Shown in pieces: positions 1-64,000 of a stretch of 64,000 nucleotides of DNA. The stretch is from positions 1 to 64,000 of the forward strand of contig NZ_JASAOI010000038.1 of NCBI RefSeq assembly GCF_029953285.1. Direction: 5' to 3'. The DNA comes from Yinghuangia seranimata. Lineage in GTDB: Bacteria; Actinomycetota; Actinomycetes; Streptomycetales; Streptomycetaceae. Within the stretch, counting starts at the first letter, position 1, and the number at the start of each line of letters is the position of its first letter. The translations under genes were made by a program, and so were the position numbers. Under the pieces are notes generated by a model. The model ran no database searches and had not been told where the DNA came from. It saw only the letters and a list, made by a program, of their open reading frames with translations.

Positions 1-1
1 G

Positions 2-529
2 ACGATGGCCGACACGATCGCGGTGATGAACGGCGGTGTGATCGAGCAGCTCGGCTCGCCGGCGGAGCTGTACGAGTCCCCGCGGACCGCGTTCGTCGCC
101 AACTTCCTCGGCCAGTCCAACCTGCTCCCGGCGAAGGTGGTCGGCCGTTCCGGTGACGACCTCCTCCTCGACGTCCACGGCACCCGCATGGCGCTCCCCG
201 CCGCCCGCAGCACCGCCGCCGGCGACAGCCTGGTCATGGGCGTCCGGCCCGAAAAGATCACCCTCGCAAGGGCATCGGCCGAGGGGCTCCCCGACGACGG
301 CCGCAACCGGCTGCGCGCGGTCGTCACCGAGGCGAGCTTCATCGGCGTGTCCACCGAGTACCGGGTGCGCATCGACGAAGGCGCCGAGCTGGTGGTCTTC
401 TCGCAGAACCGCGACGACGAACGCCCGGTCCCCGGCGACGAGGTCGTGCTCCACTGGAGCGCCCGGCACGGCTTCGGCCTCGACCCCGCGCAGGACCTGG
501 ACGCCGGCACCGGGGAGGGCGCGCTGTGA
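2..529 (+). CDS. potA: Polyamine-type ABC transporter ATP-binding protein, C-terminal part (truncated by window edge)
   Basis: Only the last 175 residues are present; the nucleotide-binding core lies before the window. What remains starts just after the H-loop, with the usual 'MADTIAVMNGGVIEQLGSP' stretch of importer ATPases (around residues 2-20), followed by a TOBE/OB-type regulatory domain of about 120 residues. In PotA-type ATPases this domain follows the NBD and contacts the opposite subunit. The gene ends in GTGA, sharing its stop with the start of the first permease, so the three genes are translationally coupled. The substrate is inferred from the two permeases (PotB/PotC type) and the spermidine-dehydrogenase-like gene downstream; other family members carry Fe3+, opines or other compounds. 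No periplasmic binding protein is visible; it may lie upstream. Confidence 0.8.
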   Translation, partial: TMADTIAVMNGGVIEQLGSPAELYESPRTAFVANFLGQSNLLPAKVVGRSGDDLLLDVHGTRMALPAARSTAAGDSLVMGVRPEKITLARASAEGLPDDGRNRLRAVVTEASFIGVSTEYRVRIDEGAELVVFSQNRDDERPVPGDEVVLHWSARHGFGLDPAQDLDAGTGEGAL

Positions 530-1515
530 GCGCCACGCTCGCCAAGGCCGCGCCCGGGCCGGCCGCCCCCGAGCCCGAACGGGCCGGGCCGGACGGCTCG
601 TTCGCCGCCCGCGCCTGGGCCGCGACGGTCGCCGCCGTGCGCTCGGTCGTACGCGAACTGCGGCGCATGCCCTACCTGTTGCTGCTTCCTGGCATCGGCT
701 GGCTGATCTTCTTCTTCCTGATCCCGCTGTACTACCAGGCGAAGATGTCGGTCTCCTCCGGCTCGCTCGAGGACAACTTCACGCTCACCTGGTCGTGGGG
801 CACGTTCAGCCACGCCTGGAACCTGTACGACGAGCACTTCCTGCGCTCGCTCTACTACGCGGGCGCGGCGACCGTGCTGTGCCTGATCCTGGCCTACCCG
901 CTCGCGTACACCATCGCGTTCCGCGCGGGCCGCTGGCGGAACCTGCTGCTGGTGCTGGTCATCGCGCCGTTCTTCACCAGCTTCCTGGTGCGCACGCTCG
1001 CCTGGAAGACGATCCTGTCCGACCACGGGACGGTGGTGGGCTTCCTCAACGCGGTCCACATCACCGACGTCACCGCGAACCTCGGGCTCACCGAGGGCGA
1101 CCGCGTGCTGGCCACGCCGCTGGCGGTGGTGACCGGACTGACGTACAACTTCCTGCCGTTCATGATCCTGCCGCTGTACGCCTCGCTCGAGCGCATCGAC
1201 CCGCGCCTGCACGAGGCCGCGCAGGACCTGTACGCGAGCCCGGCCGCGACGTTCCGCCGGGTCACGCTGCCGCTGTCCATGCCGGGCGTGGTCGGCGGGA
1301 CGCTGCTGACGTTCATCCCCGCGTCCGGCGACTACATCAACGCGCAGTTGCTCGGAAATCCACGCGAGACCATGGTCGGCAACGCCATTCAGGCGCGCTA
1401 CCTCAAGGTGCACGACTACCCGACGGCCGCCGCGCTGTCGTTCGTGCTGATGGCGGTCATCCTCGCGATCGTCACGTTCTACATCCGCAAGGCCGGGACG
1501 GAGGACCTGGTATGA
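526..1515 (+). CDS. potB: ABC transporter permease, spermidine/putrescine PotB type
   Basis: A 329-residue inner-membrane permease of the binding-protein-dependent family. A soluble Ala/Pro-rich N-terminus of about 40 residues is followed by a first membrane helix (LLLLPGIGWLIFFFLIPLYY, about residues 49-68) and five further hydrophobic segments. The cytoplasmic EAA loop (HEAAQDLYASPAATFRRVTLPLSMPG, about residues 227-252) couples it to the ATPase. It starts at GTG inside a GTGA overlap with the ATPase gene and ends in ATGA overlapping the next permease. With PotC it would form the heteromeric channel. The class call is strong; polyamine specificity is inferred from family resemblance and from the amine-oxidising neighbour. 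Confidence 0.85.
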   Translation: MSATLAKAAPGPAAPEPERAGPDGSFAARAWAATVAAVRSVVRELRRMPYLLLLPGIGWLIFFFLIPLYYQAKMSVSSGSLEDNFTLTWSWGTFSHAWNLYDEHFLRSLYYAGAATVLCLILAYPLAYTIAFRAGRWRNLLLVLVIAPFFTSFLVRTLAWKTILSDHGTVVGFLNAVHITDVTANLGLTEGDRVLATPLAVVTGLTYNFLPFMILPLYASLERIDPRLHEAAQDLYASPAATFRRVTLPLSMPGVVGGTLLTFIPASGDYINAQLLGNPRETMVGNAIQARYLKVHDYPTAAALSFVLMAVILAIVTFYIRKAGTEDLV

Positions 1516-2303
1516 GGTGGCTGCGCCGCAACCTGGTGGTGATCGCGGGCCTCGCGACGCTCGTCTACTCGATCGCGCCGAACATCGTCGTCATCGTCTT
1601 CTCGTTCAACGACCCTGCCGGCAAGTACAACTTCGAGTGGGACCACTTCTCGACGAAGGCCTGGACCGACCCGTGCGGTGTCGCCGGCATGTGCGACTCC
1701 GTCCAGCTGAGCTTCAAGATCGCCATCCTGGCGACGGTGTTCGCGACAGTGCTCGGCACGCTCGTGGCGTTCGCACTGGCCCGCTACCGGTTCCGCGCCC
1801 GGGGCTTCGTCAACTCGATGATCTTCCTGCCGATGGCGATGCCGGAGATCGTGATGGCCGCGTCGATCGGCATGCTCTTCCTGAGCATCGGCATGGAGGC
1901 GGGCTTCACGACGATCCTGCTCGCGCACATCACGTTCTGCATCAGCTTCGTCGTCACGGCCGTCAAGGCACGCGTGCTCGGCATGGACGCGACGCTCGAA
2001 GAGGCCGCCAAGGACCTGTACGCGACGCCGGTCCAGGTGTTCCTGCGCGTCACGCTGCCGCTCGCCGCCCCCGGCATCGCGGCCGGCGCGATGCTCGCGT
2101 TCGCGCTGTCCTTCGACGACTTCATCATCACCAACTTCAACGCGGGTCCCGACACCGTGACGTTCCCGATGTACGTCTGGGGCGCGTCGCAGCGTGGAAC
2201 TCCCCCGCAGATCAACGTGATCGGCTCGGCGATGCTGATCATCTCGGTGCTCGTCGTGCTCGGCTCCCAGCTCCTGGGGAGGCGCAACCGCGTCAAGGCC
2301 TGA
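1512..2303 (+). CDS. potC: ABC transporter permease, spermidine/putrescine PotC type
   Basis: A 263-residue second permease of the same importer. The start ATG overlaps the stop of potB (ATGA), which discards the much longer frame running in from upstream. Six hydrophobic segments are visible, beginning with NLVVIAGLATLVYSIAPNIV. The EAA loop (EEAAKDLYATPVQVFLRVTLPLAAPG) lies near residues 161-187. The stretch SFDDFIITNFNAGPDTVTFPMYVW near the C-terminus is typical of PotC-like subunits. An 85-bp gap separates it from the flavoprotein gene, which could be on the same transcript. Confidence 0.86.
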   Translation: MRWLRRNLVVIAGLATLVYSIAPNIVVIVFSFNDPAGKYNFEWDHFSTKAWTDPCGVAGMCDSVQLSFKIAILATVFATVLGTLVAFALARYRFRARGFVNSMIFLPMAMPEIVMAASIGMLFLSIGMEAGFTTILLAHITFCISFVVTAVKARVLGMDATLEEAAKDLYATPVQVFLRVTLPLAAPGIAAGAMLAFALSFDDFIITNFNAGPDTVTFPMYVWGASQRGTPPQINVIGSAMLIISVLVVLGSQLLGRRNRVKA

Positions 2304-2388
2304 CGCCGAATCCGGCGACAGCAGGGTCTGTTCGTTCTCCCCGGCCAGGAACCATCCCACCGGAATCACGAACGAGAGAAGGGCCACC

Positions 2389-4434
2389 ATGCCCGAGACC
2401 TCTTCCGCCCCGAACCACGAACCGAATCCAGCAACGACGTTCTCCGCACCCGAACCGAGCGCGCCCGACCCGGCGCGCGACCGCGAGCTCGGCATGCACC
2501 GGCGCATCGCGCGCCGGGACTTCCTCAACGGCATGGCGGTCACGGCAGGGACACTGGCCGCCATGCAGCTGCCCGGGTTCGCCGGGGCGGCGGCCGCGGA
2601 CACCGGCGCGGGGGCCGGGTCCGACGGCGGCACCACCGACACGGGCGACCGGCACGGGGTGCCGCCCGGGCCGTACCCGCCGGCGCTGACCGGGCTGCGC
2701 GGCAGTCAGCCCGGATCGTTCGAGACCGCTCACGCGGTTCGTGATGGATCGTTTCAGCCGGGGCGCACCGTGCCCACCGGCGAGCGCTACGACCTGATCG
2801 TGGTGGGCGGCGGCATCAGCGGCCTGGCCGCCGCGTACTTCTTCCGCGAGCGGCACGGCCGCGACGCGCGGATCCTCGTCCTCGACAACCACGACGACTT
2901 CGGCGGCCACGCGCGCCGCAACGAGTTCACCGTCGGCGGCAAGCGGCTGCTCGGCTACGGCGGCACCCAGTCGATCGACGGGCCCGCGACGTACAGCCGC
3001 GAGGCGATCGGCCTCATCAAGGCGATCGGCGTCGACACCGACGCCTTCTACAAGGCCTACGACGACAAGTTCGAGGAGCGCTGGGGCCTCGGCCGCGGCA
3101 CGTTCTTCAACCGCGAGGCGTACGGCACCGACGCGCTCGTGGTCGGCAGCCCCTACGACGACCCGGCCGGATTCGCCGCCCGCACGCCGCTCACCGAAGC
3201 CGGACGCGCCGACCTGGTAAGGCTGTTCACCGACAAGGCCGACCCCATGCCGGGCCTGACCGACGACGAGAAGAAGGCCGAGCTCACCAAGACGAGCTAC
3301 CAGGCGTACCTGCGCGACGTCCTGCACATGGGCGCCGAGGTGCAGCAGCTCTTCCAGCGCGGCACGCACGACCTGTGGGGCGTCGGCATCGACGCCGTCT
3401 CCGCACTCGACTGCTGGGCGACCTGGCAGCCCGGGTTCACCGGCCTCGCGCTCACCCCGACGCCGTACCCCGGGCTCGGCAAGACGCCGCGGCACGAGCT
3501 GGAGTCCGAGGAGCCGTACATCTTCCACTTCCCCGACGGCAACGCGTCGGTGGCGCGGCTGCTCGTGCGGAGCCTCGTGCCGGGTTCCGTCCCCGGCCAC
3601 AACATGCGCGACATCGTCACGGCGCGCGCCGACTACAGCGCGCTCGACCGGCCGTTCAACCGCGTGCGCATCCGGCTCGGCAGCACGGCCGTCCACGTCG
3701 CGCACGACGGGCCGGTCGGCCGGCCGCGCGGGGTCGAGGTCACCTATGCGCGCGACGGCCGCACGTACACCGTGCAGGGCGACGCGGTGGTGATGGCGTG
3801 CTGGAACACGATGGTGCCCTACCTCGTGCCGGAACTGCCCGCCGAGCAGCGGGCGGCGCTCGCGTACTGCGTGAAGGTGCCGCTCGTCTACACGAACGTG
3901 GTGCTGACGAACTGGCGGGCCTTCGCGCGGCTCGGGCTCGGCGAGACGAACACGCCCGGCATGTACTGGGACGGGTTCGGGCTGGACTTTCCCGTCTCGC
4001 TCGGCGACTACCACTTCTCCAAGAACCCGTCCGAGCCGGTCGTCGTGCACGTCTCCAAGGCGCCCACCAAGCCGGGGCTCGGGCTGCCCGCACGCACCCA
4101 GCACCGGGCCGGGCGCGGGGAGCTCTACCGGACCACCTTCGAGACGTACGAACGCGAGCTGCGGGACATGCTGGCGCGGGCCCTCGGCGGAGGAGGGTTC
4201 GACCCGGCACGTGACATCGCGGCGATCACGGTCAACCGGTGGCCGCACGGCTACGCGTACGAGTACTCGTCGCTGTGGGACCCGATCGGGCCGGACGACG
4301 AGCTGCCGTACGGCATCGGACGACGCACCTATGGGCGCATCGCGATCGCCAACGCGGACTCGGCCGCCTATGCGTACACGGACGCGGCGATCGACCAGGC
4401 GTACCGGGCGGTGACGTCTCTGACGCACAGGTAG
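2389..4434 (+). CDS. Tat-exported FAD-dependent amine oxidase, spermidine dehydrogenase-like
   Basis: A 681-residue flavoprotein. A twin-arginine signal (ARRDFLNG, R42-R43, then a hydrophobic stretch ending around AGAAAA) suggests export of the folded, FAD-loaded enzyme. The FAD dinucleotide-binding motif VVGGGISGLAAAY lies at about residues 136-149, followed by an acidic LVLDNHDDFGGHARR segment where the FAD ribose and isoalloxazine are normally bound. The stretch GYGGTQSIDGPATYS and the overall length match bacterial spermidine dehydrogenases (SpdH type), which cleave spermidine to aminopropyl aldehyde and a diamine. It follows a polyamine-type importer, so uptake and extracytoplasmic oxidation of amines may be linked. 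Start at ATG 2389 has an upstream GAGAAGGG. The exact substrate cannot be read from the sequence. Confidence 0.75.
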   Translation: MPETSSAPNHEPNPATTFSAPEPSAPDPARDRELGMHRRIARRDFLNGMAVTAGTLAAMQLPGFAGAAAADTGAGAGSDGGTTDTGDRHGVPPGPYPPALTGLRGSQPGSFETAHAVRDGSFQPGRTVPTGERYDLIVVGGGISGLAAAYFFRERHGRDARILVLDNHDDFGGHARRNEFTVGGKRLLGYGGTQSIDGPATYSREAIGLIKAIGVDTDAFYKAYDDKFEERWGLGRGTFFNREAYGTDALVVGSPYDDPAGFAARTPLTEAGRADLVRLFTDKADPMPGLTDDEKKAELTKTSYQAYLRDVLHMGAEVQQLFQRGTHDLWGVGIDAVSALDCWATWQPGFTGLALTPTPYPGLGKTPRHELESEEPYIFHFPDGNASVARLLVRSLVPGSVPGHNMRDIVTARADYSALDRPFNRVRIRLGSTAVHVAHDGPVGRPRGVEVTYARDGRTYTVQGDAVVMACWNTMVPYLVPELPAEQRAALAYCVKVPLVYTNVVLTNWRAFARLGLGETNTPGMYWDGFGLDFPVSLGDYHFSKNPSEPVVVHVSKAPTKPGLGLPARTQHRAGRGELYRTTFETYERELRDMLARALGGGGFDPARDIAAITVNRWPHGYAYEYSSLWDPIGPDDELPYGIGRRTYGRIAIANADSAAYAYTDAAIDQAYRAVTSLTHR

Positions 4435-4442
4435 CGGGCGAG

Positions 4443-4485
4443 GCGGGTCCGCGCGGCACGGCTGAGCGCCGCCGCGCGGACCCGC
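4443..4485 (+). terminator. Hairpin terminator after the spermidine-dehydrogenase-like gene
   Basis: Arms GCGGGTCCGCGCGGC (4443-4457) and GCCGCGCGGACCCGC (4471-4485) form a perfect 15-bp stem with a 13-nt loop, 9 nt after the stop codon. There is no T tract, as is common in actinomycetes. It separates the amine operon from the following membrane-protein gene. Confidence 0.7.
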
Positions 4486-4629
4486 TTGCGGTGTGACGCG
4501 GGCGTGCGGACCTCGTCGCGCGCCTGCGGGCGTCCTCGCGCAGGTGTGCACGCCTGGCGGTACGCCGGGGACTGTCCCATTCCCGTGTCTCCCCGCGTGA
4601 TCCGGGCCGCGCCCCCGTACGGTGACCGG

Positions 4630-5520
4630 ATGGTCGTCTCGCTCATCGCCGCCGTCGCCGCCGCCGTCTTCTACGGGGTGGCCACCGTGCTCCAGGCGCT
4701 CGGCACACGGCGGACCGAGCGGAGCGCGAGCGAGGGGCTCGACCCGCGGCTGCTGGTGCGGGTCTTCAAGACCTGGCCGTTCGTCGCCGGCACACTGCTC
4801 GACCTCGCCGGGTTCGCGGCGCAGCTCGTCGCGCTGGCGGAGCTCCCGGTGTTCGCGGTCGAGGCGGCGCAGGCGGCGAACCTCGCGGTGACCGCGGTGG
4901 TCGCGGTGCCGCTGCTGGGGGTGACGCTCGGCCGCCGTGAATGGGGTGCGGTGGGTGCGGTGTGCGTCGGTCTCGCGCTGCTCGGGCTGTCCGCGGGGGC
5001 CGAGGGGCCGTCGGCGACCGGCGACGCGTTCCGGTACGCGCTGCTCGGCTCGGTGGCGGTGATCGCGCTGCTCGGGATGTGGGCCGCGCGGCGCCCGGAG
5101 CCGTGGCGGTCGCGGCTGCTCGGGCTGACGGCGGGCCTCGGGTTCGGCCTGATCGCGCTCGCGGGGCGCGTGGTGACCGATGTGGCGATCCGCGACCTGT
5201 GGACCGACCCGGCGGCCTGGACGGTGCTGCTGGCGGGGGCGGTCACGCTGCTGATGTACGCGACGGCGCTGCAGGGCGGGGCGGTGACCGCGGTCGCCGC
5301 GGCGCTGGTGGTCGGCGAGACGGTGCTGCCGGCCGCGGTGGGGATCATCTTCCTCGGCGACCACAGCCGGCCCGGCTTCGTCCCCGTGGCGGCGGTCGGC
5401 TTCGTGCTGGCGGTGGCGGGCGCGATGGCGCTGGCCCGGTTCGGCGAGGGCGGCGACCCTCCGGCCGGAGGGAATTCCGAGGCCGACCCGGCGGACGCCG
5501 CGAACGCGTCCGCCGGGTGA
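4630..5520 (+). CDS. Multipass membrane protein, DMT (drug/metabolite) transporter-like
   Basis: A 296-residue hydrophobic protein with about nine or ten predicted membrane helices, starting with VSLIAAVAAAVFYGVATVLQ, and a short polar tail (GGDPPAGGNSEADPADAANA). The internal two-fold pattern of helices and the LVVGETVLPAAVGIIFLGDHSRPGF stretch near residues 225-250 fit the EamA/DMT or NIPA-like superfamily. ATG 4630 is chosen because the first helix follows at once; the frame is open further upstream but the upstream 48 residues look like read-through of non-coding DNA. The substrate is unknown. It is preceded by a terminator and is probably monocistronic. Confidence 0.7.
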   Translation: MVVSLIAAVAAAVFYGVATVLQALGTRRTERSASEGLDPRLLVRVFKTWPFVAGTLLDLAGFAAQLVALAELPVFAVEAAQAANLAVTAVVAVPLLGVTLGRREWGAVGAVCVGLALLGLSAGAEGPSATGDAFRYALLGSVAVIALLGMWAARRPEPWRSRLLGLTAGLGFGLIALAGRVVTDVAIRDLWTDPAAWTVLLAGAVTLLMYATALQGGAVTAVAAALVVGETVLPAAVGIIFLGDHSRPGFVPVAAVGFVLAVAGAMALARFGEGGDPPAGGNSEADPADAANASAG

Positions 5521-5533
5521 TCGGCCGGTCCGA

Positions 5534-5794
5534 TCAGTCCTCCGGCTCGATGAGCTGGTACTCCAACTCACCGATGGTGTTCGCGAATTCGGCGGGGGTG
5601 AAGACCGCCCCGTCGTACACGAACGCGGGTTCTATCGCGGTCTCGGCGAGGCCTTCGGCGGTCGTGTCGACGACCACCACCGCCCAGCCGATGACCGGGC
5701 ACAGGACGGCCTCCACGCCGGGTCGGCTCAGTTCCAGATCCCAGCCCGGCTCCGCCGGGGTGAGGTTGACGACACTGCGGCGGGTGTAGCGCAT
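5534..5794 (-). CDS. Small conserved hypothetical protein (86 aa)
   Basis: A short acidic protein, 86 residues, starting MRYTRRSVVNLTPAEPGW. The start at 5794 is supported by GGAGGAG seven to eight bases upstream on the minus strand. It lies convergent to the DMT-like gene, 13 bp from its stop. It contains a hydrophobic core (VLCPVIGWAVVVVDTTAEG) and an acidic C-terminus (GELEYQLIEPED). I recognise no catalytic motif. It has actinomycete codon usage and a clean ribosome-binding site, so it is likely a real gene, but no function can be assigned. Confidence 0.65.
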   Translation of the reverse strand: MRYTRRSVVNLTPAEPGWDLELSRPGVEAVLCPVIGWAVVVVDTTAEGLAETAIEPAFVYDGAVFTPAEFANTIGELEYQLIEPED

Positions 5795-6026
5795 GGCGGG
5801 ACTCCTCCGGAGGCGGGGTGCACCAGCGGGCGTGACGCTGTGTGGCAAAGACTATGGGGCTGGAGTGACGGCCGTGGCGGGACGGGCCTCCTGATCGCGA
5901 AGCGGCCACATGCTTGCCGCGGAACCGGGCACGATGGGGTGCAGGGCAGGTCAGGGGCACCCGGAATGCGCGGGATCGCCGCATCGTTCCACTGCTCGTC
6001 AGCATTCACGCAGGACGGAGAGGCAC

Positions 6027-6434
6027 ATGGCCACGGTCGAACTGACCAAGGACAACTTCGACGAGGTCGTCAGCGGTGACGGACTGACCGTCATCGACTT
6101 CTGGGCGGCCTGGTGCGGACCGTGCCGCCAGTTCGCACCGACGTTCGAGCGGGTCTCGGAGCACACCCCTGACGTCGTGTTCGCCAAGGTCGACACCGAG
6201 GCCCAGCCGGAGCTCGCCGCGGCGTTCTCGATCAGCTCGATCCCGACGATCATGCTGGTGCGCGACAACGTCATGGTCTACGCGCAGCCGGGCGCGCTGC
6301 CGGAGGCGGCGCTGGTCGACCTGATCTCGCAGGCGCAGAACCTCGACATGGGCGAGGTCAAGCGCAAGGTCGCCGAGCAGCAGGCGACCGCGCAGGGCCA
6401 GTCGTCCAACGGTGACGGCCCGCAGGGCGACTGA
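6027..6434 (+). CDS. Thioredoxin
   Basis: A 135-residue thioredoxin. The active-site motif WCGPC is at about residues 31-35 inside FWAAWCGPCRQFAPTFERV, and the cis-proline loop SSIPTIMLVRD follows at about residues 72-82. The last 30 residues (KRKVAEQQATAQGQSSNGDGPQGD) form a polar extension not found in E. coli TrxA. It would reduce disulfides in cytoplasmic proteins using thioredoxin reductase; no reductase gene is nearby. ATG 6027 follows ACGGAGAGGCAC, a fair ribosome-binding site. The frame is open about 39 codons upstream, but that part is arginine-rich and unlike a thioredoxin N-terminus. Confidence 0.92.
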   Translation: MATVELTKDNFDEVVSGDGLTVIDFWAAWCGPCRQFAPTFERVSEHTPDVVFAKVDTEAQPELAAAFSISSIPTIMLVRDNVMVYAQPGALPEAALVDLISQAQNLDMGEVKRKVAEQQATAQGQSSNGDGPQGD

Positions 6435-6854
6435 TCCGCGTACGCCGTCCACCCGCCGCGCAGGGAATTCGTCCGGAATATCCGGTAAGAGCGCTTTGCA
6501 CAGGCGGCGGGTTGGGGGTCTACTGGAGGGACCGGGAGGAGCCCGCACGAGAGAGACGCGGGGAAGCGGTCCTCGTTGACCGCGCACCGCGCAATCAGGA
6601 TCCGCGAGAAGCGGATGGGTCTCCTCCCGCACCCCTGTCCAGGGCGCCTTTTCGGCGCCGCGGACGCCTCCTTCGACAATCTGTCGGCCCCGACTGCGAT
6701 ACATCCCGAGCGACGGCCCGGTCCCCCGCGGACCGGGCCGTCGGCGCTTCCCGCGGGCTGTTCGGGCCGCCTTTCCTATCCGCCGGGCAAATCCATACAA
6801 ATCGGACTACCGTGGGGTTGAAGGCGACCGAACGGACGCAGTAGGGAGCATGCC
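6435..6854. other. 420-bp intergenic stretch with one strong hairpin
   Basis: No convincing gene. It holds a perfect 13-bp stem at 6711-6743 (arms CGACGGCCCGGTC and GACCGGGCCGTCG, 7-nt loop) that could end thioredoxin transcription, although it lies 277 bp after the stop. Short ORFs here are arginine-rich and show no codon bias. Confidence 0.5.
6711..6743. terminator. Perfect 13-bp hairpin
   Basis: Arms CGACGGCCCGGTC (6711-6723) and GACCGGGCCGTCG (6731-6743) with a 7-nt loop. The stem is perfect and GC-rich but has no following T tract. It lies between thioredoxin and the DUF7144-type gene. Confidence 0.5.
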
Positions 6855-7379
6855 ATGGCACGCAAGTCGAGCGGGTTCAACGCCTGGTCAGGGTGGGTGG
6901 CGTTCGCAGCATTCGCGCTGCTGACCCTGGGTGTGCTCAACCTGATGCAGGGGTTGACATCGTTGTTCCGCGACGGTTACTTCGTGACGGCTTCCGGCGA
7001 CGATCTCTTGCTCCGGAGCTACACGACGTGGGGCGTCATCCTGCTGTGCTTCGCCGCCGTCCAACTGGCGGCGGGCATGGGGCTGCTGACCGGCCAGACG
7101 TGGGCCCGGTTCGTGGCTATCGGGCTGGCTGTCCTCAACATCATCGGCCAGATCGCGTTCCTGGCGGCCGTCCCGCTGTGGTCGACCATCGTGATCGCCC
7201 TGGACATCGTCGTCCTGTACGCACTGACCGCACGATGGAGTGTGTCGCAGGGCATGGAAGAACCCATGGGCCGCGAAGAAGCGGCCGAATGGCAGTCGGG
7301 CGCGACCACCGGCCGCCACGCGGCGGGCTCGGGTCCGACGACCGGCGGCGGCCGGGAGATGCCCGGGCAGATGCCCTAG
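6855..7379 (+). CDS. DUF7144-type membrane protein
   Basis: A 174-residue protein with four hydrophobic helices within the first 130 residues: VAFAAFALLTLGVLNLMQG, VILLCFAAVQLAAGMGLL, AIGLAVLNIIGQIAFLA and STIVIALDIVVLYAL. A polar C-terminal tail rich in Gly, Thr and Arg follows. This small four-helix pattern, beginning SGFNAWSGWVAFA, is common in streptomycetes as an uncharacterised membrane family (I believe DUF7144). ATG 6855 has GTAGGGAGC upstream. A 24-bp palindrome lies 62 bp after its stop. No function can be inferred. Confidence 0.7.
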   Translation: MARKSSGFNAWSGWVAFAAFALLTLGVLNLMQGLTSLFRDGYFVTASGDDLLLRSYTTWGVILLCFAAVQLAAGMGLLTGQTWARFVAIGLAVLNIIGQIAFLAAVPLWSTIVIALDIVVLYALTARWSVSQGMEEPMGREEAAEWQSGATTGRHAAGSGPTTGGGREMPGQMP

Positions 7380-7440
7380 AAGTACCGCGGCCCGCCCTCG
7401 CGCGGGGCGCCGAACAACCGAAGGATCTGTGACACGTGAG

Positions 7441-7464
7441 GCGGCGGCCCGGCCGGGCCGCCGC
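7441..7464. terminator. 24-bp perfect GC palindrome
   Basis: GCGGCGGCCCGG followed directly by its exact complement (7441-7464). As RNA this folds into a very stable hairpin after the DUF7144-type gene; it is the likely terminator before the anti-sigma gene. Confidence 0.55.
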
Positions 7465-7610
7465 CTCCGGCATGCCCGGAGCGCGCGTACAGCGGTCGTG
7501 GGGGCCCGCGTTGAACCCGGGCGGCCCCGCGTCCGTACCCGCTAACAGAGGGGAATTCCTCCGTCGACCCGCACCGTTGTCACCGTGGTTCCGCGTGAAA
7601 GGAGGCCGGC

Positions 7611-8426
7611 ATGACCGACCCTGTCGAGCACACCGACGTCGCGGCGTACGCGCTCGGCCTCCTGGATCCGGGCGAGAGCGCGGCGTTCGAAGCACACCTC
7701 GCGGGCTGCGCGCGCTGCCGGCACGAACTCGGCGAACTCGGGGACACGGCCGCGCTGCTGGCGCTGTCCGCGGAGGCGGACGCGGACGTTTTCGGGCCAC
7801 CGGGCGGGCGCGTCGACGAGGCGGCCGCGGCCCGGTTCCGCGCCGCGGTCCGCGAGGAGGTCGCGCGCGGTGAGGAGCCGGACCTTTTCGTCGTCGAGGG
7901 CGCCGTCGAGGGCACCGTCGGGGGGCCGGTGGACCTGGCCGCGTACCGGCGCACCCGGCTGCGGCGGCGGGTGGCGCTGAGCGTGGCGGGCGCCGCGGCG
8001 GCGGCCGTGCTGGTCGTGTCCGGCGTCGCCCTCGGCGGCGGCTTCGGCGCGGAGCACCGGGACGCCTCCGCGCACCCGTCCGCGGACCTGCCGATGACGG
8101 GCGAACGGCACCCCGGGCAGGGTGTGGCGGGCGGCGTGGACGGCTCGACCGGGTTCATCGCGGTGGAGAGCCGTGGTTGGGGCAGCCACATCGGGCTGCA
8201 ACTGAGCGGCGTACGCGGCCCGTTGCGCTGCGACATGATCGCCGTCGGCAAGGACGGCAGCCGCGAGACGATCGGCAACTGGCAGGTGCCGCCGGCGGGT
8301 TACGGGACGCCGGAGCACCCGGACCCGCTGACGTTCCACGGCGGCTCGTCCATGCCTGCGGCCGCGCTGGACCACGTCGAGGTCCGGACGAGCGACGGGC
8401 GGCTGCTGCTGGACGTGCCGATGTAA
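7611..8426 (+). CDS. Membrane-bound anti-sigma factor (ZAS/RskA type), no adjacent sigma gene
   Basis: A 271-residue single-pass protein. The N-terminal anti-sigma domain carries the zinc motif H29-x3-C33-x2-C36 (HLAGCARC) in a helical YALGLLDPGE setting typical of RskA-like proteins that hold ECF sigma factors. A membrane helix (VALSVAGAAAAAVLVVSGVAL) lies near residues 120-142. The extracytoplasmic C-terminus (SRGWGSHIGLQLSGVRGPL onward) resembles the RskA sensor region. The start has an excellent AAAGGAGG six bases upstream. Normally such genes lie directly downstream of their ECF sigma gene; here the upstream gene is an unrelated membrane protein, so the partner must be elsewhere. Confidence 0.83.
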   Translation: MTDPVEHTDVAAYALGLLDPGESAAFEAHLAGCARCRHELGELGDTAALLALSAEADADVFGPPGGRVDEAAAARFRAAVREEVARGEEPDLFVVEGAVEGTVGGPVDLAAYRRTRLRRRVALSVAGAAAAAVLVVSGVALGGGFGAEHRDASAHPSADLPMTGERHPGQGVAGGVDGSTGFIAVESRGWGSHIGLQLSGVRGPLRCDMIAVGKDGSRETIGNWQVPPAGYGTPEHPDPLTFHGGSSMPAAALDHVEVRTSDGRLLLDVPM

Positions 8427-8436
8427 CGGACGGCGG

Positions 8437-8467
8437 GGGCGGGTCGGGCCGCTGGCCCAGCCCGCCC
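8437..8467. terminator. Hairpin between convergent anti-sigma and efflux genes
   Basis: Arms GGGCGGGTCGGGCC (8437-8450) and GGCCCAGCCCGCCC (8454-8467) pair at 12 of 14 positions around a 3-nt loop. The position in a 52-bp gap between two convergent stop codons suggests a bidirectional terminator. Confidence 0.6.
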
Positions 8468-8478
8468 TCCGGCGGTCG

Positions 8479-9915
8479 TCACGCGTCGCGGTCGGTGCGG
8501 CGCCGTCCGAGGAACGCCCCGGCCAGCAGGGCCCCGAGGAGAACGAGCAGCGCGTTGACGAGGATCGCGGTCGTCACGCCGGACAGCACCGCGTCGGTGG
8601 CGGTCGAACCGCCCGCGCCGGCCGTGGCGATCGCGCTCATCACCGGGATGCCGAGCGTGATGCCGACCTGCTGCGTCATGGTGGCGAGGCCGGTGGCCAG
8701 GCCCTGCTCCTCGTCCGGGAGTCCGGACGTCGCGGTGACCATGAAGCCGACGATCACCAGCATGTTGCCCACGCCGCCGACGAACGTCGCAGTGAGCAGC
8801 AGCCAGATCCACGCGCCGGACGTCCCGAGCGCGACCAGGGCGAGCGTCGCCACCGCCTGAACGACGCCGCCGAACACGATCGTGGCCCGGTTGCCGAACC
8901 GCCCCACCGCGCGCCCACCGAGGGTGCCGCCGAGCACCGTGCCGACACCCAGCACGCCGAACGCGAGGCCGGTGGCCAGCGGCGTGTAGCCCAGCACCTC
9001 CTGCAGGTAGAGCGTCAGGAGGAACACGAGCGACGTCTCGGTCACGAAGGCGATGAGGCCTGCGGCGTTGCCCCAGATGACGTTGCGGCGCTTGAGGACG
9101 CGGGTGGGGACGAGCGGCTCGGCAGCGTGCTGTTCGACGAACCAAAACGCGACCAGCAGGACGAGTCCGGCGACGAGCGACGCGAGCGTGGCGGGCTTCG
9201 TCCAACCGCTCTCCCCCGCCTGCGTGAGCCCGAACACGAGCAGGAGCAGGCCGCCGGTGACGGACACCGCACCGGGCACGTCAAGCCTCGGGCGACGTAC
9301 GGGACTTGAGTCGGTGATCACTGACGGAGCGAGCACAACAATCACCGCCGCAACCGGCACATTGATGAAGAACGCCCAGCGCCACGAGAGCAGATCGGAC
9401 AGCAGCCCGCCGAGGATCGCCCCGGCGGTGAACCCTGCCGACATGAGCGCGCCGTTGAGGCCGAGCGCGCGCTCACGCAGCGGACCCTCCTTGAACGCGG
9501 TGGTCAGCAGCGCCAGCCCGGCCGGAGTCACGGCGGCGGTGGCCAGACCCTGCACCACCCTTGCCACGAGCAGGACTTCGGGCGACGTGGCGAGCCCGCC
9601 GAGCGCCGAGGACAGGCCGAGGACGGCCATGCCACCGATGAACAGCCGCTTGCGTCCGACCAGATCGGCGACGCGGCCGAACAGCAGCGTGAATCCGGCC
9701 GCGGCGAGGGCGAACGCGGTGGCGATCCACTGGAGGTTCGCGAGCGAGAAGCCGAGGCCTTTCCCGACGGCGGGGAGGGCGACGTTCAGGATCGAGAAGT
9801 CCACGGCGACCATGAACTGGGCGCCGAGGAGCAGGGTGAGCACAAGCTTTTGACGCCCCGTCATCCGGACGGGGACGTCGGCTGTATATGCGGGGTTCTC
9901 CAGAACCGCGGACAT
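8479..9915 (-). CDS. MFS efflux transporter, DHA2 (EmrB/QacA) family
   Basis: A 478-residue protein with about 14 hydrophobic helices, the number expected for drug:H+ antiporter family 2. The first helix carries the family pattern AVDFSILNVALPAVGKGL (motif D1-like, about residues 38-55). The loop between helices 2 and 3 has the major-facilitator motif LFGRVADLVGRKR (about residues 79-91). A VVQGLATAAVTPAGLALL segment corresponds to helix 4 motif B/C. The start at 9915 has AAAGGGAGT upstream. It is divergent from a TetR gene, and two matched operator-like repeats lie between them, so it is probably an inducible toxin or antibiotic exporter. The substrate is not known. Confidence 0.9.
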   Translation of the reverse strand: MSAVLENPAYTADVPVRMTGRQKLVLTLLLGAQFMVAVDFSILNVALPAVGKGLGFSLANLQWIATAFALAAAGFTLLFGRVADLVGRKRLFIGGMAVLGLSSALGGLATSPEVLLVARVVQGLATAAVTPAGLALLTTAFKEGPLRERALGLNGALMSAGFTAGAILGGLLSDLLSWRWAFFINVPVAAVIVVLAPSVITDSSPVRRPRLDVPGAVSVTGGLLLLVFGLTQAGESGWTKPATLASLVAGLVLLVAFWFVEQHAAEPLVPTRVLKRRNVIWGNAAGLIAFVTETSLVFLLTLYLQEVLGYTPLATGLAFGVLGVGTVLGGTLGGRAVGRFGNRATIVFGGVVQAVATLALVALGTSGAWIWLLLTATFVGGVGNMLVIVGFMVTATSGLPDEEQGLATGLATMTQQVGITLGIPVMSAIATAGAGGSTATDAVLSGVTTAILVNALLVLLGALLAGAFLGRRRTDRDA

Positions 9916-10033
9916 GACAAGTACTCCCTTTCGGGCAGGCAGGGGACGTGGGAGAGCGGGCAGGGACTGGACGCGGGGTGCGGGGTGCGGCCAGGCGCGG
10001 GACGCCGGGGCGCGGGCAGGGGCCGCCCACGCC

Positions 10034-10057
10034 TTAATGGTTCTAGCGTCCCGTTAA
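10034..10057. promoter_or_regulatory. Putative TetR operator O1
   Basis: TTAATGG-N10-CCGTTAA, an inverted repeat with one mismatch, 119 bp before the efflux gene start. A second copy with the same 10-bp spacing starts exactly 54 bp to the right. Confidence 0.6.
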
Positions 10058-10087
10058 GGTAGGATCACCGTAACACCTTTGACACTC

Positions 10088-10111
10088 TTAATGGAACAGG
10101 AGTCCCGTTAT
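10088..10111. promoter_or_regulatory. Putative TetR operator O2, overlapping the TetR start codon
   Basis: TTAATGG-N10-CCGTTAT. It shares most of its inner bases with O1 (GTCCCGTTA in both). It covers the ribosome-binding site and the ATG of the TetR gene, so binding would repress its own synthesis. Confidence 0.6.
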
Positions 10112-10733
10112 GGCCACGGACGCGGATCCCCGCCCCACCCGGCCCGGCGGCCGGACCGCCCGCGTCCGCGAAGCCGTCATGCGCGCCGCCGGCGACGCAC
10201 TCGCCGAACACGGCTTCGACCGCCTCGACCTCGCCGACGTCGCCCGCCGCGCCGACGTCGGCAAGACCACCGTCTACCGGCGCTGGTCCACCACCACCGG
10301 ACTCGTCGCCGACCTCCTCGCGCACATGGCCGAGGAATCCGTCGCCCGCACCGACACCGGCAACCTGCGCGACGACCTCCGCGCCAACGCCCGCCTCGTC
10401 GTCCGCACCCTCACCGACCCCCGCCAGGGCCCGCTCTTCAAAGCCGTCATCGCCGCCGCCACCGGCGACCCCCGCACCACCGAAGCCCTCAACCGCTTCT
10501 ACGCGATCCGCATCGCCGAATGGGCCGGCTGCGTCGACGCCGCCGTCACCCGAGGCGAACTCCCCACCGACACCGACCCCCACGAGGTCATCCGCGCCGT
10601 CTCCGCCCCCCTCTACTACCGCCTCCTCGCCACCGGCGACCCCCTGGACGACACCACCGCCACCCAAGCCGCCGACGCCGCCCTCGCCGCCGCGATCGCA
10701 GGGGTGTTCACCACCGGAACCACATCGCAGTAG
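10110..10733 (+). CDS. TetR-family transcriptional regulator
   Basis: A 207-residue repressor. The N-terminal helix-turn-helix occupies about residues 20-66 (DALAEHGFDRLDLADVARRADVGKTTVYRRW; cited in parts: DLADVARRADVGKTTVYRRW is the recognition region). The C-terminal helical ligand/dimer domain includes LVVRTLTDPRQGPLFKAVIA. It is divergent from the DHA2 efflux gene and very probably represses it, with release by the pump's substrate. ATG 10110 has AGGAG seven bases upstream; this site lies within operator O2. Nucleotide composition is strongly biased to C at third positions, more than in its neighbours. Confidence 0.9.
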   Translation: MATDADPRPTRPGGRTARVREAVMRAAGDALAEHGFDRLDLADVARRADVGKTTVYRRWSTTTGLVADLLAHMAEESVARTDTGNLRDDLRANARLVVRTLTDPRQGPLFKAVIAAATGDPRTTEALNRFYAIRIAEWAGCVDAAVTRGELPTDTDPHEVIRAVSAPLYYRLLATGDPLDDTTATQAADAALAAAIAGVFTTGTTSQ

Positions 10734-10816
10734 TCGGCCGTGCCTATGTCCGGCAGCGGCGGACTTTCGACACCCGGAATGCAACTTTCCGCTGTGACCT
10801 TCGTCGCGTGATCAAC

Positions 10817-10849
10817 TTCATCCAACTGGTTGTAAGGCATTTGGATGAA
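10817..10849. promoter_or_regulatory. Inverted repeat upstream of small secreted protein gene
   Basis: TTCATCCAA (10817-10825) and its exact complement TTGGATGAA (10841-10849) are separated by 15 bp. The segment is less GC-rich than its surroundings and lies 86 bp before the start of the secreted protein, in the likely promoter/leader. Confidence 0.4.
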
Positions 10850-10934
10850 TGCCAAGATCCCTTCGGTCGCCGCTGGTTCGGCGGCCGGAGCCATATCCCG
10901 GAACATGACCTTCCGAATATGCACAGGGGGATTC

Positions 10935-11339
10935 ATGCGTTCTCGAAGGATTGCCGCGTCGCTTGCCGCGAGCGCGGCGCTGTTCTCGCTGACTCTTGTC
11001 GGTTCACCGGCGTCCGCCTCGGTCTACGACTACGGCGCCGGCGGCGTGCACCTGAGTTCCGAGTACGAGCACATCAACCGGGGCGGTGACCAGTACCGTT
11101 TCTGGAGCTGGAACCCGTGCAACACCGGCCAGAGCGCCGGGTGGGCGGATCTGGGCAGCTCGACCGCCAACAACAAGATCACGTCGTTCGAGACCTGGTC
11201 GTACTGCCAGAACGACCACTACGACCTCCACAACCTCGACGGCTCGGGTAGGCGCAGCGGATATTGGGGCGGATACCAGCCCTACATCGGCAACATGAAC
11301 GGCATGAACGACCTGACCAGCTCCATCATCTGGAGCTGA
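10935..11339 (+). CDS. Small secreted protein, possibly beta/gamma-crystallin or peptidase-inhibitor I36-like
   Basis: A 134-residue protein with a Sec signal peptide: MRSRR, then a hydrophobic stretch ending in SPASA around residue 28. The mature part is about 105 residues, rich in Gly, Asn, Tyr and Trp (GGDQYRFWSWNPC, GWADLGSSTANNKITSFETW), with two cysteines (in NPC and SYC) that may form one disulfide. Such compositions occur in secreted streptomycete beta/gamma-crystallin-like proteins and I36-type protease inhibitors, but I do not see a decisive motif. ATG 10935 follows AGGGGGATTC; the frame is open further upstream but the signal peptide fixes this start. A strong hairpin follows. Confidence 0.65.
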   Translation: MRSRRIAASLAASAALFSLTLVGSPASASVYDYGAGGVHLSSEYEHINRGGDQYRFWSWNPCNTGQSAGWADLGSSTANNKITSFETWSYCQNDHYDLHNLDGSGRRSGYWGGYQPYIGNMNGMNDLTSSIIWS

Positions 11340-11346
11340 ACGAACA

Positions 11347-11382
11347 GCGCGCCCCGGTCAGGGTTGCCTGGTCGGGGCGCGC
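11347..11382 (+). terminator. Hairpin terminator after small secreted protein
   Basis: Arms GCGCGCCCCG (11347-11356) and CGGGGCGCGC (11373-11382), with a smaller inner CAGG/CCTG stem. It begins eight bases after the stop codon. Confidence 0.65.
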
Positions 11383-11403
11383 CCTCCGGGGGAAGGGGAC
11401 GGC

Positions 11404-12282
11404 GTGAGGCGACTGGCCGTCGGTGCGGCGGCGCTGGTGTTCGGAATGGTGTCCGCCGGGTGCGGCGGCGGCGCGGACAAGCAGGCCGAGCCGGCACTGG
11501 GCCCGATGCCCGTGCTGCGTGCCGAGAAGGACATCAAGCTGCCACTCGACGCATATCGGGAGACGCTCGCGCAGCGGGGCAATACATGGCTCGCCGTACA
11601 GACACTGGGGCGCGACTGCATGCGCGGTCTCGGATTCGACTGGCAGATCCTCCCGTTGGCGCAGCAGCAGGACGACGACACCGCCAATTCCCGGCGATAC
11701 GGAATATTCATCGAGGCGGAGGTCCGGCAATGGGGTTACCGCATTCCCCCGCCGATCAAGCCGCCCGAGCCGAAACCGCCCTCGAACCCCGTGACTCCGG
11801 CGCAGATGGAGGCGTGGAGCGGGAAGGCGCAGAACGCGCCGATCGGGCAGGCGGCCGCGGGTGGCGGTTGCTCCGGGCAGGCGATCGCAAAACTGGCCAA
11901 GGGCACGTCGGGTGCCGGCCGGGACCTCGTCGAGCAACTCGTCCACCAGGCGAGCGACTTGGCGGAGGAGGACAGCCGGGTGGTCAAGGCCTTCGCAGCC
12001 TGGAGTTCGTGCATGAAGGGGCGAGGCTTCTCCTACAAGTCTCCGTGGGATGCCAACGACGCCTTCCCGTCCGCGGGCGACGCCGTTCCCCAGCAGGAAC
12101 TCGTCACCGCCGCCGCGGACCTGGAGTGCCGGCAGTCGGTGAACCTCGTCAACCTCTGGTTCGCCGTCGAATCCGCGTACGAGCAGCGGTTCATCGAGCA
12201 GAACGCCCAAGCCCTGCAGGCATACAAGAATCACCTGGAGACCGTGCAGCACGAGGCGCTGACCGTACTCGCCGGCCGCTGA
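11404..12282 (+). CDS. Putative lipoprotein of unknown function
   Basis: A 292-residue protein starting at GTG. A short signal sequence (RRLAVGAAALVFGMVSAGC) ends in a lipobox-like VSAGC with Cys20, so lipid anchoring to the outer face of the membrane is likely. The mature part has several cysteines, including DCMRGLGFDW and SCMKGRGFSY, two similar Cys-Met-x-Gly-x-Gly-Phe units about 145 residues apart that suggest an internal duplication, plus a Pro-rich linker (PPPIKPPEPKPPSNPV) around residues 116-132. I do not recognise a characterised family. It precedes the MacAB-like operon by 89 bp on the same strand and could be co-transcribed. Confidence 0.65.
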   Translation: MRRLAVGAAALVFGMVSAGCGGGADKQAEPALGPMPVLRAEKDIKLPLDAYRETLAQRGNTWLAVQTLGRDCMRGLGFDWQILPLAQQQDDDTANSRRYGIFIEAEVRQWGYRIPPPIKPPEPKPPSNPVTPAQMEAWSGKAQNAPIGQAAAGGGCSGQAIAKLAKGTSGAGRDLVEQLVHQASDLAEEDSRVVKAFAAWSSCMKGRGFSYKSPWDANDAFPSAGDAVPQQELVTAAADLECRQSVNLVNLWFAVESAYEQRFIEQNAQALQAYKNHLETVQHEALTVLAGR

Positions 12283-12371
12283 CAGGCGCGGCGCGAAGTG
12301 CCGGCGCACCGTCGACCGCCGACGCGCCGGAACGCTGAGGGCACACCACGCACAGCTACGGAAGCGAGAGC

Positions 12372-13937
12372 ATGGCAGACCTCCGGAGCCGACCCGGCCG
12401 CACCGGCCTCGGCGGACCCCCTGCCGGGGCGTCCGAGTCGGAACCCGTCCAGCCCCTGCGCCGCAGGCGTGGCCGCGCGCTCGCGTGGGTGGTGGTGATC
12501 GCCGTCGTGCTCGCCGGAGCGGGCGTCGCCGCGGCGCGGTTCATCAAGTCGCCTGCGGAGCGGGCCGCGGAGGCGGACCCGCCGGCTCCGTCGGTGATCA
12601 CAGCGCCGGTCGAATCGCGGCGGCTGACCGACACCGTGGTGCTGCGCGGACAGGTCGCGGCGGCGCAGACGGTGGAGGTCGCGCCGCAGGGCGGCGGAGG
12701 CAAGGACGCGGCCGGCAAGCCTGTGGTGACCGGAGTGCGGGTGACGGCCGGCGACGTGCTGAAGCCCGGGCAGGTGCTGCTGGAGATATCCGGGCGGCCG
12801 GTGTTTGTGCTGCCCGGTGAGGTGCCGGTGTACCGGGACCTGAAGCCCGGCGCCGAGGGCAAGGACGTCGCCCAGTTGCAGGCGGCGCTGGCTGCTCTCG
12901 GACTGAAATCCGGTGCGGACAAGGATGGTTCGTACGGAACCGGCACCCGCAAAGCGGTCGAGGACCTGTACCGGCGACTCGGATACGAGCCACCCAGGTC
13001 GCCGGACGCGGGCGACGAACAGCTCAAGGGCGCGCAGGACCGTGTGACGCAGGCCGAGCGGGCCGCCAAGACCGCCAAGGACGCGCTGGCCTCGGCGCGG
13101 GCCGCCGCGAAGCAGGCCTCCCCGCCGCCCTCGGGACCCGCGAGCGGTGGTCCCGGGGCGGACCCGGTCAAGGCCGCCGAACAGCAGTCCGCCTACGCCG
13201 ACGAGGACCTGGCCAAGGCGCGAAAGGACCTCGCGGATCTGCAGGCCAAGGCCGGGGCGATGGTGCCGGCCGCCGAGGTCGTGTTCCTCAAAGGATTCCC
13301 GGGCCGGGTGGACGCGGTCGGCGCCCGGGTCGGCGGCGAGGTGAAGGAGAAGGCCGTGACGATCTCGGCCGGCGCACTGGTCGCGAAAGGGCAGCTGGCG
13401 CCGCACGAGAAGGGCCTGGTGCGGCCGGGCATGAAGGTCAGGCTGCTCTCCGAGCTGACCGGGGTCGAGGCCGAGGGGACGGTGGCCTCGGTGGCGGACA
13501 CGCCCACCGTCCCGAACGACACCGACGGGCGGGGCGCGGGCGCGGGCGCGTCCACCGGACGGACGTTCGAGATGGTGGTGGCGCCGACCAGCCCCCTGGA
13601 CCCGAAACTCGCGGGCCAGGACGTCCGGCTGACCGTCGAGGCGGCGTCGTCCGACGGTGAGGTGCTGGTCGTGCCGCTGTCGGCGGTCTCCGCCGGGGCC
13701 GACGGCCGCACCGTGGTGACCGTGCTGGCGGCGGACGGCGGGCAGCACCGGGTCGAGGTGCGCCCCGGCCCGACCGGGGACGGCTTCGTGCAGGTCACAC
13801 CGGCTGGCGGCGGGCGACTGACGCCGGGCGACCGCGTGGTGGTCGGCGTCAAGCGCACCCGCACGGACTCCGACGGCGGTGGGCGGGGCGGGGCTCCGGC
13901 CGGTGGCCCGGGGACCTCGTCGGGTGGTGCCGGATGA
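12372..13937 (+). CDS. Membrane-fusion/adaptor protein with peptidoglycan-binding domain (MacA/HlyD-like)
   Basis: A 521-residue protein with a cytoplasmic N-terminus, one membrane helix (ALAWVVVIAVVLAGAGVAAARF, about residues 37-58), and a large extracytoplasmic part. The lipoyl/barrel-sandwich halves flank an inserted peptidoglycan-binding_1 module (GAEGKDVAQLQAALAALGL, about residues 158-195) and a charged Ala/Lys coiled coil (about 215-300). The C-terminal beta-barrel (LVVPLSAVSAGADGRTVVTV) and a Gly-rich tail follow. The design matches actinobacterial adaptors that pair with an ATPase and an FtsX-like permease. Its stop overlaps the ATPase start (ATGA), so the three genes form one unit. 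Confidence 0.82.
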   Translation: MADLRSRPGRTGLGGPPAGASESEPVQPLRRRRGRALAWVVVIAVVLAGAGVAAARFIKSPAERAAEADPPAPSVITAPVESRRLTDTVVLRGQVAAAQTVEVAPQGGGGKDAAGKPVVTGVRVTAGDVLKPGQVLLEISGRPVFVLPGEVPVYRDLKPGAEGKDVAQLQAALAALGLKSGADKDGSYGTGTRKAVEDLYRRLGYEPPRSPDAGDEQLKGAQDRVTQAERAAKTAKDALASARAAAKQASPPPSGPASGGPGADPVKAAEQQSAYADEDLAKARKDLADLQAKAGAMVPAAEVVFLKGFPGRVDAVGARVGGEVKEKAVTISAGALVAKGQLAPHEKGLVRPGMKVRLLSELTGVEAEGTVASVADTPTVPNDTDGRGAGAGASTGRTFEMVVAPTSPLDPKLAGQDVRLTVEAASSDGEVLVVPLSAVSAGADGRTVVTVLAADGGQHRVEVRPGPTGDGFVQVTPAGGGRLTPGDRVVVGVKRTRTDSDGGGRGGAPAGGPGTSSGGAG

Positions 13938-14614
13938 GCCCGGTCATCGCCTTCCACGGCGTCGGGCTCACGTACCCAGGCCCGCCGCCGGTCCCGGCCC
14001 TGCTCCCGGTCGATCTGCGGGTGGAGCGCGGGGAGTTCGTGACGATCGTGGGTCCGTCGGGCTCGGGCAAGTCGACGTTCCTGAACGTCGCGGGTCTGCT
14101 CGACCGCCCGTCCTCGGGCCGGTACGTGCTCGACGGCGTCGACACCGGCGCGCTGAAGGACGCCGAGCGCACCGCCGTACGCGGCTCGCGCATCGGGTTC
14201 GTGTTCCAGGCGTTCCACCTCCTCGCGCACCGCGGTGCGCTGGAGAACGTCGAACTCGGCATGCTGTACGGCGGCCTGCCGCGCCGTGAACGCGCCGAGC
14301 GGGCCCGGGCCGCGCTGGTCCGGGTCGGACTCGGGCACCGGCTGCACGCGCTGCCGACGACGTTGTCCGGCGGGGAGCGGCAACGCGTCGCGATCGCACG
14401 CGCGTTGGCGCCGCGCCCCGCACTGCTGCTGTGCGACGAGCCGACCGGCAACCTGGACACGGCCACCGCCGCCGACGTCCTGGACCTGCTCGACGAACTG
14501 CACGCCGCCGGGATGACGGTCATGCTGATCACCCACGACCCGCAGGTCGCCGCGCGCGGCACCCGCACACTGACCATTCGCGACGGGCTGCTGACCGAAC
14601 AGGCTTACGCGTGA
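13934..14614 (+). CDS. ABC transporter ATP-binding protein, MacB/LolD type
   Basis: A 226-residue nucleotide-binding subunit. Walker [10 protein letters not shown] is at about residues 39-47, the Q-loop in GFVFQAFHLL near 95, the signature LSGGERQR near 140, and Walker B LLLCDEPTGNLD near 162, a form typical of the MacB/LolD branch. The H-loop is in MLITHDPQV. It starts in ATGA overlap with the adaptor and ends in GTGA overlap with the permease. It should power export or mechanotransmission rather than import. Confidence 0.9.
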   Translation: MSPVIAFHGVGLTYPGPPPVPALLPVDLRVERGEFVTIVGPSGSGKSTFLNVAGLLDRPSSGRYVLDGVDTGALKDAERTAVRGSRIGFVFQAFHLLAHRGALENVELGMLYGGLPRRERAERARAALVRVGLGHRLHALPTTLSGGERQRVAIARALAPRPALLLCDEPTGNLDTATAADVLDLLDELHAAGMTVMLITHDPQVAARGTRTLTIRDGLLTEQAYA

Positions 14615-15864
14615 CCGGCCTTCACGCCGAGCCGGAGGTGGCGCCGTCCGTCCCCAAGTCCCGACTGCGCATGCGAGACCTGCTGACCGAGGCCGCCGCA
14701 GGGATGCTGCAGCGCCCGGCCCGCTCGGTCCTGACCGCGCTGGGCACCGTCCTCGGCGTCGGCACGTTCGTCGCCGTCCTCGGCCTGACCGCGACAGCGA
14801 CCGGCCAGATCGACGAGCGGTTCAACGAGCTGACCGCCACCGAGATCGGCGTCGACGACACCGGCGGCACGAACGCGGCGATGCTGCCGCTCGCGTTCAC
14901 CCCCGACGCCGACGCCCGGGTCCGCGCGCTCAACGGCGTGACCGGCGCCGGCGTGTATTGGCCGGTACGCCTGCCGACCGGTGCCACCGTCCGCGCCGCA
15001 CCGGTCGGGCGCGACGCGGGCGGCCAACCCGTCCAGGTCGTCGGCGCGTCCGCCGGACTGCTGCCCGCCGCGGGCGCGACCTTCGCGGAGGGCCGTGCCT
15101 GGGACACCTTCCACGACTCCCGCGCCGAACAGGTCGCCGTCATCGGCGAAGGCACGGCCGCTCGGCTGGGCATCACCACGCTGGAAACCCAGCCCGCCGT
15201 GTTCATCGGCGACGTTCCCTTCACCGTGGTCGGGATCCTCGCCGACACCGAGCGCAAGGCCGACCTGCTGCTGTCCGTCCTCATCCCGCGCACCACCGCC
15301 GAGAAGATCTGGGGCCCGCCCGAAGACGGCAAGCGCGCCGCCATGCTCGTCACCACCGAACTCGGCGCCGCACGCCAGGTCGCCGACGAGGCCCCGTACG
15401 CGCTACGCCCCGACCACCCCGACTACTTCACAACCATCCCGCCCCCGGACCCGCGCACCCTACGCGACAACGTCACCTCCGACCTGGGCACCCTCTTCCT
15501 CCTGCTGGCCGGGATCTGCCTGGTCATCGGCGCGGTCGGCATCGCCAACACCACCCTCGTCGCCGTCATGGAACGCACCGGCGAAATCGGCCTCCGCCGC
15601 GCCCTGGGCGCCCGCGGCCGCCACATCGCCGGCCAGTTCCTCGCCGAATCCGCCGCCCTCGGCGCCCTCGGCGGCCTGGTCGGCACCAGCCTCGGCACCA
15701 TTGCCGTCGTCACCACCAGCGCCGCCCGCGCCTGGACCCCGGTCGTCCACCCGGCCACAGTCGCGGCCGCCCCCGCAATCGGCCTCCTCACCGGCCTACT
15801 TGCGGGCCTGTACCCCTCCTGGCGAGCATCCCGGATCGAACCCGTCGAAGCACTACGTAGATAG
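14611..15864 (+). CDS. ABC transporter permease, MacB/FtsX type
   Basis: A 417-residue permease. An N-terminal membrane helix (about residues 37-58, SVLTALGTVLGVGTFVAVLG) is followed by an extracytoplasmic MacB periplasmic-core-like domain of about 220 residues. Three C-terminal helices follow within about 290-410 (TLFLLLAGICLVIGAVGIANT, LGALGGLVGTSLGTIAVV, and the last ending near PSWRASRIEPVEALRR). The closing RIEPVEALR is a hallmark of this family. GTG 14611 overlaps the ATPase stop. Together with the adaptor this is a tripartite exporter; cargo could be a lipid, peptide or antibiotic. Confidence 0.88.
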   Translation: MTGLHAEPEVAPSVPKSRLRMRDLLTEAAAGMLQRPARSVLTALGTVLGVGTFVAVLGLTATATGQIDERFNELTATEIGVDDTGGTNAAMLPLAFTPDADARVRALNGVTGAGVYWPVRLPTGATVRAAPVGRDAGGQPVQVVGASAGLLPAAGATFAEGRAWDTFHDSRAEQVAVIGEGTAARLGITTLETQPAVFIGDVPFTVVGILADTERKADLLLSVLIPRTTAEKIWGPPEDGKRAAMLVTTELGAARQVADEAPYALRPDHPDYFTTIPPPDPRTLRDNVTSDLGTLFLLLAGICLVIGAVGIANTTLVAVMERTGEIGLRRALGARGRHIAGQFLAESAALGALGGLVGTSLGTIAVVTTSAARAWTPVVHPATVAAAPAIGLLTGLLAGLYPSWRASRIEPVEALRR

Positions 15865-15901
15865 AGAGAAACCGACCGAGTCGAAGTCGATCGTGGACGT
15901 C

Positions 15902-15936
15902 AAGAAGCCCCAGGGGACGCTCCCCTGGGGCTTCTT
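15902..15936. terminator. Strong 16-bp hairpin between MacB-type gene and tRNA-Val
   Basis: Arms AAGAAGCCCCAGGGGA (15902-15917) and TCCCCTGGGGCTTCTT (15921-15936) with loop CGC; the stem is perfect. It lies downstream of both the plus-strand transporter operon and the minus-strand tRNA, so it can end transcription in both directions. Confidence 0.8.
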
Positions 15937-15939
15937 CGC

Positions 15940-16016
15940 TGGTGGGCACAGACAGACTCGAACTGTCGACCCCTGCTTTGTAAGAGCAGTGCTCTAACCA
16001 ACTGAGCTATGCGCCC
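15940..16016 (-). tRNA. tRNA-Val (anticodon UAC)
   Basis: On the minus strand the acceptor arm GGGCGCA pairs with TGTGCCC (one G-U), and the 3' CCA is encoded (15940-15942 with discriminator A at 15943). The D arm contains AGCTCAGTTGGTTAGAGC; the anticodon stem-loop CTGCT-CTTACAA-AGCAG gives anticodon TAC (Val, GUA codons); the T arm contains the GTTCGAGTC consensus. Length including CCA is 77 nt. It is followed by a strong terminator hairpin. GUA is a rare Val codon in such GC-rich genomes. Confidence 0.95.
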
Positions 16017-16156
16017 GAAGGGGGACAGCGTACCGAATCGGTGTGTGTGCATGCGCACGCGTTTCATCGGGGTGGGGTGGGGGTGGTTGGCCGGTGGGGG
16101 TGGGGTGGACCTGGGAGGATGGGGGTGGGAGTCCCAGGGCGGCGACGGGAGCTGGT

Positions 16157-17506
16157 GTGGCACTCGGGGCGGTACGGCGGCGGGTCGGCGCGGGGGCGAT
16201 GGTGGTGTGGCCCGTGTGGACCGTGGTCGCGCTGGTTCCGGTGCTGGTGTCCGGGACGTTCGCGGGTGGGGAGACCAGGCCGTGGCGGCGGCGCCGGGAG
16301 GCGGCGCGGGTGGCGGCGGGTGGGGCTCGGGAGGCCGCCGGGGACGCGTTCGTGCGGCTCGACACCGCGCAGCGGGACCTGCGGATCTCGTTGGAGACGG
16401 TGCGCGCGGTGGAGCCGTCGCCGGCGAGTGAGAGCGCGTTGCGGACGTTCGCGCAGCTCAGTGACACCGTGGATGAGGCGAGCGCGGCATATATCGCCGC
16501 GATGGACCGGCATCCGCTCGAGGGCGACCATCTGGAGACCGACCAGTACGAGGCGGCGCGCCGCGAGTTGGACGCGGTGGCGCGGCGGCTCGACGAGGTC
16601 GGCAAGGAGTTGGAGCGGTTCGCCGGTTCGATCGGCCCGATGATCGCTCGGGCGGACGCCGCGCTCGCGCAGCTGCCGCCCAAGACCGAGCACGCGCGGC
16701 AGCTGGCCCGTGCCGCCGCCGACGCTGTGGAGCAGGCCGAGCGCGCGGGTCTCGCGACGCCTGCGTTCGCCCGCCGGCTGGAGGCGTTGCGGGCGGAGGT
16801 CGCCGATCTGGACCGGGGTGCCGCCACGCACGGCGTGGCGGGCACGTTGGCGCTGGCCGCGCGCGTCGAGGCGGACGCGCAGGCGTTGTACGACGAGGCC
16901 GAACGGCTGCCGAGGCTGCGCGACGACGTGACGAAGCGGCTGTCGTCGCTGCGTACCCGCGCCGAGGCGGTGACGTCGCGCTCGGGGGACGTCGAGCCCG
17001 CGCTGAGCCGGTTGCGGCGCGGCTACAGCGCCGCGTGCTGGACGGATCTGGAAGGTGTGCCGCAGACCGTCGCCCGGTCGGTCGAGGTGGCCGAGGCGCG
17101 GATCGCCGAGGCCGGGGAGTCCGCCAAGCGCCAGGAGTGGGCGGACGCGGTGAGCCGTCTGGCGACCGCGCGCGCCGCGCTCAACAACGCCGACGAGGCG
17201 ATGGCCGCGGTCCGCGACCGGCTGCACGACCTCGACGAGGTCGCCCGCGACCCGCAGGCGGAGGTGGAGCGGACACGCTTCGCGCTGCGGGACGCCCAGC
17301 GGCTCGCCCTGGCCGGCCGCGCGGTCGCCGAGGACCGGTACGCGTCACGCCTGGACGCCCTGGTCTTCCGCCTCGACGCCGCCCGCGAGCACCTGGACGG
17401 ACCGCACCCGGACTGGTGGCGGTTCCTGTCGGAGACCCGGCAGATCCGCGTCGAGGTCGGCCAAGTCGTCACCCGCATCCGCGAGGACCGCGCCGGCGGC
17501 GGATAG
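16157..17506 (+). CDS. Membrane-anchored coiled-coil protein of unknown function
   Basis: About 449 residues. A single hydrophobic segment near the N-terminus (VVWPVWTVVALVPVLVSGTF, about residues 16-35) is followed by a long Ala/Glu/Arg-rich helical region with strong heptad character (for example ARRELDAVARRLDEVGKELE). GTG 16157 has GGGAG five bases upstream and is preferred; ATG 16199 is the alternative, with a weaker site. The composition fits a membrane-tethered coiled coil such as those involved in envelope or septum organisation, but I recognise no named family. It is divergent from the tRNA, with about 140 bp of very G-rich DNA between. Confidence 0.7.
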   Translation: MALGAVRRRVGAGAMVVWPVWTVVALVPVLVSGTFAGGETRPWRRRREAARVAAGGAREAAGDAFVRLDTAQRDLRISLETVRAVEPSPASESALRTFAQLSDTVDEASAAYIAAMDRHPLEGDHLETDQYEAARRELDAVARRLDEVGKELERFAGSIGPMIARADAALAQLPPKTEHARQLARAAADAVEQAERAGLATPAFARRLEALRAEVADLDRGAATHGVAGTLALAARVEADAQALYDEAERLPRLRDDVTKRLSSLRTRAEAVTSRSGDVEPALSRLRRGYSAACWTDLEGVPQTVARSVEVAEARIAEAGESAKRQEWADAVSRLATARAALNNADEAMAAVRDRLHDLDEVARDPQAEVERTRFALRDAQRLALAGRAVAEDRYASRLDALVFRLDAAREHLDGPHPDWWRFLSETRQIRVEVGQVVTRIREDRAGGG

Positions 17507-17902
17507 CCGGAGGGAGAGCGGCGTCTCGCGCCGCTCGGCCGGCGAGGCCCAGTCGACGCCGGGCCGCACCGCGTCGGCCCCGCCGGCCTTCGCCGAGGCG
17601 CCGCCCAAGGGCCTCACCAGGCCTCGTGATCTTCACCACAGCCCAACGGGCAAACTAGGACAAATGCCCCAGAGTTCACGACACTGGGTCAACCTGTGGC
17701 AACCACCGGCGACCGTTCGCACAATCCGCCCGGCACCCCCTGCCGAACCCGGCGATTCGCCGTTTAAGGTCTTCAGAACCGCGGTAGGGCAGGGCCTTTG
17801 GTCCCGACCACTCGGGACCGTCATGCGGCGCCTCTCGTCGAGGCCTCCGGGCATGGCTTCCCCGACCGCGGCGCAGTAAAACCGACTCTTCGGGGACGTG
17901 CC
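17507..17902. other. 396-bp intergenic region, no gene seen
   Basis: It holds no convincing ORF. A locally less GC-rich patch around 17755-17785 (including CCGTTTAAGG) could contain the promoter for the following gene, but no clear -35/-10 pair stands out. Confidence 0.4.
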
Positions 17903-18385
17903 ATGCCCGTGATGCTGATTCCGATGCTCGCCTTCGTCGCGATCGCCGCCGCCCCGTGCGTGGCCGCGCTGCGGCGGACGCCCAAGGCCGCCCCGGCCGC
18001 CGTGATACCGATGCAGAACTCCGACATGCACGACCTGCGCCGCATGCTGCACTCCGCGTACGACGAGGAGCGCGACCTGCTGCACGAGCAGGCCGTGCGC
18101 TGGCTCAACTCGCTGGGCCGCGGCCCGCTGCGGGTCACGGACGCCTCGCCCGCGCCGCGTGGGCTCGGCGGCGACACCGTCATCCTGAGCGACGGCACGG
18201 TGCTGTGCCTGTCGGCGACCGGCGGCGCGATCAACGAACTCGTCCACGCGCTCGACCGCTTCACCGAGGTCGCGCTGACCCGTGTGCGCGCCGCGCGGGA
18301 CGGGTTCCAGCTGACGTTCGACATCGAGGGCCGTCAGGTCAACGCCAGTGCGGAGCTGCTCACGGTGCGCGGCGCGGACGTCTAA
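17903..18385 (+). CDS. Conserved hypothetical protein with N-terminal membrane helix
   Basis: A 160-residue protein. An N-terminal hydrophobic segment (VMLIPMLAFVAIAAAPCVAAL, about residues 3-23) is followed by a soluble domain rich in short charged helices (DMHDLRRMLHSAYDEERDLL) and a beta-rich C-terminal half (GDTVILSDGTVLCLSATGGA). ATG 17903 is the most likely start; the ribosome-binding site (GGGGAC) is weak and the frame is open for 35 more codons upstream. A bidirectional terminator follows. No family recognised. Confidence 0.6.
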   Translation: MPVMLIPMLAFVAIAAAPCVAALRRTPKAAPAAVIPMQNSDMHDLRRMLHSAYDEERDLLHEQAVRWLNSLGRGPLRVTDASPAPRGLGGDTVILSDGTVLCLSATGGAINELVHALDRFTEVALTRVRAARDGFQLTFDIEGRQVNASAELLTVRGADV

Positions 18386-18398
18386 GGACCACAGGAAC

Positions 18399-18443
18399 AA
18401 AAGCGGCGGCCGCCGGGGATCAGCCCCGGCGGCCGCCGCTTTT
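18399..18443. terminator. Bidirectional terminator with A/T flanks
   Basis: A perfect 18-bp stem (18401-18418 with 18424-18441; loop ATCAG), flanked by AAAA on the left and TTTT on the right. It lies between two convergent genes and would work in both directions. Confidence 0.85.
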
Positions 18444-18465
18444 CCGCGTCAGCTCAGCGGACGCG

Positions 18466-19329
18466 TCACGCCTCGGCCTGGTCCAACTGCCCCAGCAGCC
18501 ACTCCAGGATCGTTTCGCCTGCCCGCACCCCGACCTCGTCGATCGCGACGACGTGCGGCGCGCGCCAGTCGGTGTCGGCCAGTTCGCCGTGCCCGGGCCG
18601 GATGCCCGCGTCGGCGGCCTTGAGCAGTTCGATGTCGAGCAGCGAGTCGCCGGCCGCCAGCACGGTGTCGGCGCCGCTGCGCCGCCGCACCTCGTCGACC
18701 GCCGAGCCCTTGGTGAGAGCCTCGGGAACGAAGTAGAGCTTGCGGCCCTGAAGCGACACCCCGTAGCCGCGCTCGCCCGCCCAGCCCGTCAGTTCCTCGA
18801 CGAGCCCGGCCGGCACCCGGTCGCGTTCCAGGACGAGGTACGTGAACAGGTCCTCCGCGACCCGCAGCTTCCGCGTCCACTCCGGGTCGGTGACGTCCTC
18901 CAGGTGCGCCACGACCTCGGCCAGCGGCGCGGACTCCTCGTCCAGCCGCTTGCGGACGCCCGCGTGCCAGTCCTCGTCGGTGACCCCGTCCACCAGCAGG
19001 TGGCCGCCGTTGGCGCAGATCGCGTACGCGGGCGCCGGTCCCGGCAGGTGTATGCGCCGGTACTGCTTGCGCGTGCGGGTGGTCGTCGGCACGAGCAGCG
19101 CGCGCCGCCCGAGTTCGGCGATCAGGCCGACGGCGTGCCCGGTCATGAACGAGATGGACTTGCCGTCGTGCACCTCGACGCATTCGAGGGCCGGCGTCCG
19201 CTCGCCCTCCGCCAGGCCGAGCCTGGCGGCGGCGCGCGAGTAGACGAGGGTGCGGTCCAGGTCGCACGCGGCGACCACCCGCCCGGTGCGCTGTCCGACG
19301 TGTGTGCTGCGTTTCTCGGCCTTGGTCAC
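18466..19329 (-). CDS. HAD-family hydrolase of the Ter-associated operon
   Basis: A 287-residue HAD phosphatase. Motif I is DLDRT near residue 22 (ACDLDRTLVYS), and motif IV is AAGDSLLDIELL near residue 225, giving the acidic pair for Mg2+. The cap domain lies between. It starts at GTG 19329, overlapping the stop of the StiP-like gene (GTGA). In the Ter-dependent stress systems described by comparative genomics (Anantharaman and colleagues), this phosphatase is one of the enzymes proposed to make a nucleoside-like metabolite; that pathway is a prediction. It is the last gene of the four-gene minus-strand operon. Confidence 0.85.
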   Translation of the reverse strand: MTKAEKRSTHVGQRTGRVVAACDLDRTLVYSRAAARLGLAEGERTPALECVEVHDGKSISFMTGHAVGLIAELGRRALLVPTTTRTRKQYRRIHLPGPAPAYAICANGGHLLVDGVTDEDWHAGVRKRLDEESAPLAEVVAHLEDVTDPEWTRKLRVAEDLFTYLVLERDRVPAGLVEELTGWAGERGYGVSLQGRKLYFVPEALTKGSAVDEVRRRSGADTVLAAGDSLLDIELLKAADAGIRPGHGELADTDWRAPHVVAIDEVGVRAGETILEWLLGQLDQAEA

Positions 19330-20480
19330 GTGGCTCCCATGTCGCGGCGGAATCCGGGCTTGACCAGTCCGACGCAGGAGTACGGCAGGTCGTCGACCTC
19401 GACGACCGGCACCCCGCGCTGCTCCGCGAGCATGCGGACGTGGTCCAGCTCGGTGCCGACGCCGCGCCGGGCAAGGATCATCCACGGCACGCGGCGCAGC
19501 AGAACCCGCGTGGTCTCCCCCACGCCGGGTTTGATCAGATTGACGTTGTCGATCCCGTATTCGGTTCCGATGCGTTCGACGGCACGCCAGCCGTCCCACG
19601 TCGGCGTGCGGTCGGACGCGGCGAGCACCGGCCAGTCGCGCGCGACGGCCTCGGCGACCGCGGCGAACTTCGCCTCCACGCCGTCCAGGAACAGGTTCGA
19701 CACGTCTGCGGCGGCGAGGTCGCGGTAGAACTTCGCGCCGTGGAAGTCGTCCGGGCCGATCAGCCCGTCGCGCAGCACGGTCCGCGACACGAGGCCCGAC
19801 ACCGTGGAGTTCAGGCACGCGGACGGGATCAGGAAGTCGTCGCGGGTGCCGTACGTCGTCACGCACGACCCCGGGTCGGCGAGCACCGCGAGCTCGTCAG
19901 AGAACCGCAGGCCGGTCGCCGCGTACAGCTCGTCGAGGGCCTCGGTCAGCTCGCGGGTGATGGCGCCCTTGCCGGTCCAGCCGTCCACGAACATCACGCG
20001 CGCCGGGTCGTACTCGCGCGCCAGCCAGCGCAGCGCGACCGTGTCGATGCCGCGCGCGCGGACGATCGAGACCGCGTAGTGCGGCAGGTCCAGGCCGTGC
20101 GCGTACGCCGCCCAGCGCCGCATGAGGACGCCGACCGGCGTGCCGGCCCGGGCCAGCGACACCAGCACCGCGTCGCGGCCGCGCTCGGCGAGCACGATCT
20201 CGGTGACCACACCGACCGCGTGCGCGAGCCGCTCGGCCGTCTCGTCCAGCGCGGTGTGGAACAGCGCCTGGTACTCGGGCGAGGGCTGGTACTCGATCGG
20301 CAGCGACTCGGCGTAGTGCGCGCCGCCGTGCTGGATGGCCTCCTCGCGCTCCTCGAGCGGGGCCTCCAGTTCGACGTCCGACAGATCCTTCAGCAGCCAG
20401 GCGACCTCGTCCGCGGCATAGGAGGAGAACCCGGGGCCGACCAGCGGCTCGGGGAGTTTTCCGGTGTCGCGAACGGTCAT
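19326..20480 (-). CDS. StiP-like cysteine-protease-domain/PELOTA RNA-binding protein of the Ter operon
   Basis: A 384-residue protein. An N-terminal StiP-like domain (SYAADEVAWLLKDLSDVELE, about residues 20-39) is followed by a phosphoribosyltransferase-like core and a C-terminal part ending in a PELOTA-like RNA-binding region (VEVDDLPYSCVGLVKPGFRR). The stretch DPARVMFVDGWTGKGAIT near residue 170 resembles a PRPP-binding loop, suggesting that the fold is PRTase-like. The gene lies between the PRTase and the HAD phosphatase and overlaps both (GTGA at 19326; 4-bp overlap at 20477). The family is defined by its occurrence in ter operons; no biochemical activity is established. Confidence 0.82.
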   Translation of the reverse strand: MTVRDTGKLPEPLVGPGFSSYAADEVAWLLKDLSDVELEAPLEEREEAIQHGGAHYAESLPIEYQPSPEYQALFHTALDETAERLAHAVGVVTEIVLAERGRDAVLVSLARAGTPVGVLMRRWAAYAHGLDLPHYAVSIVRARGIDTVALRWLAREYDPARVMFVDGWTGKGAITRELTEALDELYAATGLRFSDELAVLADPGSCVTTYGTRDDFLIPSACLNSTVSGLVSRTVLRDGLIGPDDFHGAKFYRDLAAADVSNLFLDGVEAKFAAVAEAVARDWPVLAASDRTPTWDGWRAVERIGTEYGIDNVNLIKPGVGETTRVLLRRVPWMILARRGVGTELDHVRMLAEQRGVPVVEVDDLPYSCVGLVKPGFRRDMGAT

Positions 20481-21967
20481 ACGGCTACCTCACGGTCGGG
20501 AACGGCGGATCCGGCAAGGGGGACAGCGGGCACATACGACGGCAGCACGGCCAGCGCGACGCGGTCGGTGACCCGCGCCAGCGCGGCGAGCAGCCCGCCC
20601 GGCGCGTGCAGCGCGGGCGTGTCGCCGACGGTGTCGACGACGAGCACGATGGTGTCGAACCGCCGCGCGGGGTCGGCACCCGGGTCGACGTTGTACGTGT
20701 AGCGCTCCCCCGGGCCGTCGGCCGGGTCGTCGTGGGCCGGGAACGCCAGGCGGGTGCGGATCGCGTAGCCGGGGTCGTCGACGGCCAGCACCGGCGACCG
20801 GGTGGTCGTCGAGTAGCGCACCTCGACGGCGTCGCCGGACGCCTCGGCCGCTTCGGCGAGCGCGCGGGCGAGGCGCAGCGGCGCGTACATGAGTTCCTCG
20901 AAGCCGAGCACCAGGACCCGCCGGGCGCCGTCCAGCTGCGCGGCGAGCCCGGCACCCAGTTCGGGAAGCGCCTTCTCCAGCGCGGCCTGGTGGGCGGCGG
21001 TGAAGCCGTGCCGGCCGCCGTCGGGCAGGTCCGCGGGCCACGGCACGTCGAGCCGGACGACACCGGCCGGGGCGTCACCCGCAACATCGGCGGCGGCGAC
21101 CGTGCGCGACTCCTCCTCCGCGACCAGCCGCGCACCGAGCTCCAGCGCGTCGTCCGGCAGTTCGACGACGCCGTGCCCGAGCGCCACCACGTCCAGGCGC
21201 GCCCCGAGCCGGTCCGCGAACGCCGCCATGACCGCGCGGTCGGCGGTGGTGCGGACGTCTATCAGCGCGGCGATCACATAGCGGCCGCGCGGGGCGACGT
21301 GGTGCAGCGCCTCGATGGTGTTCAACACCGTGCGCCCGGTCGACAGTTCGTCGTCCACGAGGACCAGCGGCCCGGTGCCCGACAGCAGCGCCGGGTCCTC
21401 GGGCAGCAGCAGATGGGAGGTGGCGTGCGAGTGCTCCTCCTCGAACCCGCCCACCGGGGCGAGCCCGTCGACGGGGCGGCGCGTCGAGTGCAGGTACGCG
21501 GCACCCGGCAGCGCCTCGGCGACGCAGTGGCCGAGGCCGGTCGCGGTCTCCGCGTAGCCGAGCACGACCGGCGTAGCCCCGTCCTCGCCCGCACCCTCGC
21601 CGCCCGCCGCATCCGCCCCCGCCGCGTCGTCCGCGAGCACCTCCCGCACCAGCGCGCCCAGTTCGAGGCCCGCGCCGTGCACGACGTGCGGCAGCTGCGG
21701 GACGTGCTTGCCGAGCACCGTCGACACCAGCAAATGGGCGCGCCGCGGGTTGCGGCGCAGCGCGAGGCCGACCAGGCCGCGCAGTTCGGCGGATCCGTCG
21801 CCGCCCGCGAACAGGTCGGTGGATATGCGCGGGCCGATCTGCTGCGGCTCGGAGCCGAGCCGCAGCCCCAGCCGGGCGGCCACCCACGTTCCGGACCAGC
21901 CCTGAACGGCCGCCGCCGATGCGCCGGCGCTGCTCTGACGTCCCGTCACCACACTTGCCCCGCTCAT
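20477..21967 (-). CDS. Phosphoribosyltransferase-domain protein (PRTase-TRSP) of the Ter operon
   Basis: A 496-residue protein. The PRPP-binding signature LVLVDDELSTGRTVLNT lies near residues 200-216, in the form hydrophobic x4-D-D-x-(S/T)-TGRT expected for type I PRTases. An orotate-PRTase-like domain occupies the N-terminal half, and a TRSP-type domain the C-terminal half (VLGFEELMYAPLRLARALAE around residue 345 onward). It is thought to transfer a phosphoribosyl group in the predicted Ter nucleoside-like pathway. The residues 128-145 insert (ADDAAGADAAGGEGAGEDGA) is a low-complexity loop. It is 4 bp downstream of the HpcH-like gene and overlaps the next. Confidence 0.85.
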   Translation of the reverse strand: MSGASVVTGRQSSAGASAAAVQGWSGTWVAARLGLRLGSEPQQIGPRISTDLFAGGDGSAELRGLVGLALRRNPRRAHLLVSTVLGKHVPQLPHVVHGAGLELGALVREVLADDAAGADAAGGEGAGEDGATPVVLGYAETATGLGHCVAEALPGAAYLHSTRRPVDGLAPVGGFEEEHSHATSHLLLPEDPALLSGTGPLVLVDDELSTGRTVLNTIEALHHVAPRGRYVIAALIDVRTTADRAVMAAFADRLGARLDVVALGHGVVELPDDALELGARLVAEEESRTVAAADVAGDAPAGVVRLDVPWPADLPDGGRHGFTAAHQAALEKALPELGAGLAAQLDGARRVLVLGFEELMYAPLRLARALAEAAEASGDAVEVRYSTTTRSPVLAVDDPGYAIRTRLAFPAHDDPADGPGERYTYNVDPGADPARRFDTIVLVVDTVGDTPALHAPGGLLAALARVTDRVALAVLPSYVPAVPLAGSAVPDREVAV

Positions 21968-21971
21968 TCGT

Positions 21972-23246
21972 TCACATGCCCACGTAGGCCGGGGAGGACT
22001 GCTCGTCGCGGCGCGGCGCGACCGACGCGCGCACCGGCCCGTGCCCTCGCTCCTCGCCGCCCGCCGCCGAACCGGCGTGCGACGCGGCCGCGAGCAGGTC
22101 CACGAAGCTGACGTCCTCGGCGGCCACGCCGAACGCGCCCGCGCGCCGCATGACGGCCTGGGCCCACGCGCGGTGCGGCTTCACCTCGTTCATCTTGTTC
22201 GTGTACGCGGAGCGCAGCACGCCGCCGCCCGCCGCGCCCTCGGCGAGGATGTCGGACGCGTCGCTGAACTCCTCGTGCGTCACCACCGACATGGCGTGGA
22301 TGACCGCCACGTGGCTCGGGTGGATCGCGGTCTTCCCGAGCAGCCCGTTGGCCTTGTCGAGTTCGAGCTCGCGGATGAGGCCGTCCAGGTCTGCGGAGAT
22401 CAGCCGCGAGCGCAGCGCAACCGCCTCGTCCGGGTCCTCGGCCTCGGCGAACGGGGAGCGCCGCAGCTGCGGCTTGAAGAGCCGCTCGCCCTGCGGGAAG
22501 TACTCCCAGACCGGCCCGGAGATGACGAAGCCCGTGCCGTCCGAGCGGCCGAAGACGTTCACGATGTCGGCGATCAGGCCCGCGACCAGGTGCACGTCGT
22601 AGGCCGTCAGGTCGCGCGAGCGGCGCAGCGCGTACGCCGACGCGAAGTCGGTGGCGCCTATCCGCACCGCGAGGATCTGCTCGCGGTGCGCCGCCAGCAG
22701 CGCGGACAGCTCGATGAGCATGCGCTGCCGGTACTCGAGATAGGCGATGCACGGCGACTCGATGACCGGCATGCCGAGCAGCCTGCGGCCGCTGTCGAGG
22801 CTCGCCTCGGTGAGCGCCTTGAGGTAGCGCGCGCCGTTGTCCGGCTCGAACTTCGGCATGACGAAGCCGGTGAGCGTGGCCAGCGCGGGGCCGAGCCGCT
22901 CGGCGAGGTCGGTGATCTGCTCGGGGGCGCGCACGCGCACGAACAGCAGCGGGCCGTCGGCGCCGGACTCCAGGTGTTCGGTGAGCTGGGCGATCAGGTT
23001 GTGCTCGCCCATCTCGACGTCGCCGTCGTCGATCGCGTCCTCAAGGCACAGGACCATGGACGTGACGCCGCGCGCGGCCTGCTTGGCGATGTCGGCGGCG
23101 AGCGTACGGCGCGTCGCCGGGCTGTACAGCGTGGCGCCGAGCGCGGCGGCCAGCACCGCCGGCTCGCTGTCGCGGTGGAAGTCCTGCGGCGGGCGGTGGA
23201 ACAAATGGCTCAGATCGTGGTCGTCCAGGTAGGCGAAGTGGCGCAT
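21972..23246 (-). CDS. HpcH/HpaI aldolase/citrate lyase-family protein of the Ter operon
   Basis: A 424-residue TIM-barrel lyase. The stretch VLCLEDAIDDGDVEMGE near residues 65-81 holds the acidic metal-site residues of this superfamily, and VRVRAPEQITDLAERLG follows. The extended N-terminus (RHFAYLDDHDLSHLFHRPPQDF) is typical of the ter-linked subgroup. As the first gene of the minus-strand operon it probably carries the operon promoter in the 397-bp region to its right. It would form or break a C-C bond in the predicted Ter metabolite pathway; the substrate is unknown. Confidence 0.87.
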   Translation of the reverse strand: MRHFAYLDDHDLSHLFHRPPQDFHRDSEPAVLAAALGATLYSPATRRTLAADIAKQAARGVTSMVLCLEDAIDDGDVEMGEHNLIAQLTEHLESGADGPLLFVRVRAPEQITDLAERLGPALATLTGFVMPKFEPDNGARYLKALTEASLDSGRRLLGMPVIESPCIAYLEYRQRMLIELSALLAAHREQILAVRIGATDFASAYALRRSRDLTAYDVHLVAGLIADIVNVFGRSDGTGFVISGPVWEYFPQGERLFKPQLRRSPFAEAEDPDEAVALRSRLISADLDGLIRELELDKANGLLGKTAIHPSHVAVIHAMSVVTHEEFSDASDILAEGAAGGGVLRSAYTNKMNEVKPHRAWAQAVMRRAGAFGVAAEDVSFVDLLAAASHAGSAAGGEERGHGPVRASVAPRRDEQSSPAYVGM

Positions 23247-23643
23247 CTAGTTCCCCCTTGCTGTCGAGGTTTCCGGTCCGGGCGCGTCCCGATGTGTGCG
23301 GTGTGGTGGTGCTGTGGGACCTGTTTCGCGCCCCTTGGCGCGTTCGCGACCGACCGGGGATCCCGGCAGGCACACATACGGTAACCGAAAAGCAAAATGC
23401 CAGGAGTTGCCTCCGGGTACACGCGAAAGACGTTCACGGGCTTGTCACAGCCCTGTCACACGTGATCCCGCTGTGCGTCGCTTGCGTCGGGTTACGGACG
23501 AAACCTCGCGAATTCCCGCACTCGTCGCTTGGAGTTCACGCTGCGTGCACGGTCGGTGACGGCTGAAAACCCGTGAGCCGTGCGGGACACGCCGCCGGGG
23601 TCGGCGTTGAGCCCCGGGCGCCGGAACCGGCAGGATGGGGCCC
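23247..23643. promoter_or_regulatory. Divergent promoter region of the Ter biosynthetic operon and a TerD-family gene
   Basis: A 397-bp stretch without a gene. It carries two direct repeats TGTCACA at 23443-23449 and 23454-23460, spaced 11 bp apart (one helical turn), a common layout for a regulator binding side by side. No clear sigma-70 boxes are evident. Both flanking genes belong to the Ter system, so shared control is likely. Confidence 0.45.
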
Positions 23644-24900
23644 ATGACGCAGGTGATGACCAAGGGCGCGAACACGGTTCTCGACGCGGAGTCGGTCCGC
23701 GTCGTCCTGGAGTGGCGCACCGGCCCCGGCGTGCCGGACATCGACTGCTCGGCGCTCCTGCTCGGCGCCGACGGCCGGGTGCGCAGCGACGCCGATTTCG
23801 TCTTTTACAACCAGCCTAGGCATCCTTCCGGCGCCGTGGTGCACGGCGACAAGACCGTGTCGCCCAACGGCTGCGCGGACGCCTTCCGGGTGGACGTCAA
23901 GGCACTCGAGAAGGACGTCACCCGCGTCGTCGTGGCCGGCTCGGCCGACGGCGGTCGGGTCAGCGCCGTACCCGGACTGATCCTGCGGGTGTTCGACGCG
24001 GGCGGCGGCGCGGAGCTGCTGAACTTCCCGATCGCGGGCGCGACGACCGAGACCGCGTTCGTGTTCGGCGAGATCTACCTGCGCAACGACCAGTGGAAGT
24101 TCCGCGCGGTCGGCCAGGGCTACGACTCGGGACTGGCGGGGCTCGCGACCGACTACGGCATCAACGTCGACGACGAGGACGAGCCGCCGGCGCAGCAGGC
24201 CGCGGCCCCGGCCCCGGTCGCGACGCCGACACCCGCACCGGCCCCCACGCCCGCTCCGGCGCCGACCCCGGCCCCGGCGCCCGCGCCCTCCCCCGTGGCG
24301 CCGCAGACGCCCGCCTCGCCCTCTCCTTGGCCCACCCCGGCGCCGACCACGCCGGGCTCCACGCCACCCGGCGGCGCCCCGGCGCAGCCCGCCAATCCGT
24401 TCGGCGCCCCGGCCCCGGCGCAGCCCGCTCCGGCGCAGCCCGCCGCGGCCCGGCCCGGTCCCGCCGCCCCGACGCCCGACCTGGCCCCCACGGCCCTCAT
24501 GCCGGCCGGCGGCATCCCGGACACCCCGGCGCCGCCCGTCACCCCCGGCGCGCCCACGGGCCCGCAGACCCCGTACGGCGGCGCCCCGATCCCGCCCCCG
24601 CCGGGCCTCGGCACCCCGGGCGCCACGCCCGCCGGCTCGTCGGCGACCCCGCCGGGCATCCTCCACATGCCGCCGGGCGGCCCGCAGTACGCCGTCGGCG
24701 GTGCCCCGGGCGGCAACACCCCGCCGCACGGCCAGTTCGCCGGCCAGGCCCCGCAGCAGGGGCAGCCCGGCGGGTTCCCGCCCGCCCAGCAGCAGGGCCA
24801 GGGCCAGTTCCCGGGCGGGCAGCCGCAGCAGGGCGCCCCCGGTCAGGCCCCGTCCACCCAGTGGCTGAACTCCCCGCCGCAGGGGCCGCAGTTCCAGTAG
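23644..24900 (+). CDS. TerD-family protein with long Pro/Gln/Gly-rich C-terminal tail
   Basis: A 418-residue protein. Residues 1-180 form a TerD domain ([20 protein letters not shown] at the start; [19 protein letters not shown] at its end), the Ca2+-binding beta-sandwich of tellurium-resistance/general-stress proteins. The rest, about 230 residues, is low-complexity Ala-Pro repeats and then Gly/Gln/Pro-rich sequence ([18 protein letters not shown]), probably disordered. ATG 23644 matches the family N-terminus better than ATG 23635. It is divergent from the biosynthetic operon. The tail may act as a protein-binding or condensate-forming region. Confidence 0.85.
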
Positions 24901-24922
24901 CCGTTCCGGTCGCCGCCCGCGG

Positions 24923-25609
24923 TTACTTGTAGCCGCGGGCCCACACCAGGCCCCACCCGAAGGCGCGGTCCAGCTCCGCCTGGAAGCCGTCGATGTAGCG
25001 GACCGTGCGGCGGACCGTCATGTCGTCGCCGTGGTTCTCCAGCAGGGCCACGGCGCACGTGCGGGCGCCGGACGAGCGTTCGTCCAGGCGGACCTCGATC
25101 GGGCGGCCGGCGTTCGGGAACAGGCTCACGACGCCGTTGGCCTGGTCGAAGGCCGGGGTGCCGTCGTAGATGTAGACGAAGATCAGCAGGCGCTTGATCA
25201 GCCGGGTCTGGTCGAGGTTGATGAACATCGTCTCGCCGGACGCGGAGCCGGTCCGGTCGTCGTGGTCGAGCCGGACGTACGGCGCCTGGTTGAAGTCGCC
25301 GTACAGGTTCCCGAGCGCCTGCACCACACCCTTCGAGCCGTCCGCGAGCTCCCACATGCAGCCGAGGTCGAGGTCGATCTTCTGCGGCAGCGGCGGCGCC
25401 TGCACCTGCAGCGGCCGGAACAGCCCGCCGCGCGGCTTGGACGGCTGCTCCTCGTAGTGCTGGTTCCAGTGCAGGTTGACGCGCAGGGTCCCGTTCGCCG
25501 AGCCCTGCCGGGTCAGCGACACCTCGGGGGTGCTGCGGGTGAGGGTGACCTTGTGCCCGCCGGTGTCCGGCTCGCCCACCAGCCCGGTCTGTCGTCCGAA
25601 CAACGGCAT
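24923..25609 (-). CDS. TerD-family protein (TerA-like)
   Basis: A 228-residue protein beginning MPLFGRQTGLVGEPDTGG. The TerD-like fold is indicated by IDLDLGCMWELADGSKGVVQALG and by LLIFVYIYDGTPAFDQANG. The start at 25609 follows GGGGAGGC. It lies downstream of terC on the same strand, separated by a strong terminator. It is longer at its N-terminus and more divergent from the two short TerD paralogues nearby; the sub-family name TerA is a guess. Confidence 0.82.
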   Translation of the reverse strand: MPLFGRQTGLVGEPDTGGHKVTLTRSTPEVSLTRQGSANGTLRVNLHWNQHYEEQPSKPRGGLFRPLQVQAPPLPQKIDLDLGCMWELADGSKGVVQALGNLYGDFNQAPYVRLDHDDRTGSASGETMFINLDQTRLIKRLLIFVYIYDGTPAFDQANGVVSLFPNAGRPIEVRLDERSSGARTCAVALLENHGDDMTVRRTVRYIDGFQAELDRAFGWGLVWARGYK

Positions 25610-25659
25610 TGCGCCTCCCCGCCCTTGCCACCTTCGGTGACGGTGTACACACAAAAATA

Positions 25660-25702
25660 GCCGTACCGCACGCGCGTCTGTGAGACGCGCGTGCGGTACG
25701 GC
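25660..25702 (-). terminator. Intrinsic terminator of terC with U tract
   Basis: A perfect 20-bp stem (25660-25679 with 25683-25702; loop GTG). On the minus strand it is followed by TATTTTTGTG, a real U tract, which is rare in such GC-rich DNA. It begins 28 bp after the terC stop. Confidence 0.9.
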
Positions 25703-25730
25703 CGGTATCCGGTCGCCCGGGGGCGGGAGG

Positions 25731-26864
25731 CTAGACCTTCGCCTCGACCTCTGACTGTGCGTTCTGCCCGTTCTGGCCGGGGATGTGGCCGATACGGCGG
25801 TTGCGGAAGATCGACGAGGCCAGCGCGATGCCGATGAAGCCGACGCCGACGAGGCCCGTGACGACCTCCGGCACCTCCCACTTGATGGACACCAGCAGGA
25901 TGCCCGCCAGCGCGCCGATCGCGTAGTGCGCGCCGTGCTCGAGGTACACGTAGTCGTCGAGCGTGCCCTGGCGCACCAGGTACACGGTCAGCGAACGGAT
26001 GTACATGGCGCCGATACCGAGGCCCAGCGTGATCCACAGCAGGTCCTGCGTGATGGCGAACGCGCCGACCACACCGTCGAAGGAGAACGACGCGTCGAGG
26101 ACCTCGAGGTACAGGAACATGAAGAACGCGGCCTTGCCGGACGCGAGGACCGCGGCCTTGCCGCCGTTGCCGGAGCCCGCCGACTCGGCGGCCTCCTCGT
26201 CGTCCTCGTCGAAGTCGCCGTGCTCCTCGAAGTAGTCGGACAGCCCGCCGACGCCGAGGTACGCGATGAGGCCGAGGACGCCCGCGACCATCACGGTGCC
26301 CTCCTTGTGCGCGGGGGCCAGCGTCTGGGCGACGACCACAAGGCTGACGAGCGCGAGCAGCGTGCTCAGCACGTCGAACGAGCCGATGCGCGCGGTGAAC
26401 TTCTCGATCGGCCGGATCCAGTGGTGCTCGCGGTCACCGTCGAACATGAAGTCCAGGAAGATCATCAGCAGGAAGATGCCGCCGAACGCCGCGATGGCCG
26501 GGTGCGCGTCGTCCAGGTACTGCGCGTACGTCATGCCGTCGATCGTCTTGTTCTCGTGGAACGCGAGGTCGATGACGTCCATCGGGCTCAGCGCCGCGGT
26601 GAGCGACACGATCGCCAGCGGGAAGACGAGACGCATCCCGAAGACCGCGATCAGAACACCGACCGTCAGGAAGATCTTCTGCCAGAAGGCGTTCATCTTC
26701 TTGAGGATGGTGGCGTTCACGACCGCGTTGTCGAACGACAGCGAGATCTCCAGGATGGACAGGATCAGGACGACGCCGAATCCTTCCGCCCCCCAGAAGT
26801 AAGCGGCTGCGGCCAGCCCGATCGCCGTGACGGCGAGCGACCAGCCGAAGGTACGAAGCAACAC
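25731..26864 (-). CDS. terC: TerC-family integral membrane protein
   Basis: A 377-residue membrane protein with about nine hydrophobic helices. The paired acidic motifs of the TerC family are visible: SILEISLSFDNAVVNATIL (about residues 38-56) and LEVLDASFSFDGVVGAFAIT (about 245-264), where acidic residues lie in the membrane and probably bind metal. An acidic loop (EEHGDFDEDDEEAAESAGSG) lies between. GTG 26864 is chosen because the first helix begins there. TerC proteins are implicated in metal (Mn2+) efflux and form membrane complexes with TerD-type proteins; these neighbours fit that. Confidence 0.9.
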   Translation of the reverse strand: MLLRTFGWSLAVTAIGLAAAAYFWGAEGFGVVLILSILEISLSFDNAVVNATILKKMNAFWQKIFLTVGVLIAVFGMRLVFPLAIVSLTAALSPMDVIDLAFHENKTIDGMTYAQYLDDAHPAIAAFGGIFLLMIFLDFMFDGDREHHWIRPIEKFTARIGSFDVLSTLLALVSLVVVAQTLAPAHKEGTVMVAGVLGLIAYLGVGGLSDYFEEHGDFDEDDEEAAESAGSGNGGKAAVLASGKAAFFMFLYLEVLDASFSFDGVVGAFAITQDLLWITLGLGIGAMYIRSLTVYLVRQGTLDDYVYLEHGAHYAIGALAGILLVSIKWEVPEVVTGLVGVGFIGIALASSIFRNRRIGHIPGQNGQNAQSEVEAKV

Positions 26865-26975
26865 GGAGGGAATGTCCCTTTCATCAGCGGGGAAACGGAA
26901 GGTCCGATCGGTAGCGGGTACAGCCCCCCGACGACGCAAGGGCCGGCCACCAAGGTGACCGGCCCCGACACGTCG

Positions 26976-27554
26976 TCACTGCACGCTGACGCCGAAGTCG
27001 AGAGCGATCCCCCGCAGCCCCGAAGCGTACCCCTGACCGACCGCGCGGAACTTCCATTCCCCCTGGTATCGGTAAAGTTCTCCAAAGATCATGGCAGTCT
27101 CGCTTGACGCGTCTTCAGTCAGGTCGTATCGGGCCAGTTCGTTGGCGTCCGCCTGGTTCACGATGCGGATGTACGCGTTGCGGACCTGGCCGAACGTCTG
27201 GCCGCGGGTCTCGGCGTCGTAGATCGACACCGGGAAGACGATCTTCTCGACGGTCTGCGGGACCATCGTGAGGTCGACCATGATGACCTCGTCGTCGCCC
27301 TCGCCCTCTCCCGTCAGGTTGTCGCCGGTGTGCTCCACCGAGCCCTCGGGGCTCTTCAGGTTGTTGTAGAAAACGAAGTAGTCGTCGGCCAGGACCTTGC
27401 CCGCCGCACCGCACAACAGCGCGCTGGCGTCCAGGTCGAACGCGGCGCCCGTGGTCGCGCGCGCGTCCCAGCCAAGGCCCACGAGCACGGTGGTCAGGTT
27501 CGGCGCGGCCTTGGTCAGCGAGACGTTCCCGCCCTTGGCGAGGGTGACCCCCAT
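26976..27554 (-). CDS. terD: TerD-family tellurium/general-stress protein
   Basis: A 192-residue TerD domain protein: [15 protein letters not shown] at the N-terminus, then GLGWDARATTGAAFDLDAS (about 27-45) and the acidic Ca2+-binding loops ([17 protein letters not shown] near 75-91), ending in the conserved [20 protein letters not shown] 27554 is preceded by CAGGAGG. It is the second of two tandem paralogues that are mostly identical by eye. TerD proteins bind Ca2+ and in Streptomyces influence differentiation and stress resistance. Confidence 0.93.
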   Translation of the reverse strand: MGVTLAKGGNVSLTKAAPNLTTVLVGLGWDARATTGAAFDLDASALLCGAAGKVLADDYFVFYNNLKSPEGSVEHTGDNLTGEGEGDDEVIMVDLTMVPQTVEKIVFPVSIYDAETRGQTFGQVRNAYIRIVNQADANELARYDLTEDASSETAMIFGELYRYQGEWKFRAVGQGYASGLRGIALDFGVSVQ

Positions 27555-27657
27555 GTGTTCCTCCTGCTTCGCGTAGTCCCGGGCGAAGCCTAGTCAGCGG
27601 CGGTATTCCGCGTCTCGGCCCCGTCCGAGCTCAAGGGATTTCCCCCGCAAAACGGGG

Positions 27658-27688
27658 GACGCCCGCCGGCACACAGCCGGCGGGCGTC
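27658..27688 (-). terminator. Hairpin between the two tandem terD genes
   Basis: A perfect 13-bp stem (GACGCCCGCCGGC at 27658-27670; GCCGGCGGGCGTC at 27676-27688; loop ACACA). It ends or dampens transcription from the first terD before the second. Confidence 0.7.
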
Positions 27689-27722
27689 GCACTTCGCGTG
27701 TTTACCGCGGATCGGACCCGGG

Positions 27723-28298
27723 TCAGACGTTGACGCCGAAGTCCTGCGCGATACCGCGCAGACCCGAGGCGTAGCCCTGGCCGACGGCCCGGAACTTCCA
27801 CTCGGGGCCGTTGCGGTACAGCTCGCCGAAGACCATCGCGGTCTCGGTCGAGGCGTCCTCGGTCAGGTCGTAGCGGGCCAGCTCGTTGTTGTCCGCCTGG
27901 TTCACGATGCGGATGAACGCGTTGCGGACCTGGCCGAACGACTGCTGGCGGGTCTCGGCGTCGTAGATCGACACCGGGAACACGATGCGCTCGATCTCGA
28001 CGGGCACGCCGGCGAGGTTGACCTTGATCGCCTCGTCGTCGCCCTCGCCCTCACCGGTGAGGTTGTCGCCGGTGTGCTCGACCGAGCCGTCGGGGCTCTT
28101 GAGGTTGTTGAAGAACACGAAGTTCGCGTCGGACGCGACCTTGCCGGTGTTGTTGAGCAGGATCGCGCTCGCGTCGAGGTCGAAGTCCTGACCGGTGGTC
28201 GTGCGGACGTCCCAGCCCAGGCCGACCAGGACGGCGGTCAGGCCCGGGGCCTCCTTGGTCAGGGAGACGTTGCCGCCCTTGCTCAGGCTGACTCCCAC
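27723..28298 (-). CDS. terD: TerD-family tellurium/general-stress protein
   Basis: A 191-residue TerD protein starting at GTG ([15 protein letters not shown]) with TGGAGGACTC upstream. The conserved blocks [36 protein letters not shown] and [17 protein letters not shown] align one to one with the neighbouring paralogue. The two differ mainly in their mid-strands, so they are an old duplication rather than a recent copy. Expression is probably from its own promoter, since a terminator hairpin follows. Confidence 0.93.
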
Positions 28299-28428
28299 GA
28301 GTCCTCCATAAAATCGTGGAGCCTGCCGCGGAGGGCGCGGCTCCGGAATGTGTGCCGTGTACGGCGGGACAACGATTTGATCCTAGTCAGGAGTTCCTTG
28401 CCCCGCCGTGATCTCACGGCCCGGCGTT

Positions 28429-28887
28429 TTACAGCGCGCCGAGCGCCTTGACGTACTCGTTAAGGTCACGCGCGTCCGGAAGGCCGTTGACGACGGTCCA
28501 GCGGACCACGCCCTCCTTGTCGATGACGAAGGTGCCGCGGACCGCGCAGCCCTTCTCCTCGTTGAAGACGCCGTAGGCCTTGGCGACCTCGCCGTGCGGC
28601 CAGAAGTCCGACAGGACCGGGTACTCCAGGCCCTCGCGCTCCGCGAACACCTTCTGGGTGAACATCGAGTCGCAGGACACCGCGAGCAGCTGCACGTCGT
28701 CGTTGACGAACGTCGGAAGCTCGTCGCGCAGCGCGCACAGTTCACCCGTGCAGACGCCGGTGAACGAGAACGGGTAGAAGAGCAGGACGACGTTCTTGTC
28801 ACCCTGGAAGTCGGAGAGCTTGACGACCTCGCCGAACTGGTTCTTGAGCTCGAAGTCGGGGGCCTTGCTGCCGATCTCGACGGCCAT
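28429..28887 (-). CDS. Peroxiredoxin (AhpE/thiol peroxidase-like)
   Basis: A 152-residue peroxiredoxin. The peroxidatic site is in YPFSFTGVCTGELCALRDEL (about residues 39-58): Thr and Cys of the TxxC pattern, with a second Cys five residues on. A conserved Arg is present near residue 115 (AVRGTFVIDKEG). It reduces H2O2, peroxynitrite and organic peroxides using thioredoxin or mycoredoxin. It resembles the actinobacterial one-Cys AhpE branch in length and motif. ATG 28887 starts the recognisable family N-terminus (MAVEIGSKAPDFEL). Neighbouring ter genes also belong to stress responses. Confidence 0.92.
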   Translation of the reverse strand: MAVEIGSKAPDFELKNQFGEVVKLSDFQGDKNVVLLFYPFSFTGVCTGELCALRDELPTFVNDDVQLLAVSCDSMFTQKVFAEREGLEYPVLSDFWPHGEVAKAYGVFNEEKGCAVRGTFVIDKEGVVRWTVVNGLPDARDLNEYVKALGAL

Positions 28888-29040
28888 TGTGCGTCCTTTC
28901 GACCATCTCTGCGGTGTGCCGGTGTCGCGCCCCGGGCGGGGCTTCACGCGCACAGTCTGGCACCCCGTGACAAACGGCTGTCCGGGGCGGTGCCGGGGGG
29001 CGCCGCTTGGCCGCCATATGTCCAGGGAAGGATGGGTGCC

Positions 29041-29997
29041 ATGTCCGTGTCCGCCGTGCCCGACCCCGGCAACAGCCCTCACGACGGTTCCGGCGGCACC
29101 GGGGCCTCGCACGGCGCCGCGTCCGAGCCGGTCGCCGCGCAGCGCGCCCGCGCGCTGGCCGCGTGGGACGCCTTCCGCTCCACCGCCGAGGCGGTCGACG
29201 TCGACGCTCCGTCGCGGCTGCCGGGCTGGTCGGGCCGCGCCGTTGTGGCGCACCTGGCCTCGTGGCCTGAGGAGCCGCTGCTGGCCCGGCTGCTCGCCGA
29301 GGCCCGCGGGGACAAGGCCGCCGCCGACCGGCCGCTCGACCCGGACGCCGCCAACGCCGCCCTGGTCGCCGCACACGCCGACGCCACCCTCGACGAACTG
29401 CTCGCCGCCCTCGACGACGGCCGCGCCCGGCTCGCCGAGGCGTTCGACGCCGTCGAGGCCGAGGGCATCGGCCTCGCCCCGACCGGCTCCCAGGTCGGCC
29501 CGGTGCCACTGCTCACCCAGTTGGGCGCCGTCGCCTACGAACTTGCCGTGCACGCCGCCGACCTGGCCCCCTGCGGCGCGCCCGACCCGGCGCCCGAGCT
29601 CCTCGACGCCGGGCTGCTCGCGCTCGCCGACATCACCGGGGCGATCGCCGCCCGGCACGGCGTGACCGCGCGCGTCTCACTGCTCGCGCCCGACGCCGGC
29701 TGGTCGTTCGCCTCCGACGCGGACGGTTGGACGGTCACCCCCGCGACCCCCGGCAAGCGCCCCGGCCCTGCCGTCCGCGCGAGTTCCGCGCTGGTCCTGC
29801 TGGACGCCTCGGCCGGCCGCCGCGCCGTGCCGCCGCTGATGATGAAGCGCGACCTACGCCTGGACGACGTGGTGGGGCTGCTCGCCCTCGCCCCGCTCCT
29901 CGACCACGTCCCGGGACTCCCGGGCGGCCCGGCCCTGCGCGTCGCGGCCGGATGGCTGGGCGGCCTGGGCCGCGCGATGGTCCGCCTCAGGAGCTGA
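29041..29997 (+). CDS. Mycothiol-dependent maleylpyruvate isomerase-like (DinB fold) protein
   Basis: A 318-residue protein. A disordered N-terminus (about 30 residues) is followed by a DinB-like four-helix domain (LPGWSGRAVVAHLASWPEEPL, near residues 60-80), with the histidines and acidic residues typical of mycothiol-dependent metal sites (AHLASW and YELAVHAADLAP). The C-terminal half may be a SCP2-like domain. The real reaction is unknown; most actinomycetes hold many such paralogues, and the name follows the one characterised enzyme. ATG 29041 is nine bases after GGAAGG. Confidence 0.75.
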   Translation: MSVSAVPDPGNSPHDGSGGTGASHGAASEPVAAQRARALAAWDAFRSTAEAVDVDAPSRLPGWSGRAVVAHLASWPEEPLLARLLAEARGDKAAADRPLDPDAANAALVAAHADATLDELLAALDDGRARLAEAFDAVEAEGIGLAPTGSQVGPVPLLTQLGAVAYELAVHAADLAPCGAPDPAPELLDAGLLALADITGAIAARHGVTARVSLLAPDAGWSFASDADGWTVTPATPGKRPGPAVRASSALVLLDASAGRRAVPPLMMKRDLRLDDVVGLLALAPLLDHVPGLPGGPALRVAAGWLGGLGRAMVRLRS

Positions 29998-30002
29998 GAA
30001 CG

Positions 30003-30070
30003 CCGACGGGGGCGCGGTCGCGAACCGGCGGTGCCTCAGCACCACGCGTTCGCCACCGCACCCCCGTCGG
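30003..30070. terminator. Long imperfect hairpin between convergent genes
   Basis: Arms 30003-30024 and 30049-30070 pair at 20 of 22 positions, with a small inner GGTGC/GCACC stem. It lies in the 104-bp gap between two convergent genes and would end transcription both ways. Confidence 0.75.
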
Positions 30071-30101
30071 GATGCGTCTGTAGGCCGCCGGAGGCGTCGC
30101 G

Positions 30102-30545
30102 TCAGCGACGCCCGCTGCGAACCGTCTTGGGGGCCACCAGTCGGGTGCCCGACCAGTCCTTGGCGGCGCTCACCGACGTCGTGCGGGACAGGCCCGCCGT
30201 GGGCGCCGCCTCGCCGATGTCACTCGGCTCGACGTAGCCGTCGCGGCCCGTCTTGGGAGTCAGCAGCCACACGTGGCCGCCGTCCGTGAGCGTGGTCAGT
30301 GCGTCCACGAGGGCGTCGACCAGGTCTCCGTCGTCCTCTCGGAACCACAGGAGGACAACGTCGGCGACGTCTTCCTCATAGTCCTCGTCGACAAGTTCGT
30401 TGCCGGTGACCTCCGCGATGGCTTCGCGCAGTTCCTCGTCGACGTCGTCGTCGTACCCGAGCTCCTGGACCACCTGTCCGGGCTGGAAGCCAAGCCGGCT
30501 AGCCGGGTTGGACCGTTCCTCCGCGTGGTCCGCGGTCGCGCTCAC
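30102..30545 (-). CDS. DUF3052 family protein
   Basis: A 147-residue acidic protein. The family blocks GFQPGQVVQELGYDDDVDEEL (about residues 18-38) and WLLTPKTGRDGYVEPSDIGEAA (about 93-114) are clear. GTG 30545 is supported by GGGAGG seven bases upstream and by the family N-terminus (SATADHAEER). It lies beside aceE in many streptomycetes; a distant functional link to pyruvate metabolism or stress is possible, but the function is unknown. Confidence 0.9.
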   Translation of the reverse strand: MSATADHAEERSNPASRLGFQPGQVVQELGYDDDVDEELREAIAEVTGNELVDEDYEEDVADVVLLWFREDDGDLVDALVDALTTLTDGGHVWLLTPKTGRDGYVEPSDIGEAAPTAGLSRTTSVSAAKDWSGTRLVAPKTVRSGRR

Positions 30546-30714
30546 GAAGTGACCTCCCATGTTCGGCCCCGCAGTGTTCCGGAGCTGTGGCCGTAGTCCA
30601 CACGCGCCGGGCTGTTCGCGCAAGTACCCAGGTCACGCCGCCCCCCAAACACCACCGCGGGGAGGTATGTGCCGGGCGCTCCGGCGTACACCCACCGCGC
30701 GGGAGGCTCCGCGG

Positions 30715-30981
30715 CTACCAGCCGCGGTGCCGGGACGCGTCGGTGGGGGCCGCGGACCGACCGGAGCGCGCCCCCGGACCGGCACCGGGCACGGCCGCCG
30801 CGGCGTGCTCCACCTCGGCGTCCGGGCCCGGGAAGATCAGTCCGGTGTGCCCGTCGTCGAACCGGACGACGTACGGCGGTGCCCCGTCGGGGCCGCGGAC
30901 CTCGAGGATCTCGCCGATCCGATCGGCCTGTCCGACTGCGTTGCCATGGACGTGAAGCTGGTCGCCGATCGTCGCGTGCAT
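30715..30981 (-). CDS. DUF1918 domain protein
   Basis: An 88-residue protein. The DUF1918 domain, a small SH3-like beta barrel, covers about residues 1-58 (MHATIGDQLHVHGNAVGQ, VRFDDGHTGLIFPGPDAEVEH). The remaining 30 residues are a low-complexity Ala/Gly/Arg tail. The start at 30981 has GGAGTGGCG upstream. Function unknown; it may bind nucleic acid or protein. Confidence 0.85.
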   Translation of the reverse strand: MHATIGDQLHVHGNAVGQADRIGEILEVRGPDGAPPYVVRFDDGHTGLIFPGPDAEVEHAAAAVPGAGPGARSGRSAAPTDASRHRGW

Positions 30982-31433
30982 CGCCACTCCTTCCGCCGAG
31001 GATGCCCCGCTTGGTCCCCCATCGCGGCATCCGTACACCCTCCAGACAACTACGCCGGTGCGGTCCGCGAAAGAGGCGGGCGTAATCTTCTAGGTGGCTC
31101 ACGAGTGCGGTCACCCCGTATTCGAGAACCGCCGCGTGTGGCGTCCGGCGACAGCCGGAGTCAGGGCAACGCCGCCCCTTGTCGCGGTAGCCGGAGAAAG
31201 AGTGATACGGATCCACGAGATCGATAGGGCAGAGATGGGCACGTCCGGGCGCTAAAGGCGCACCCGCCGGGTTCATTACCGATCGGTAGAGATGACGGAT
31301 ACGACGTCCGGGTACCACGATGGAGGCGGCGCGACACCGCTCAGTGGCGGCCGACGCGCGGAACAACCGGGAAATCCCGGCGTTCCGGGCCAGGCCGATG
31401 ATCGCAACATCTACCGATATGCGAAGGAACAGC
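30982..31433. promoter_or_regulatory. Upstream region of aceE with palindrome
   Basis: A 452-bp region without a supported gene. TACCGATCGGTA (31277-31288) is a perfect 12-bp palindrome 145 bp before the aceE start, and a half-like TACCGAT recurs at 31411. A related TACCG-N2-CGGTA dyad lies upstream of the amino-acid importer (34317-34328). No clear promoter boxes are seen. Confidence 0.5.
31277..31288. promoter_or_regulatory. Perfect 12-bp palindrome TACCGATCGGTA upstream of aceE
   Basis: Candidate operator. It shares the form TACCG-N2-CGGTA with the site at 34317-34328. Confidence 0.5.
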
Positions 31434-34184
31434 GTGGCATCCGGACGAGAGCGCTTCTCGATCATCAGTGACGGCCTCCCGAGCCAGCTCCCGGACATCG
31501 ACCCCAGTGAGACCGGCGAGTGGCTGGAGTCCCTTGACTCCGTCATCAACGAGCAGGGCCGCCAGCGCGCCCGCTACATCATGCTCAAGCTGCTCGAGCG
31601 CGCCCGAGAGCGGCAGGTAGGCGTACCCGCCCTGCGCAGCACCGACTACATCAACACCATCCCGCCCGAGAGCGAGCCCTGGTTCCCCGGCGACGAGGAC
31701 ATCGAGCGCCGCATCCGCGCGTTCGTGCGCTGGAACGCCGCGATCATGGTGTCCCGTGCGAACCGGCCCGGACTCGGCGTCGGCGGCCACATCGCGACGT
31801 ACGCTTCGTCGGCGAGCCTGTATGAGGTCGGCTTCAACCACTTCTTCCGCGGCAAGGACCACGGCGAGAGCGGCGACCAGATCTTCTTCCAGGGCCACGC
31901 CGCCCCCGGCATCTACGCCCGGGCCTTCCTCGAGGGCCGACTGACCGAGCAGCACCTGGACGGCTTCCGCCAGGAGCACTCGCAGGCGCCGTACGGCCTC
32001 TCGTCGTACCCGCACCCGCGGCTCATGCCGGACTTCTGGGAGTTCCCGACCGTCTCGATGGGCCTCGGCCCCCTCGGCGCGATCTACCAGGCGCGGTTCA
32101 ACCGCTACCTGCACAACCGCAACATCAAGGACACCTCGCGCAGCCACGTGTGGGCGTTCCTCGGCGACGGCGAGATGGACGAGCCCGAGTCGCTCGGCAA
32201 CATCGGCCTGGCGGCGCGTGAGGAGCTCGACAACCTCACCTTCGTCATCAACTGCAACCTGCAGCGGCTCGACGGCCCGGTGCGCGGCAACGGCAAGATC
32301 ATCCAGGAGCTGGAGTCGTACTTCCGCGGCGCCGGCTGGAACGTCATCAAGGTCGTGTGGGACCGCTCCTGGGACTCCCTGCTCGCGCAGGACACCGACG
32401 GCGTGCTCGTCAACAAGATGAACACCACGCCCGACGGCCAGTTCCAGACCTACGCGGTGGAGTCCGGCGCTTACGCGCGCGAGCACTTCTTCGGCGACGA
32501 CGCTCGCCTGCGCAAGATGGTCGCCCACATGACCGACGACGAGCTCGTCAAGCTCGGCCGCGGCGGCCACGACTACCGCAAGGTGTACGCGGCGTTCAAG
32601 GCCGCCCGCGAGCACACCGGCCAGCCGACGGTCATCCTGGCGCAGACGGTGAAGGGCTGGACCCTGGGTCCGAACTTCGAGAGCCGCAACGCCACGCACC
32701 AGATGAAGAAGCTGACCAAGGCCGACCTCAAGATGTTCCGCGACCGGCTCTACCTGCCGATCTCGGACAAGGACCTCGAGGCCGACATCCCGCCGTACTT
32801 CCACCCGGGCGCCAAGTCCGAGGAGATCGAGTACATGATGGAGCGCCGCGCGGCGCTCGGCGGGACGATGCCGCAGCGTGTGGTGCGCTCGAAGGCGCTC
32901 AAGCTCCCGGGCGACGAGGTCTACGCGCCGATCAAGAAGGGCGCGCGGCAGCCGATGGCCACCACGATGGCCTTCGTGCGGCTGCTGAAGGACCTCATGC
33001 GCGACAGCGAGATCGGCAAGCGCTTCGTGCCGATCGCGCCGGACGAGTACCGCACGTTCGGCATGGACGCGATGTTCCCGACCGCGAAGATCTACAACCC
33101 GCACGGCCAGACCTACGAGGCGGTCGACCGCGAGCTCCTGCTCTCCTACAAGGAGTCGGAGTCCGGGCAGATGCTGCACGAGGGCATCTCCGAGGCGGGC
33201 TGCACCGCGTCGCTGATCGCGGCGGGCTCGGCGTACTCCACGCACGGCGAGCCGATGATCCCGGTGTACGTCTTCTACTCGATGTTCGGGTTCCAGCGCA
33301 CCGGCGACCAGTTCTGGCAGATGGCGGACCAGCTGGCGCGCGGCTTCGTGCTCGGCGCGACGGCCGGCCGCACCACGCTGACCGGTGAGGGCCTGCAGCA
33401 CGCGGACGGGCACTCGCACCTGCTGGCGTCGACGAACCCCGCGGTGGTCGCGTACGACCCGGCCTACGCGTACGAGATCTCGCACATCGTCCAGGACGGC
33501 CTGCGGCGCATGTACGGGTCCTCGGACCAGCACCCGCACGGTGAGGACGTCTTCTACTACATCACCGTCTACAACGAGCCGATCGACCAGCCGGCCGAGC
33601 CCGCGAACGTGGACGTGGACGGCATCCTCAAGGGCCTCTACCTCTTCAAGACGGGAGAGCCCCGCGACGGCGCGCTGCGCGCCCAGATCCTGGCCTCCGG
33701 CGTCGGCATGCCGTGGGCGCTCGACGCGCAGCGCATGCTCGCCGAGGACTGGAACGTGGTGGCGGACGTGTGGTCGGCGACCTCGTGGAACGAGCTGCGC
33801 CGCGAGGCCGTCGAGTGCGAGAAGCACAACCTGCTCCACCCGGAGGAGGACCCGCGCGTCCCGTACGTGCAGCGCGTGCTGGACGGCAAGCCGGGCCCGG
33901 TCATCGCGGTCTCGGACTGGATGCGGTCCGTCCCCGACCAGATCGCCCGCTGGGTGCCCGCGGACTACGCGTCGCTGGGCACCGACGGCTTCGGCTTCGC
34001 CGACACGCGCGGCGCGGCACGCCGGTTCTTCAACGTCGACGCCGAGTCTGTCGTCGTGGGCGTGCTGAGCGAGCTCGCCCGCCGCGGCGAGGTGGACGCG
34101 GCGACGGTCAAGAAGGCCATCGACCGGTACCAGATCCTGGACGTGAAGGCGGCCGGCGTCGGAACGGTGGGCGGCGACGCCTGA
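31434..34184 (+). CDS. aceE: Pyruvate dehydrogenase E1 component, homodimeric type
   Basis: A 916-residue enzyme of the single-chain (AceE) class, the usual length. The thiamine diphosphate motif [10 protein letters not shown]... runs from about residue 241 into [14 protein letters not shown] (GDG plus NCN). The conserved [19 protein letters not shown] lies near residues 105-123, and [13 protein letters not shown] near 652 is the typical active-site loop. It decarboxylates pyruvate and acetylates E2 in the pyruvate dehydrogenase complex; aceF and lpd are not in the window. GTG 31434 is chosen because AAGGAA lies five to six bases upstream and the protein then starts like other AceE. A strong terminator follows. 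Confidence 0.95.
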
Positions 34185-34200
34185 CCGGACAACGGTGCAC

Positions 34201-34240
34201 GGAAGGCCCGGACCGCGTTTTCGCGCGGTCCGGGCCTTCC
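34201..34240 (+). terminator. Terminator of aceE
   Basis: A perfect 17-bp stem (34201-34217 with 34224-34240; loop TTTTCG), 17 bp after the stop. Confidence 0.85.
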
Positions 34241-34316
34241 GGCTTTCCCGCGTGTCTCTGGTCCGAATGAGCGGTACAGGTGGTTCTGATATCGGGTCAG
34301 GTGACAGGAGGGGAAC

Positions 34317-34328
34317 TACCGGACGGTA
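34317..34328. promoter_or_regulatory. Dyad TACCG-N2-CGGTA upstream of amino-acid importer operon
   Basis: TACCGGACGGTA, flanked by C and G that extend the arms (CTACCG/CGGTAG). It lies about 200 bp before the binding-protein gene and has the same half-sites and spacing as the site upstream of aceE. The rest of the 346-bp region (34185-34530) holds the aceE terminator and nothing else recognisable. Confidence 0.5.
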
Positions 34329-34530
34329 GGCTTCCGCACCGCTCGAACCGACGATCATTCGCTACGCGCGTCAGGTGTTATCTGAATTTGACATGACGGG
34401 CATCCCCTCAACAGTCCACATGATGGGAAACTGCCACATGATCTCGGTACGGGTGAACTTGTGTCCGTGTCGATCTTTGAACGTCTCAGTACCTTTCCGG
34501 CGCTGATCCGCTTCCTTTGGAGGACCCTCG

Positions 34531-35508
34531 ATGACTGCACTCTCGGCCCGTCGCCGTTCGATCGCGGCCGGAGCCGTGCTTGTGGCCGGAGCGCTCCTGC
34601 TCACCGGTTGCGGCAGCGACGACAAGAAGAGCGACTCGGGCAGCTCCTCGGCGCCGGGCGGCACCGGCGGCGGCTCCGCCCCGTCGGGCGCCGCGGCTCC
34701 GCTCTACGCGAAGGTGCCCCAGCAGTACAAGGACGCGAAGGTCATCAAGGTCGGCTCCGACGTCGCCTACGCGCCCAACGAGTACTTCGACACCGACGGC
34801 AAGACGATCATCGGCATGGACCCGGACCTGGGCGCGGCGCTGAGCAAGCAGCTCGGCGTGGACCTCAAGTTCCAGAACGGCGCGTTCGACGACCTGATCA
34901 CCTCGATGCAGTCGAAGCGCATCGACATCATCATGTCGTCGATGAGCGACACCAAGTCGCGCCAGGACGGCCTGGACAAGGACGGCAAGAAGGTCGGCGA
35001 CGGCGTCGACTTCGTCGACTACTTCAACGCCGGCACGTCCATCCTGGTCCAGAAGGGCAACCCGAAGGGCATCAAGACCCTGGACGACCTCTGCGGCAAG
35101 ACGATCGCGCTGCAGAAGGGCACGACCCAGGAGGACATCGCCAACAAGCAGAACGACAAGTGCGCCGCCTCCGGCAAGGGCAAGATGGAGATCCTGACCT
35201 TCGAGAAGGACACCGAGGCGCTGCTGCAGCTCAAGCAGGGCCGCTCGGTCGCCGACCTGAACGACTTCCCGGTCGCCGCCTACAACGCGCAGACGGCGAG
35301 CAACGGCAAGGACTTCGAGGTCACGGGTGAGCAGCTGGAGGCCGGCCCGTACGGCATCGCGCTGCGCAAGGACGACACCGCCCTCCGCGACGTCCTGAAG
35401 GAAGCCATGGACAACATCATCAAGAACGGCGACTACGCCAAGATCCTCGAGGCGCGCAAGCTCCAGCAGGGTGCTGTCCAGTCCGCGACCGTCAACGGCG
35501 GCTCCTGA
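34531..35508 (+). CDS. Polar amino-acid ABC transporter substrate-binding lipoprotein
   Basis: A 325-residue family-3 solute-binding protein. The signal peptide ends in a lipobox LLTGC (Cys27), followed by a Ser/Gly-rich linker to about residue 60. The conserved VGSDVAYAPNEYFDTDGK (near 74-91) and MDPDLGAALSKQLGVDL lead into the two-lobe fold. A Lys/Asp-rich surface is normal for such proteins in actinomycetes. It delivers an amino acid (Gln, Glu, Arg or cystine class) to the permease encoded 28 bp downstream. ATG 34531 has TTTGGAGGACC upstream. Confidence 0.92.
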   Translation: MTALSARRRSIAAGAVLVAGALLLTGCGSDDKKSDSGSSSAPGGTGGGSAPSGAAAPLYAKVPQQYKDAKVIKVGSDVAYAPNEYFDTDGKTIIGMDPDLGAALSKQLGVDLKFQNGAFDDLITSMQSKRIDIIMSSMSDTKSRQDGLDKDGKKVGDGVDFVDYFNAGTSILVQKGNPKGIKTLDDLCGKTIALQKGTTQEDIANKQNDKCAASGKGKMEILTFEKDTEALLQLKQGRSVADLNDFPVAAYNAQTASNGKDFEVTGEQLEAGPYGIALRKDDTALRDVLKEAMDNIIKNGDYAKILEARKLQQGAVQSATVNGGS

Positions 35509-35536
35509 CCCGTCCTGTTCTGAGAGGCATCGCCCC

Positions 35537-36498
35537 GTGCCCCCCACCTTCGACAAGGGCCCGGCCGACGACTCGTCGGCCGGGTCCGGCCCCGCGGCCG
35601 CCATAAGCAAGGCCCCGGGTCCCGTGCCCATCAAGGCCATTCCCGTTCGTCACTACGGCCGCTGGATCAGCGCCGTTCTGGTGATCGCGATCCTCGCCCT
35701 GTTGGTGAACGCGTTCGCGAACGCCAACATCCACTGGGAGACGACCCGGCAGTACCTGTTCAAGGACGTCATCCTCGACGGTGTGTGGCACACGCTGTAC
35801 ATCAGCGTGCTGTCCATGCTGCTCGGCGTGGTCCTCGGCGTCATCCTCGCGATCATGCGGTTGTCGGGGAACCCGGTCACCGGCTCCGTGGCGTGGCTCT
35901 ACATCTGGTTGTTCCGCGGCACGCCGGTGTACGTCCAGCTGATCATGTGGTACAATCTCGCGCTGATCTTCCCGACCTTCAATATCGGGATCTACAGCGA
36001 GCCGATGAACACGTTCATGACACCGTTCCTCGCGGCGCTGCTCGGCCTCGGCCTCAACGAGGCCGCGTACATGGCGGAGATCGTGCGCGCCGGCATCCAG
36101 TCGGTGGACGAGGGGCAGACCGAGGCGTCGCACGCCCTCGGTATGAGCCAGGCGAAGACGATGCGCCGCGTCATCCTGCCGCAGGCCATGCGGGTCATCA
36201 TCCCGCCGACCGGCAACGAGTTCATCAACATGCTCAAGACCTCGTCGCTCGCCAGCGTCGTGACCTTCCCCGAACTCATGCGCAGCGTGCAGAACGTCTA
36301 CACCAACAACCTGGCGATCATGGAGATGCTGTTCGTCGCGTGCTTCTGGTACCTGGTCATGACGAGCGTGTTCAGCGTCGGCCAGTACTACCTTGAGCGG
36401 CACTACGCCAAGGGCCGGCTGCGGGCACTTCCGCCTACACCGTTCCAGCGCGTCCGCCAGCTCGTGTTCTCCCTGCGCCGTCCGGAGGTTGCCCGCTC

Positions 36499-36502
<4 letters not shown>
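35537..36502 (+). CDS. Polar amino-acid ABC transporter permease (HisM/GlnP type)
   Basis: A 321-residue permease. A Pro/Ala-rich cytoplasmic N-terminus of about 35 residues precedes the membrane part ([18 protein letters not shown]). The family motif [16 protein letters not shown] lies near residues 128-143, and the EAA loop ([23 protein letters not shown]) near 196-218. One permease gene alone suggests a homodimer. GTG 35537 has GAGAGG about ten bases upstream and follows the binding-protein stop by 28 bp. Its stop overlaps the ATPase start (ATGA). Confidence 0.9.
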
Positions 36503-37272
<770 letters not shown>

Positions 37273-37295
37273 ACACGTACGTCACGTAGGGCCGA

Positions 37296-37330
37296 GAAGG
37301 GGCGCATCCGATTTCCGGATGCGCCCCTTC
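37296..37330. terminator. Terminator of the amino-acid importer operon
   Basis: A perfect 15-bp stem (GAAGGGGCGCATCCG at 37296-37310; CGGATGCGCCCCTTC at 37316-37330; loop ATTTC). It lies between convergent genes. Confidence 0.85.
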
Positions 37331-37339
37331 CGCGTTCCG

Positions 37340-38455
37340 CTACGCGTACGCGATCTCGTGGTTGTCGCGGTCGGCCGCGGCGAACGCGAGCAGTGCCCGG
37401 CCCTCGGCCTCGATCTCGTCGCGGGCGGGCTTGAGCGCGTCCTCGGGCTCAGGGCCGGAGTGGACCACGAGCGTCGCGGTGTCCTTCGTCCGTTCGATGC
37501 GCCACGCGGCGCGGTAGAAGCCGTCGACGAGGACTCCCCCGTAGAGCATGTTGAGCTGGGCCATGTTCCACCGCATCCACTCCTTGGTGGCCACGCGGCT
37601 GCGGTCGTCGTGGGACAGCGTCAGGTTGTCGAAGTCGGCGATGAAGCGGACGGGCGCGGGGGTGTCGGCGTCGGGGCGCGGGGCGTCGGGGAGGTCGAAG
37701 AGTTCGCGGCCGGCCTCGTCCCGGAAGGTCACGAGCTGCGGGCGCAGGCGTTCGAGGACCGGCTTGAGGCGGGTGAGGCCGCACCACACCTGGACGTCCT
37801 TGACGGAGGCGGGGCCGAGCGCGGCCAGGTAGCGCAGCACCATGGCGTCGACGGACGGGTCGTCGTCGACGGTACGGCCGAGCCAGTGTTCCGCGGTGGT
37901 GTGCGCGACGGCTCCGCTCCGCCCCCACAGGCCGCGCGGCGGGACCTGGACGAGCGGCGCCCACGCGCGCAGGGCCTGGGCGAGGTCGTTCGGCTTGGCG
38001 TCCGGCCAGCGCGCGCCGAGGAACGCCCCGACCTCGGCGAAGGTGCGCGGCTTCTCGTCGATGAACTCCCTTCCGATACGCAGGAGTTCTTCGGGGTCGG
38101 CGGCGGCGAAGCCCTTGCCGTGCGAGCTGCGGGTCATACGGTCGAGGACGGGAGCGATCAGCGGACGCCACGCGAGGCAGTCCGCGGCGGAAACGGTGTG
38201 GATGGTGGAGCGCATCAGGGCGATGCGGACGACCTCGCGGCCGGTCATGAGGCGCACGAGCTCGTCGGGGTCGAAGTCGGCAATGCGCGTCCACAGCGTG
38301 AAGTACGACGACATGGGGTGCTGCGCCTGGAGTCCGGCGAGCTGTTCGACCATGTCGAGGGCCGGCATCCGGACGCGGGCGAGCAGGTGCTGGCGTGCGA
38401 GGGTGGCGCGGTTGAGCTCGCGGCGGGTGAGGACGCGCGGACCTTCAGTCGTCAT
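37340..38455 (-). CDS. Winged-helix DNA-binding domain protein (HTH_42/YcaQ-like family)
   Basis: A 371-residue protein. The early segment LTRRELNRATLARQHLLARV and AGLQAQHPMSSYFTLW (about residues 40-55) is typical of the actinobacterial 'winged helix DNA-binding domain-containing protein' family (PF06224-type), related to DNA glycosylases such as YcaQ/AlkX. The C-terminal VLVDGFYRAAWRIERTKDTA is also conserved. Members act on DNA crosslinks or unhook adducts in a few studied cases; whether this one has glycosylase activity is unknown. It lies 58 bp downstream of the sugar importer operon on the same strand but probably has its own promoter. Confidence 0.82.
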   Translation of the reverse strand: MTTEGPRVLTRRELNRATLARQHLLARVRMPALDMVEQLAGLQAQHPMSSYFTLWTRIADFDPDELVRLMTGREVVRIALMRSTIHTVSAADCLAWRPLIAPVLDRMTRSSHGKGFAAADPEELLRIGREFIDEKPRTFAEVGAFLGARWPDAKPNDLAQALRAWAPLVQVPPRGLWGRSGAVAHTTAEHWLGRTVDDDPSVDAMVLRYLAALGPASVKDVQVWCGLTRLKPVLERLRPQLVTFRDEAGRELFDLPDAPRPDADTPAPVRFIADFDNLTLSHDDRSRVATKEWMRWNMAQLNMLYGGVLVDGFYRAAWRIERTKDTATLVVHSGPEPEDALKPARDEIEAEGRALLAFAAADRDNHEIAYA

Positions 38456-38513
38456 GCGACGACTGTAGGACGGAATGCGGAACGTTCCCGTCCTATATCG
38501 ACCGGCTGCGGGG

Positions 38514-39431
38514 CTACTTCACCGCGCCCGCCATGACGCCCTGGACGAAGTAGCGCTGGAAGGCGAAGAACACCATCAGCGGCACGATGAGCGACAGGAA
38601 AGCGCCGGGCGCGAGGACCTCGATGTTGGAGCCGAACGCCCGGGACTGGGACTGGAGTGCGACGGTCAGCGGCGCGGAGTCGGTGTCGGCGTAGATCAGC
38701 GCGACGAGCATGTCGTTCCACACCCACAGGAACTGGAAGATCGCGAGCGACGCGATCGCCGGGAGGCCGAGCGGCAGGACGACGCGGAAGAAGATCGTCA
38801 GGTCGGTGCCGCCGTCCATGCGCGCCGCTTCGAGGAGGTCGCGCGGGATGCCGGCGAAGTAGTTGCGCAGCAGGAAGACCGCGAACGGCAGGCCGAAGGC
38901 GACGTGGAAGAGCACGACGCCGGTAATGGTGCCGAACAAATGTGTGTCGCCGTACAGCTTGGCGATGGGGATGAGGGCGACCTGCACCGGCACCACGAGG
39001 AGCCCCACGACGACGAGGAACAGCCAGTCGCGGCCGGGGAACTCCAGCCACGCGAAGGCGTACGCGGCGAACGAGCCGATGAGGATGACCAGGACCGTGC
39101 TCGGCACGGTGATCCAGATCGTGTTGAAGAACGCCCGCATCATGTCGTCGTTCGACAGCAGGCTGTCGTAGTTGTCCCAGGTGAGTTGGCCGGGTGAGCT
39201 GAAGACCTTCCACCACCCGGAGCCGTCCATCTCCTTGGGGTCGCGCAGCGACGACACCAGCAGGCCGAACGTCGGCATCAGCCAGAACAGCGCGACGAGG
39301 ACCAGCCCGACGGACACCAGCCCGCCCCCGGTGCGCGCGACGATCCGGGACGCGAGGCCGCGTTTGATGCCGCCGTCGGATACCTCCGGGCCGTCCGTCG
39401 GCTCCGTCGGCGCGGTCACCGTGGCACTCAC
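38514..39431 (-). CDS. Carbohydrate ABC transporter permease (MalG type)
   Basis: A 305-residue permease with six helices and an extended polar N-terminus of about 35 residues. The EAA motif (EAARMDGGTDLTIFFRVVLPLGLPA) is near residues 196-220, and WVWNDMLVALIY follows, both typical of MalG-type subunits. GTG 39431 overlaps the stop of the other permease gene (GTGA), which rejects the long frame running through from the upstream genes. It is the last gene of a four-gene operon in the order ATPase, binding protein, permease, permease. Confidence 0.9.
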   Translation of the reverse strand: MSATVTAPTEPTDGPEVSDGGIKRGLASRIVARTGGGLVSVGLVLVALFWLMPTFGLLVSSLRDPKEMDGSGWWKVFSSPGQLTWDNYDSLLSNDDMMRAFFNTIWITVPSTVLVILIGSFAAYAFAWLEFPGRDWLFLVVVGLLVVPVQVALIPIAKLYGDTHLFGTITGVVLFHVAFGLPFAVFLLRNYFAGIPRDLLEAARMDGGTDLTIFFRVVLPLGLPAIASLAIFQFLWVWNDMLVALIYADTDSAPLTVALQSQSRAFGSNIEVLAPGAFLSLIVPLMVFFAFQRYFVQGVMAGAVK

Positions 39432-40825
39432 CGGTTCTCCCTCCGGAAGCGGCGGATGTTGAACAGCATCGCCGGGAGCACGAGCAGGAACAGCACGATG
39501 CCGATGGCGCTGCCGAGGCCCTGGTTGTTGCCGCCGCCGAACGAGGCCAGGTACATCTGCAGCGCGAGGACGTTGGCCTCCTTCTGCGACGAGCCGAGCG
39601 ACACGATGTAGACCAGGTCGAAGACCTTGAGCACGTTGATGACCAGGGTGACCATCACGACCGCGAGGACCGGCGCGAGCAGCGGGACGGTGACGCGCCG
39701 GAAGACCTGCCACTCGGTGGCGCCGTCGACGCGCGCGGCCTCCAGGGCGTCGCGCGGGATGGCGGCGAGGCCGGCCGCGATGAGGACCATCGCGAAGCCC
39801 GCCCACATCCACACGTACGCGCCGATGATCGCAGGCGTGATCAGGCTGGGGCCGAGCCAGTCGTAGCCGCCGAACGACGTGGCGAAGTTCGACTCGGCGA
39901 GCCGCAGTTGCACCGGGCCGCCCTTGGTCGCGGAGGCCGGCAGCGTGAACGAGCCGTCGGCGCGGGTGGTCGCCGAGCCCACGGTGTGCCCGCCGCGCAC
40001 CGCCTCGATCTTCACGCCGGGCAGGCCCTTCTCGCCGCGGTCGACCTGGCCCGGGGTCCCGGCGTTGCCGGGGCTGAAGTCCAGCCACACGACGCCGGAC
40101 ACGCCGGCACCGGGCGCGGGCGGCGCGAGGGGCGCCGGCTGGGCGTCGGACGGCACCTTGTCGGCGGTGAGCGCGACGAGCGGCAGCAGCGCGGTGCCGC
40201 CGGCGGGCGTCGCGGCCTTGGTGACGAACCCGCCGCCGGCCGCGTCGAATCCGGCGTTCCCGCGCGGCCGCGCGCCCGGGTAGGGCGCGCCCTCGGAGAA
40301 CGCGTCGTGGACGCCGACGACGACCGCGTTGGCGACGCCCTTGTCGGGGTCGTGGTCGTACACGAGGCGGAAGATGATGCCCGCCGCCAGCATGGACACG
40401 GCCATCGGCATGAACAGGATCAGCTTGAACGCCGTGGCGAAGCGCACCCGTTCGGTCAGCACCGCGAACACCAGCCCGAGCGCCGTGACCACGGCCGGGA
40501 CCACGAGCACCCAGATCAGGTTGTTCTTGAGCGCGGTGAACGTGTCGTCGTCGGTGAACAGTTCCTTGTAGTTGTGCAGCCCCGTGAAGTCCGACCAGCC
40601 GTCCGCGCCGTACAGGCTGCGCACCAGCGACCACACGATCGGGTACGCGACCAGCACGGCCAGCACGACGAGCGCGGGCAGCAGGAACAGCCAGCCGAGC
40701 AGCGCGCCGGCCCCCGGGCCGCGGGGCTGGTCCCCCGCGGCCTTGGAGTCGGACGCGTCCGTCCCGGGTCCGGCGTCCCCCGGTGCGCCGCCGCCCTCGC
40801 GGGCCGGTACCGCGGCGTCCGCCAT
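39428..40825 (-). CDS. Carbohydrate ABC transporter permease (MalF type) with inserted extracytoplasmic domain
   Basis: A 465-residue permease, about 150 residues longer than most. A polar N-terminus (1-40), helix 1 (about 42-68), helix 2 (about 103-124) and helix 3 (about 132-155) are normal. Then residues about 160-325 form a large extracytoplasmic insertion before the next helix (PSLITPAIIGAYVWMWAGFA). Within it, residues about 242-300 (GVVWLDF..., DRGEKGLPGVKIEAV, TTRADGSFTLPA) look like an SdrD_B/CNA-B-type beta-sandwich. The EAA loop (EAARVDGATEWQVFRRV) is intact near 362-378. E. coli MalF also has a large P2 loop at a similar site, though of another fold. Confidence 0.88.
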   Translation of the reverse strand: MADAAVPAREGGGAPGDAGPGTDASDSKAAGDQPRGPGAGALLGWLFLLPALVVLAVLVAYPIVWSLVRSLYGADGWSDFTGLHNYKELFTDDDTFTALKNNLIWVLVVPAVVTALGLVFAVLTERVRFATAFKLILFMPMAVSMLAAGIIFRLVYDHDPDKGVANAVVVGVHDAFSEGAPYPGARPRGNAGFDAAGGGFVTKAATPAGGTALLPLVALTADKVPSDAQPAPLAPPAPGAGVSGVVWLDFSPGNAGTPGQVDRGEKGLPGVKIEAVRGGHTVGSATTRADGSFTLPASATKGGPVQLRLAESNFATSFGGYDWLGPSLITPAIIGAYVWMWAGFAMVLIAAGLAAIPRDALEAARVDGATEWQVFRRVTVPLLAPVLAVVMVTLVINVLKVFDLVYIVSLGSSQKEANVLALQMYLASFGGGNNQGLGSAIGIVLFLLVLPAMLFNIRRFRRENR

Positions 40826-40855
40826 GGTGTCCCGTCCCTTCGCTGAGGAGACCCG

Positions 40856-42201
40856 TCAGGAACCCTGGAACGCCTTCGCGGCATCCGCCTCCAACTTGGC
40901 CTGCGCGCCCGGGATGTCGTCGGGCTTGCGCAGGAAGTCCTGCAGGTCGCGCCACTCGCCCTCGCCCTTGGTGCCACCGAACGCGGCGGGCGCCTGGTCG
41001 GACATGTCGAAGCGGAAGTCGTCGCCGGCGGCGATGAGGTTGGCCGCGATCTTGCGGGTCGCGTCGTCGTGGTAGGCGGCCGGGTCGAGGTTCTTGTTGG
41101 GCGAGATGTAGCCGCCCTGCTCGGCCCAGATCTTCGCGGCGTCCGGCGAGGCCAGGAAGTTGAGCAGCGCCTGCGCGCCCGCGCTGTCCTTCATCGCGAC
41201 GGCGACGTCGCCGCCGGTCACCACGGGCGCCTTGCCGTTGTCGACGGCCGGGAAGCCGAAGAACTTGGCGTCGGTGCCGATCTTCGCCTTGGTGCTCTTG
41301 ATGATGTTGGTGCCGATGAAGTCGGCGCCGGGCACCATGCCGGCCTTCGCCGGGTCGCCGAACGCCTGGGTGACGGACGCCGGGAACTCGGTCTGCAGCG
41401 CGCCGCCCGAACCGCCGGGCAGCCAGTCGTTGCGGCTCCACACCTGGCCGAGCACCTCGAGGGCCTTGGCGACCGTCGGGTCGGTCCACGGGATCTGGTG
41501 CTTGGCCAGCTTGTCGTACATCGCCGGGCCGGCCTGGCTGAGGTAGATGTTCTCGAACCAGTCGGTGAGCACCCAGCCGTCCGCGCCGCCGATCGCGAAC
41601 GGCGGCGTGCCGGAGTCGGAGATCAGCGCGGCGTTCTTGAGCAGGTCGTCCCAGGTCGCGCTCTCCTTGGCGCCCGCCGTGTCGTAGACCTTGGCGTTGT
41701 ACCAGATCAGCGACTTGTTGGCGCCCTTGTAGTAGACGCCGTAGAGCTTGTCCTGGTAGCTGGCGAGGGTCTGCCACTGCGGCGAGAAGTTCTGCTGGAC
41801 GGTGTTCTTCACGTCGTCGGAGAGGGGCTTGATCCAGCCCTGCTGCGCGAACTGCTTGAGCACGCCCGGCTGCGCGAGGATCGCGACGTCCGGCGGGTTG
41901 CCGCCGGCGACCCGGGTGCCGAGGAACGCCGACGCGCTGTCGCCTGTCGGCACGAACTCGGTCTTGGCGCCGGTGCGCTTCTCGAACTCGGCCAGCACCT
42001 TCTTGAACGCGGCCTGCTCGTCGCCCGTCCACACGGCGGCGACCGAGACGGTCTGGCCCTTCAGCGACGGCAGTTGCTGGCCGGAGCCCTGGCCCGAGGC
42101 GGCGGAGGAGGGCGTGTTGGAGCCCTTGTCGTTGTCGTCACTGCACGCGGTGAGCCCGACCGCGAGCAGGGAAGCGGCGGCCACGGCACCTACGAATCGC
42201 C

Positions 42202-42205
<4 letters not shown>
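40856..42205 (-). CDS. Carbohydrate ABC transporter substrate-binding lipoprotein
   Basis: A 449-residue family-1 solute-binding protein. The signal sequence ends in LTAC (Cys21), followed by a Ser/Gly/Gln-rich linker. The mature protein starts with [20 protein letters not shown] and contains typical sugar-binding-fold blocks ([35 protein letters not shown]). GTG 42205 overlaps the stop of the ATPase gene. The sugar is unknown; alpha-glucoside or oligosaccharide systems are the closest by general resemblance. Confidence 0.92.
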
Positions 42206-43461
<1,256 letters not shown>

Positions 43462-43639
43462 AGCACCCCCCGTGGGTGACCGTTCCGTCTGCCGATCTCC
43501 CGTTGCTACGCCCCGCGCGGGGTGGCGGACAACCCCTACGGCGGCGAACTTGGCCGAGTTGTGACCTTCTCCGTACGGTGGGTGATCATCGGGGCTACGC
43601 GCGTCGCGCTCTGTGAGACCCGTGCGGCTGACGGGACGG

Positions 43640-43674
43640 ACCGTGCGGCCCGCCGCCGGGGCGGGCCGCACGGT
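43640..43674 (-). terminator. Hairpin terminator after the aldo/keto reductase gene
   Basis: Arms ACCGTGCGGCCCGC (43640-43653) and GCGGGCCGCACGGT (43661-43674) with a 7-nt loop. It lies 16 bp beyond the stop codon, read on the minus strand. Confidence 0.75.
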
Positions 43675-43689
43675 CCCGACGGACGCCGC

Positions 43690-44706
43690 TCAGATCCGGC
43701 CGGGGCCGACGTACGTGTGCTGCATGGTGTGGTAACGGTCGCCGGTGACCTGGCCGTAGATCGGCTCCAGCGACGCGAGTTCGTCATCCGAAAGAGTGAA
43801 GTCCGCGGCGGCCGCGTTCTCTTCGAGACGCGTACGCTTGGTCGTGCCGGGGATCGGGACCACCGGCAGACCGCACACCTCGGCACGCTGCTGCAGCCAG
43901 GCGAGGGCCACCTGGGCCGGGGTGATCCCGCGCGATTCGGCGATCGCGCGGAGGGGAGCGAGAAGCGCCGCGTTGGTGCGGGCGTTCTCGCCGTTGAAGC
44001 GCGGCTGGAGGCGGCGGGTGTCGCCCTCCGGCAGCTCTTCGAACGACGCGTACTTCCCGCTGAGGAAGCCCCGGCCCAGCGGCGAGTACGCCACGAGCGC
44101 CGCGCCGGCCTCGCGCGCCGCCGGCACCACGCCGTCCTCGATGTCCCGGGCGAACAGCGACCACTCGGACTGGATGGCGGCGATCGGGTGGACGGCGGCG
44201 GCCGCCCGGATCTCCGCGCCGGTCACCTCGGACAGCCCGAGGTGCCTGACCTTGCCCGCCCGCACCAGCTCGGCCATCGCGCCGACGGTCTCCTCGATCG
44301 GCACGGCGGTGTCGCGGCGGTGCATGTAGTAGAGGTCGATGACGTCGACGCCGAGCCGCTTGAGGCTGGCGTCCGCGGCGGCCCTGACGTACGCGGCGTC
44401 GCCGCGCACGTCGCGCCCGCCCTGCTCGGCATGCCGGTCGATGCCGAACTTGGTGGCCAGCAGCACGCGTTCGCGGCGGCCCGAGCCGCCCGCGAAGAAC
44501 TCGCCGAGCAGCTCCTCGTTGGCGCCCGTGCCGTACATGTCCGAGGTGTCCCAGTGCGTGACGCCCAGCTCGAGCGCGCGCTCCAGGGTGGCGAGCGACT
44601 CGCCGCGCTCGGCGCCGGCGCCGACGTAGAAGTCGCTCATGCCCATGCAGCCCAGGCCCTGCACAGAGGTCTCGGGGCCGTTGTCGCCGAGGGTCGTGGT
44701 TCGCAT
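43690..44706 (-). CDS. Aldo/keto reductase
   Basis: A 338-residue (beta/alpha)8 NADPH-dependent oxidoreductase. The catalytic tetrad is visible: Asp and Tyr in HWDTSDMYG (about residues 51-59), Lys in LLATKFG (about 82-88) and His in YYMHRRDT (about 126-133). The C-terminal PIPGTTKRTRLEENAAA is the coenzyme-binding loop. It is closest to the AKR13-like YajO/YghZ group by general pattern. Start at 44706 gives MRTTTLGDNGPETSVQGLGCMGM, the normal N-terminus. The upstream MerR gene is on the same strand, 95 bp away, so the pair is probably co-transcribed and inducible. Confidence 0.93.
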   Translation of the reverse strand: MRTTTLGDNGPETSVQGLGCMGMSDFYVGAGAERGESLATLERALELGVTHWDTSDMYGTGANEELLGEFFAGGSGRRERVLLATKFGIDRHAEQGGRDVRGDAAYVRAAADASLKRLGVDVIDLYYMHRRDTAVPIEETVGAMAELVRAGKVRHLGLSEVTGAEIRAAAAVHPIAAIQSEWSLFARDIEDGVVPAAREAGAALVAYSPLGRGFLSGKYASFEELPEGDTRRLQPRFNGENARTNAALLAPLRAIAESRGITPAQVALAWLQQRAEVCGLPVVPIPGTTKRTRLEENAAAADFTLSDDELASLEPIYGQVTGDRYHTMQHTYVGPGRI

Positions 44707-44801
44707 CGTCGTTGTGTCCCGTCGTCTTCGGTGGTCGCGTGTGGGTGGTCGCGCGGTCACGTCGTCCCGTGCCCCGGGCGGCGGGTCGCCGCCCGGGCCG
44801 G

Positions 44802-45290
44802 TCAGTCGGCCGTCGGCACGGTCTGCGGGACGCCCGACTCGTCGCGCAGCCGCGTGTACAGCTCGACCTTGCAGTCGAGGACCATCAGGCAGGCGGTCAG
44901 GTCGGCGATCCGCTCGCGCACCTCGGCTCGGTGCGCGATGAGCATCTGCCGGCGTGCCTCGATGGTGTGCGCGCCCTCGCGGGCGAGCTCGCCGTACTGG
45001 ATCATCTCGGCGACCGGCATGCCGGTCGCGCGCAGCTTGCCGACGAACGCCAGGAACGCCAGGTCGCGTTCGCTGTACAGCCGGCGGCCCGTCTGCCCGC
45101 CGCCGCTCCGGGACGCCTCGCGGCCGACCTGCGGCAACAGGCCGATCCGCTCGTACCAGCGCAGGGTGTGCGCGCTGAGCCCGGTGCGCTCGACGACCTC
45201 GCTGATCGGGTAGCGGCCGACCTCGTCCTCCGCGGGAACCGCGGGGTCGGCGGGCAGGGCCGGACCCGACAGGTCTTGGGCAACGGACAT
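44802..45290 (-). CDS. MerR-family transcriptional regulator
   Basis: A 162-residue regulator. An unusual 25-residue N-terminal extension precedes the MerR winged helix (YPISEVVERTGLSAHTLRWY, about residues 27-46; ERIGLLPQVGREASRSGGGQ, with ERDLAFL in the wing). A C-terminal coiled coil follows, and one cysteine pair appears in ACLMVLDCKVEL. Members that regulate aldo/keto reductases often sense aldehydes or electrophiles. The start at 45290 has GGAGGCG upstream. It lies upstream of the AKR gene, on the same strand, and its promoter has the MerR 19-bp spacer (see 45345-45375). Confidence 0.9.
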   Translation of the reverse strand: MSVAQDLSGPALPADPAVPAEDEVGRYPISEVVERTGLSAHTLRWYERIGLLPQVGREASRSGGGQTGRRLYSERDLAFLAFVGKLRATGMPVAEMIQYGELAREGAHTIEARRQMLIAHRAEVRERIADLTACLMVLDCKVELYTRLRDESGVPQTVPTAD

Positions 45291-45344
45291 AGACGCCTCC
45301 AGAGTGGCGGTCGGCCGCCCGCGGTCGGCGGCGGCCTTACGCAG

Positions 45345-45375
45345 ACGCTAAAGAGTTAGAGGGCACTCGAAGCAA
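45345..45375 (-). promoter_or_regulatory. MerR-type promoter with 19-bp spacer and dyad
   Basis: On the minus strand: -35 TTGCTT (45370-45375), 19-bp spacer (45351-45369), -10 TAGCGT (45345-45350). The spacer contains the imperfect dyad CTTCGAGTG/CCCTCTAAC. An overlong 19-20 bp spacer is the hallmark of MerR-activated promoters. Confidence 0.65.
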
Positions 45376-45487
45376 GTCTAAAAACGGCCGGGAGCGAGGC
45401 GACGCGCGGAAATGGCGGGAACGCGACGCGGCTCACGGGCAGGGCACGGCGCCCCGCATCTGCGGGCGCCCCGGGCCGGGCTGCGGG

Positions 45488-46717
45488 TCACTTCTTGGAC
45501 GGCGTGCCCTTCGGCTCGGCGTCGAGCCGACGGAAGACGAGGCCGGCGCGCTGGAGGCGGGCGAGGAGCGCGTCGCCCATCGCGACGGCGGTGGTGACCT
45601 GGCCGGACGTCTTCGGCAGGTCGTCGAACGCCAGGCACAGCGCGGACTCGGCGAGCATCTTGGCGGTCTCGCCGTAGCCCGGGTCGCCGCCGCCGACCTC
45701 GGTGACGACGCGGGTGCTCCGGCCCGGAGTGCCCGCCTCGGCCTCGAAGCGGACGCTGAACCAGGCCTTCGCGCGACGTTCCTCGCTGGGGCCCTCGCCG
45801 GGCGCGAGCCGGGACTGCAGGAAGCGGCGCGCCGGGGCGAGTTGGGCGAGCGCCACGAGGGCGCCGAGGCCCACGGCGCCGCCGACGGCGACGGGCAGCC
45901 GCCGCACGGACGCGTAGTGGGTGTAGGTGAAGTCGGGGCCGTAAGCATCGAGGGCGCGGGCGGAACGGGCGACGATGTGCGGGTCGATCGTCGGGAGCGG
46001 CACGGCCCAGCCGCCGCGCGGGGCGACCTCGGACGGCGCGATCCGGCGCGGCCGTCCCTCGACCGCGCGGGCGCGGCGGCCTTCGGGGCGCGGCTCGGCC
46101 CGCTTCCTGGCGCGTGCGGCGTCGCGGGTGGCGCGCAGCCGGGAGAAGGCGGTCAGCGCGGACGCGAACGTACCGCCGGACATCGTGCCGCCCGCGCGGA
46201 CGTAGCCGGTGATCCTGACCGGGACGTCATGGGGCAGCTGCGCCATCGTGTAGTAGACGCCGAGGTCGTGCGGGATGGAGTCGAAGCCGCAGGCGTGCAC
46301 CAGGCGGGCTCCGGTGCGGACGGCCTGCTCGTGGTGGTCGACGTACATGCGGTCGACGAACTCGGGCTCGCCGGTGAGGTCGAGGTAGTCGGTGCCGGCT
46401 TCGGCGCACGCCGCGACCAGCGGCGCGCCGTAGGTGACGTACGGGCCGACGGTGGTGGCGACGACGCGGGTGTCGGCGGCCAGGGCGCGCAGCGACGCGG
46501 AGTCGGTGGTGTCGGCGATCAGCAGCGGCAGGTCCGCGCACGCGGGGTCGACGGCGGCGAGCCGGTCGCGCAGTGCGGCGAGCTTGTCGCGCGAGCGCCC
46601 CGCGAGGGCCCAGCGGCAGTCGGCGGGGGCGTTGCGGGCGAGGTACTCGGCGGTCAGCGCGCCGGTGAACCCGGTCGCTCCGAACAGGACCAGGTCGTAC
46701 GTGCGGTCGGTGGGCAT
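45488..46717 (-). CDS. Saccharopine dehydrogenase-like (trans-acting enoyl reductase type) protein
   Basis: A 409-residue NAD(P)-binding protein. The Rossmann motif VLFGATGFTGALTAEYLA is at about residues 9-26, and VVATTVGPYVTYGAPLVAACAEAGTDYLDLTGE near 93-125 is the family core. The protein resembles mycobacterial trans-acting enoyl reductases (Rv2953-like) and other saccharopine-dehydrogenase-fold proteins of lipid metabolism. An Arg-rich insert (RARKRAEPRPEGRRARAVEG, about 205-225) is unusual. ATG 46717 matches the family start. A TTGACT palindrome 59 bp upstream is a likely operator. Confidence 0.82.
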   Translation of the reverse strand: MPTDRTYDLVLFGATGFTGALTAEYLARNAPADCRWALAGRSRDKLAALRDRLAAVDPACADLPLLIADTTDSASLRALAADTRVVATTVGPYVTYGAPLVAACAEAGTDYLDLTGEPEFVDRMYVDHHEQAVRTGARLVHACGFDSIPHDLGVYYTMAQLPHDVPVRITGYVRAGGTMSGGTFASALTAFSRLRATRDAARARKRAEPRPEGRRARAVEGRPRRIAPSEVAPRGGWAVPLPTIDPHIVARSARALDAYGPDFTYTHYASVRRLPVAVGGAVGLGALVALAQLAPARRFLQSRLAPGEGPSEERRAKAWFSVRFEAEAGTPGRSTRVVTEVGGGDPGYGETAKMLAESALCLAFDDLPKTSGQVTTAVAMGDALLARLQRAGLVFRRLDAEPKGTPSKK

Positions 46718-46775
46718 CGTCCGGTTCGTCCTTACGTCGCGGGGTGGCCGTCGGTTCACCCCACACCTCTCACAG

Positions 46776-46796
46776 TTGTTGACTTTCAGTCAACAA
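46776..46796. promoter_or_regulatory. Perfect 9-bp inverted repeat TTGTTGACT-N3-AGTCAACAA
   Basis: Half-sites 46776-46784 and 46788-46796. The TTGAC within each arm could also act as a -35 box on either strand. It lies between the saccharopine-dehydrogenase-like gene (minus) and the repeat-containing ORF (plus), and may control both. Confidence 0.6.
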
Positions 46797-46891
46797 GCCG
46801 TGGGTAAGGTGTCCGGACGTTCGCGGAGCGACGGCGCGCAGCACGTCGGCAAAAGACGGAGGACACGTGGACGCCGGGGCCGGAGGGGGAC

Positions 46892-47224
46892 ATGGCACAC
46901 CACGATCAGGTTCGGGCGCGTGCGGCCCAACGTGCGGCACGCGCGGGCGCGCGGCGCGGCCCGCGGGTAGCGTGGCGAAGCTGGCCGGGAGCCGGGAGCC
47001 GGGAGCCGGGAGCCGGGAGCCGGGAGCCGGGAGCCGGGAGCCGGGAGCCGGGAGCCGGGAGCCGGGAGCCGGGAGCCGGGAGCCGGGAGCCGGGAGCCGG
47101 GAGCCGGGAGCCGGGAAGTGCAGTAGCGGACGAAGGCCGGTACCGGGCGGGTGTTAGCGGCGGGTCGACCCCGCGGGCCGGCGTTCGGGCGGCGGCCTGC
47201 GCTCACGGCCGGACCCGCCGGTGA
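46892..47224 (+). CDS. Short ORF containing a 7-bp tandem repeat, overlapping the next gene
   Basis: A 110-residue frame starting at ATG 46892 with an excellent ribosome-binding site (GGAGG five bases upstream). The N-terminal 30 residues are Arg/Ala-rich; residues about 33-80 are heptapeptide repeats GSREPGA encoded by a run of 7-bp units; the end is Arg-rich. The frame ends in GTGA, sharing its stop with the GTG of the GT-B-like gene at 47221. The protein itself looks like low-complexity sequence and may have no function; the frame may matter as a translational leader. Real-gene status is uncertain. Confidence 0.35.
46985..47116 (+). repeat. Tandem 7-bp repeat (CCGGGAG), about 19 copies
   Basis: Eighteen perfect copies of CCGGGAG (46985-47110) followed by a partial CCGGGA. 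The unit length is not a multiple of three, so gain or loss of one copy shifts the reading frame downstream. Confidence 0.98.
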
Positions 47225-48855
47225 GCGGCGACGACTGGATACGCGTCCCGGTCGGCCCCGACGCGGCCGAGCGCCGCACGGTGCGGCCCGACCGGCTGGT
47301 GCTGGCCGCCGTGCGCACCACCACCTGCGCGTACCGGCTGATCGACGACGTCCTGCCGCTCCTCGCCGGGGACCGACGGGTCGAGACGGTCTTCACGGTG
47401 GTGCCGGGTTCGGCGTACGAGGACGCCGTCGCCCCGTTCCTGCGCGCCTGCGGGGCGCGTGTGCTGCCGTGGGAGCAGGCCGTCGCGACGCGGTTCGACC
47501 TGGCGTTGACCGCGAGCGCCAACGGCGACCTGCACCGGCTGGACGCGCCGGTGATCGTCATGCCGCACGGCGCCGGGCACAGCCGGCGGCTGCGCCCGGA
47601 CGACGCCGCGACCGCGTCCGGGCTCGCGGCCGAGCAGCTCACCCACGACGGGCGGGTCGTGCCGAGGACCGTGCTGCTCGGGCACCGCGAGCAGCGGGCC
47701 CGCCTGGAACGGCTGTGTCCCGACGCCGCGCCGCGCGCCGTCGTGGTCGGCGATCCGTGCCTCGACCGTATGCGGGCCGGCGCCATGTGGCGCGACCGGT
47801 ACCGCGCCGCGCTCGGCGTCGGCGACCACCAACGGCTCGTCCTCGTCACCGCGACCTGGGGACCGGGCTCACAGCTGCGCGGACGCCCCGCGCTGGTCGA
47901 CGAACTCCTCGCGGTGCTGCCCGCCGACGACTTCCGGGTGGCGCTCGTCCAGCACCCCAACGTCTGGGAGGGGCACGGCGCGTACTCGTGCACGGGCTGG
48001 CTGACGGCGGCCCGCGAGTCCGGCCTGGTCGTGCTGCCGCCGCGGGACGGGTGGCGGGCCGGCCTCGTCGCGTCCGACCTGGTCGTCGGCGACCACGGCT
48101 CGGTCACGCTGTACGCGGCGGCGCTGGGGCGTCCCGTGCTGCTCGCCGGCTTCGACCCCGGCGAGGTCACCGGCGACAGCCCGATGGCCGAACTCGCCCG
48201 CAAGGCCCCGGTCCTGGCGTCCGGCCCCGGTCTCAGGGAGCACGTCGAGGACGCGCTGCGGAACCCGCCGCCGGTGCGCACGGATTGGTTCGACAATGTC
48301 GACGGCGCTCACGCGGCGCTGCGGACCGTGCTGTACGACGTGCTCGGCCTCGCCGAACCGCCCGGCCCCGCCGCCGTGTACGCGGTCGCCCGGCCGGAGG
48401 CGCGAATCGAGCCGGTTCACACCCACCGGGTGCACGCGCACGTGGAGCCCGGGAGCGGTGTCGTCCGGATCGAGCGCTTCCCTGCGCGGCTCGCCGATCC
48501 GTACGAAGTGGGCGCCGGCCTACGGCACTTGGTCTCGGACGTCGAGGAACCGGTGCTCGGCGCCGTCCAGTCCGCCGACGTCCTGCTGCACCGCGGCCCG
48601 GCGGCACCGGACTGGGCGGCCAGGGCTCTGGCCGACCACCCCGGCGCGCGCTTCGCGGCGGTCGTGGCCCAGGGGTGCGACATCCGCACCCGGGGCGGCG
48701 CGCGGATCGTGGCGCACAGCGAAACGCCGTGTGATCCAACGCTGTTCGCATCGCTGGCGTACGCGCTGACGCTCGGCGGCCGACAGCCGCTCCCGGCCGA
48801 GGCGGTGCTGCACGTCGCGAGCGATCGTGTCCGCGTCGCGTTCACGTCGTACTGA
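47221..48855 (+). CDS. GT-B-like protein of unknown function
   Basis: A 544-residue protein. Two Rossmann-like halves are suggested: the N-terminal half has LVLAAVRTTTCAYRLIDDVLPLL, and the C-terminal half has VLVTATWGPGSQ and LVVGDHGSVTLYAAALGRPVLL (about residues 293-315), like the donor-side 'DHGS' loop of CDP-glycerophosphotransferases or UDP-GlcNAc 2-epimerase-like GT-B proteins. Streptomycete relatives are often just 'hypothetical' (some mislabelled as translation initiation factor). GTG 47221 has no ribosome-binding site of its own and overlaps the stop of a repeat-bearing ORF. A role in wall-polymer synthesis is a guess from the fold. Confidence 0.72.
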   Translation: MSGDDWIRVPVGPDAAERRTVRPDRLVLAAVRTTTCAYRLIDDVLPLLAGDRRVETVFTVVPGSAYEDAVAPFLRACGARVLPWEQAVATRFDLALTASANGDLHRLDAPVIVMPHGAGHSRRLRPDDAATASGLAAEQLTHDGRVVPRTVLLGHREQRARLERLCPDAAPRAVVVGDPCLDRMRAGAMWRDRYRAALGVGDHQRLVLVTATWGPGSQLRGRPALVDELLAVLPADDFRVALVQHPNVWEGHGAYSCTGWLTAARESGLVVLPPRDGWRAGLVASDLVVGDHGSVTLYAAALGRPVLLAGFDPGEVTGDSPMAELARKAPVLASGPGLREHVEDALRNPPPVRTDWFDNVDGAHAALRTVLYDVLGLAEPPGPAAVYAVARPEARIEPVHTHRVHAHVEPGSGVVRIERFPARLADPYEVGAGLRHLVSDVEEPVLGAVQSADVLLHRGPAAPDWAARALADHPGARFAAVVAQGCDIRTRGGARIVAHSETPCDPTLFASLAYALTLGGRQPLPAEAVLHVASDRVRVAFTSY

Positions 48856-48870
48856 ATCCGGGTAGAACGT

Positions 48871-48913
48871 GCCCGATCCTGTCCCGTGACGGGGACACGG
48901 GACAGGACCGGGC
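48871..48913. terminator. Hairpin between convergent genes
   Basis: Arms 48871-48888 (GCCCGATCCTGTCCCGTG) and 48896-48913 pair with one mismatch around a 7-nt loop, 16 bp after the GT-B-like gene stop. Confidence 0.8.
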
Positions 48914-48974
48914 GGTCGGTGTGCGGCCTCGCGGCCGCGTCGTCACCCGGCGGAACCGGGTGTCGGCGGAACGG

Positions 48975-50186
48975 TCACGCGCGGCGCCGGCGCACCGCGA
49001 ACACAGCGCCGGCACCGGCCGCCGCGAGCGCCGCCGCGCCCGCCACCATGTAGCCGCCCGTGCCGCTGTCGGAGCCGGTCTCGGCGAGGCGCGGGCCCGC
49101 GTCGGGCGTCGACGCTCCGGAGTCGGCCGGGGTCGCGCCGCCGCCCGGAGCCGGGGTCGTCGCGGGCGGGGTGGTCGTGGGGGTTCCGCCCTCGGCCGCG
49201 ATGGTGAGCGGCCCGTGCTCGCCGCAGAATTCCGCGATCGCCCCGTCGGGGCCCGGGCTCACGTCGAGGGCGGCGGACATGACACCCGCGCCGGGCTTGG
49301 CCGCCGCGGCGACCGTCATGCGCAGGCGCTCCTCCGTGCCGGCGTGCGGTGCCAGCTCGAGGAATTTGGGCAGCGTGTTGCTCATCCCGCATCCCCCGGC
49401 GACGTCGCGCGCGACGACCGCCCGCCATTTGCCGCTGTCCGTGCCGTACTCCATGGTCAGCAGCGACTTGTCGTTGCCGCCCGCCAGTTCGAAGCCGAAC
49501 ACGGCCATCATGTCGCGGTATTCGGAGTCCGTCGGGTTGTCGACCTTGACGCGGAACTCCTTGGGCGGGCCGCCGGGGGTGTACGTGCCGGGGAGTCCGA
49601 CCAAAGCGATCGTCGGCGCCCCGAGCCGGACGTCGTCCTGGTCGGTGGCGGCTTCCGTGCCGGGCAGGTCGACCGGGCGGAGCGTCGTCGTGAGCACGAT
49701 CCGCCCGTAGGGGTTGGCCGGGTCCTTGGGCTTGGGCGCCGACGGGTCGAACGTCGCGGTCTTTCCCTTGACCTGTTTGGGGGCGACGCGCAGACGAAGG
49801 GAGAGCGTCTGCGCGTCGGGACCGAGGGCGCGCTTGGGCAGCGTCGCGGTGACGGCGTCGGACCCGGCGGGGGCGACGTCGAGTCGGCGCCACGTGTTGC
49901 CGTCCTGCCAGCTGAGCTGCACGGTGTCGGAGTTCAGGCCGCCGAGCGCGGCGCCGAGGTCGACGCCGGTGAGCTTGACGCCGAGTTCCGCGGTGGCCTG
50001 GCCGCCGCTCGCGGACGCCTTGACGGTGATGGGCGTCGACTCGCCGGCGATGCCCAGCACGGCGGGCGCGGTGGTCTGCACGTGCAGCGCGGGCGCAGCG
50101 TGCGCGGTACCGCTTCCGAGGACGACGAACGCGGGAGCGGTGACGAGAAGTGAGGCCGTCGCGGAGACGGAAAGGGAACGGCGCAA
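48975..50186 (-). CDS. LAETG-type sortase-anchored surface protein
   Basis: About 403 residues. A signal peptide (LRRSLSVSATASLLVTAPAF, cleavage near AHA) starts the protein; the most plausible start is TTG 50186 with GGAG five bases upstream, while GTG 50207 has no clear site. The mature part has Ig-like beta-rich segments (KLTGVDLGAALGGLNSDTVQ; TLRPVDLPGTE), then a Thr/Pro-rich wall-spanning stretch (TPTTTPPATTPAPGGG). The C-terminus carries the sortase-E motif LAETG, a hydrophobic helix (YMVAGAAALAAAGAGAVFAV) and RRRR. It would be linked to peptidoglycan, like long chaplins. Its ligand or role is unknown. Confidence 0.85.
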   Translation of the reverse strand: MRRSLSVSATASLLVTAPAFVVLGSGTAHAAPALHVQTTAPAVLGIAGESTPITVKASASGGQATAELGVKLTGVDLGAALGGLNSDTVQLSWQDGNTWRRLDVAPAGSDAVTATLPKRALGPDAQTLSLRLRVAPKQVKGKTATFDPSAPKPKDPANPYGRIVLTTTLRPVDLPGTEAATDQDDVRLGAPTIALVGLPGTYTPGGPPKEFRVKVDNPTDSEYRDMMAVFGFELAGGNDKSLLTMEYGTDSGKWRAVVARDVAGGCGMSNTLPKFLELAPHAGTEERLRMTVAAAAKPGAGVMSAALDVSPGPDGAIAEFCGEHGPLTIAAEGGTPTTTPPATTPAPGGGATPADSGASTPDAGPRLAETGSDSGTGGYMVAGAAALAAAGAGAVFAVRRRRA

Positions 50187-50749
50187 AGCGAACTCCAAAG
50201 AGCGCACGGGGATTAGGGCACGCCGATTTCGGGCAGCGTGAAAGGCCGCGGGGCATGCCGAATTCGGGGGCGGCAAAGCCTGACCAGGGCCTGCTTCGGC
50301 ATGCTGCCGGGGCAGGAGGAATTCCGCGGAAGCGGCATGCCGGGACGGCATGCGGGTGAGGTCGCGGTGAGGCGAAGAGGCGGCGGGTTACACCGCTACG
50401 GGACGGCCGCGTCGGTCCGGCGGGCCCGGCCGGACCTGCGGCGACGCCGAATACGGCGGCGGGGCACACGCGTGCGGCCGACGGACGTGGGCGGGCACGG
50501 GAGCCCGCGGATGCGCGCGGCACGGGCCGCCGTAGTCGCGGGCGCCACCGGAATCAGGACGTGCGGCGGCGCCAGCCCGCGGGCGGACGCCCACGGCTGA
50601 TGAGTCCAACATGGTTTCCCCCCAATGGTGAACGCTGCGATGTTACATGGGTTTCGCGGCTGGCGTTCACATCGCGCGGGAGGAACTTTCCGGTGCCTCA
50701 TCGGAATCGACCCGGGCGTGATTTCGATTCGGCTCGAAAATGCTTGGCG
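50187..50749. other. Intergenic region with four GGCATGC repeats
   Basis: A 563-bp stretch without a convincing gene. GGCATGC occurs at 50252, 50298, 50334 and 50347 (four copies in about 100 bp), upstream of the LAETG gene. The right part holds only short Arg-rich frames and possibly the leader for nothing else, since both flanking genes run leftward. Confidence 0.5.
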
Positions 50750-53017
50750 TTAGGGCAATTCGGCGAGCCGGCGGAGGGCCTCGGTGGCCTTGGGGCTGCC
50801 CGAGCGGCGGTACGCGTCGGCGAGGCGCATCAAGAAGCCGCGGGCGTCGCTCACGCGGCCGTTCGCCAGGACCAGGCCGACCAACGGCTCCAGCGCGGAC
50901 GCCTCGTCGGCGTACGCGTGGCGGCGCTGCATGACGTCGGCGGCCGCGACGAAGGCGGCCTCCGCCTCGGCGGCGCGGCCGAGGGCGGCGAGCGCGAGCC
51001 CGCGTCCCGTCTCGATGCGACCCACCATGCGCTCGTCCCCCAGCGCATCCGCGGTCGTGCGGGCCTCGTCGAACGCGGCAACCGCCCCGGCCGGATCGCC
51101 CTCGCGAGCCCGGACCTGTGCCAGGTGATAACGCTGGAGCATCGCCCCACGGCGACTGCCGATCTCCTCGTTGACCGCGAGGGAGCGCTCGAACTCACGT
51201 CGTGCTTGCACGAGTTCGCGAGCAGCGACAGCCGGGGCAGCCGCGTGCGCGTGCGCCGCGAGGTGCACCTTGCCGGTGAACTCCCACGCCGACGCGGCCA
51301 GCCGCCGGTCCCCCGCCCCCAGCGCCTCGTCGGCGGCCCCGGCCAGCAGCACCCGCGCGTCGTCCAGGCGACCGAGCTCCACGTACGCGCGCGACAGCTG
51401 GCAGCGCACCCGCACGGCGGCCCGGGCGTCGCCCTCACGCACCGCCGCGTCGATCCCGGCACGGTGCGTGTCGATCCAGTCGCCGTAGTGCGCCCGGTGC
51501 AGGAACAACGCCCAGAGCGGCTCGCACAGGCGCCAGGCGAGGTCGTCCCAACCGCGCTCGACCGAGATCCGGACGCACGCGACCAGGTTGAGCCGCTCGG
51601 CGGCCAGCCACGCCAGCGCGGCCTCCTTGCCCGCGAAGCCGCCGACCGGCGCGACGCCCGCCAGGCGCATGCGGTCGCCCTGCGCCACGTGGTCGGCGGC
51701 CGCGGCACGCCCCAGGTACCACGCGACCGCCCGCCGCGCGGCGGCGTCCGCCTCGGGGTCGCTTCCGACGAGGCCGAGGGCGTGCAACCGCACCAGGTCG
51801 TGGAAGGCGTAGCGGCCCTCGCGGCCCTCCTCCAGGAGGTTCGCACGGCACAACGCGTCGAGCGCGCCGCGCACCGACGCCATCGGATCGCCGGTCAGCG
51901 CACCCACCGCGTCGGACGTGAAGTCGGGCCCGGGATGCAGGGCCAGCAGGCGGTAGGTACGCGCGGCGGACTCGGGCAGCGCGCGGTACGCGGCGTCCCA
52001 GACCGGCTGGACGACGGGCCGGCCGTCGCGCGCGAGGGCCGCCAGCCGGCCGTCCTCGTCCGCGAGTTGCCCGGCCTGCTCGGCGAGACTGCGACCCGGC
52101 CGAACCGCCAGCACCCCGGCGACCGTGCGCACCGCGATCGGCAACCCGCCGCATAGCCGCACCAGTTCGGCGGCCCGTTCGGGCTCGGCGTCGACGCGGT
52201 CGCGCCCGATGAGCCCGGCCAACAACGCGACCCCGTGCTCCACCGCCAACGGGCCCACCGGCAACACGGTGGCGCCGTCGGCGGCGAGTTCCTCCAACCG
52301 CCAGTGGCTCGTCGCCACGACCACACTGTCGGCCGACGCCGGGAGCAGCGCGTCGACCTGCGCGGCGAACGACACGTCGTCGAGCAGCACGCACACCCGC
52401 GAACCCGCCGTCACCGACCGGTACATCGCCGCGCGTTCGGCCGCGCCCGACGGGATCTCCGGGTCCGGGACACCGAGCCCGCGCAAGAACTGGGCCAGCA
52501 CATCCGCGACCTCGACGGTTCCGCCGGGACCGGCGAGCGCACCCAGGTCCGCGTACAACCGCCCGCCCGGGAACCGCTCCTGGACGTCGCGTGCCCACTC
52601 CACGCCGAGAGCACTCTTGCCGACCCCGCCGAACCCGCTGAGCAGCACCACCGGAGCACGGCCCGCGACACCCGAGCGTGCGAGTACCGCCGTCATCGCG
52701 GCGCGTTCACCGTCACGGTCGACGAACCCGACGGCCCCGGGCGGAAGTTGCTCAGGAGCGACACCGCCGATCCCGTCCACCTCGGCCAGCCAGCCGCGCA
52801 CCTCGTCGGCGAACCCGGCGTCCCGGCCGGCCCGTTCGCTCAACGCCTCGGCCACGCCTTGCGCACCCGCACCGGCCGACGACGCCCCGCGCCCGCCCCG
52901 CAGCCGCCCGACGAGCCCGACGAGCGTGGCCCACGCCCCTTTCCCGGCCTCCCCAGCAGCCCCATTGGCGGCCGCCCCCACGGCCCCCGCGATGACCGTC
53001 ATGGAAATCGGATCCAC
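50750..53017 (-). CDS. STAND NTPase (NB-ARC) with TPR repeats and a short N-terminal domain
   Basis: A 755-residue protein. Residues 1-42 form a small Ala/Gly-rich helical domain (MDPISMTVIAGAVGAAANGA) common in actinobacterial STAND proteins. A linker leads to the NB-ARC core: Walker A GFGGVGKSALGVEW (about 125-138), Walker B VCVLLDDV (about 205-212) and the GLPIA motif (CGGLPIAVRTVAGVL, about 288-302). A winged-helix part follows (FHDLVRLHALGLV near 400), then TPR-like helical repeats to the end. There is no SARP DNA-binding domain, so this is not an AfsR-type activator. GTG 53017 is the start. Such proteins act as ligand-triggered signal hubs; some are defence proteins. Confidence 0.87.
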   Translation of the reverse strand: MDPISMTVIAGAVGAAANGAAGEAGKGAWATLVGLVGRLRGGRGASSAGAGAQGVAEALSERAGRDAGFADEVRGWLAEVDGIGGVAPEQLPPGAVGFVDRDGERAAMTAVLARSGVAGRAPVVLLSGFGGVGKSALGVEWARDVQERFPGGRLYADLGALAGPGGTVEVADVLAQFLRGLGVPDPEIPSGAAERAAMYRSVTAGSRVCVLLDDVSFAAQVDALLPASADSVVVATSHWRLEELAADGATVLPVGPLAVEHGVALLAGLIGRDRVDAEPERAAELVRLCGGLPIAVRTVAGVLAVRPGRSLAEQAGQLADEDGRLAALARDGRPVVQPVWDAAYRALPESAARTYRLLALHPGPDFTSDAVGALTGDPMASVRGALDALCRANLLEEGREGRYAFHDLVRLHALGLVGSDPEADAAARRAVAWYLGRAAAADHVAQGDRMRLAGVAPVGGFAGKEAALAWLAAERLNLVACVRISVERGWDDLAWRLCEPLWALFLHRAHYGDWIDTHRAGIDAAVREGDARAAVRVRCQLSRAYVELGRLDDARVLLAGAADEALGAGDRRLAASAWEFTGKVHLAAHAHAAAPAVAARELVQARREFERSLAVNEEIGSRRGAMLQRYHLAQVRAREGDPAGAVAAFDEARTTADALGDERMVGRIETGRGLALAALGRAAEAEAAFVAAADVMQRRHAYADEASALEPLVGLVLANGRVSDARGFLMRLADAYRRSGSPKATEALRRLAELP

Positions 53018-53179
53018 GAGACCGCCTCTCCCCCGAGCGCAGGCATTTGCCGCAACTGTAAAGGCAGGGAAGGAAGGCTCGCCCGAGATCGCCCCCGGCC
53101 TGCGGCCCCGACGCGACGCACCCGCTCAACGCGACAGGCCGGGTGTCACGGGCGCTGAACCGGCCCGCGACCGGGGTGT

Positions 53180-53275
53180 CGCACCGCAGAACGCGGTCGG
53201 CCCGGTCAAGCGCCTGACCGACCGCGGGCTGATCGAGCGGCGGGCCCACTACCGGCACAAGGTTCGCGGTCGGCG
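53180..53275 (+). pseudogene. Possible fragment of a MarR-family regulator
   Basis: One frame reads NAVGPVKRLTDRGLIERRAH, the pattern of a MarR winged helix (LxDRGLVERR). No start, N-terminal helix or full C-terminus is present. A chance resemblance cannot be excluded. Confidence 0.25.
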
Positions 53276-53387
53276 CGGCCCCGGGGTAGAGGGAGTCGGG
53301 TGCGCGGGCGAGCTCGTCCTCGACGAACCGACCGGCCTCGGCGCAGCAGGCCGGCTCGACCTCATCGACGACCGCGCGCAGCGGGAT

Positions 53388-53645
53388 CCTGACGACCTCG
53401 CGCAGGCGCCGGCGCAGGCGGCAGGCGATGCCGGGTCCGCGTCGAGAGCGCGTCACGCCGAGGCCCACGCCGCGGCCTGACGACCTCGCGCAGGCGCCGG
53501 CGCAGGCGGCAGGCGATGCCGGGTCCGCGTCGAGAGCGCGTCAGGCCGAGGCCCACGCCGCGGCCTGACGACCTCGCGCAGGCGCAGGCGGTAGGCGATG
53601 CCGGGTCCGCGTCGAGAGCGCGTCACGCCGAGGCCCCACGCCGCG
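53388..53645. repeat. 88-bp tandem repeat, about 2.9 copies
   Basis: Copies start at 53388, 53476 and 53564, each beginning CCTGACGACCTCGCGCAGGCG and containing CGATGCCGGGTCCGCGTCG. Copies 1 and 2 are almost identical; copy 3 has lost 6 bp and carries a one-base insertion near its end. The unit is not a multiple of three and lies outside genes. Confidence 0.95.
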
Positions 53646-53812
53646 CGCAGGCCGGGTCACGCGCGGCGTGTTGTGCCAGGCCGCGCGGCGCCGACGCCCT
53701 GGAGGCAGGCTCTCGCGCGCCGGCGGCGTTGCCCGTCGGGGACCGGTGCGCGGCGAGGAAAGGCCCGGCGTCGGACGCGGACAACGTCAAGCCTGACCAA
53801 AGGTGGGGCGGG

Positions 53813-54550
53813 TCAGGCCGCGCCGGGGGTGGCGTGCATCTCCCAGAGCAGGACCTCTGCCGGGGCGGTCGCGGTCAGGTGCTGGCCTTCGGCGGCGGTG
53901 ATGCGGGCGGCGTCGCCTTCGTCCAGGGGGCCGGCGCCTTCGAGGGTTACGGCGCCCTTGGCGACGAACAGGTGGACGAAGGGGGCGGTCGGCAGGGCGA
54001 CGGATTCACCGGGGGCCAGGCGGGCGACGTGGAGGGCGGCGTCCTTCTGGTGGATGCGGATCGCGGCGTCGTGGCCCGGGCGGCCGGAGGCGACCGGGAC
54101 GAGGCCGCCGGCGTCGAGCTGGGACGTCACGTCCAGCTGCTCGTAGCCGGGCGTGATGCCCGCCTCGTCGGGGAGGACCCACATCTGGACGAAGCGCACC
54201 GGGTCGAGGCCGGCCGCCTCGAAGTGGTCGTTCTTCTCGGAGTGGAGGATGCCGCTGCCCGCGCTCATGCGCTGCGCGAGCCCCGGGTGGATGACGCCGT
54301 TGTGCCCCTCGGAGTCCTGGTGGACGAGGGAGCCGGACAGCACCCACGTGACGATCTCCATGTCGCGGTGCGGATGCGTGTCGAAGCCGGTACCCGGCGC
54401 GACCACGTCGTCGTTGCTGACCAGGAGCATCCCGAAGTGCGTGTTGGCCGGGTCGTAGTGCCGGCTGAAGGAGAAGCTGTGCCGCGACCGGAGCCAGTCG
54501 GTGTCGGTGCGGAATCGGCCGCTCGCGGGGCGGATGTCGTACACGGTCAT
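53813..54550 (-). CDS. Pirin family protein
   Basis: A 245-residue bicupin. The metal-site histidines are visible: FDTHPHRDMEIVTWVLSG (about residues 55-72) and GHNGVIHPGLAQRMSAGSGILHSE (about 82-105), giving the His-x-His ... His ... Glu set. Bacterial pirins are mostly iron proteins with quercetinase-like or regulatory roles; the true function of this one is unknown. ATG 54550 is the start because upstream sequence in the frame is the riboswitch region. Divergent from the cobalamin operon. Confidence 0.9.
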   Translation of the reverse strand: MTVYDIRPASGRFRTDTDWLRSRHSFSFSRHYDPANTHFGMLLVSNDDVVAPGTGFDTHPHRDMEIVTWVLSGSLVHQDSEGHNGVIHPGLAQRMSAGSGILHSEKNDHFEAAGLDPVRFVQMWVLPDEAGITPGYEQLDVTSQLDAGGLVPVASGRPGHDAAIRIHQKDAALHVARLAPGESVALPTAPFVHLFVAKGAVTLEGAGPLDEGDAARITAAEGQHLTATAPAEVLLWEMHATPGAA

Positions 54551-54611
54551 GACGGTGTTCCTCGCGGTCTCGCTGTAGGCGTCCTCCCCGCTACCGTATG
54601 CCGATTCCGGG

Positions 54612-54760
54612 GGTTGGTATCGTCCTGGATTCGGCGGAACCGTTCCGCCACTGACGCAGTGTGCAGCGAAGTCCGGTGTGATCCCGGCGCTGTCCCGCAA
54701 CTGAGATGCCCCTGCCCGCGCGCCGGGGACGAGCCAGGTCGCCTCGCCTGCGTCGACGAC
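54612..54760 (+). promoter_or_regulatory. Cobalamin riboswitch (AdoCbl type)
   Basis: The conserved core GTCCGGTGTGATCCCGGCGC followed by TGTCCCGCAACTGAG (54671-54705) matches the B12 riboswitch CCGGTG...CCG...CUGUCCCGCAACUG pattern, and GAGCCAGGTCGCCTCGCCTG (54731-54750) is the closing B12-box region. It lies in the leader of btuF and should switch expression off when adenosylcobalamin or a related corrinoid is abundant. Ends are approximate. Confidence 0.9.
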
Positions 54761-54788
54761 ATCGGCCCTCGTAGGAAGGGCGCTGTGT

Positions 54789-54820
54789 CCACGGGTCCTG
54801 CGTCCCCTCCCCCGTGGTTT
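54789..54820 (+). promoter_or_regulatory. Expression-platform hairpin of the cobalamin riboswitch
   Basis: CCACGGG (54789-54795) pairs with CCCGTGG (54811-54817), followed by TTT. The loop contains CCCCTCC, which could also pair with the ribosome-binding site GGGAG (54826-54830), so the switch may act by termination or by hiding the ribosome site. Confidence 0.5.
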
Positions 54821-54838
54821 CCCGCGGGAGATCCACCG

Positions 54839-55780
54839 ATGAAGTCCGCCGTCCTGTTGCGCTCCGGCGCCGCCGTGCTGCTCGGGGCCGTCGTCCTGAC
54901 CGGCTGCGGCGACGACAAGAAGGACGACCAGAAGGCCGACCAGAAGAGCTCGGGCGCGCCGTCGTCCGCGGCCGGCGGTTCGGCCGCGCCCGCCACGGGC
55001 GACGCCCCGAAGAAGATCGTCTCGCTGGCGCCGACCGCCACCGAGATGCTCTACGCGATAGGCGCCGGCAAGCAGGTCGTCGCCGTCGACGACCAGTCGA
55101 ACTTCCCGGCCGACGCGCCGAAGACCGCGCTGTCCGGCTTCAAGCCGAACGTCGAGGCGATCACCAAGTACGCGCCCGACATGGTCGTCATCACGAACGA
55201 CACCGACGGCGTGAAGGCGCAGCTCGAGAAGGTCAAGATCAAGGTCGTCGAGCTGCCCGCGGCCAAGACCTTCGACGACATGTACGCCCAGTTCAACACC
55301 CTGGGCACGGCCACCGGCCACGCCAAGGAGGCGGCCGACGTCACGGCGAAGATGAAGAAGGACATCGCCGACGTCGTCGCGAAGACCAAGAAGCCCGCGA
55401 AGCCGCTGACCTACTTCCACGAGGTCGACAGCACCGGCTACAGCGCCACGTCGAAGACCTTCATCGGCCAGGTGTACGCGCTGTTCGGCCTGCAGAACAT
55501 CGCCGACCCGGCCGACAAGGACGGCTCCGGCTACCCGCAGGTCTCCACCGAGTACATCGTGCAGGCCAACCCCGACCTGGTCTTCCTGGCCGACTCGAAG
55601 TGCTGCCAGCAGGACGCCGCGGCCGTGGCCAAGCGTCCGGGCTGGGACAAGACCAAGGCCGTCCAGGCCAACGGTGTCGTGGCGCTCGACGACGACATCG
55701 CCTCGCGCTGGGGCCCGCGCGTCGTGGACCTCGTCGCCGCCGTCGGCGCGGCGGTCGAGAAGGCCGGCGCGACCGGCTGA
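54839..55780 (+). CDS. btuF: Corrinoid (cobalamin/cobinamide) ABC transporter substrate-binding lipoprotein
   Basis: A 313-residue BtuF/FepB-fold protein. A signal sequence ends in LTGC (Cys23), then a Lys/Asp- and Ala-rich linker. The folded part starts with KKIVSLAPTATEMLYAIGAG (near residues 59-78), the standard class III binding-protein opening, and has VVDLVAAVGAAVEKAGATG at the end. The unusual KCCQQDAAAVAK segment (near 255) holds vicinal cysteines. It is the first gene after the cobalamin riboswitch, which supports corrinoid as ligand. ATG 54839 has GGGAG eight bases upstream. Confidence 0.9.
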   Translation: MKSAVLLRSGAAVLLGAVVLTGCGDDKKDDQKADQKSSGAPSSAAGGSAAPATGDAPKKIVSLAPTATEMLYAIGAGKQVVAVDDQSNFPADAPKTALSGFKPNVEAITKYAPDMVVITNDTDGVKAQLEKVKIKVVELPAAKTFDDMYAQFNTLGTATGHAKEAADVTAKMKKDIADVVAKTKKPAKPLTYFHEVDSTGYSATSKTFIGQVYALFGLQNIADPADKDGSGYPQVSTEYIVQANPDLVFLADSKCCQQDAAAVAKRPGWDKTKAVQANGVVALDDDIASRWGPRVVDLVAAVGAAVEKAGATG

Positions 55781-55784
55781 CCGC

Positions 55785-56891
55785 ATGCCTACGCGACTGC
55801 TGCCCCGGCGCGCCCCCGCGCCGGGGCCGGACGGACCGCGCGGAGCCGACCGGGACGCCCGGCGCTCCGCGCGGTTCCTGCCGTACGCGGTCGGCACCGT
55901 GCTGCTGCTCGGCTCCGTGCTGGCCGGCCTGCTCGTCGGCGCCGCGGACCTGCCGGTGCGCGGCGTGCTGCTGGCGCTGCTCGACGAGCTGCCGTTCGTG
56001 CACGTCGACCACGGCCTCACGCCGGTGCAGTACTCCGTGCTGATGGAGATCCGCATGCCGCGGGTCCTCGGCGCGGTCCTGGTCGGCTCGCTGCTGGCCG
56101 TCGCCGGCGCGGGCTACCAGGGTGTGTTCCGCAACCCGATGGCGGACCCCTACCTGCTCGGCGCCGCGTCAGGGGCCGGCCTCGGGGCGACGCTCGTCAT
56201 CGCGTACTCGAGCGCCGACTCGGTGGGCGGCGTCGGGATCGTGCCGCTCGCGGCGTTCGTCGGCGCGATCGCGGGTGTGATGCTGGCGTACGCGCTCGGC
56301 GCCACCGCGGGCCGCGCGGACGGCACCGCCACGCTGGTCCTCGCGGGCGTCGCGGTGTCGGCGTTCCTCGCCGCGGTGCAGACGTTCGTCCAGCAGGCCA
56401 ACGTCGACGAGCTGCGGCGCATCTACGCGTGGATCCTCGGCAGCCTGAGCAGCATCGGGTGGGACGAACTGGCGCTCGTCGCGCCGTACGCGGCCGTGTC
56501 CACGCTGGTCCTGCTGCTGCACGGGCGGCTGCTCGACGTCATGACGGTCGGCGACGAGGAGGCCGCCGTGCTCGGGGTCAACGCGGCCCGGGTGCGGTTC
56601 GTCGTGCTGCTCGCGGCGTCGCTCGCCACCGCCACCGCGGTCGCCGTCAGCGGTCTGATCGGCTTCATCGGCATCGTCGTCCCGCATGCGGTACGGCGGC
56701 TCGTCGGCGGCAGTTACCGGCGCATCCTGCCGATGTCGGTGCTGCTCGGCGGCGCGTTCCTGGTGGTCGCCGACATCATCGCGCGCACCGCGACGGCGCC
56801 CGGCGAACTGCCGATCGGCGTCGTCACCGCGTTCGTGGGGGCGCCGTTCTTCGTGATCGTGCTGCGGGCCACGCGACAGGTCGGCCTGTGA
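55785..56891 (+). CDS. btuC: Corrinoid ABC transporter permease (BtuC/FecCD type)
   Basis: A 368-residue permease with about ten helices. The FecCD hallmark RMPRVLGAVLVGSLLAVAGA (about residues 89-108) and GYQGVFRNPMADPYLLGAASGAGLGA follow each other, and RVRFVVLLAASLATATAVAVSGLIGFIGIVVPH is near 265-297. The soluble N-terminus is about 35 residues long. ATG 55785 is 4 bp after the btuF stop; the stop overlaps btuD (GTGA). Confidence 0.93.
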   Translation: MPTRLLPRRAPAPGPDGPRGADRDARRSARFLPYAVGTVLLLGSVLAGLLVGAADLPVRGVLLALLDELPFVHVDHGLTPVQYSVLMEIRMPRVLGAVLVGSLLAVAGAGYQGVFRNPMADPYLLGAASGAGLGATLVIAYSSADSVGGVGIVPLAAFVGAIAGVMLAYALGATAGRADGTATLVLAGVAVSAFLAAVQTFVQQANVDELRRIYAWILGSLSSIGWDELALVAPYAAVSTLVLLLHGRLLDVMTVGDEEAAVLGVNAARVRFVVLLAASLATATAVAVSGLIGFIGIVVPHAVRRLVGGSYRRILPMSVLLGGAFLVVADIIARTATAPGELPIGVVTAFVGAPFFVIVLRATRQVGL

Positions 56892-57727
56892 CCGACCTCA
56901 AGGTGACGGGTCTGCGGGTCGCGCGGCAGCGCTGCGAGGTGCTGCACGGGGTCGACGCCGAGGTCCGGGCGGGCGGCTGGCTCGCCGTCATCGGGCCCAA
57001 CGGGGCCGGCAAGTCGACGCTGCTCAAGGCGGTGGCCGGGCTGCTGCCGTACACCGGCGAGGTCACCGTGGACGGGGTACGGCTCCGGGACCTGCCCGCC
57101 CGCGAACTCGCCCGCACCCTCGCCTACACACCGCAGAACCCCGTGGTCCCGCCGCAGATGCCGGTCCGCGAGTACGTGCTGCTCGGGCGCACGCCCTACC
57201 TCGGCTACCTCGCCCTGCCGGGGCGCCGCGACCGGGCGGTCGCCGACCAGGTCATCGAACGCCTCGACCTGACCGCGCTCGCGACGCGCGACGTCGGGAC
57301 CCTGTCCGGCGGCGAACGCCAGCGGGTCGTGCTCGCCCGGGCGCTGGCCCAGCAGGCCCCGGTCCTGCTGCTCGACGAGCCGACGACGGCCCTCGACCTC
57401 GGCCACCAGCAGCAGGTGCTCGAACTGGTGGACAGGCTGCGCCGTGACGACGGCCTGACGGTTGTGACGACGCTGCACGACCTCGGCGTCGCGGCCCAGT
57501 ACGCCGAACGGATGCTTCTCCTCGTCAACGGCGAAGCCGCCGCCTCCGGCACCGCGGCCGAGGTCCTGACCCCGGCCGGCATCGCCGCGCACTACAACGC
57601 CCACGTAGAGGTGACCACCGGCCCCGACGGCCGTCCCCGCGTCCACCTGATCCGCCCGGCGCAGGTCCGAGCGGAACAGGCGGAGGTACCGACGGGAGGG
57701 TCGGCCCGCCATGACGCAGACGCCTGA
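56888..57727 (+). CDS. btuD: Corrinoid ABC transporter ATP-binding protein
   Basis: A 279-residue ATPase. Walker A GPNGAGKST is near residues 36-44, the Q-loop in LAYTPQNPVVPPQMPVREY, the signature LSGGERQR near 140, Walker B VLLLDEPTTALDLGHQQQVL near 160, and the H-loop is in TTLHDLGVAAQYAERMLLL. A 25-residue C-terminal tail overlaps the cbiZ start by 17 bp. GTG 56888 overlaps the btuC stop. Confidence 0.93.
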   Translation: MTDLKVTGLRVARQRCEVLHGVDAEVRAGGWLAVIGPNGAGKSTLLKAVAGLLPYTGEVTVDGVRLRDLPARELARTLAYTPQNPVVPPQMPVREYVLLGRTPYLGYLALPGRRDRAVADQVIERLDLTALATRDVGTLSGGERQRVVLARALAQQAPVLLLDEPTTALDLGHQQQVLELVDRLRRDDGLTVVTTLHDLGVAAQYAERMLLLVNGEAAASGTAAEVLTPAGIAAHYNAHVEVTTGPDGRPRVHLIRPAQVRAEQAEVPTGGSARHDADA

Positions 57728-58736
57728 CAGCGCAGGCAACGCGCCCGGCGCTGCCGCGAGCGCGGCGGCGGCCGTCGAGTACGCCGATCCGGGCCCGGCC
57801 GATCACCGGCGCTCAGGCCCCCTCGACGGAACGGGACCGGCGCCAGGCGCGATCACTCACGACGGCGGGGCGGTCGCACCCGCGGCGGAGGCGAGCGCCG
57901 CGCCGACGCGTGCCAGAGGGCGGCACGCGCGGCTCCCCGCACCGGGCAACGCCGACACGGGCGTGCTTGGTGCGGGAATCGCGGGCGAGGCGTTGTCAGG
58001 CTCTCCCGATCCGTCCGCCGTGCTCGGGCCTGCCGTCATCGCGCACGAAGGCTGGCCGGCGCTCGTGTGGCGGCTCGGGGGTGGGTGGCGGGCGTTGTCG
58101 AGCGCGATCCTCGGCGGGGGCCTCGCGGCGCCCGAGTGGGTGCTCAACGCGCAGGTCAGGCCGGGGTATTCGCGCATGGACCCTGTGGCGCACCTCCATG
58201 AGATCGCCGCGCCGCTGGGGCTGGCGGAGCGGCCGGGCGTCGGCATGATGACGGCCGCGCTGGTCGAGGCGTACACGGAGGGGCACGACGGCGGCGTGTC
58301 GGCGTGGGTGACGACCGGCATCGGCGTCCCGACGTGGGCGGCGGCTCCCGTCGGGACCGAGCACGGCGACACGCCGACTCAGGCTGTTCCGTCGGGCGCG
58401 GTCTCTGCGTATCCGGCTCCGGGGACCATCAACATCCTCGTCGCGGTGCCCGCGCCGTTGGGCGACGCGGCGCTTGTCAATGCGGTCGCGACCGCTACGG
58501 AGGCCAAGGTCCAGGCGTTGTTCGAGGCCGGGTACGCGTGTACCGGGACGCCGTCCGATGCCGTCTGTGTGCTGGCTCGTGAGCCTCGGCCGGGCGAGGC
58601 CGTCGAGCTGTTCGGGGGGCCTCGGTCGGTGTGGGGTGCGCGGTTGGCCAGGGCGGTCCATACGGCGGTTGTCGCGGGGGCGCGCGACGACCGGGTGCGA
58701 CGGTCGGCGCGGGAGGGGTCATCATGGTCCCCGTGA
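57711..58736 (+). CDS. cbiZ: Adenosylcobinamide amidohydrolase
   Basis: A 341-residue protein. An Ala/Gly/Pro-rich extension of about 75 residues precedes the CbiZ domain, whose core is PGTINILVAVPAPLGDAALV near residues 240-259 followed by CTGTPSDAVCVLA (about 284-296). CbiZ cuts the aminopropanol side chain of adenosylcobinamide to give adenosylcobyric acid, which enters normal cobalamin assembly. With the importer it makes a corrinoid salvage unit. ATG 57711 lies inside the end of btuD. The long N-terminal extension is unusual, and its start could be later. Confidence 0.88.
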   Translation: MTQTPDSAGNAPGAAASAAAAVEYADPGPADHRRSGPLDGTGPAPGAITHDGGAVAPAAEASAAPTRARGRHARLPAPGNADTGVLGAGIAGEALSGSPDPSAVLGPAVIAHEGWPALVWRLGGGWRALSSAILGGGLAAPEWVLNAQVRPGYSRMDPVAHLHEIAAPLGLAERPGVGMMTAALVEAYTEGHDGGVSAWVTTGIGVPTWAAAPVGTEHGDTPTQAVPSGAVSAYPAPGTINILVAVPAPLGDAALVNAVATATEAKVQALFEAGYACTGTPSDAVCVLAREPRPGEAVELFGGPRSVWGARLARAVHTAVVAGARDDRVRRSAREGSSWSP

Positions 58737-59920
58737 CCCCCCGATCTTCCGGTTCCGACGCCGCCAAGCGGGCCGCCACCGTCCGCAGGCTCGAGAAGTC
58801 CGCCGGAACCCTCGCCGGCGCGGCCGCGACCCGGATGGACGAGACGCTTCCGTGGTACCGCAACATGCCCGCCGACAACCGGTCGTGGATCGGCCTGGTC
58901 GCACAGGCCGGCATCGCCGCGTTCACGGAGTGGTTCCGGCACCCCGAGGCCCCGTACGCGGTCAGCGCCGACGTCTTCGGCACCGCGCCGCGCGAGCTGA
59001 CCCGGGCGATCACGCTGCCGCAGACCGTGGAGCTGGTGCGCGTCACCATCGAGGTGGTCGAGGCCCGCATCGACGAGCTGGCCGTGCCCGGGTACGCGCA
59101 GGTGCTGCGCGAGGCGTTGCTGCTGTACTCGCGGGAGATCGCGTTCGCGACCGCGCAGGTGTACGCGCACGCGGCGGAGGCCCGCGGCGCGTGGGACGCC
59201 CGTCTGGAGGCGCTGGTCGTGCACTCGCTGCTGCGCGGCGAGGCCGACGAGGGCATCCTGTCGCGCGCCGCCGCGCTGGGCTGGGGCTCGCCGGAGTCCG
59301 TCATGGTCGTGGTCGGCAACGCGCCGGACGCGGACACGCAGGCGGTCGTCGACAGCATCCACCGCGCGAGCCGGCACGCCCGCCTGAACGTGCTGACCGG
59401 CGTGCAGGGCGACCGCCTGGTCGTGATCCTCGGCGGCGCGGAGGACCCGCTCAAGGCGACGCGTTCGCTCATCGGCCAGTTCGGCCCGGGCCCCGTCGTG
59501 GTGGGCCCGAGCGTGCCGGATCTGCTGGCCGCTGTGGGATCCGCACAGTCGGCGACGGCGGGCCACCGGGCGTGCGCGGCATGGCCGGACGCCCCACGAC
59601 CCGTACTGGCGGACGATCTTCTGCCGGAACGGGCACTCGCGGGCGACGACGAGGCGCGCAGGCAGTTGGTGGAGGAGATCTACATACCGCTGCACGCGGC
59701 GGGTTCCGCGCTGCTGGAGACGCTCTCGGTGTACCTGGAGCAGGCGTCGTCGCTCGAGGGAGCCGCGCGGATGCTCTTCGTGCACCCGAACACGGTCCGC
59801 TACCGGCTGCGACGTGTCATGGACGTGACCGGTCTGGTGCCCACCGAGGCGCGGTCCGCGTTCACGCTCCAGGTGTCGCTGATCCTGGGCCGGCTGGCCA
59901 CGGCGGACGGGGCGTTGTAG
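58724..59920 (+). CDS. fasR: PucR-family transcriptional activator of fatty-acid biosynthesis (FasR type)
   Basis: A 398-residue regulator. The C-terminal PucR-type helix-turn-helix (ARMLFVHPNTVRYRLRRVMD, about residues 352-371) is clear; the middle is a GGDEF-like/PucR sensing region (VMVVVGNAPDADTQAVVDSI). In Streptomyces coelicolor the FasR gene (SCO2386) precedes fabD-fabH-acpP-fabF and activates them; the same order here supports the name. ATG 58724 has GGAGGGG five to seven bases upstream. The start overlaps the cbiZ end by 13 bp, though the two are unrelated functionally. Confidence 0.9.
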   Translation: MVPVTPRSSGSDAAKRAATVRRLEKSAGTLAGAAATRMDETLPWYRNMPADNRSWIGLVAQAGIAAFTEWFRHPEAPYAVSADVFGTAPRELTRAITLPQTVELVRVTIEVVEARIDELAVPGYAQVLREALLLYSREIAFATAQVYAHAAEARGAWDARLEALVVHSLLRGEADEGILSRAAALGWGSPESVMVVVGNAPDADTQAVVDSIHRASRHARLNVLTGVQGDRLVVILGGAEDPLKATRSLIGQFGPGPVVVGPSVPDLLAAVGSAQSATAGHRACAAWPDAPRPVLADDLLPERALAGDDEARRQLVEEIYIPLHAAGSALLETLSVYLEQASSLEGAARMLFVHPNTVRYRLRRVMDVTGLVPTEARSAFTLQVSLILGRLATADGAL

Positions 59921-59936
59921 CGCGATAATCGTCCGC

Positions 59937-59953
59937 TTGTAGGAATCCCACAA
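59937..59953. promoter_or_regulatory. Candidate FasR binding dyad in front of fabD
   Basis: TTGTAGGA-A-TCCCACAA, a 17-bp dyad with 7 of 8 pairs. It lies in the 101-bp gap before fabD, where FasR is expected to bind in Streptomyces. The link to FasR is inferred. Confidence 0.5.
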
Positions 59954-60021
59954 AGTCAACATCTGATCTTCGTCCACGCCGATACGGGGTCTACAACCCC
60001 TTCTAGCGAGAGGGTTGATCC

Positions 60022-60960
60022 GTGCTCGTTATCGTCGCGCCCGGACAGGGTGCCCAGACCCCCGGTTTCCTCACGCCCTGGCTTGAGCTGCCGGGTGTCG
60101 CCGACCGCTTGACCTGGTGGTCGGCCGTCACCGGCCTCGACCTCGTCCACTACGGCACCGAGGCCGACGCGGAGACGATCCGCGACACCGCGATCGCCCA
60201 GCCGCTGCTGGTCGCCGCGGGCCTGGTGGCGGCGCTCGAGCTGTTCCCGCACCCGTCCGACGCGTACCGCGTCGTGGGCGGCGCGGCGGGCCACAGCGTC
60301 GGTGAGCTGACCGCCGCCGCGGGCACCGGGGTCATCACCGCCGAGTCGGCGATGGTGCTGGTGCGCGAGCGCGGCAAGGCCATGGCGGCCGCGGCCGCCG
60401 TGACCGAGACCGGCATGTCCGCGGTGCTCGGCGGCGACGCCGACGCGGTCGTCGCCAAGATCACCGAGCACGGCCTCACCCCGGCGAACATGAACGGCGC
60501 CGGCCAGATCGTCGCCGCGGGCACGCTGCCGCAGCTGGAGGCGTTCGCCGCCGACCCGCCGGAGAAGGCACGCGTAAGGCCGCTCGCGGTGGCCGGCGCG
60601 TTCCACACGCACCACATGGCACCCGCCGTCGACCGGCTCGGCGAGCTGGTCCGCGGCGTGACCGTGCGCGACCCGCGCACGCCCTACATCTCGAACACCG
60701 ACGGCGCCGTGCTGCGCGACGGCCGCGAGATCGTGAAGCGCCTGGTCAGCCAGGTCTCCAACCCGGTCCGCTGGGACCTGTGCATGGAGACCATGCGCGA
60801 GCTGGGCGTCACCGCGATCATCGAGGTCCCGCCGGCCGGCACGCTGACCGGGCTCGCCAAGCGCGCGCTGCCCGGCGTCGAGACGCTCGCCCTCAAGACA
60901 CCGGACGACCTGGACGCCGCGCGCGCCCTGGTCGAGAAGCACGGCCAGGAATCGGTGTGA
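60022..60960 (+). CDS. fabD: Malonyl-CoA:ACP transacylase
   Basis: A 312-residue enzyme. The oxyanion-hole motif GQGAQTPGFL is at residues 8-17 (GQ), and the nucleophile Ser is in GHSVGEL (about residues 91-97), with the partner His in FHTHHMAPA near 195. It moves malonyl groups from CoA to ACP. GTG 60022 has AGAGGG eight bases upstream. First gene of the fab operon; followed by fabH after 43 bp. Confidence 0.97.
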   Translation: MLVIVAPGQGAQTPGFLTPWLELPGVADRLTWWSAVTGLDLVHYGTEADAETIRDTAIAQPLLVAAGLVAALELFPHPSDAYRVVGGAAGHSVGELTAAAGTGVITAESAMVLVRERGKAMAAAAAVTETGMSAVLGGDADAVVAKITEHGLTPANMNGAGQIVAAGTLPQLEAFAADPPEKARVRPLAVAGAFHTHHMAPAVDRLGELVRGVTVRDPRTPYISNTDGAVLRDGREIVKRLVSQVSNPVRWDLCMETMRELGVTAIIEVPPAGTLTGLAKRALPGVETLALKTPDDLDAARALVEKHGQESV

Positions 60961-61003
60961 TCCGCGTGACCAACCCCACCACCATCGCCCGGGAGGACCT
61001 CGC

Positions 61004-62014
61004 GTGACCGCCACCATCCGTCCCGCCGTCGGTGCACCGCACGCCCGTATCTGGGGTGTCGGCGGCTACCGTCCGGTTCGGGTCGTTCCGAACTCCGAGC
61101 TGATCGACCGCATCGACTCGTCCGACGAGTGGATCCAGTCCCGCTCCGGCATCAAGACGCGCCGTTGGGCGAACGACGAGGAGACCGTCGCCGAGATGTC
61201 GATCGCGGCGGCCGGCAAGGCCCTCGCGCACGCGGGCGTCTCGGCCGACCAGGTCGGCTGCGTCATCGTCTCCACGGTCACGCACCTCAAGCAGACCCCC
61301 GCGATCGCCACCGAGATCGCCTACCGGCTCGGCGCCGGCGGCGGCCGCGCGGCGGCGTTCGACGTGTCGGCCGCGTGCGCCGGGTTCTGCTACGGCCTGA
61401 CCCTCGCCAACGACATGGTGCGCGGCGGCAGCGCCGAGTACGTGCTCGTCATCGGCGTCGAGCGGCTCTCCGACCTCACCAACCTGGACGACCGTTCGAC
61501 GGCGTTCATCTTCGGCGACGGCGCGGGCGCCGTGGTCGTCGGCCCGTCCGACGTCCCCGGCATCGGCCCGGTCGTGTGGGGCTCGGACGGCGCCAACTCC
61601 GGCACCATCACGCAGACCGAGTCGTGGGAGTCGCTCCGCGAGGACCGCGAGGCCGTCTTCCCGACGCTGCGCATGGAGGGCCAGACGGTCTTCCGCTGGG
61701 CGGTCTGGGAGATGGCCAAGGTGTGCCAGCAGGCCCTGGACGCCGCGGGCGTGCAGGCGGCCGAGCTGGACGCCTTCATCCCGCACCAGGCCAACATGCG
61801 CATCACCGACGCGATGATCAAGGCCCTCAAGCTGCCCGCCGAGGTGCCCGTCGCGCGCGACATCGCCGAGACCGGCAACACCTCCGCGGCGTCCATTCCG
61901 CTCGCCATGGAGCGCATGCTCGAGAGCGGCGAGGCACGCAGCGGCGGGACCGCCCTGGTCATGGGCTTCGGGGCCGGTCTCGTGTACGCCGGCCAGGTCA
62001 TTACGCTTCCCTAG
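61004..62014 (+). CDS. fabH: 3-oxoacyl-ACP synthase III
   Basis: A 336-residue initiating condensing enzyme. Catalytic triad: Cys in DVSAACAGFCYGL (about residue 122), His in IPHQANMRI (about 262) and Asn in ETGNTSAASI (about 292). The N-terminus starts at GTG 61004 (GGGAGGACCTCGC upstream). It starts fatty acids from acyl-CoA (isobutyryl, isovaleryl, acetyl in Streptomyces) and malonyl-ACP. It lies between fabD and acpP. Confidence 0.97.
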   Translation: MTATIRPAVGAPHARIWGVGGYRPVRVVPNSELIDRIDSSDEWIQSRSGIKTRRWANDEETVAEMSIAAAGKALAHAGVSADQVGCVIVSTVTHLKQTPAIATEIAYRLGAGGGRAAAFDVSAACAGFCYGLTLANDMVRGGSAEYVLVIGVERLSDLTNLDDRSTAFIFGDGAGAVVVGPSDVPGIGPVVWGSDGANSGTITQTESWESLREDREAVFPTLRMEGQTVFRWAVWEMAKVCQQALDAAGVQAAELDAFIPHQANMRITDAMIKALKLPAEVPVARDIAETGNTSAASIPLAMERMLESGEARSGGTALVMGFGAGLVYAGQVITLP

Positions 62015-62071
62015 TCGTTCTTCACGTCCCGTTTCACCACACCCGCAGTACGAGCATTCAGAAGGAGCACC

Positions 62072-62317
62072 ATGGCAAGCCAGGAGGAGATCCTCGAGGG
62101 TCTCGCGAACATCGTCAACGAGATCGCGGGCACCGACGTCGAGGACGTCCAGCTGGACAAGTCCTTCACCGAGGACCTGGACATCGACTCGCTCTCCATG
62201 GTCGAGGTCGTCGTCGCTGCCGAAGAGCAGTTCGACGTCAAGATCCCGGACGACGACGTCAAGGGTCTCCGCACCGTCGGCGACGCTGTCGACTACATCC
62301 TCAAGGCACAGGGCTGA
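62072..62317 (+). CDS. acpP: Acyl carrier protein
   Basis: An 81-residue acidic carrier protein. The phosphopantetheine Ser is in DIDSLSMVEV (about residue 41, consensus DSL). The length and composition are standard for fatty-acid ACP. ATG 62072 has GAAGGAG upstream. A strong hairpin follows at once, before fabF. Confidence 0.97.
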   Translation: MASQEEILEGLANIVNEIAGTDVEDVQLDKSFTEDLDIDSLSMVEVVVAAEEQFDVKIPDDDVKGLRTVGDAVDYILKAQG

Positions 62318-62324
62318 CACGCCC

Positions 62325-62354
62325 GGTCGGGCCCCGGCACCCCGGGGCCCGACC
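62325..62354 (+). terminator. Hairpin between acpP and fabF (possible attenuator)
   Basis: A perfect 13-bp stem (GGTCGGGCCCCGG at 62325-62337; CCGGGGCCCGACC at 62342-62354; loop CACC) followed by GCCTTTCG. It starts 8 bp after the acpP stop and precedes fabF by 110 bp, so it may lower fabF relative to acpP. Confidence 0.7.
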
Positions 62355-62464
62355 GCCTTTCGGCCCCGCTTTCCCCCCGGGGTCCGGCGACCGCCGCCAC
62401 CGCGGCCCAGCCGCCGACAACGAGAACCACCATTCGTTCCAATCTTCGTGGGAGTGATCTTCCA

Positions 62465-63763
62465 GTGAGCCCGACCAAGCGCACCGAGACCCCGCGCACC
62501 GTGGTCGTCACCGGTCTGGGCGCGACCACGCCGGTCGGCGGCGACGTCGCCTCGACCTGGTCCGCGCTGCTCGCCGGCAAGTCCGGCATCCGCACGCTGA
62601 CCGAGGACTGGGCTCAGGAGATCCCCGTCCAGTTCGCCGGCCGGGTCGCCGTCGAACCGCTCGAGGTGATGCCGAAGGTCGAGGCCCGCAAGCTCGACCG
62701 CTCCGGCCAGTTCGCGATGATCGCGGCCCGCGAGGCCTGGCGCGACGCCGGCTTCGCCGACAAGAACCTGCCCGCCGAGGACGGCACCGGCGTCACCGTC
62801 GACCCGCTCCGGCTGGGCGTCGCGATCGCGTCCGGCATCGGCGGCGTCACCACGCTCCTCGACGCGTGGGACATCTTCAAGGAGAAGGGCCCGCGCCGCG
62901 TCGGCCCGCTCACCGTGCCGATGCTCATGCCGAACAGCCCGTCCGCGAACGTGGGCATCGAGCTGGGCGCCCGCGCCGGCGTGCACACTCCCGTCAGCGC
63001 CTGCGCCTCCGGCGCGGAGGGCGTCGCGTACGGGCTCGAGATGATCCGCTCGGGCCGCGCCGACGTCGTGCTCTGCGGCGGCACCGAGGCCGCGATCCAC
63101 CCGCTGCCCATGGCGGCGTTCGCCAACATGATGGCGATGTCCAAGCGCAACGACGAGCCGCAGCGCGCCTCGCGCCCCTACGACAAGGCCCGCGACGGCT
63201 TCGTCATGGGCGAGGGCGCCGGCTGCCTGGTCCTGGAGAGCGCCGAGCACGCCGCGGCCCGCGGTGCGCGCGTGTACGCCGAGGTCGCCGGGGCCGGCAT
63301 GACCTCGGACGGCCACCACATCGCGCAGCCCGAGCCGACCGGCCGGGACATCGCGCGCGCGATGGCGCTGGCCATCGAGGACGCGGGCGCCACCCCCGAG
63401 CAGATCGTCCACGTCAACGCGCACGGCACCTCGACCCCCGCGGGCGACATCACCGAGCTGAAGGCCATCCGCGCCGTGCTCGGCGAGCCCGCCGCGGACA
63501 AGGTGTGCGTCACCTCCACCAAGTCGATGACCGGCCACCTGCTGGGCGGCACGGGCGCGGTGGAGTCGGTCGCGACGGTGCTCGCGGTCTACCACCGCAT
63601 GGCGCCGCCCACGATCAACGTGGACGACCCGGACGACGAGGTCTGCGTGGACATCGTCCGCAACGACGCGCGTCCGCTGCCCGAGGGCCAGATCGTCGCG
63701 CTGAACGACTCGTTCGGCTTCGGCGGCCACAACGTGGTCGTCGCCTTCCGCAGCGTGGGCTGA
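62465..63763 (+). CDS. fabF: 3-oxoacyl-ACP synthase II
   Basis: A 432-residue elongating condensing enzyme. Catalytic Cys in VSACASGAEGVAYG (about residue 181), His in VNAHGTSTPAGD (about 320) and His in STKSMTGHLLGGTGA (about 358). The N-terminal motif VVVTGLGATTPVG is typical. GTG 62465. It elongates acyl-ACPs, completing the fab unit. Confidence 0.97.
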   Translation: MSPTKRTETPRTVVVTGLGATTPVGGDVASTWSALLAGKSGIRTLTEDWAQEIPVQFAGRVAVEPLEVMPKVEARKLDRSGQFAMIAAREAWRDAGFADKNLPAEDGTGVTVDPLRLGVAIASGIGGVTTLLDAWDIFKEKGPRRVGPLTVPMLMPNSPSANVGIELGARAGVHTPVSACASGAEGVAYGLEMIRSGRADVVLCGGTEAAIHPLPMAAFANMMAMSKRNDEPQRASRPYDKARDGFVMGEGAGCLVLESAEHAAARGARVYAEVAGAGMTSDGHHIAQPEPTGRDIARAMALAIEDAGATPEQIVHVNAHGTSTPAGDITELKAIRAVLGEPAADKVCVTSTKSMTGHLLGGTGAVESVATVLAVYHRMAPPTINVDDPDDEVCVDIVRNDARPLPEGQIVALNDSFGFGGHNVVVAFRSVG

Positions 63764-63831
63764 CGCAGCCCGCGGCAGCGGACAGTGCGCACGCGCCTTT
63801 GAGAGGCGCGAAGGCACACGGAGACACGGGA

Positions 63832-63859
63832 AAGGGCCGCCCCTTCGGGGGCGGCCCTT
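63832..63859. terminator. Terminator with UUCG tetraloop after fabF
   Basis: A perfect 12-bp stem (AAGGGCCGCCCC at 63832-63843; GGGGCGGCCCTT at 63848-63859) closed by a C(UUCG)G loop, followed by CTCGTTT. It lies between convergent genes. Confidence 0.9.
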
Positions 63860-63899
63860 CTCGTTTCAGCTATCTCGGCGTCTTCGCCCGCGAGGGCGG

Positions 63900-64000
63900 T
63901 CACACCACCTGGTGCAGCCACCGGACGGGCGCGCCCTCGCCGGCGTACCGGAAGGGCTCCAGCTCGTCGTCCCACGGCTTGCCGAGCAGCTTCTCGATCT
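63900..64000 (-). CDS. DUF3145 family protein, C-terminal end (truncated by window edge)
   Basis: The minus-strand frame ending at 63900 reads IEKLLGKPWDDELEPFRYAG and then ...PVRWLHQVV, the characteristic C-terminus of the DUF3145 protein that follows fabF in many streptomycetes. Only 32 codons are present; the start lies to the right of the window. The function is unknown; its steady linkage to the fab genes suggests a lipid-related role. Confidence 0.8.
   Translation of the reverse strand, partial: IEKLLGKPWDDELEPFRYAGEGAPVRWLHQVV

Follow-up and report, generated by a model that had tools for sequence, protein, structure and literature searches.

A 7-bp tandem array as a probable translational switch of a TagF-like GT-B gene beside an NB-ARC/TPR gene in actinomycetes

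Can the gain or loss of a 7-bp unit decide whether a gene is translated in a multicellular actinomycete? The question is raised by a perfect heptamer array that precedes a gene for a protein of the GT-B type in Yinghuangia seranimata. Host-adapted pathogens are the textbook case of repeat-driven phase variation. Here, the repeat switch would operate in multicellular actinomycetes, in a gene family that has no name, and beside NLR-like proteins. The array is probably a translational phase-variation switch of a TagF-like GT-B gene, itself part of a two-gene module of GT-B and NB-ARC/TPR genes. The window is the whole stretch of 64,000 nucleotides that was analyzed.

The array and its leader frame in the window

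The array (GCCGGGA)19 lies on the + strand at 46984..47116. Tandem Repeats Finder gave a period of 7, 100% match, 0 indels and 19.0 copies, a number that may be inexact because the assembly is a draft in 113 contigs. The preliminary description had counted about 19 copies, and they are indeed exactly 19.0 and all perfect. No other perfect tandem array (period 1-29, at least 20 bp, at least 2.9 copies) is present in the 64 kb, and the unit GCCGGGA forms an array only here in the 9.8-Mb draft genome.

A leader ORF of 110 codons (46892..47224, + strand) spans the array. Its ATG at 46892 is preceded by the ribosome-binding site GGAGGGGG (46882..46889, + strand), and its last codon, TGA, overlaps the GTG at 47221 in the sequence GTGA, where the GT-B gene starts. 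Ahead of the conserved RVPVG segment, the gene frame has no other ATG, GTG or TTG, and no Shine-Dalgarno sequence stands before this GTG. Only one of the three leader frames gets to the GT-B start. The others end 97 and 66 nt upstream, at a TAG in the third frame (47124..47126, + strand) and at a TAG that closes the gene-frame reading of the leader (47155..47157, + strand); measured from the stop end, the distances to GTG 47221 are 95 and 64 bp. The preliminary description is borne out in these respects: the frame from the ATG with its ribosome-binding site through the array to GTGA, the two alternative stops at 47126 and 47157, and a GT-B-like gene that has no ribosome site of its own were all found as it had described them. 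Read from the sequence, copy number decides whether the GT-B gene frame is reached.

The proposed switch would work as follows. Slippage would add or remove 7-bp units, and every such step would move ribosomes past the array into another frame because 7 is not divisible by 3. Ribosomes would start at ATG 46892. With 19 copies (also with 16, 22, and so on), they would terminate at GTGA and re-initiate at GTG 47221, the ON state. With one unit more or fewer, they would end at 47126 or 47157, too far from the GTG, and the gene, lacking its own ribosome site, would be silent (OFF). The GT-B member would be ON in one of three states. In sister clades, arrays within the N-terminal part of the gene or at residue ~125 would have an equal effect. 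For the window array, we infer both the slippage and the translation of the leader.

The openness of the 110-codon ORF is weak evidence, as it is unremarkable in GC-rich DNA, and the opposite strand also has an ORF through the array, of 138 aa. The GTGA overlap could perhaps have arisen by chance, with a probability that is low but far from negligible. An ORF that is unremarkable by itself would suit a neutral microsatellite, i.e., a GC-rich intergenic repeat without effect whose leader ORF is an accident of high GC content, an explanation on which the homologous loci bear (see below). The unit has also invited a structural explanation, in which a G-quadruplex or hairpins of GGGAGCC units, in RNA or DNA, regulate the gene. 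On the + strand, GGG recurs at 7-nt intervals, a pattern of the G-quadruplex type, and G-rich heptamers of Xanthomonas and Nostoc have been studied for quadruplex formation (PMC4692102). Regulation by secondary structure is nevertheless extremely unlikely here, as the leader RNA does not exceed shuffled sequences in stability (z 0.63) and GGG is missing from many homologous arrays (ACAGGAA, CACCGGA, GATACCG, GCCA).

Upstream of the leader, a perfect inverted repeat, TTGTTGACT-TTC-AGTCAACAA (46776-46796), separates it from a divergent dehydrogenase gene and is probably an operator. At the loci of this neighboring dehydrogenase gene, no 7-bp arrays were found in 19 genomes.

Arrays, frames and flanking boxes in homologous loci

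Of 298 genomes from the same family, about half have a homologue of the GT-B gene, and homologues also occur in other families of the class; 202 homologous loci were taken with their flanks. A short perfect tandem array is present in 86 of the 202, from 300 bp before the gene to about residue 160. From -300 to +480 relative to the gene, 83 arrays have a period of 7, five of 8, three of 5, one of 4 and one of 9, and the sole period-9 array adjoins a 7-bp array. The units vary (GCCGGGA, GCCGCGA, CGGACAC, ACGCCGA, CAGCAGG, CACCGGA, ACAGGAA, GAAACCG and others), and their lengths are almost never multiples of 3. Period and position are conserved, unit sequence is not, and frame-keeping unit lengths are avoided, as selection for a frame switch predicts.

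The clades were taken from a tree of the GT-B domain. Arrays are confined to three of them, with one site each: the leader, the N-terminus, or residue ~125. In clade N, at whose base the window lies, 16 of 21 members have arrays, at the N-terminus or in a leader. Clade L carries them upstream of the gene (24/25), and clade I always near residue 123-131, directly after the HGxGYNK motif (29/42). Two more clades are array-free, one of long proteins (0/27) and one of short proteins (0/65); in all these counts, members of one clade are not independent observations. One genome (G006) carries one array of each site (L023, L069, L105).

This distribution makes neutrality very unlikely. The 83 period-7 arrays all fall in the 157 kb of the start-proximal zone, against 0 in the other 804 kb around the homologues, which holds nine arrays of other periods. 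Moreover, the array site is fixed per clade, different units occupy the equal site in relatives, and a TANNNT box is conserved beside the arrays. What speaks for a neutral repeat is that imperfect CCGGGAG repeats occur at other intergenic places in relatives, without a GT-B gene, and that a perfect array is missing in 13 of the 42 clade I members.

As for the frames, 22 internal arrays are in frame and 7 out of frame, a ratio biased by the query, an intact protein, which favors in-frame alleles. The seven out-of-frame genes keep a downstream half of 1.2-1.4 kb that is still open and conserved, as expected of reversible OFF alleles. Other families of the class show the same array layout and contribute five further out-of-frame cases. 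Allele comparisons were made between species, with one genome per species. For instance, L232 and L245 are 88% identical over 3.6 kb and share their flanks, and their arrays differ in length by exactly 14 bp (ACAGGAA x7.7, in frame, vs x9.7, out of frame). L233 and L247, 95% identical, are likewise in frame and out of frame, with a 1-bp anchor-to-anchor difference at the array edge. Copy numbers are also unequal in L011/L012 and L199/L227. The N-terminal arrays of L011, L012, L028 and L029 are in frame with an upstream ATG; in L105, L113 and L224, the nearest ATG is out of frame because the gene frame has no start codon before the array. The family combines perfect arrays, a period that is not a multiple of 3 and, between species, ON/OFF alleles of close relatives that differ by whole units, which are features of a translational simple-sequence-repeat contingency locus. 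The relatives thereby lend strong support, through site, period and ON/OFF alleles, to the earlier proposal that a frame-shifting 7-bp repeat sets translation of the GT-B gene.

The leader layout was compared in the window and 22 clade L loci, 23 in all. Between the array and the start codon lie 9-118 nt. In 20 of the 23 (window included), a stop in another frame overlaps the start, usually at +8 in one frame; an overlapping stop is present in 23 of 67 array-free members. In most of the 23, a gene-frame stop also precedes the start, by 18-66 nt. The layout noted in the preliminary description, a leader whose stop overlaps the gene start, does recur in clade L. The layout of the window is its own version, since the window belongs to clade N, where arrays are mostly N-terminal. 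From the local sequence and the analogy with clade L, we infer translational coupling in the window.

Clade L also gives the best ground for a promoter or 5'-UTR rheostat, in which copy number gradually tunes transcription or mRNA stability without any frame logic. In ~20 of 22 loci, the array is preceded at a distance of a few nt by a TTGnnn-N17-TA promoter pair, as in hmw1A, and a GGAGG site of the gene's own is present in part of clade L. We consider such tuning unlikely. Nearly all periods avoid multiples of 3, the arrays of clades N and I lie within the ORF with in-frame and frameshifted alleles, and start-overlapping stops recur in clade L itself; a mechanism based on spacing predicts none of the three.

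Arrays are accompanied by a -10-like box. In the window, this TANNNT box is TAGCGT (46968..46973, + strand), 10 nt before the array. A TANNNT, mostly TACAAT or TATAAT, lies at most 22 nt before the array in 29/29 clade I cases, and within 22 nt upstream of 12 of 15 N-terminal arrays; the background frequency is 1.7% per 22-nt stretch. In clade I, the box lies inside the coding sequence and is built by the GYNK codons (e.g., L016, L034, L068-L071). All 28 array genes with the GYN(K/R) motif encode its Asn by AAT, and 34 of 37 genes without an array use AAC (p about 2e-15, kinship ignored), and the three exceptions with AAT and no array include one assembly gap and one decayed array. AAC is the preferred Asn codon elsewhere in the same clade I genes, and the array-less genes scattered inside clade I carry AAC.

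A promoter accounts for the clade L pair. It does not account for the mid-gene boxes, because the usual distance holds no -35 element: the internal TACAAT boxes were considered as classical promoters and rejected, nearly all having no -35 at 16-18 nt. One clade I subclade has a Leu codon TTG 21 nt upstream (TTGRC-N21-TACAAT), an odd spacing for a standard promoter. We offer, without proof, the idea that the TANNNT box keeps the adjacent array mutable, for example through RNA polymerase opening or pausing at the box. Frame-breaking arrays with changing units at three fixed sites are natural replicates for studying how repeats arise and persist, and a TACAAT box that accompanies the arrays into coding sequence makes the question of repeat origin directly testable.

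Some further observations concern the arrays as such. Between the sister genes L095 and L096, which are 88% identical, a change of unit length has taken place, 7 bp (GCCGGAA) vs 8 bp (CGCCGGAA). Contigs end or carry N runs at arrays (the end of G035:C38 at L010; L150, L254, L093), so draft assemblies will undercount arrays and copy numbers. The (GCCGGGA)n repeats found elsewhere in relatives (L072, L074, L076, L077, L081-L083, L085, L086, L091, L104) were considered as a second switched family. This was rejected, as they are mostly imperfect and have no GT-B gene, TACAAT box or NB-ARC relative nearby.

The GT-B protein and its NB-ARC/TPR partner

The target of the proposed switch is a gene on the + strand (47221..48855) for a TagF/TarL-like GT-B protein of 544 aa. 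Its AlphaFold model (pLDDT 95) has a GT-B fold and an extra C-terminal domain. The best solved fold matches in Foldseek are TarL (8va1, E 7.2e-10) and TagF (3l7j, E 8.5e-10), and VIA-align gives a Z of 20.9 to TagF, tied with UDP-GlcNAc 2-epimerases. Judged by the nearest structures of the model, the protein would be of the TagF/TarL type. At a threshold of E 1, PF04464 matches 30 of the 72 family members (best 1.7e-9) but not the window protein, and no GT4 Pfam family is among the matches of the 72. Searches with the window protein in PDB sequences, Pfam, NCBIfam and PADLOC gave nothing significant. Of the candidate catalytic histidines, H116 and H245 are invariant, and H292 is nearly so.

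On the opposite strand, at 50750..53017, lies a gene for an NB-ARC/TPR protein (STAND, NLR-like) of 755 aa. It has an NB-ARC match with E 1.1e-7 and is a homologue of the convergent partner of relatives, to which it is about 32-40% identical. Indeed, a convergent downstream NB-ARC/TPR gene is present in 78 of the 87 members of clades N (19/21), L (22/24) and I (37/42) with enough flank, in 55 of 92 members of the array-free clades, and in 0 of 30 control loci. In relatives (L258-L263), the NB-ARC/TPR gene is convergent with the GT-B gene, often tail-to-tail with overlapping ends (L259, L258, L262). In the window, one gene separates the two. It encodes an LAETG/LPXTG sortase-anchored surface protein (48975..50351, - strand) that was not seen between the GT-B and NB-ARC genes of the relatives checked. 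From gene order and homology, GT-B and NB-ARC/TPR appear to be a conserved two-gene module.

Modules of different clades can be paired side by side (L258, L259, L260 and L261, also L130/L153 in G303). Each usually has its own array and unit, so that several switches can exist in a single genome independently of each other. In the window, an 88-bp sequence is present in three tandem copies (94% alike) at 53388-53645, upstream of the NB-ARC gene.

The one pointer to a defense or conflict role of the module is the NB-ARC partner. The PADLOC defense models gave no match for the NB-ARC protein, and a defense-system label for it was set aside for this reason. The GT-B protein may modify a surface polymer, or it may be an effector restrained by the NB-ARC protein. 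A wider reading is possible, though doubtful: the module may be an undescribed, widespread, phase-variable NLR-like conflict system of actinomycetes, made of a TagF-like GT-B protein and an NB-ARC/TPR receptor, in which the TANNNT box would act as a DNA signal that keeps the array mutable and steers array birth and slippage to fixed gene sites, even mid-ORF.

Comparison with known systems

Outside subscription papers, no report was found in the literature of heptamer phase variation in Actinomadura or its relatives, and none of this GT-B gene family. The nearest proteins by fold are the wall teichoic acid polymerases TagF and TarL (PF04464; 3l7j, 8va1), which gave the best fold matches. The window protein is only 11-14% identical to them and has the extra C-terminal domain. 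Moreover, no teichoic-acid genes were noticed beside the window gene, which has a convergent NB-ARC partner instead.

A comparable array is that of neuO in Escherichia coli K1, a perfect heptamer array (AAGACTC) in the 5' coding region, with full-length protein in only one of three frames, as in the N-terminal and internal clades here (PMC13001214). NeuO, an O-acetyltransferase encoded on a prophage, modifies a polymer of the cell surface and has an effect on phage survival (PMC13001214); here, a GT-B gene of actinomycetes is concerned. Furthermore, the units described here differ between species, the arrays occupy three sites, and the window array lies in a separate leader ORF.

The main rival mechanism, by analogy, would be that of hmw1A/hmw2A in Haemophilus influenzae. 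There, heptamers (ATCTTTC) that share sequence with the -10 box form part of the 5' UTR (PMC8262952), and the clade L arrays have a similar place at the transcript's 5' end. In contrast to the frame switch proposed here, the effect of the Haemophilus heptamers on transcript level is gradual and without frame logic (PMC8262952), and the gene is unrelated.

The accessible part of one account describes STAND NTPase systems with GT4 effectors, in which a glycosyltransferase-like protein is likewise linked to a STAND/AP-ATPase in multicellular bacteria, and which are predicted to be counter-invader or conflict systems (PMC8195603). In that part, the GT4 domains are mostly fused to STAND or in an operon with it, and a repeat switch is not mentioned (PMC8195603). 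The present module differs in its TagF-like GT-B protein, its separate convergent genes and its repeat switch.

Finally, the preliminary description held that such a phase-variation layout is rarely noted in streptomycetes; it missed that phase variation is on record in Streptomyces. The Pgl system of Streptomyces coelicolor is a phase-variable actinomycete phage defense whose methyltransferase gene, pglX, contains a frameshifting repeat, a homopolymer G tract, and encodes a potentially toxic product (PMC4365076). Kinship with Pgl is not claimed. If the module described here is a defense or conflict system, the switch would account for how the mycelium confines a costly or self-damaging activity to a part of itself.
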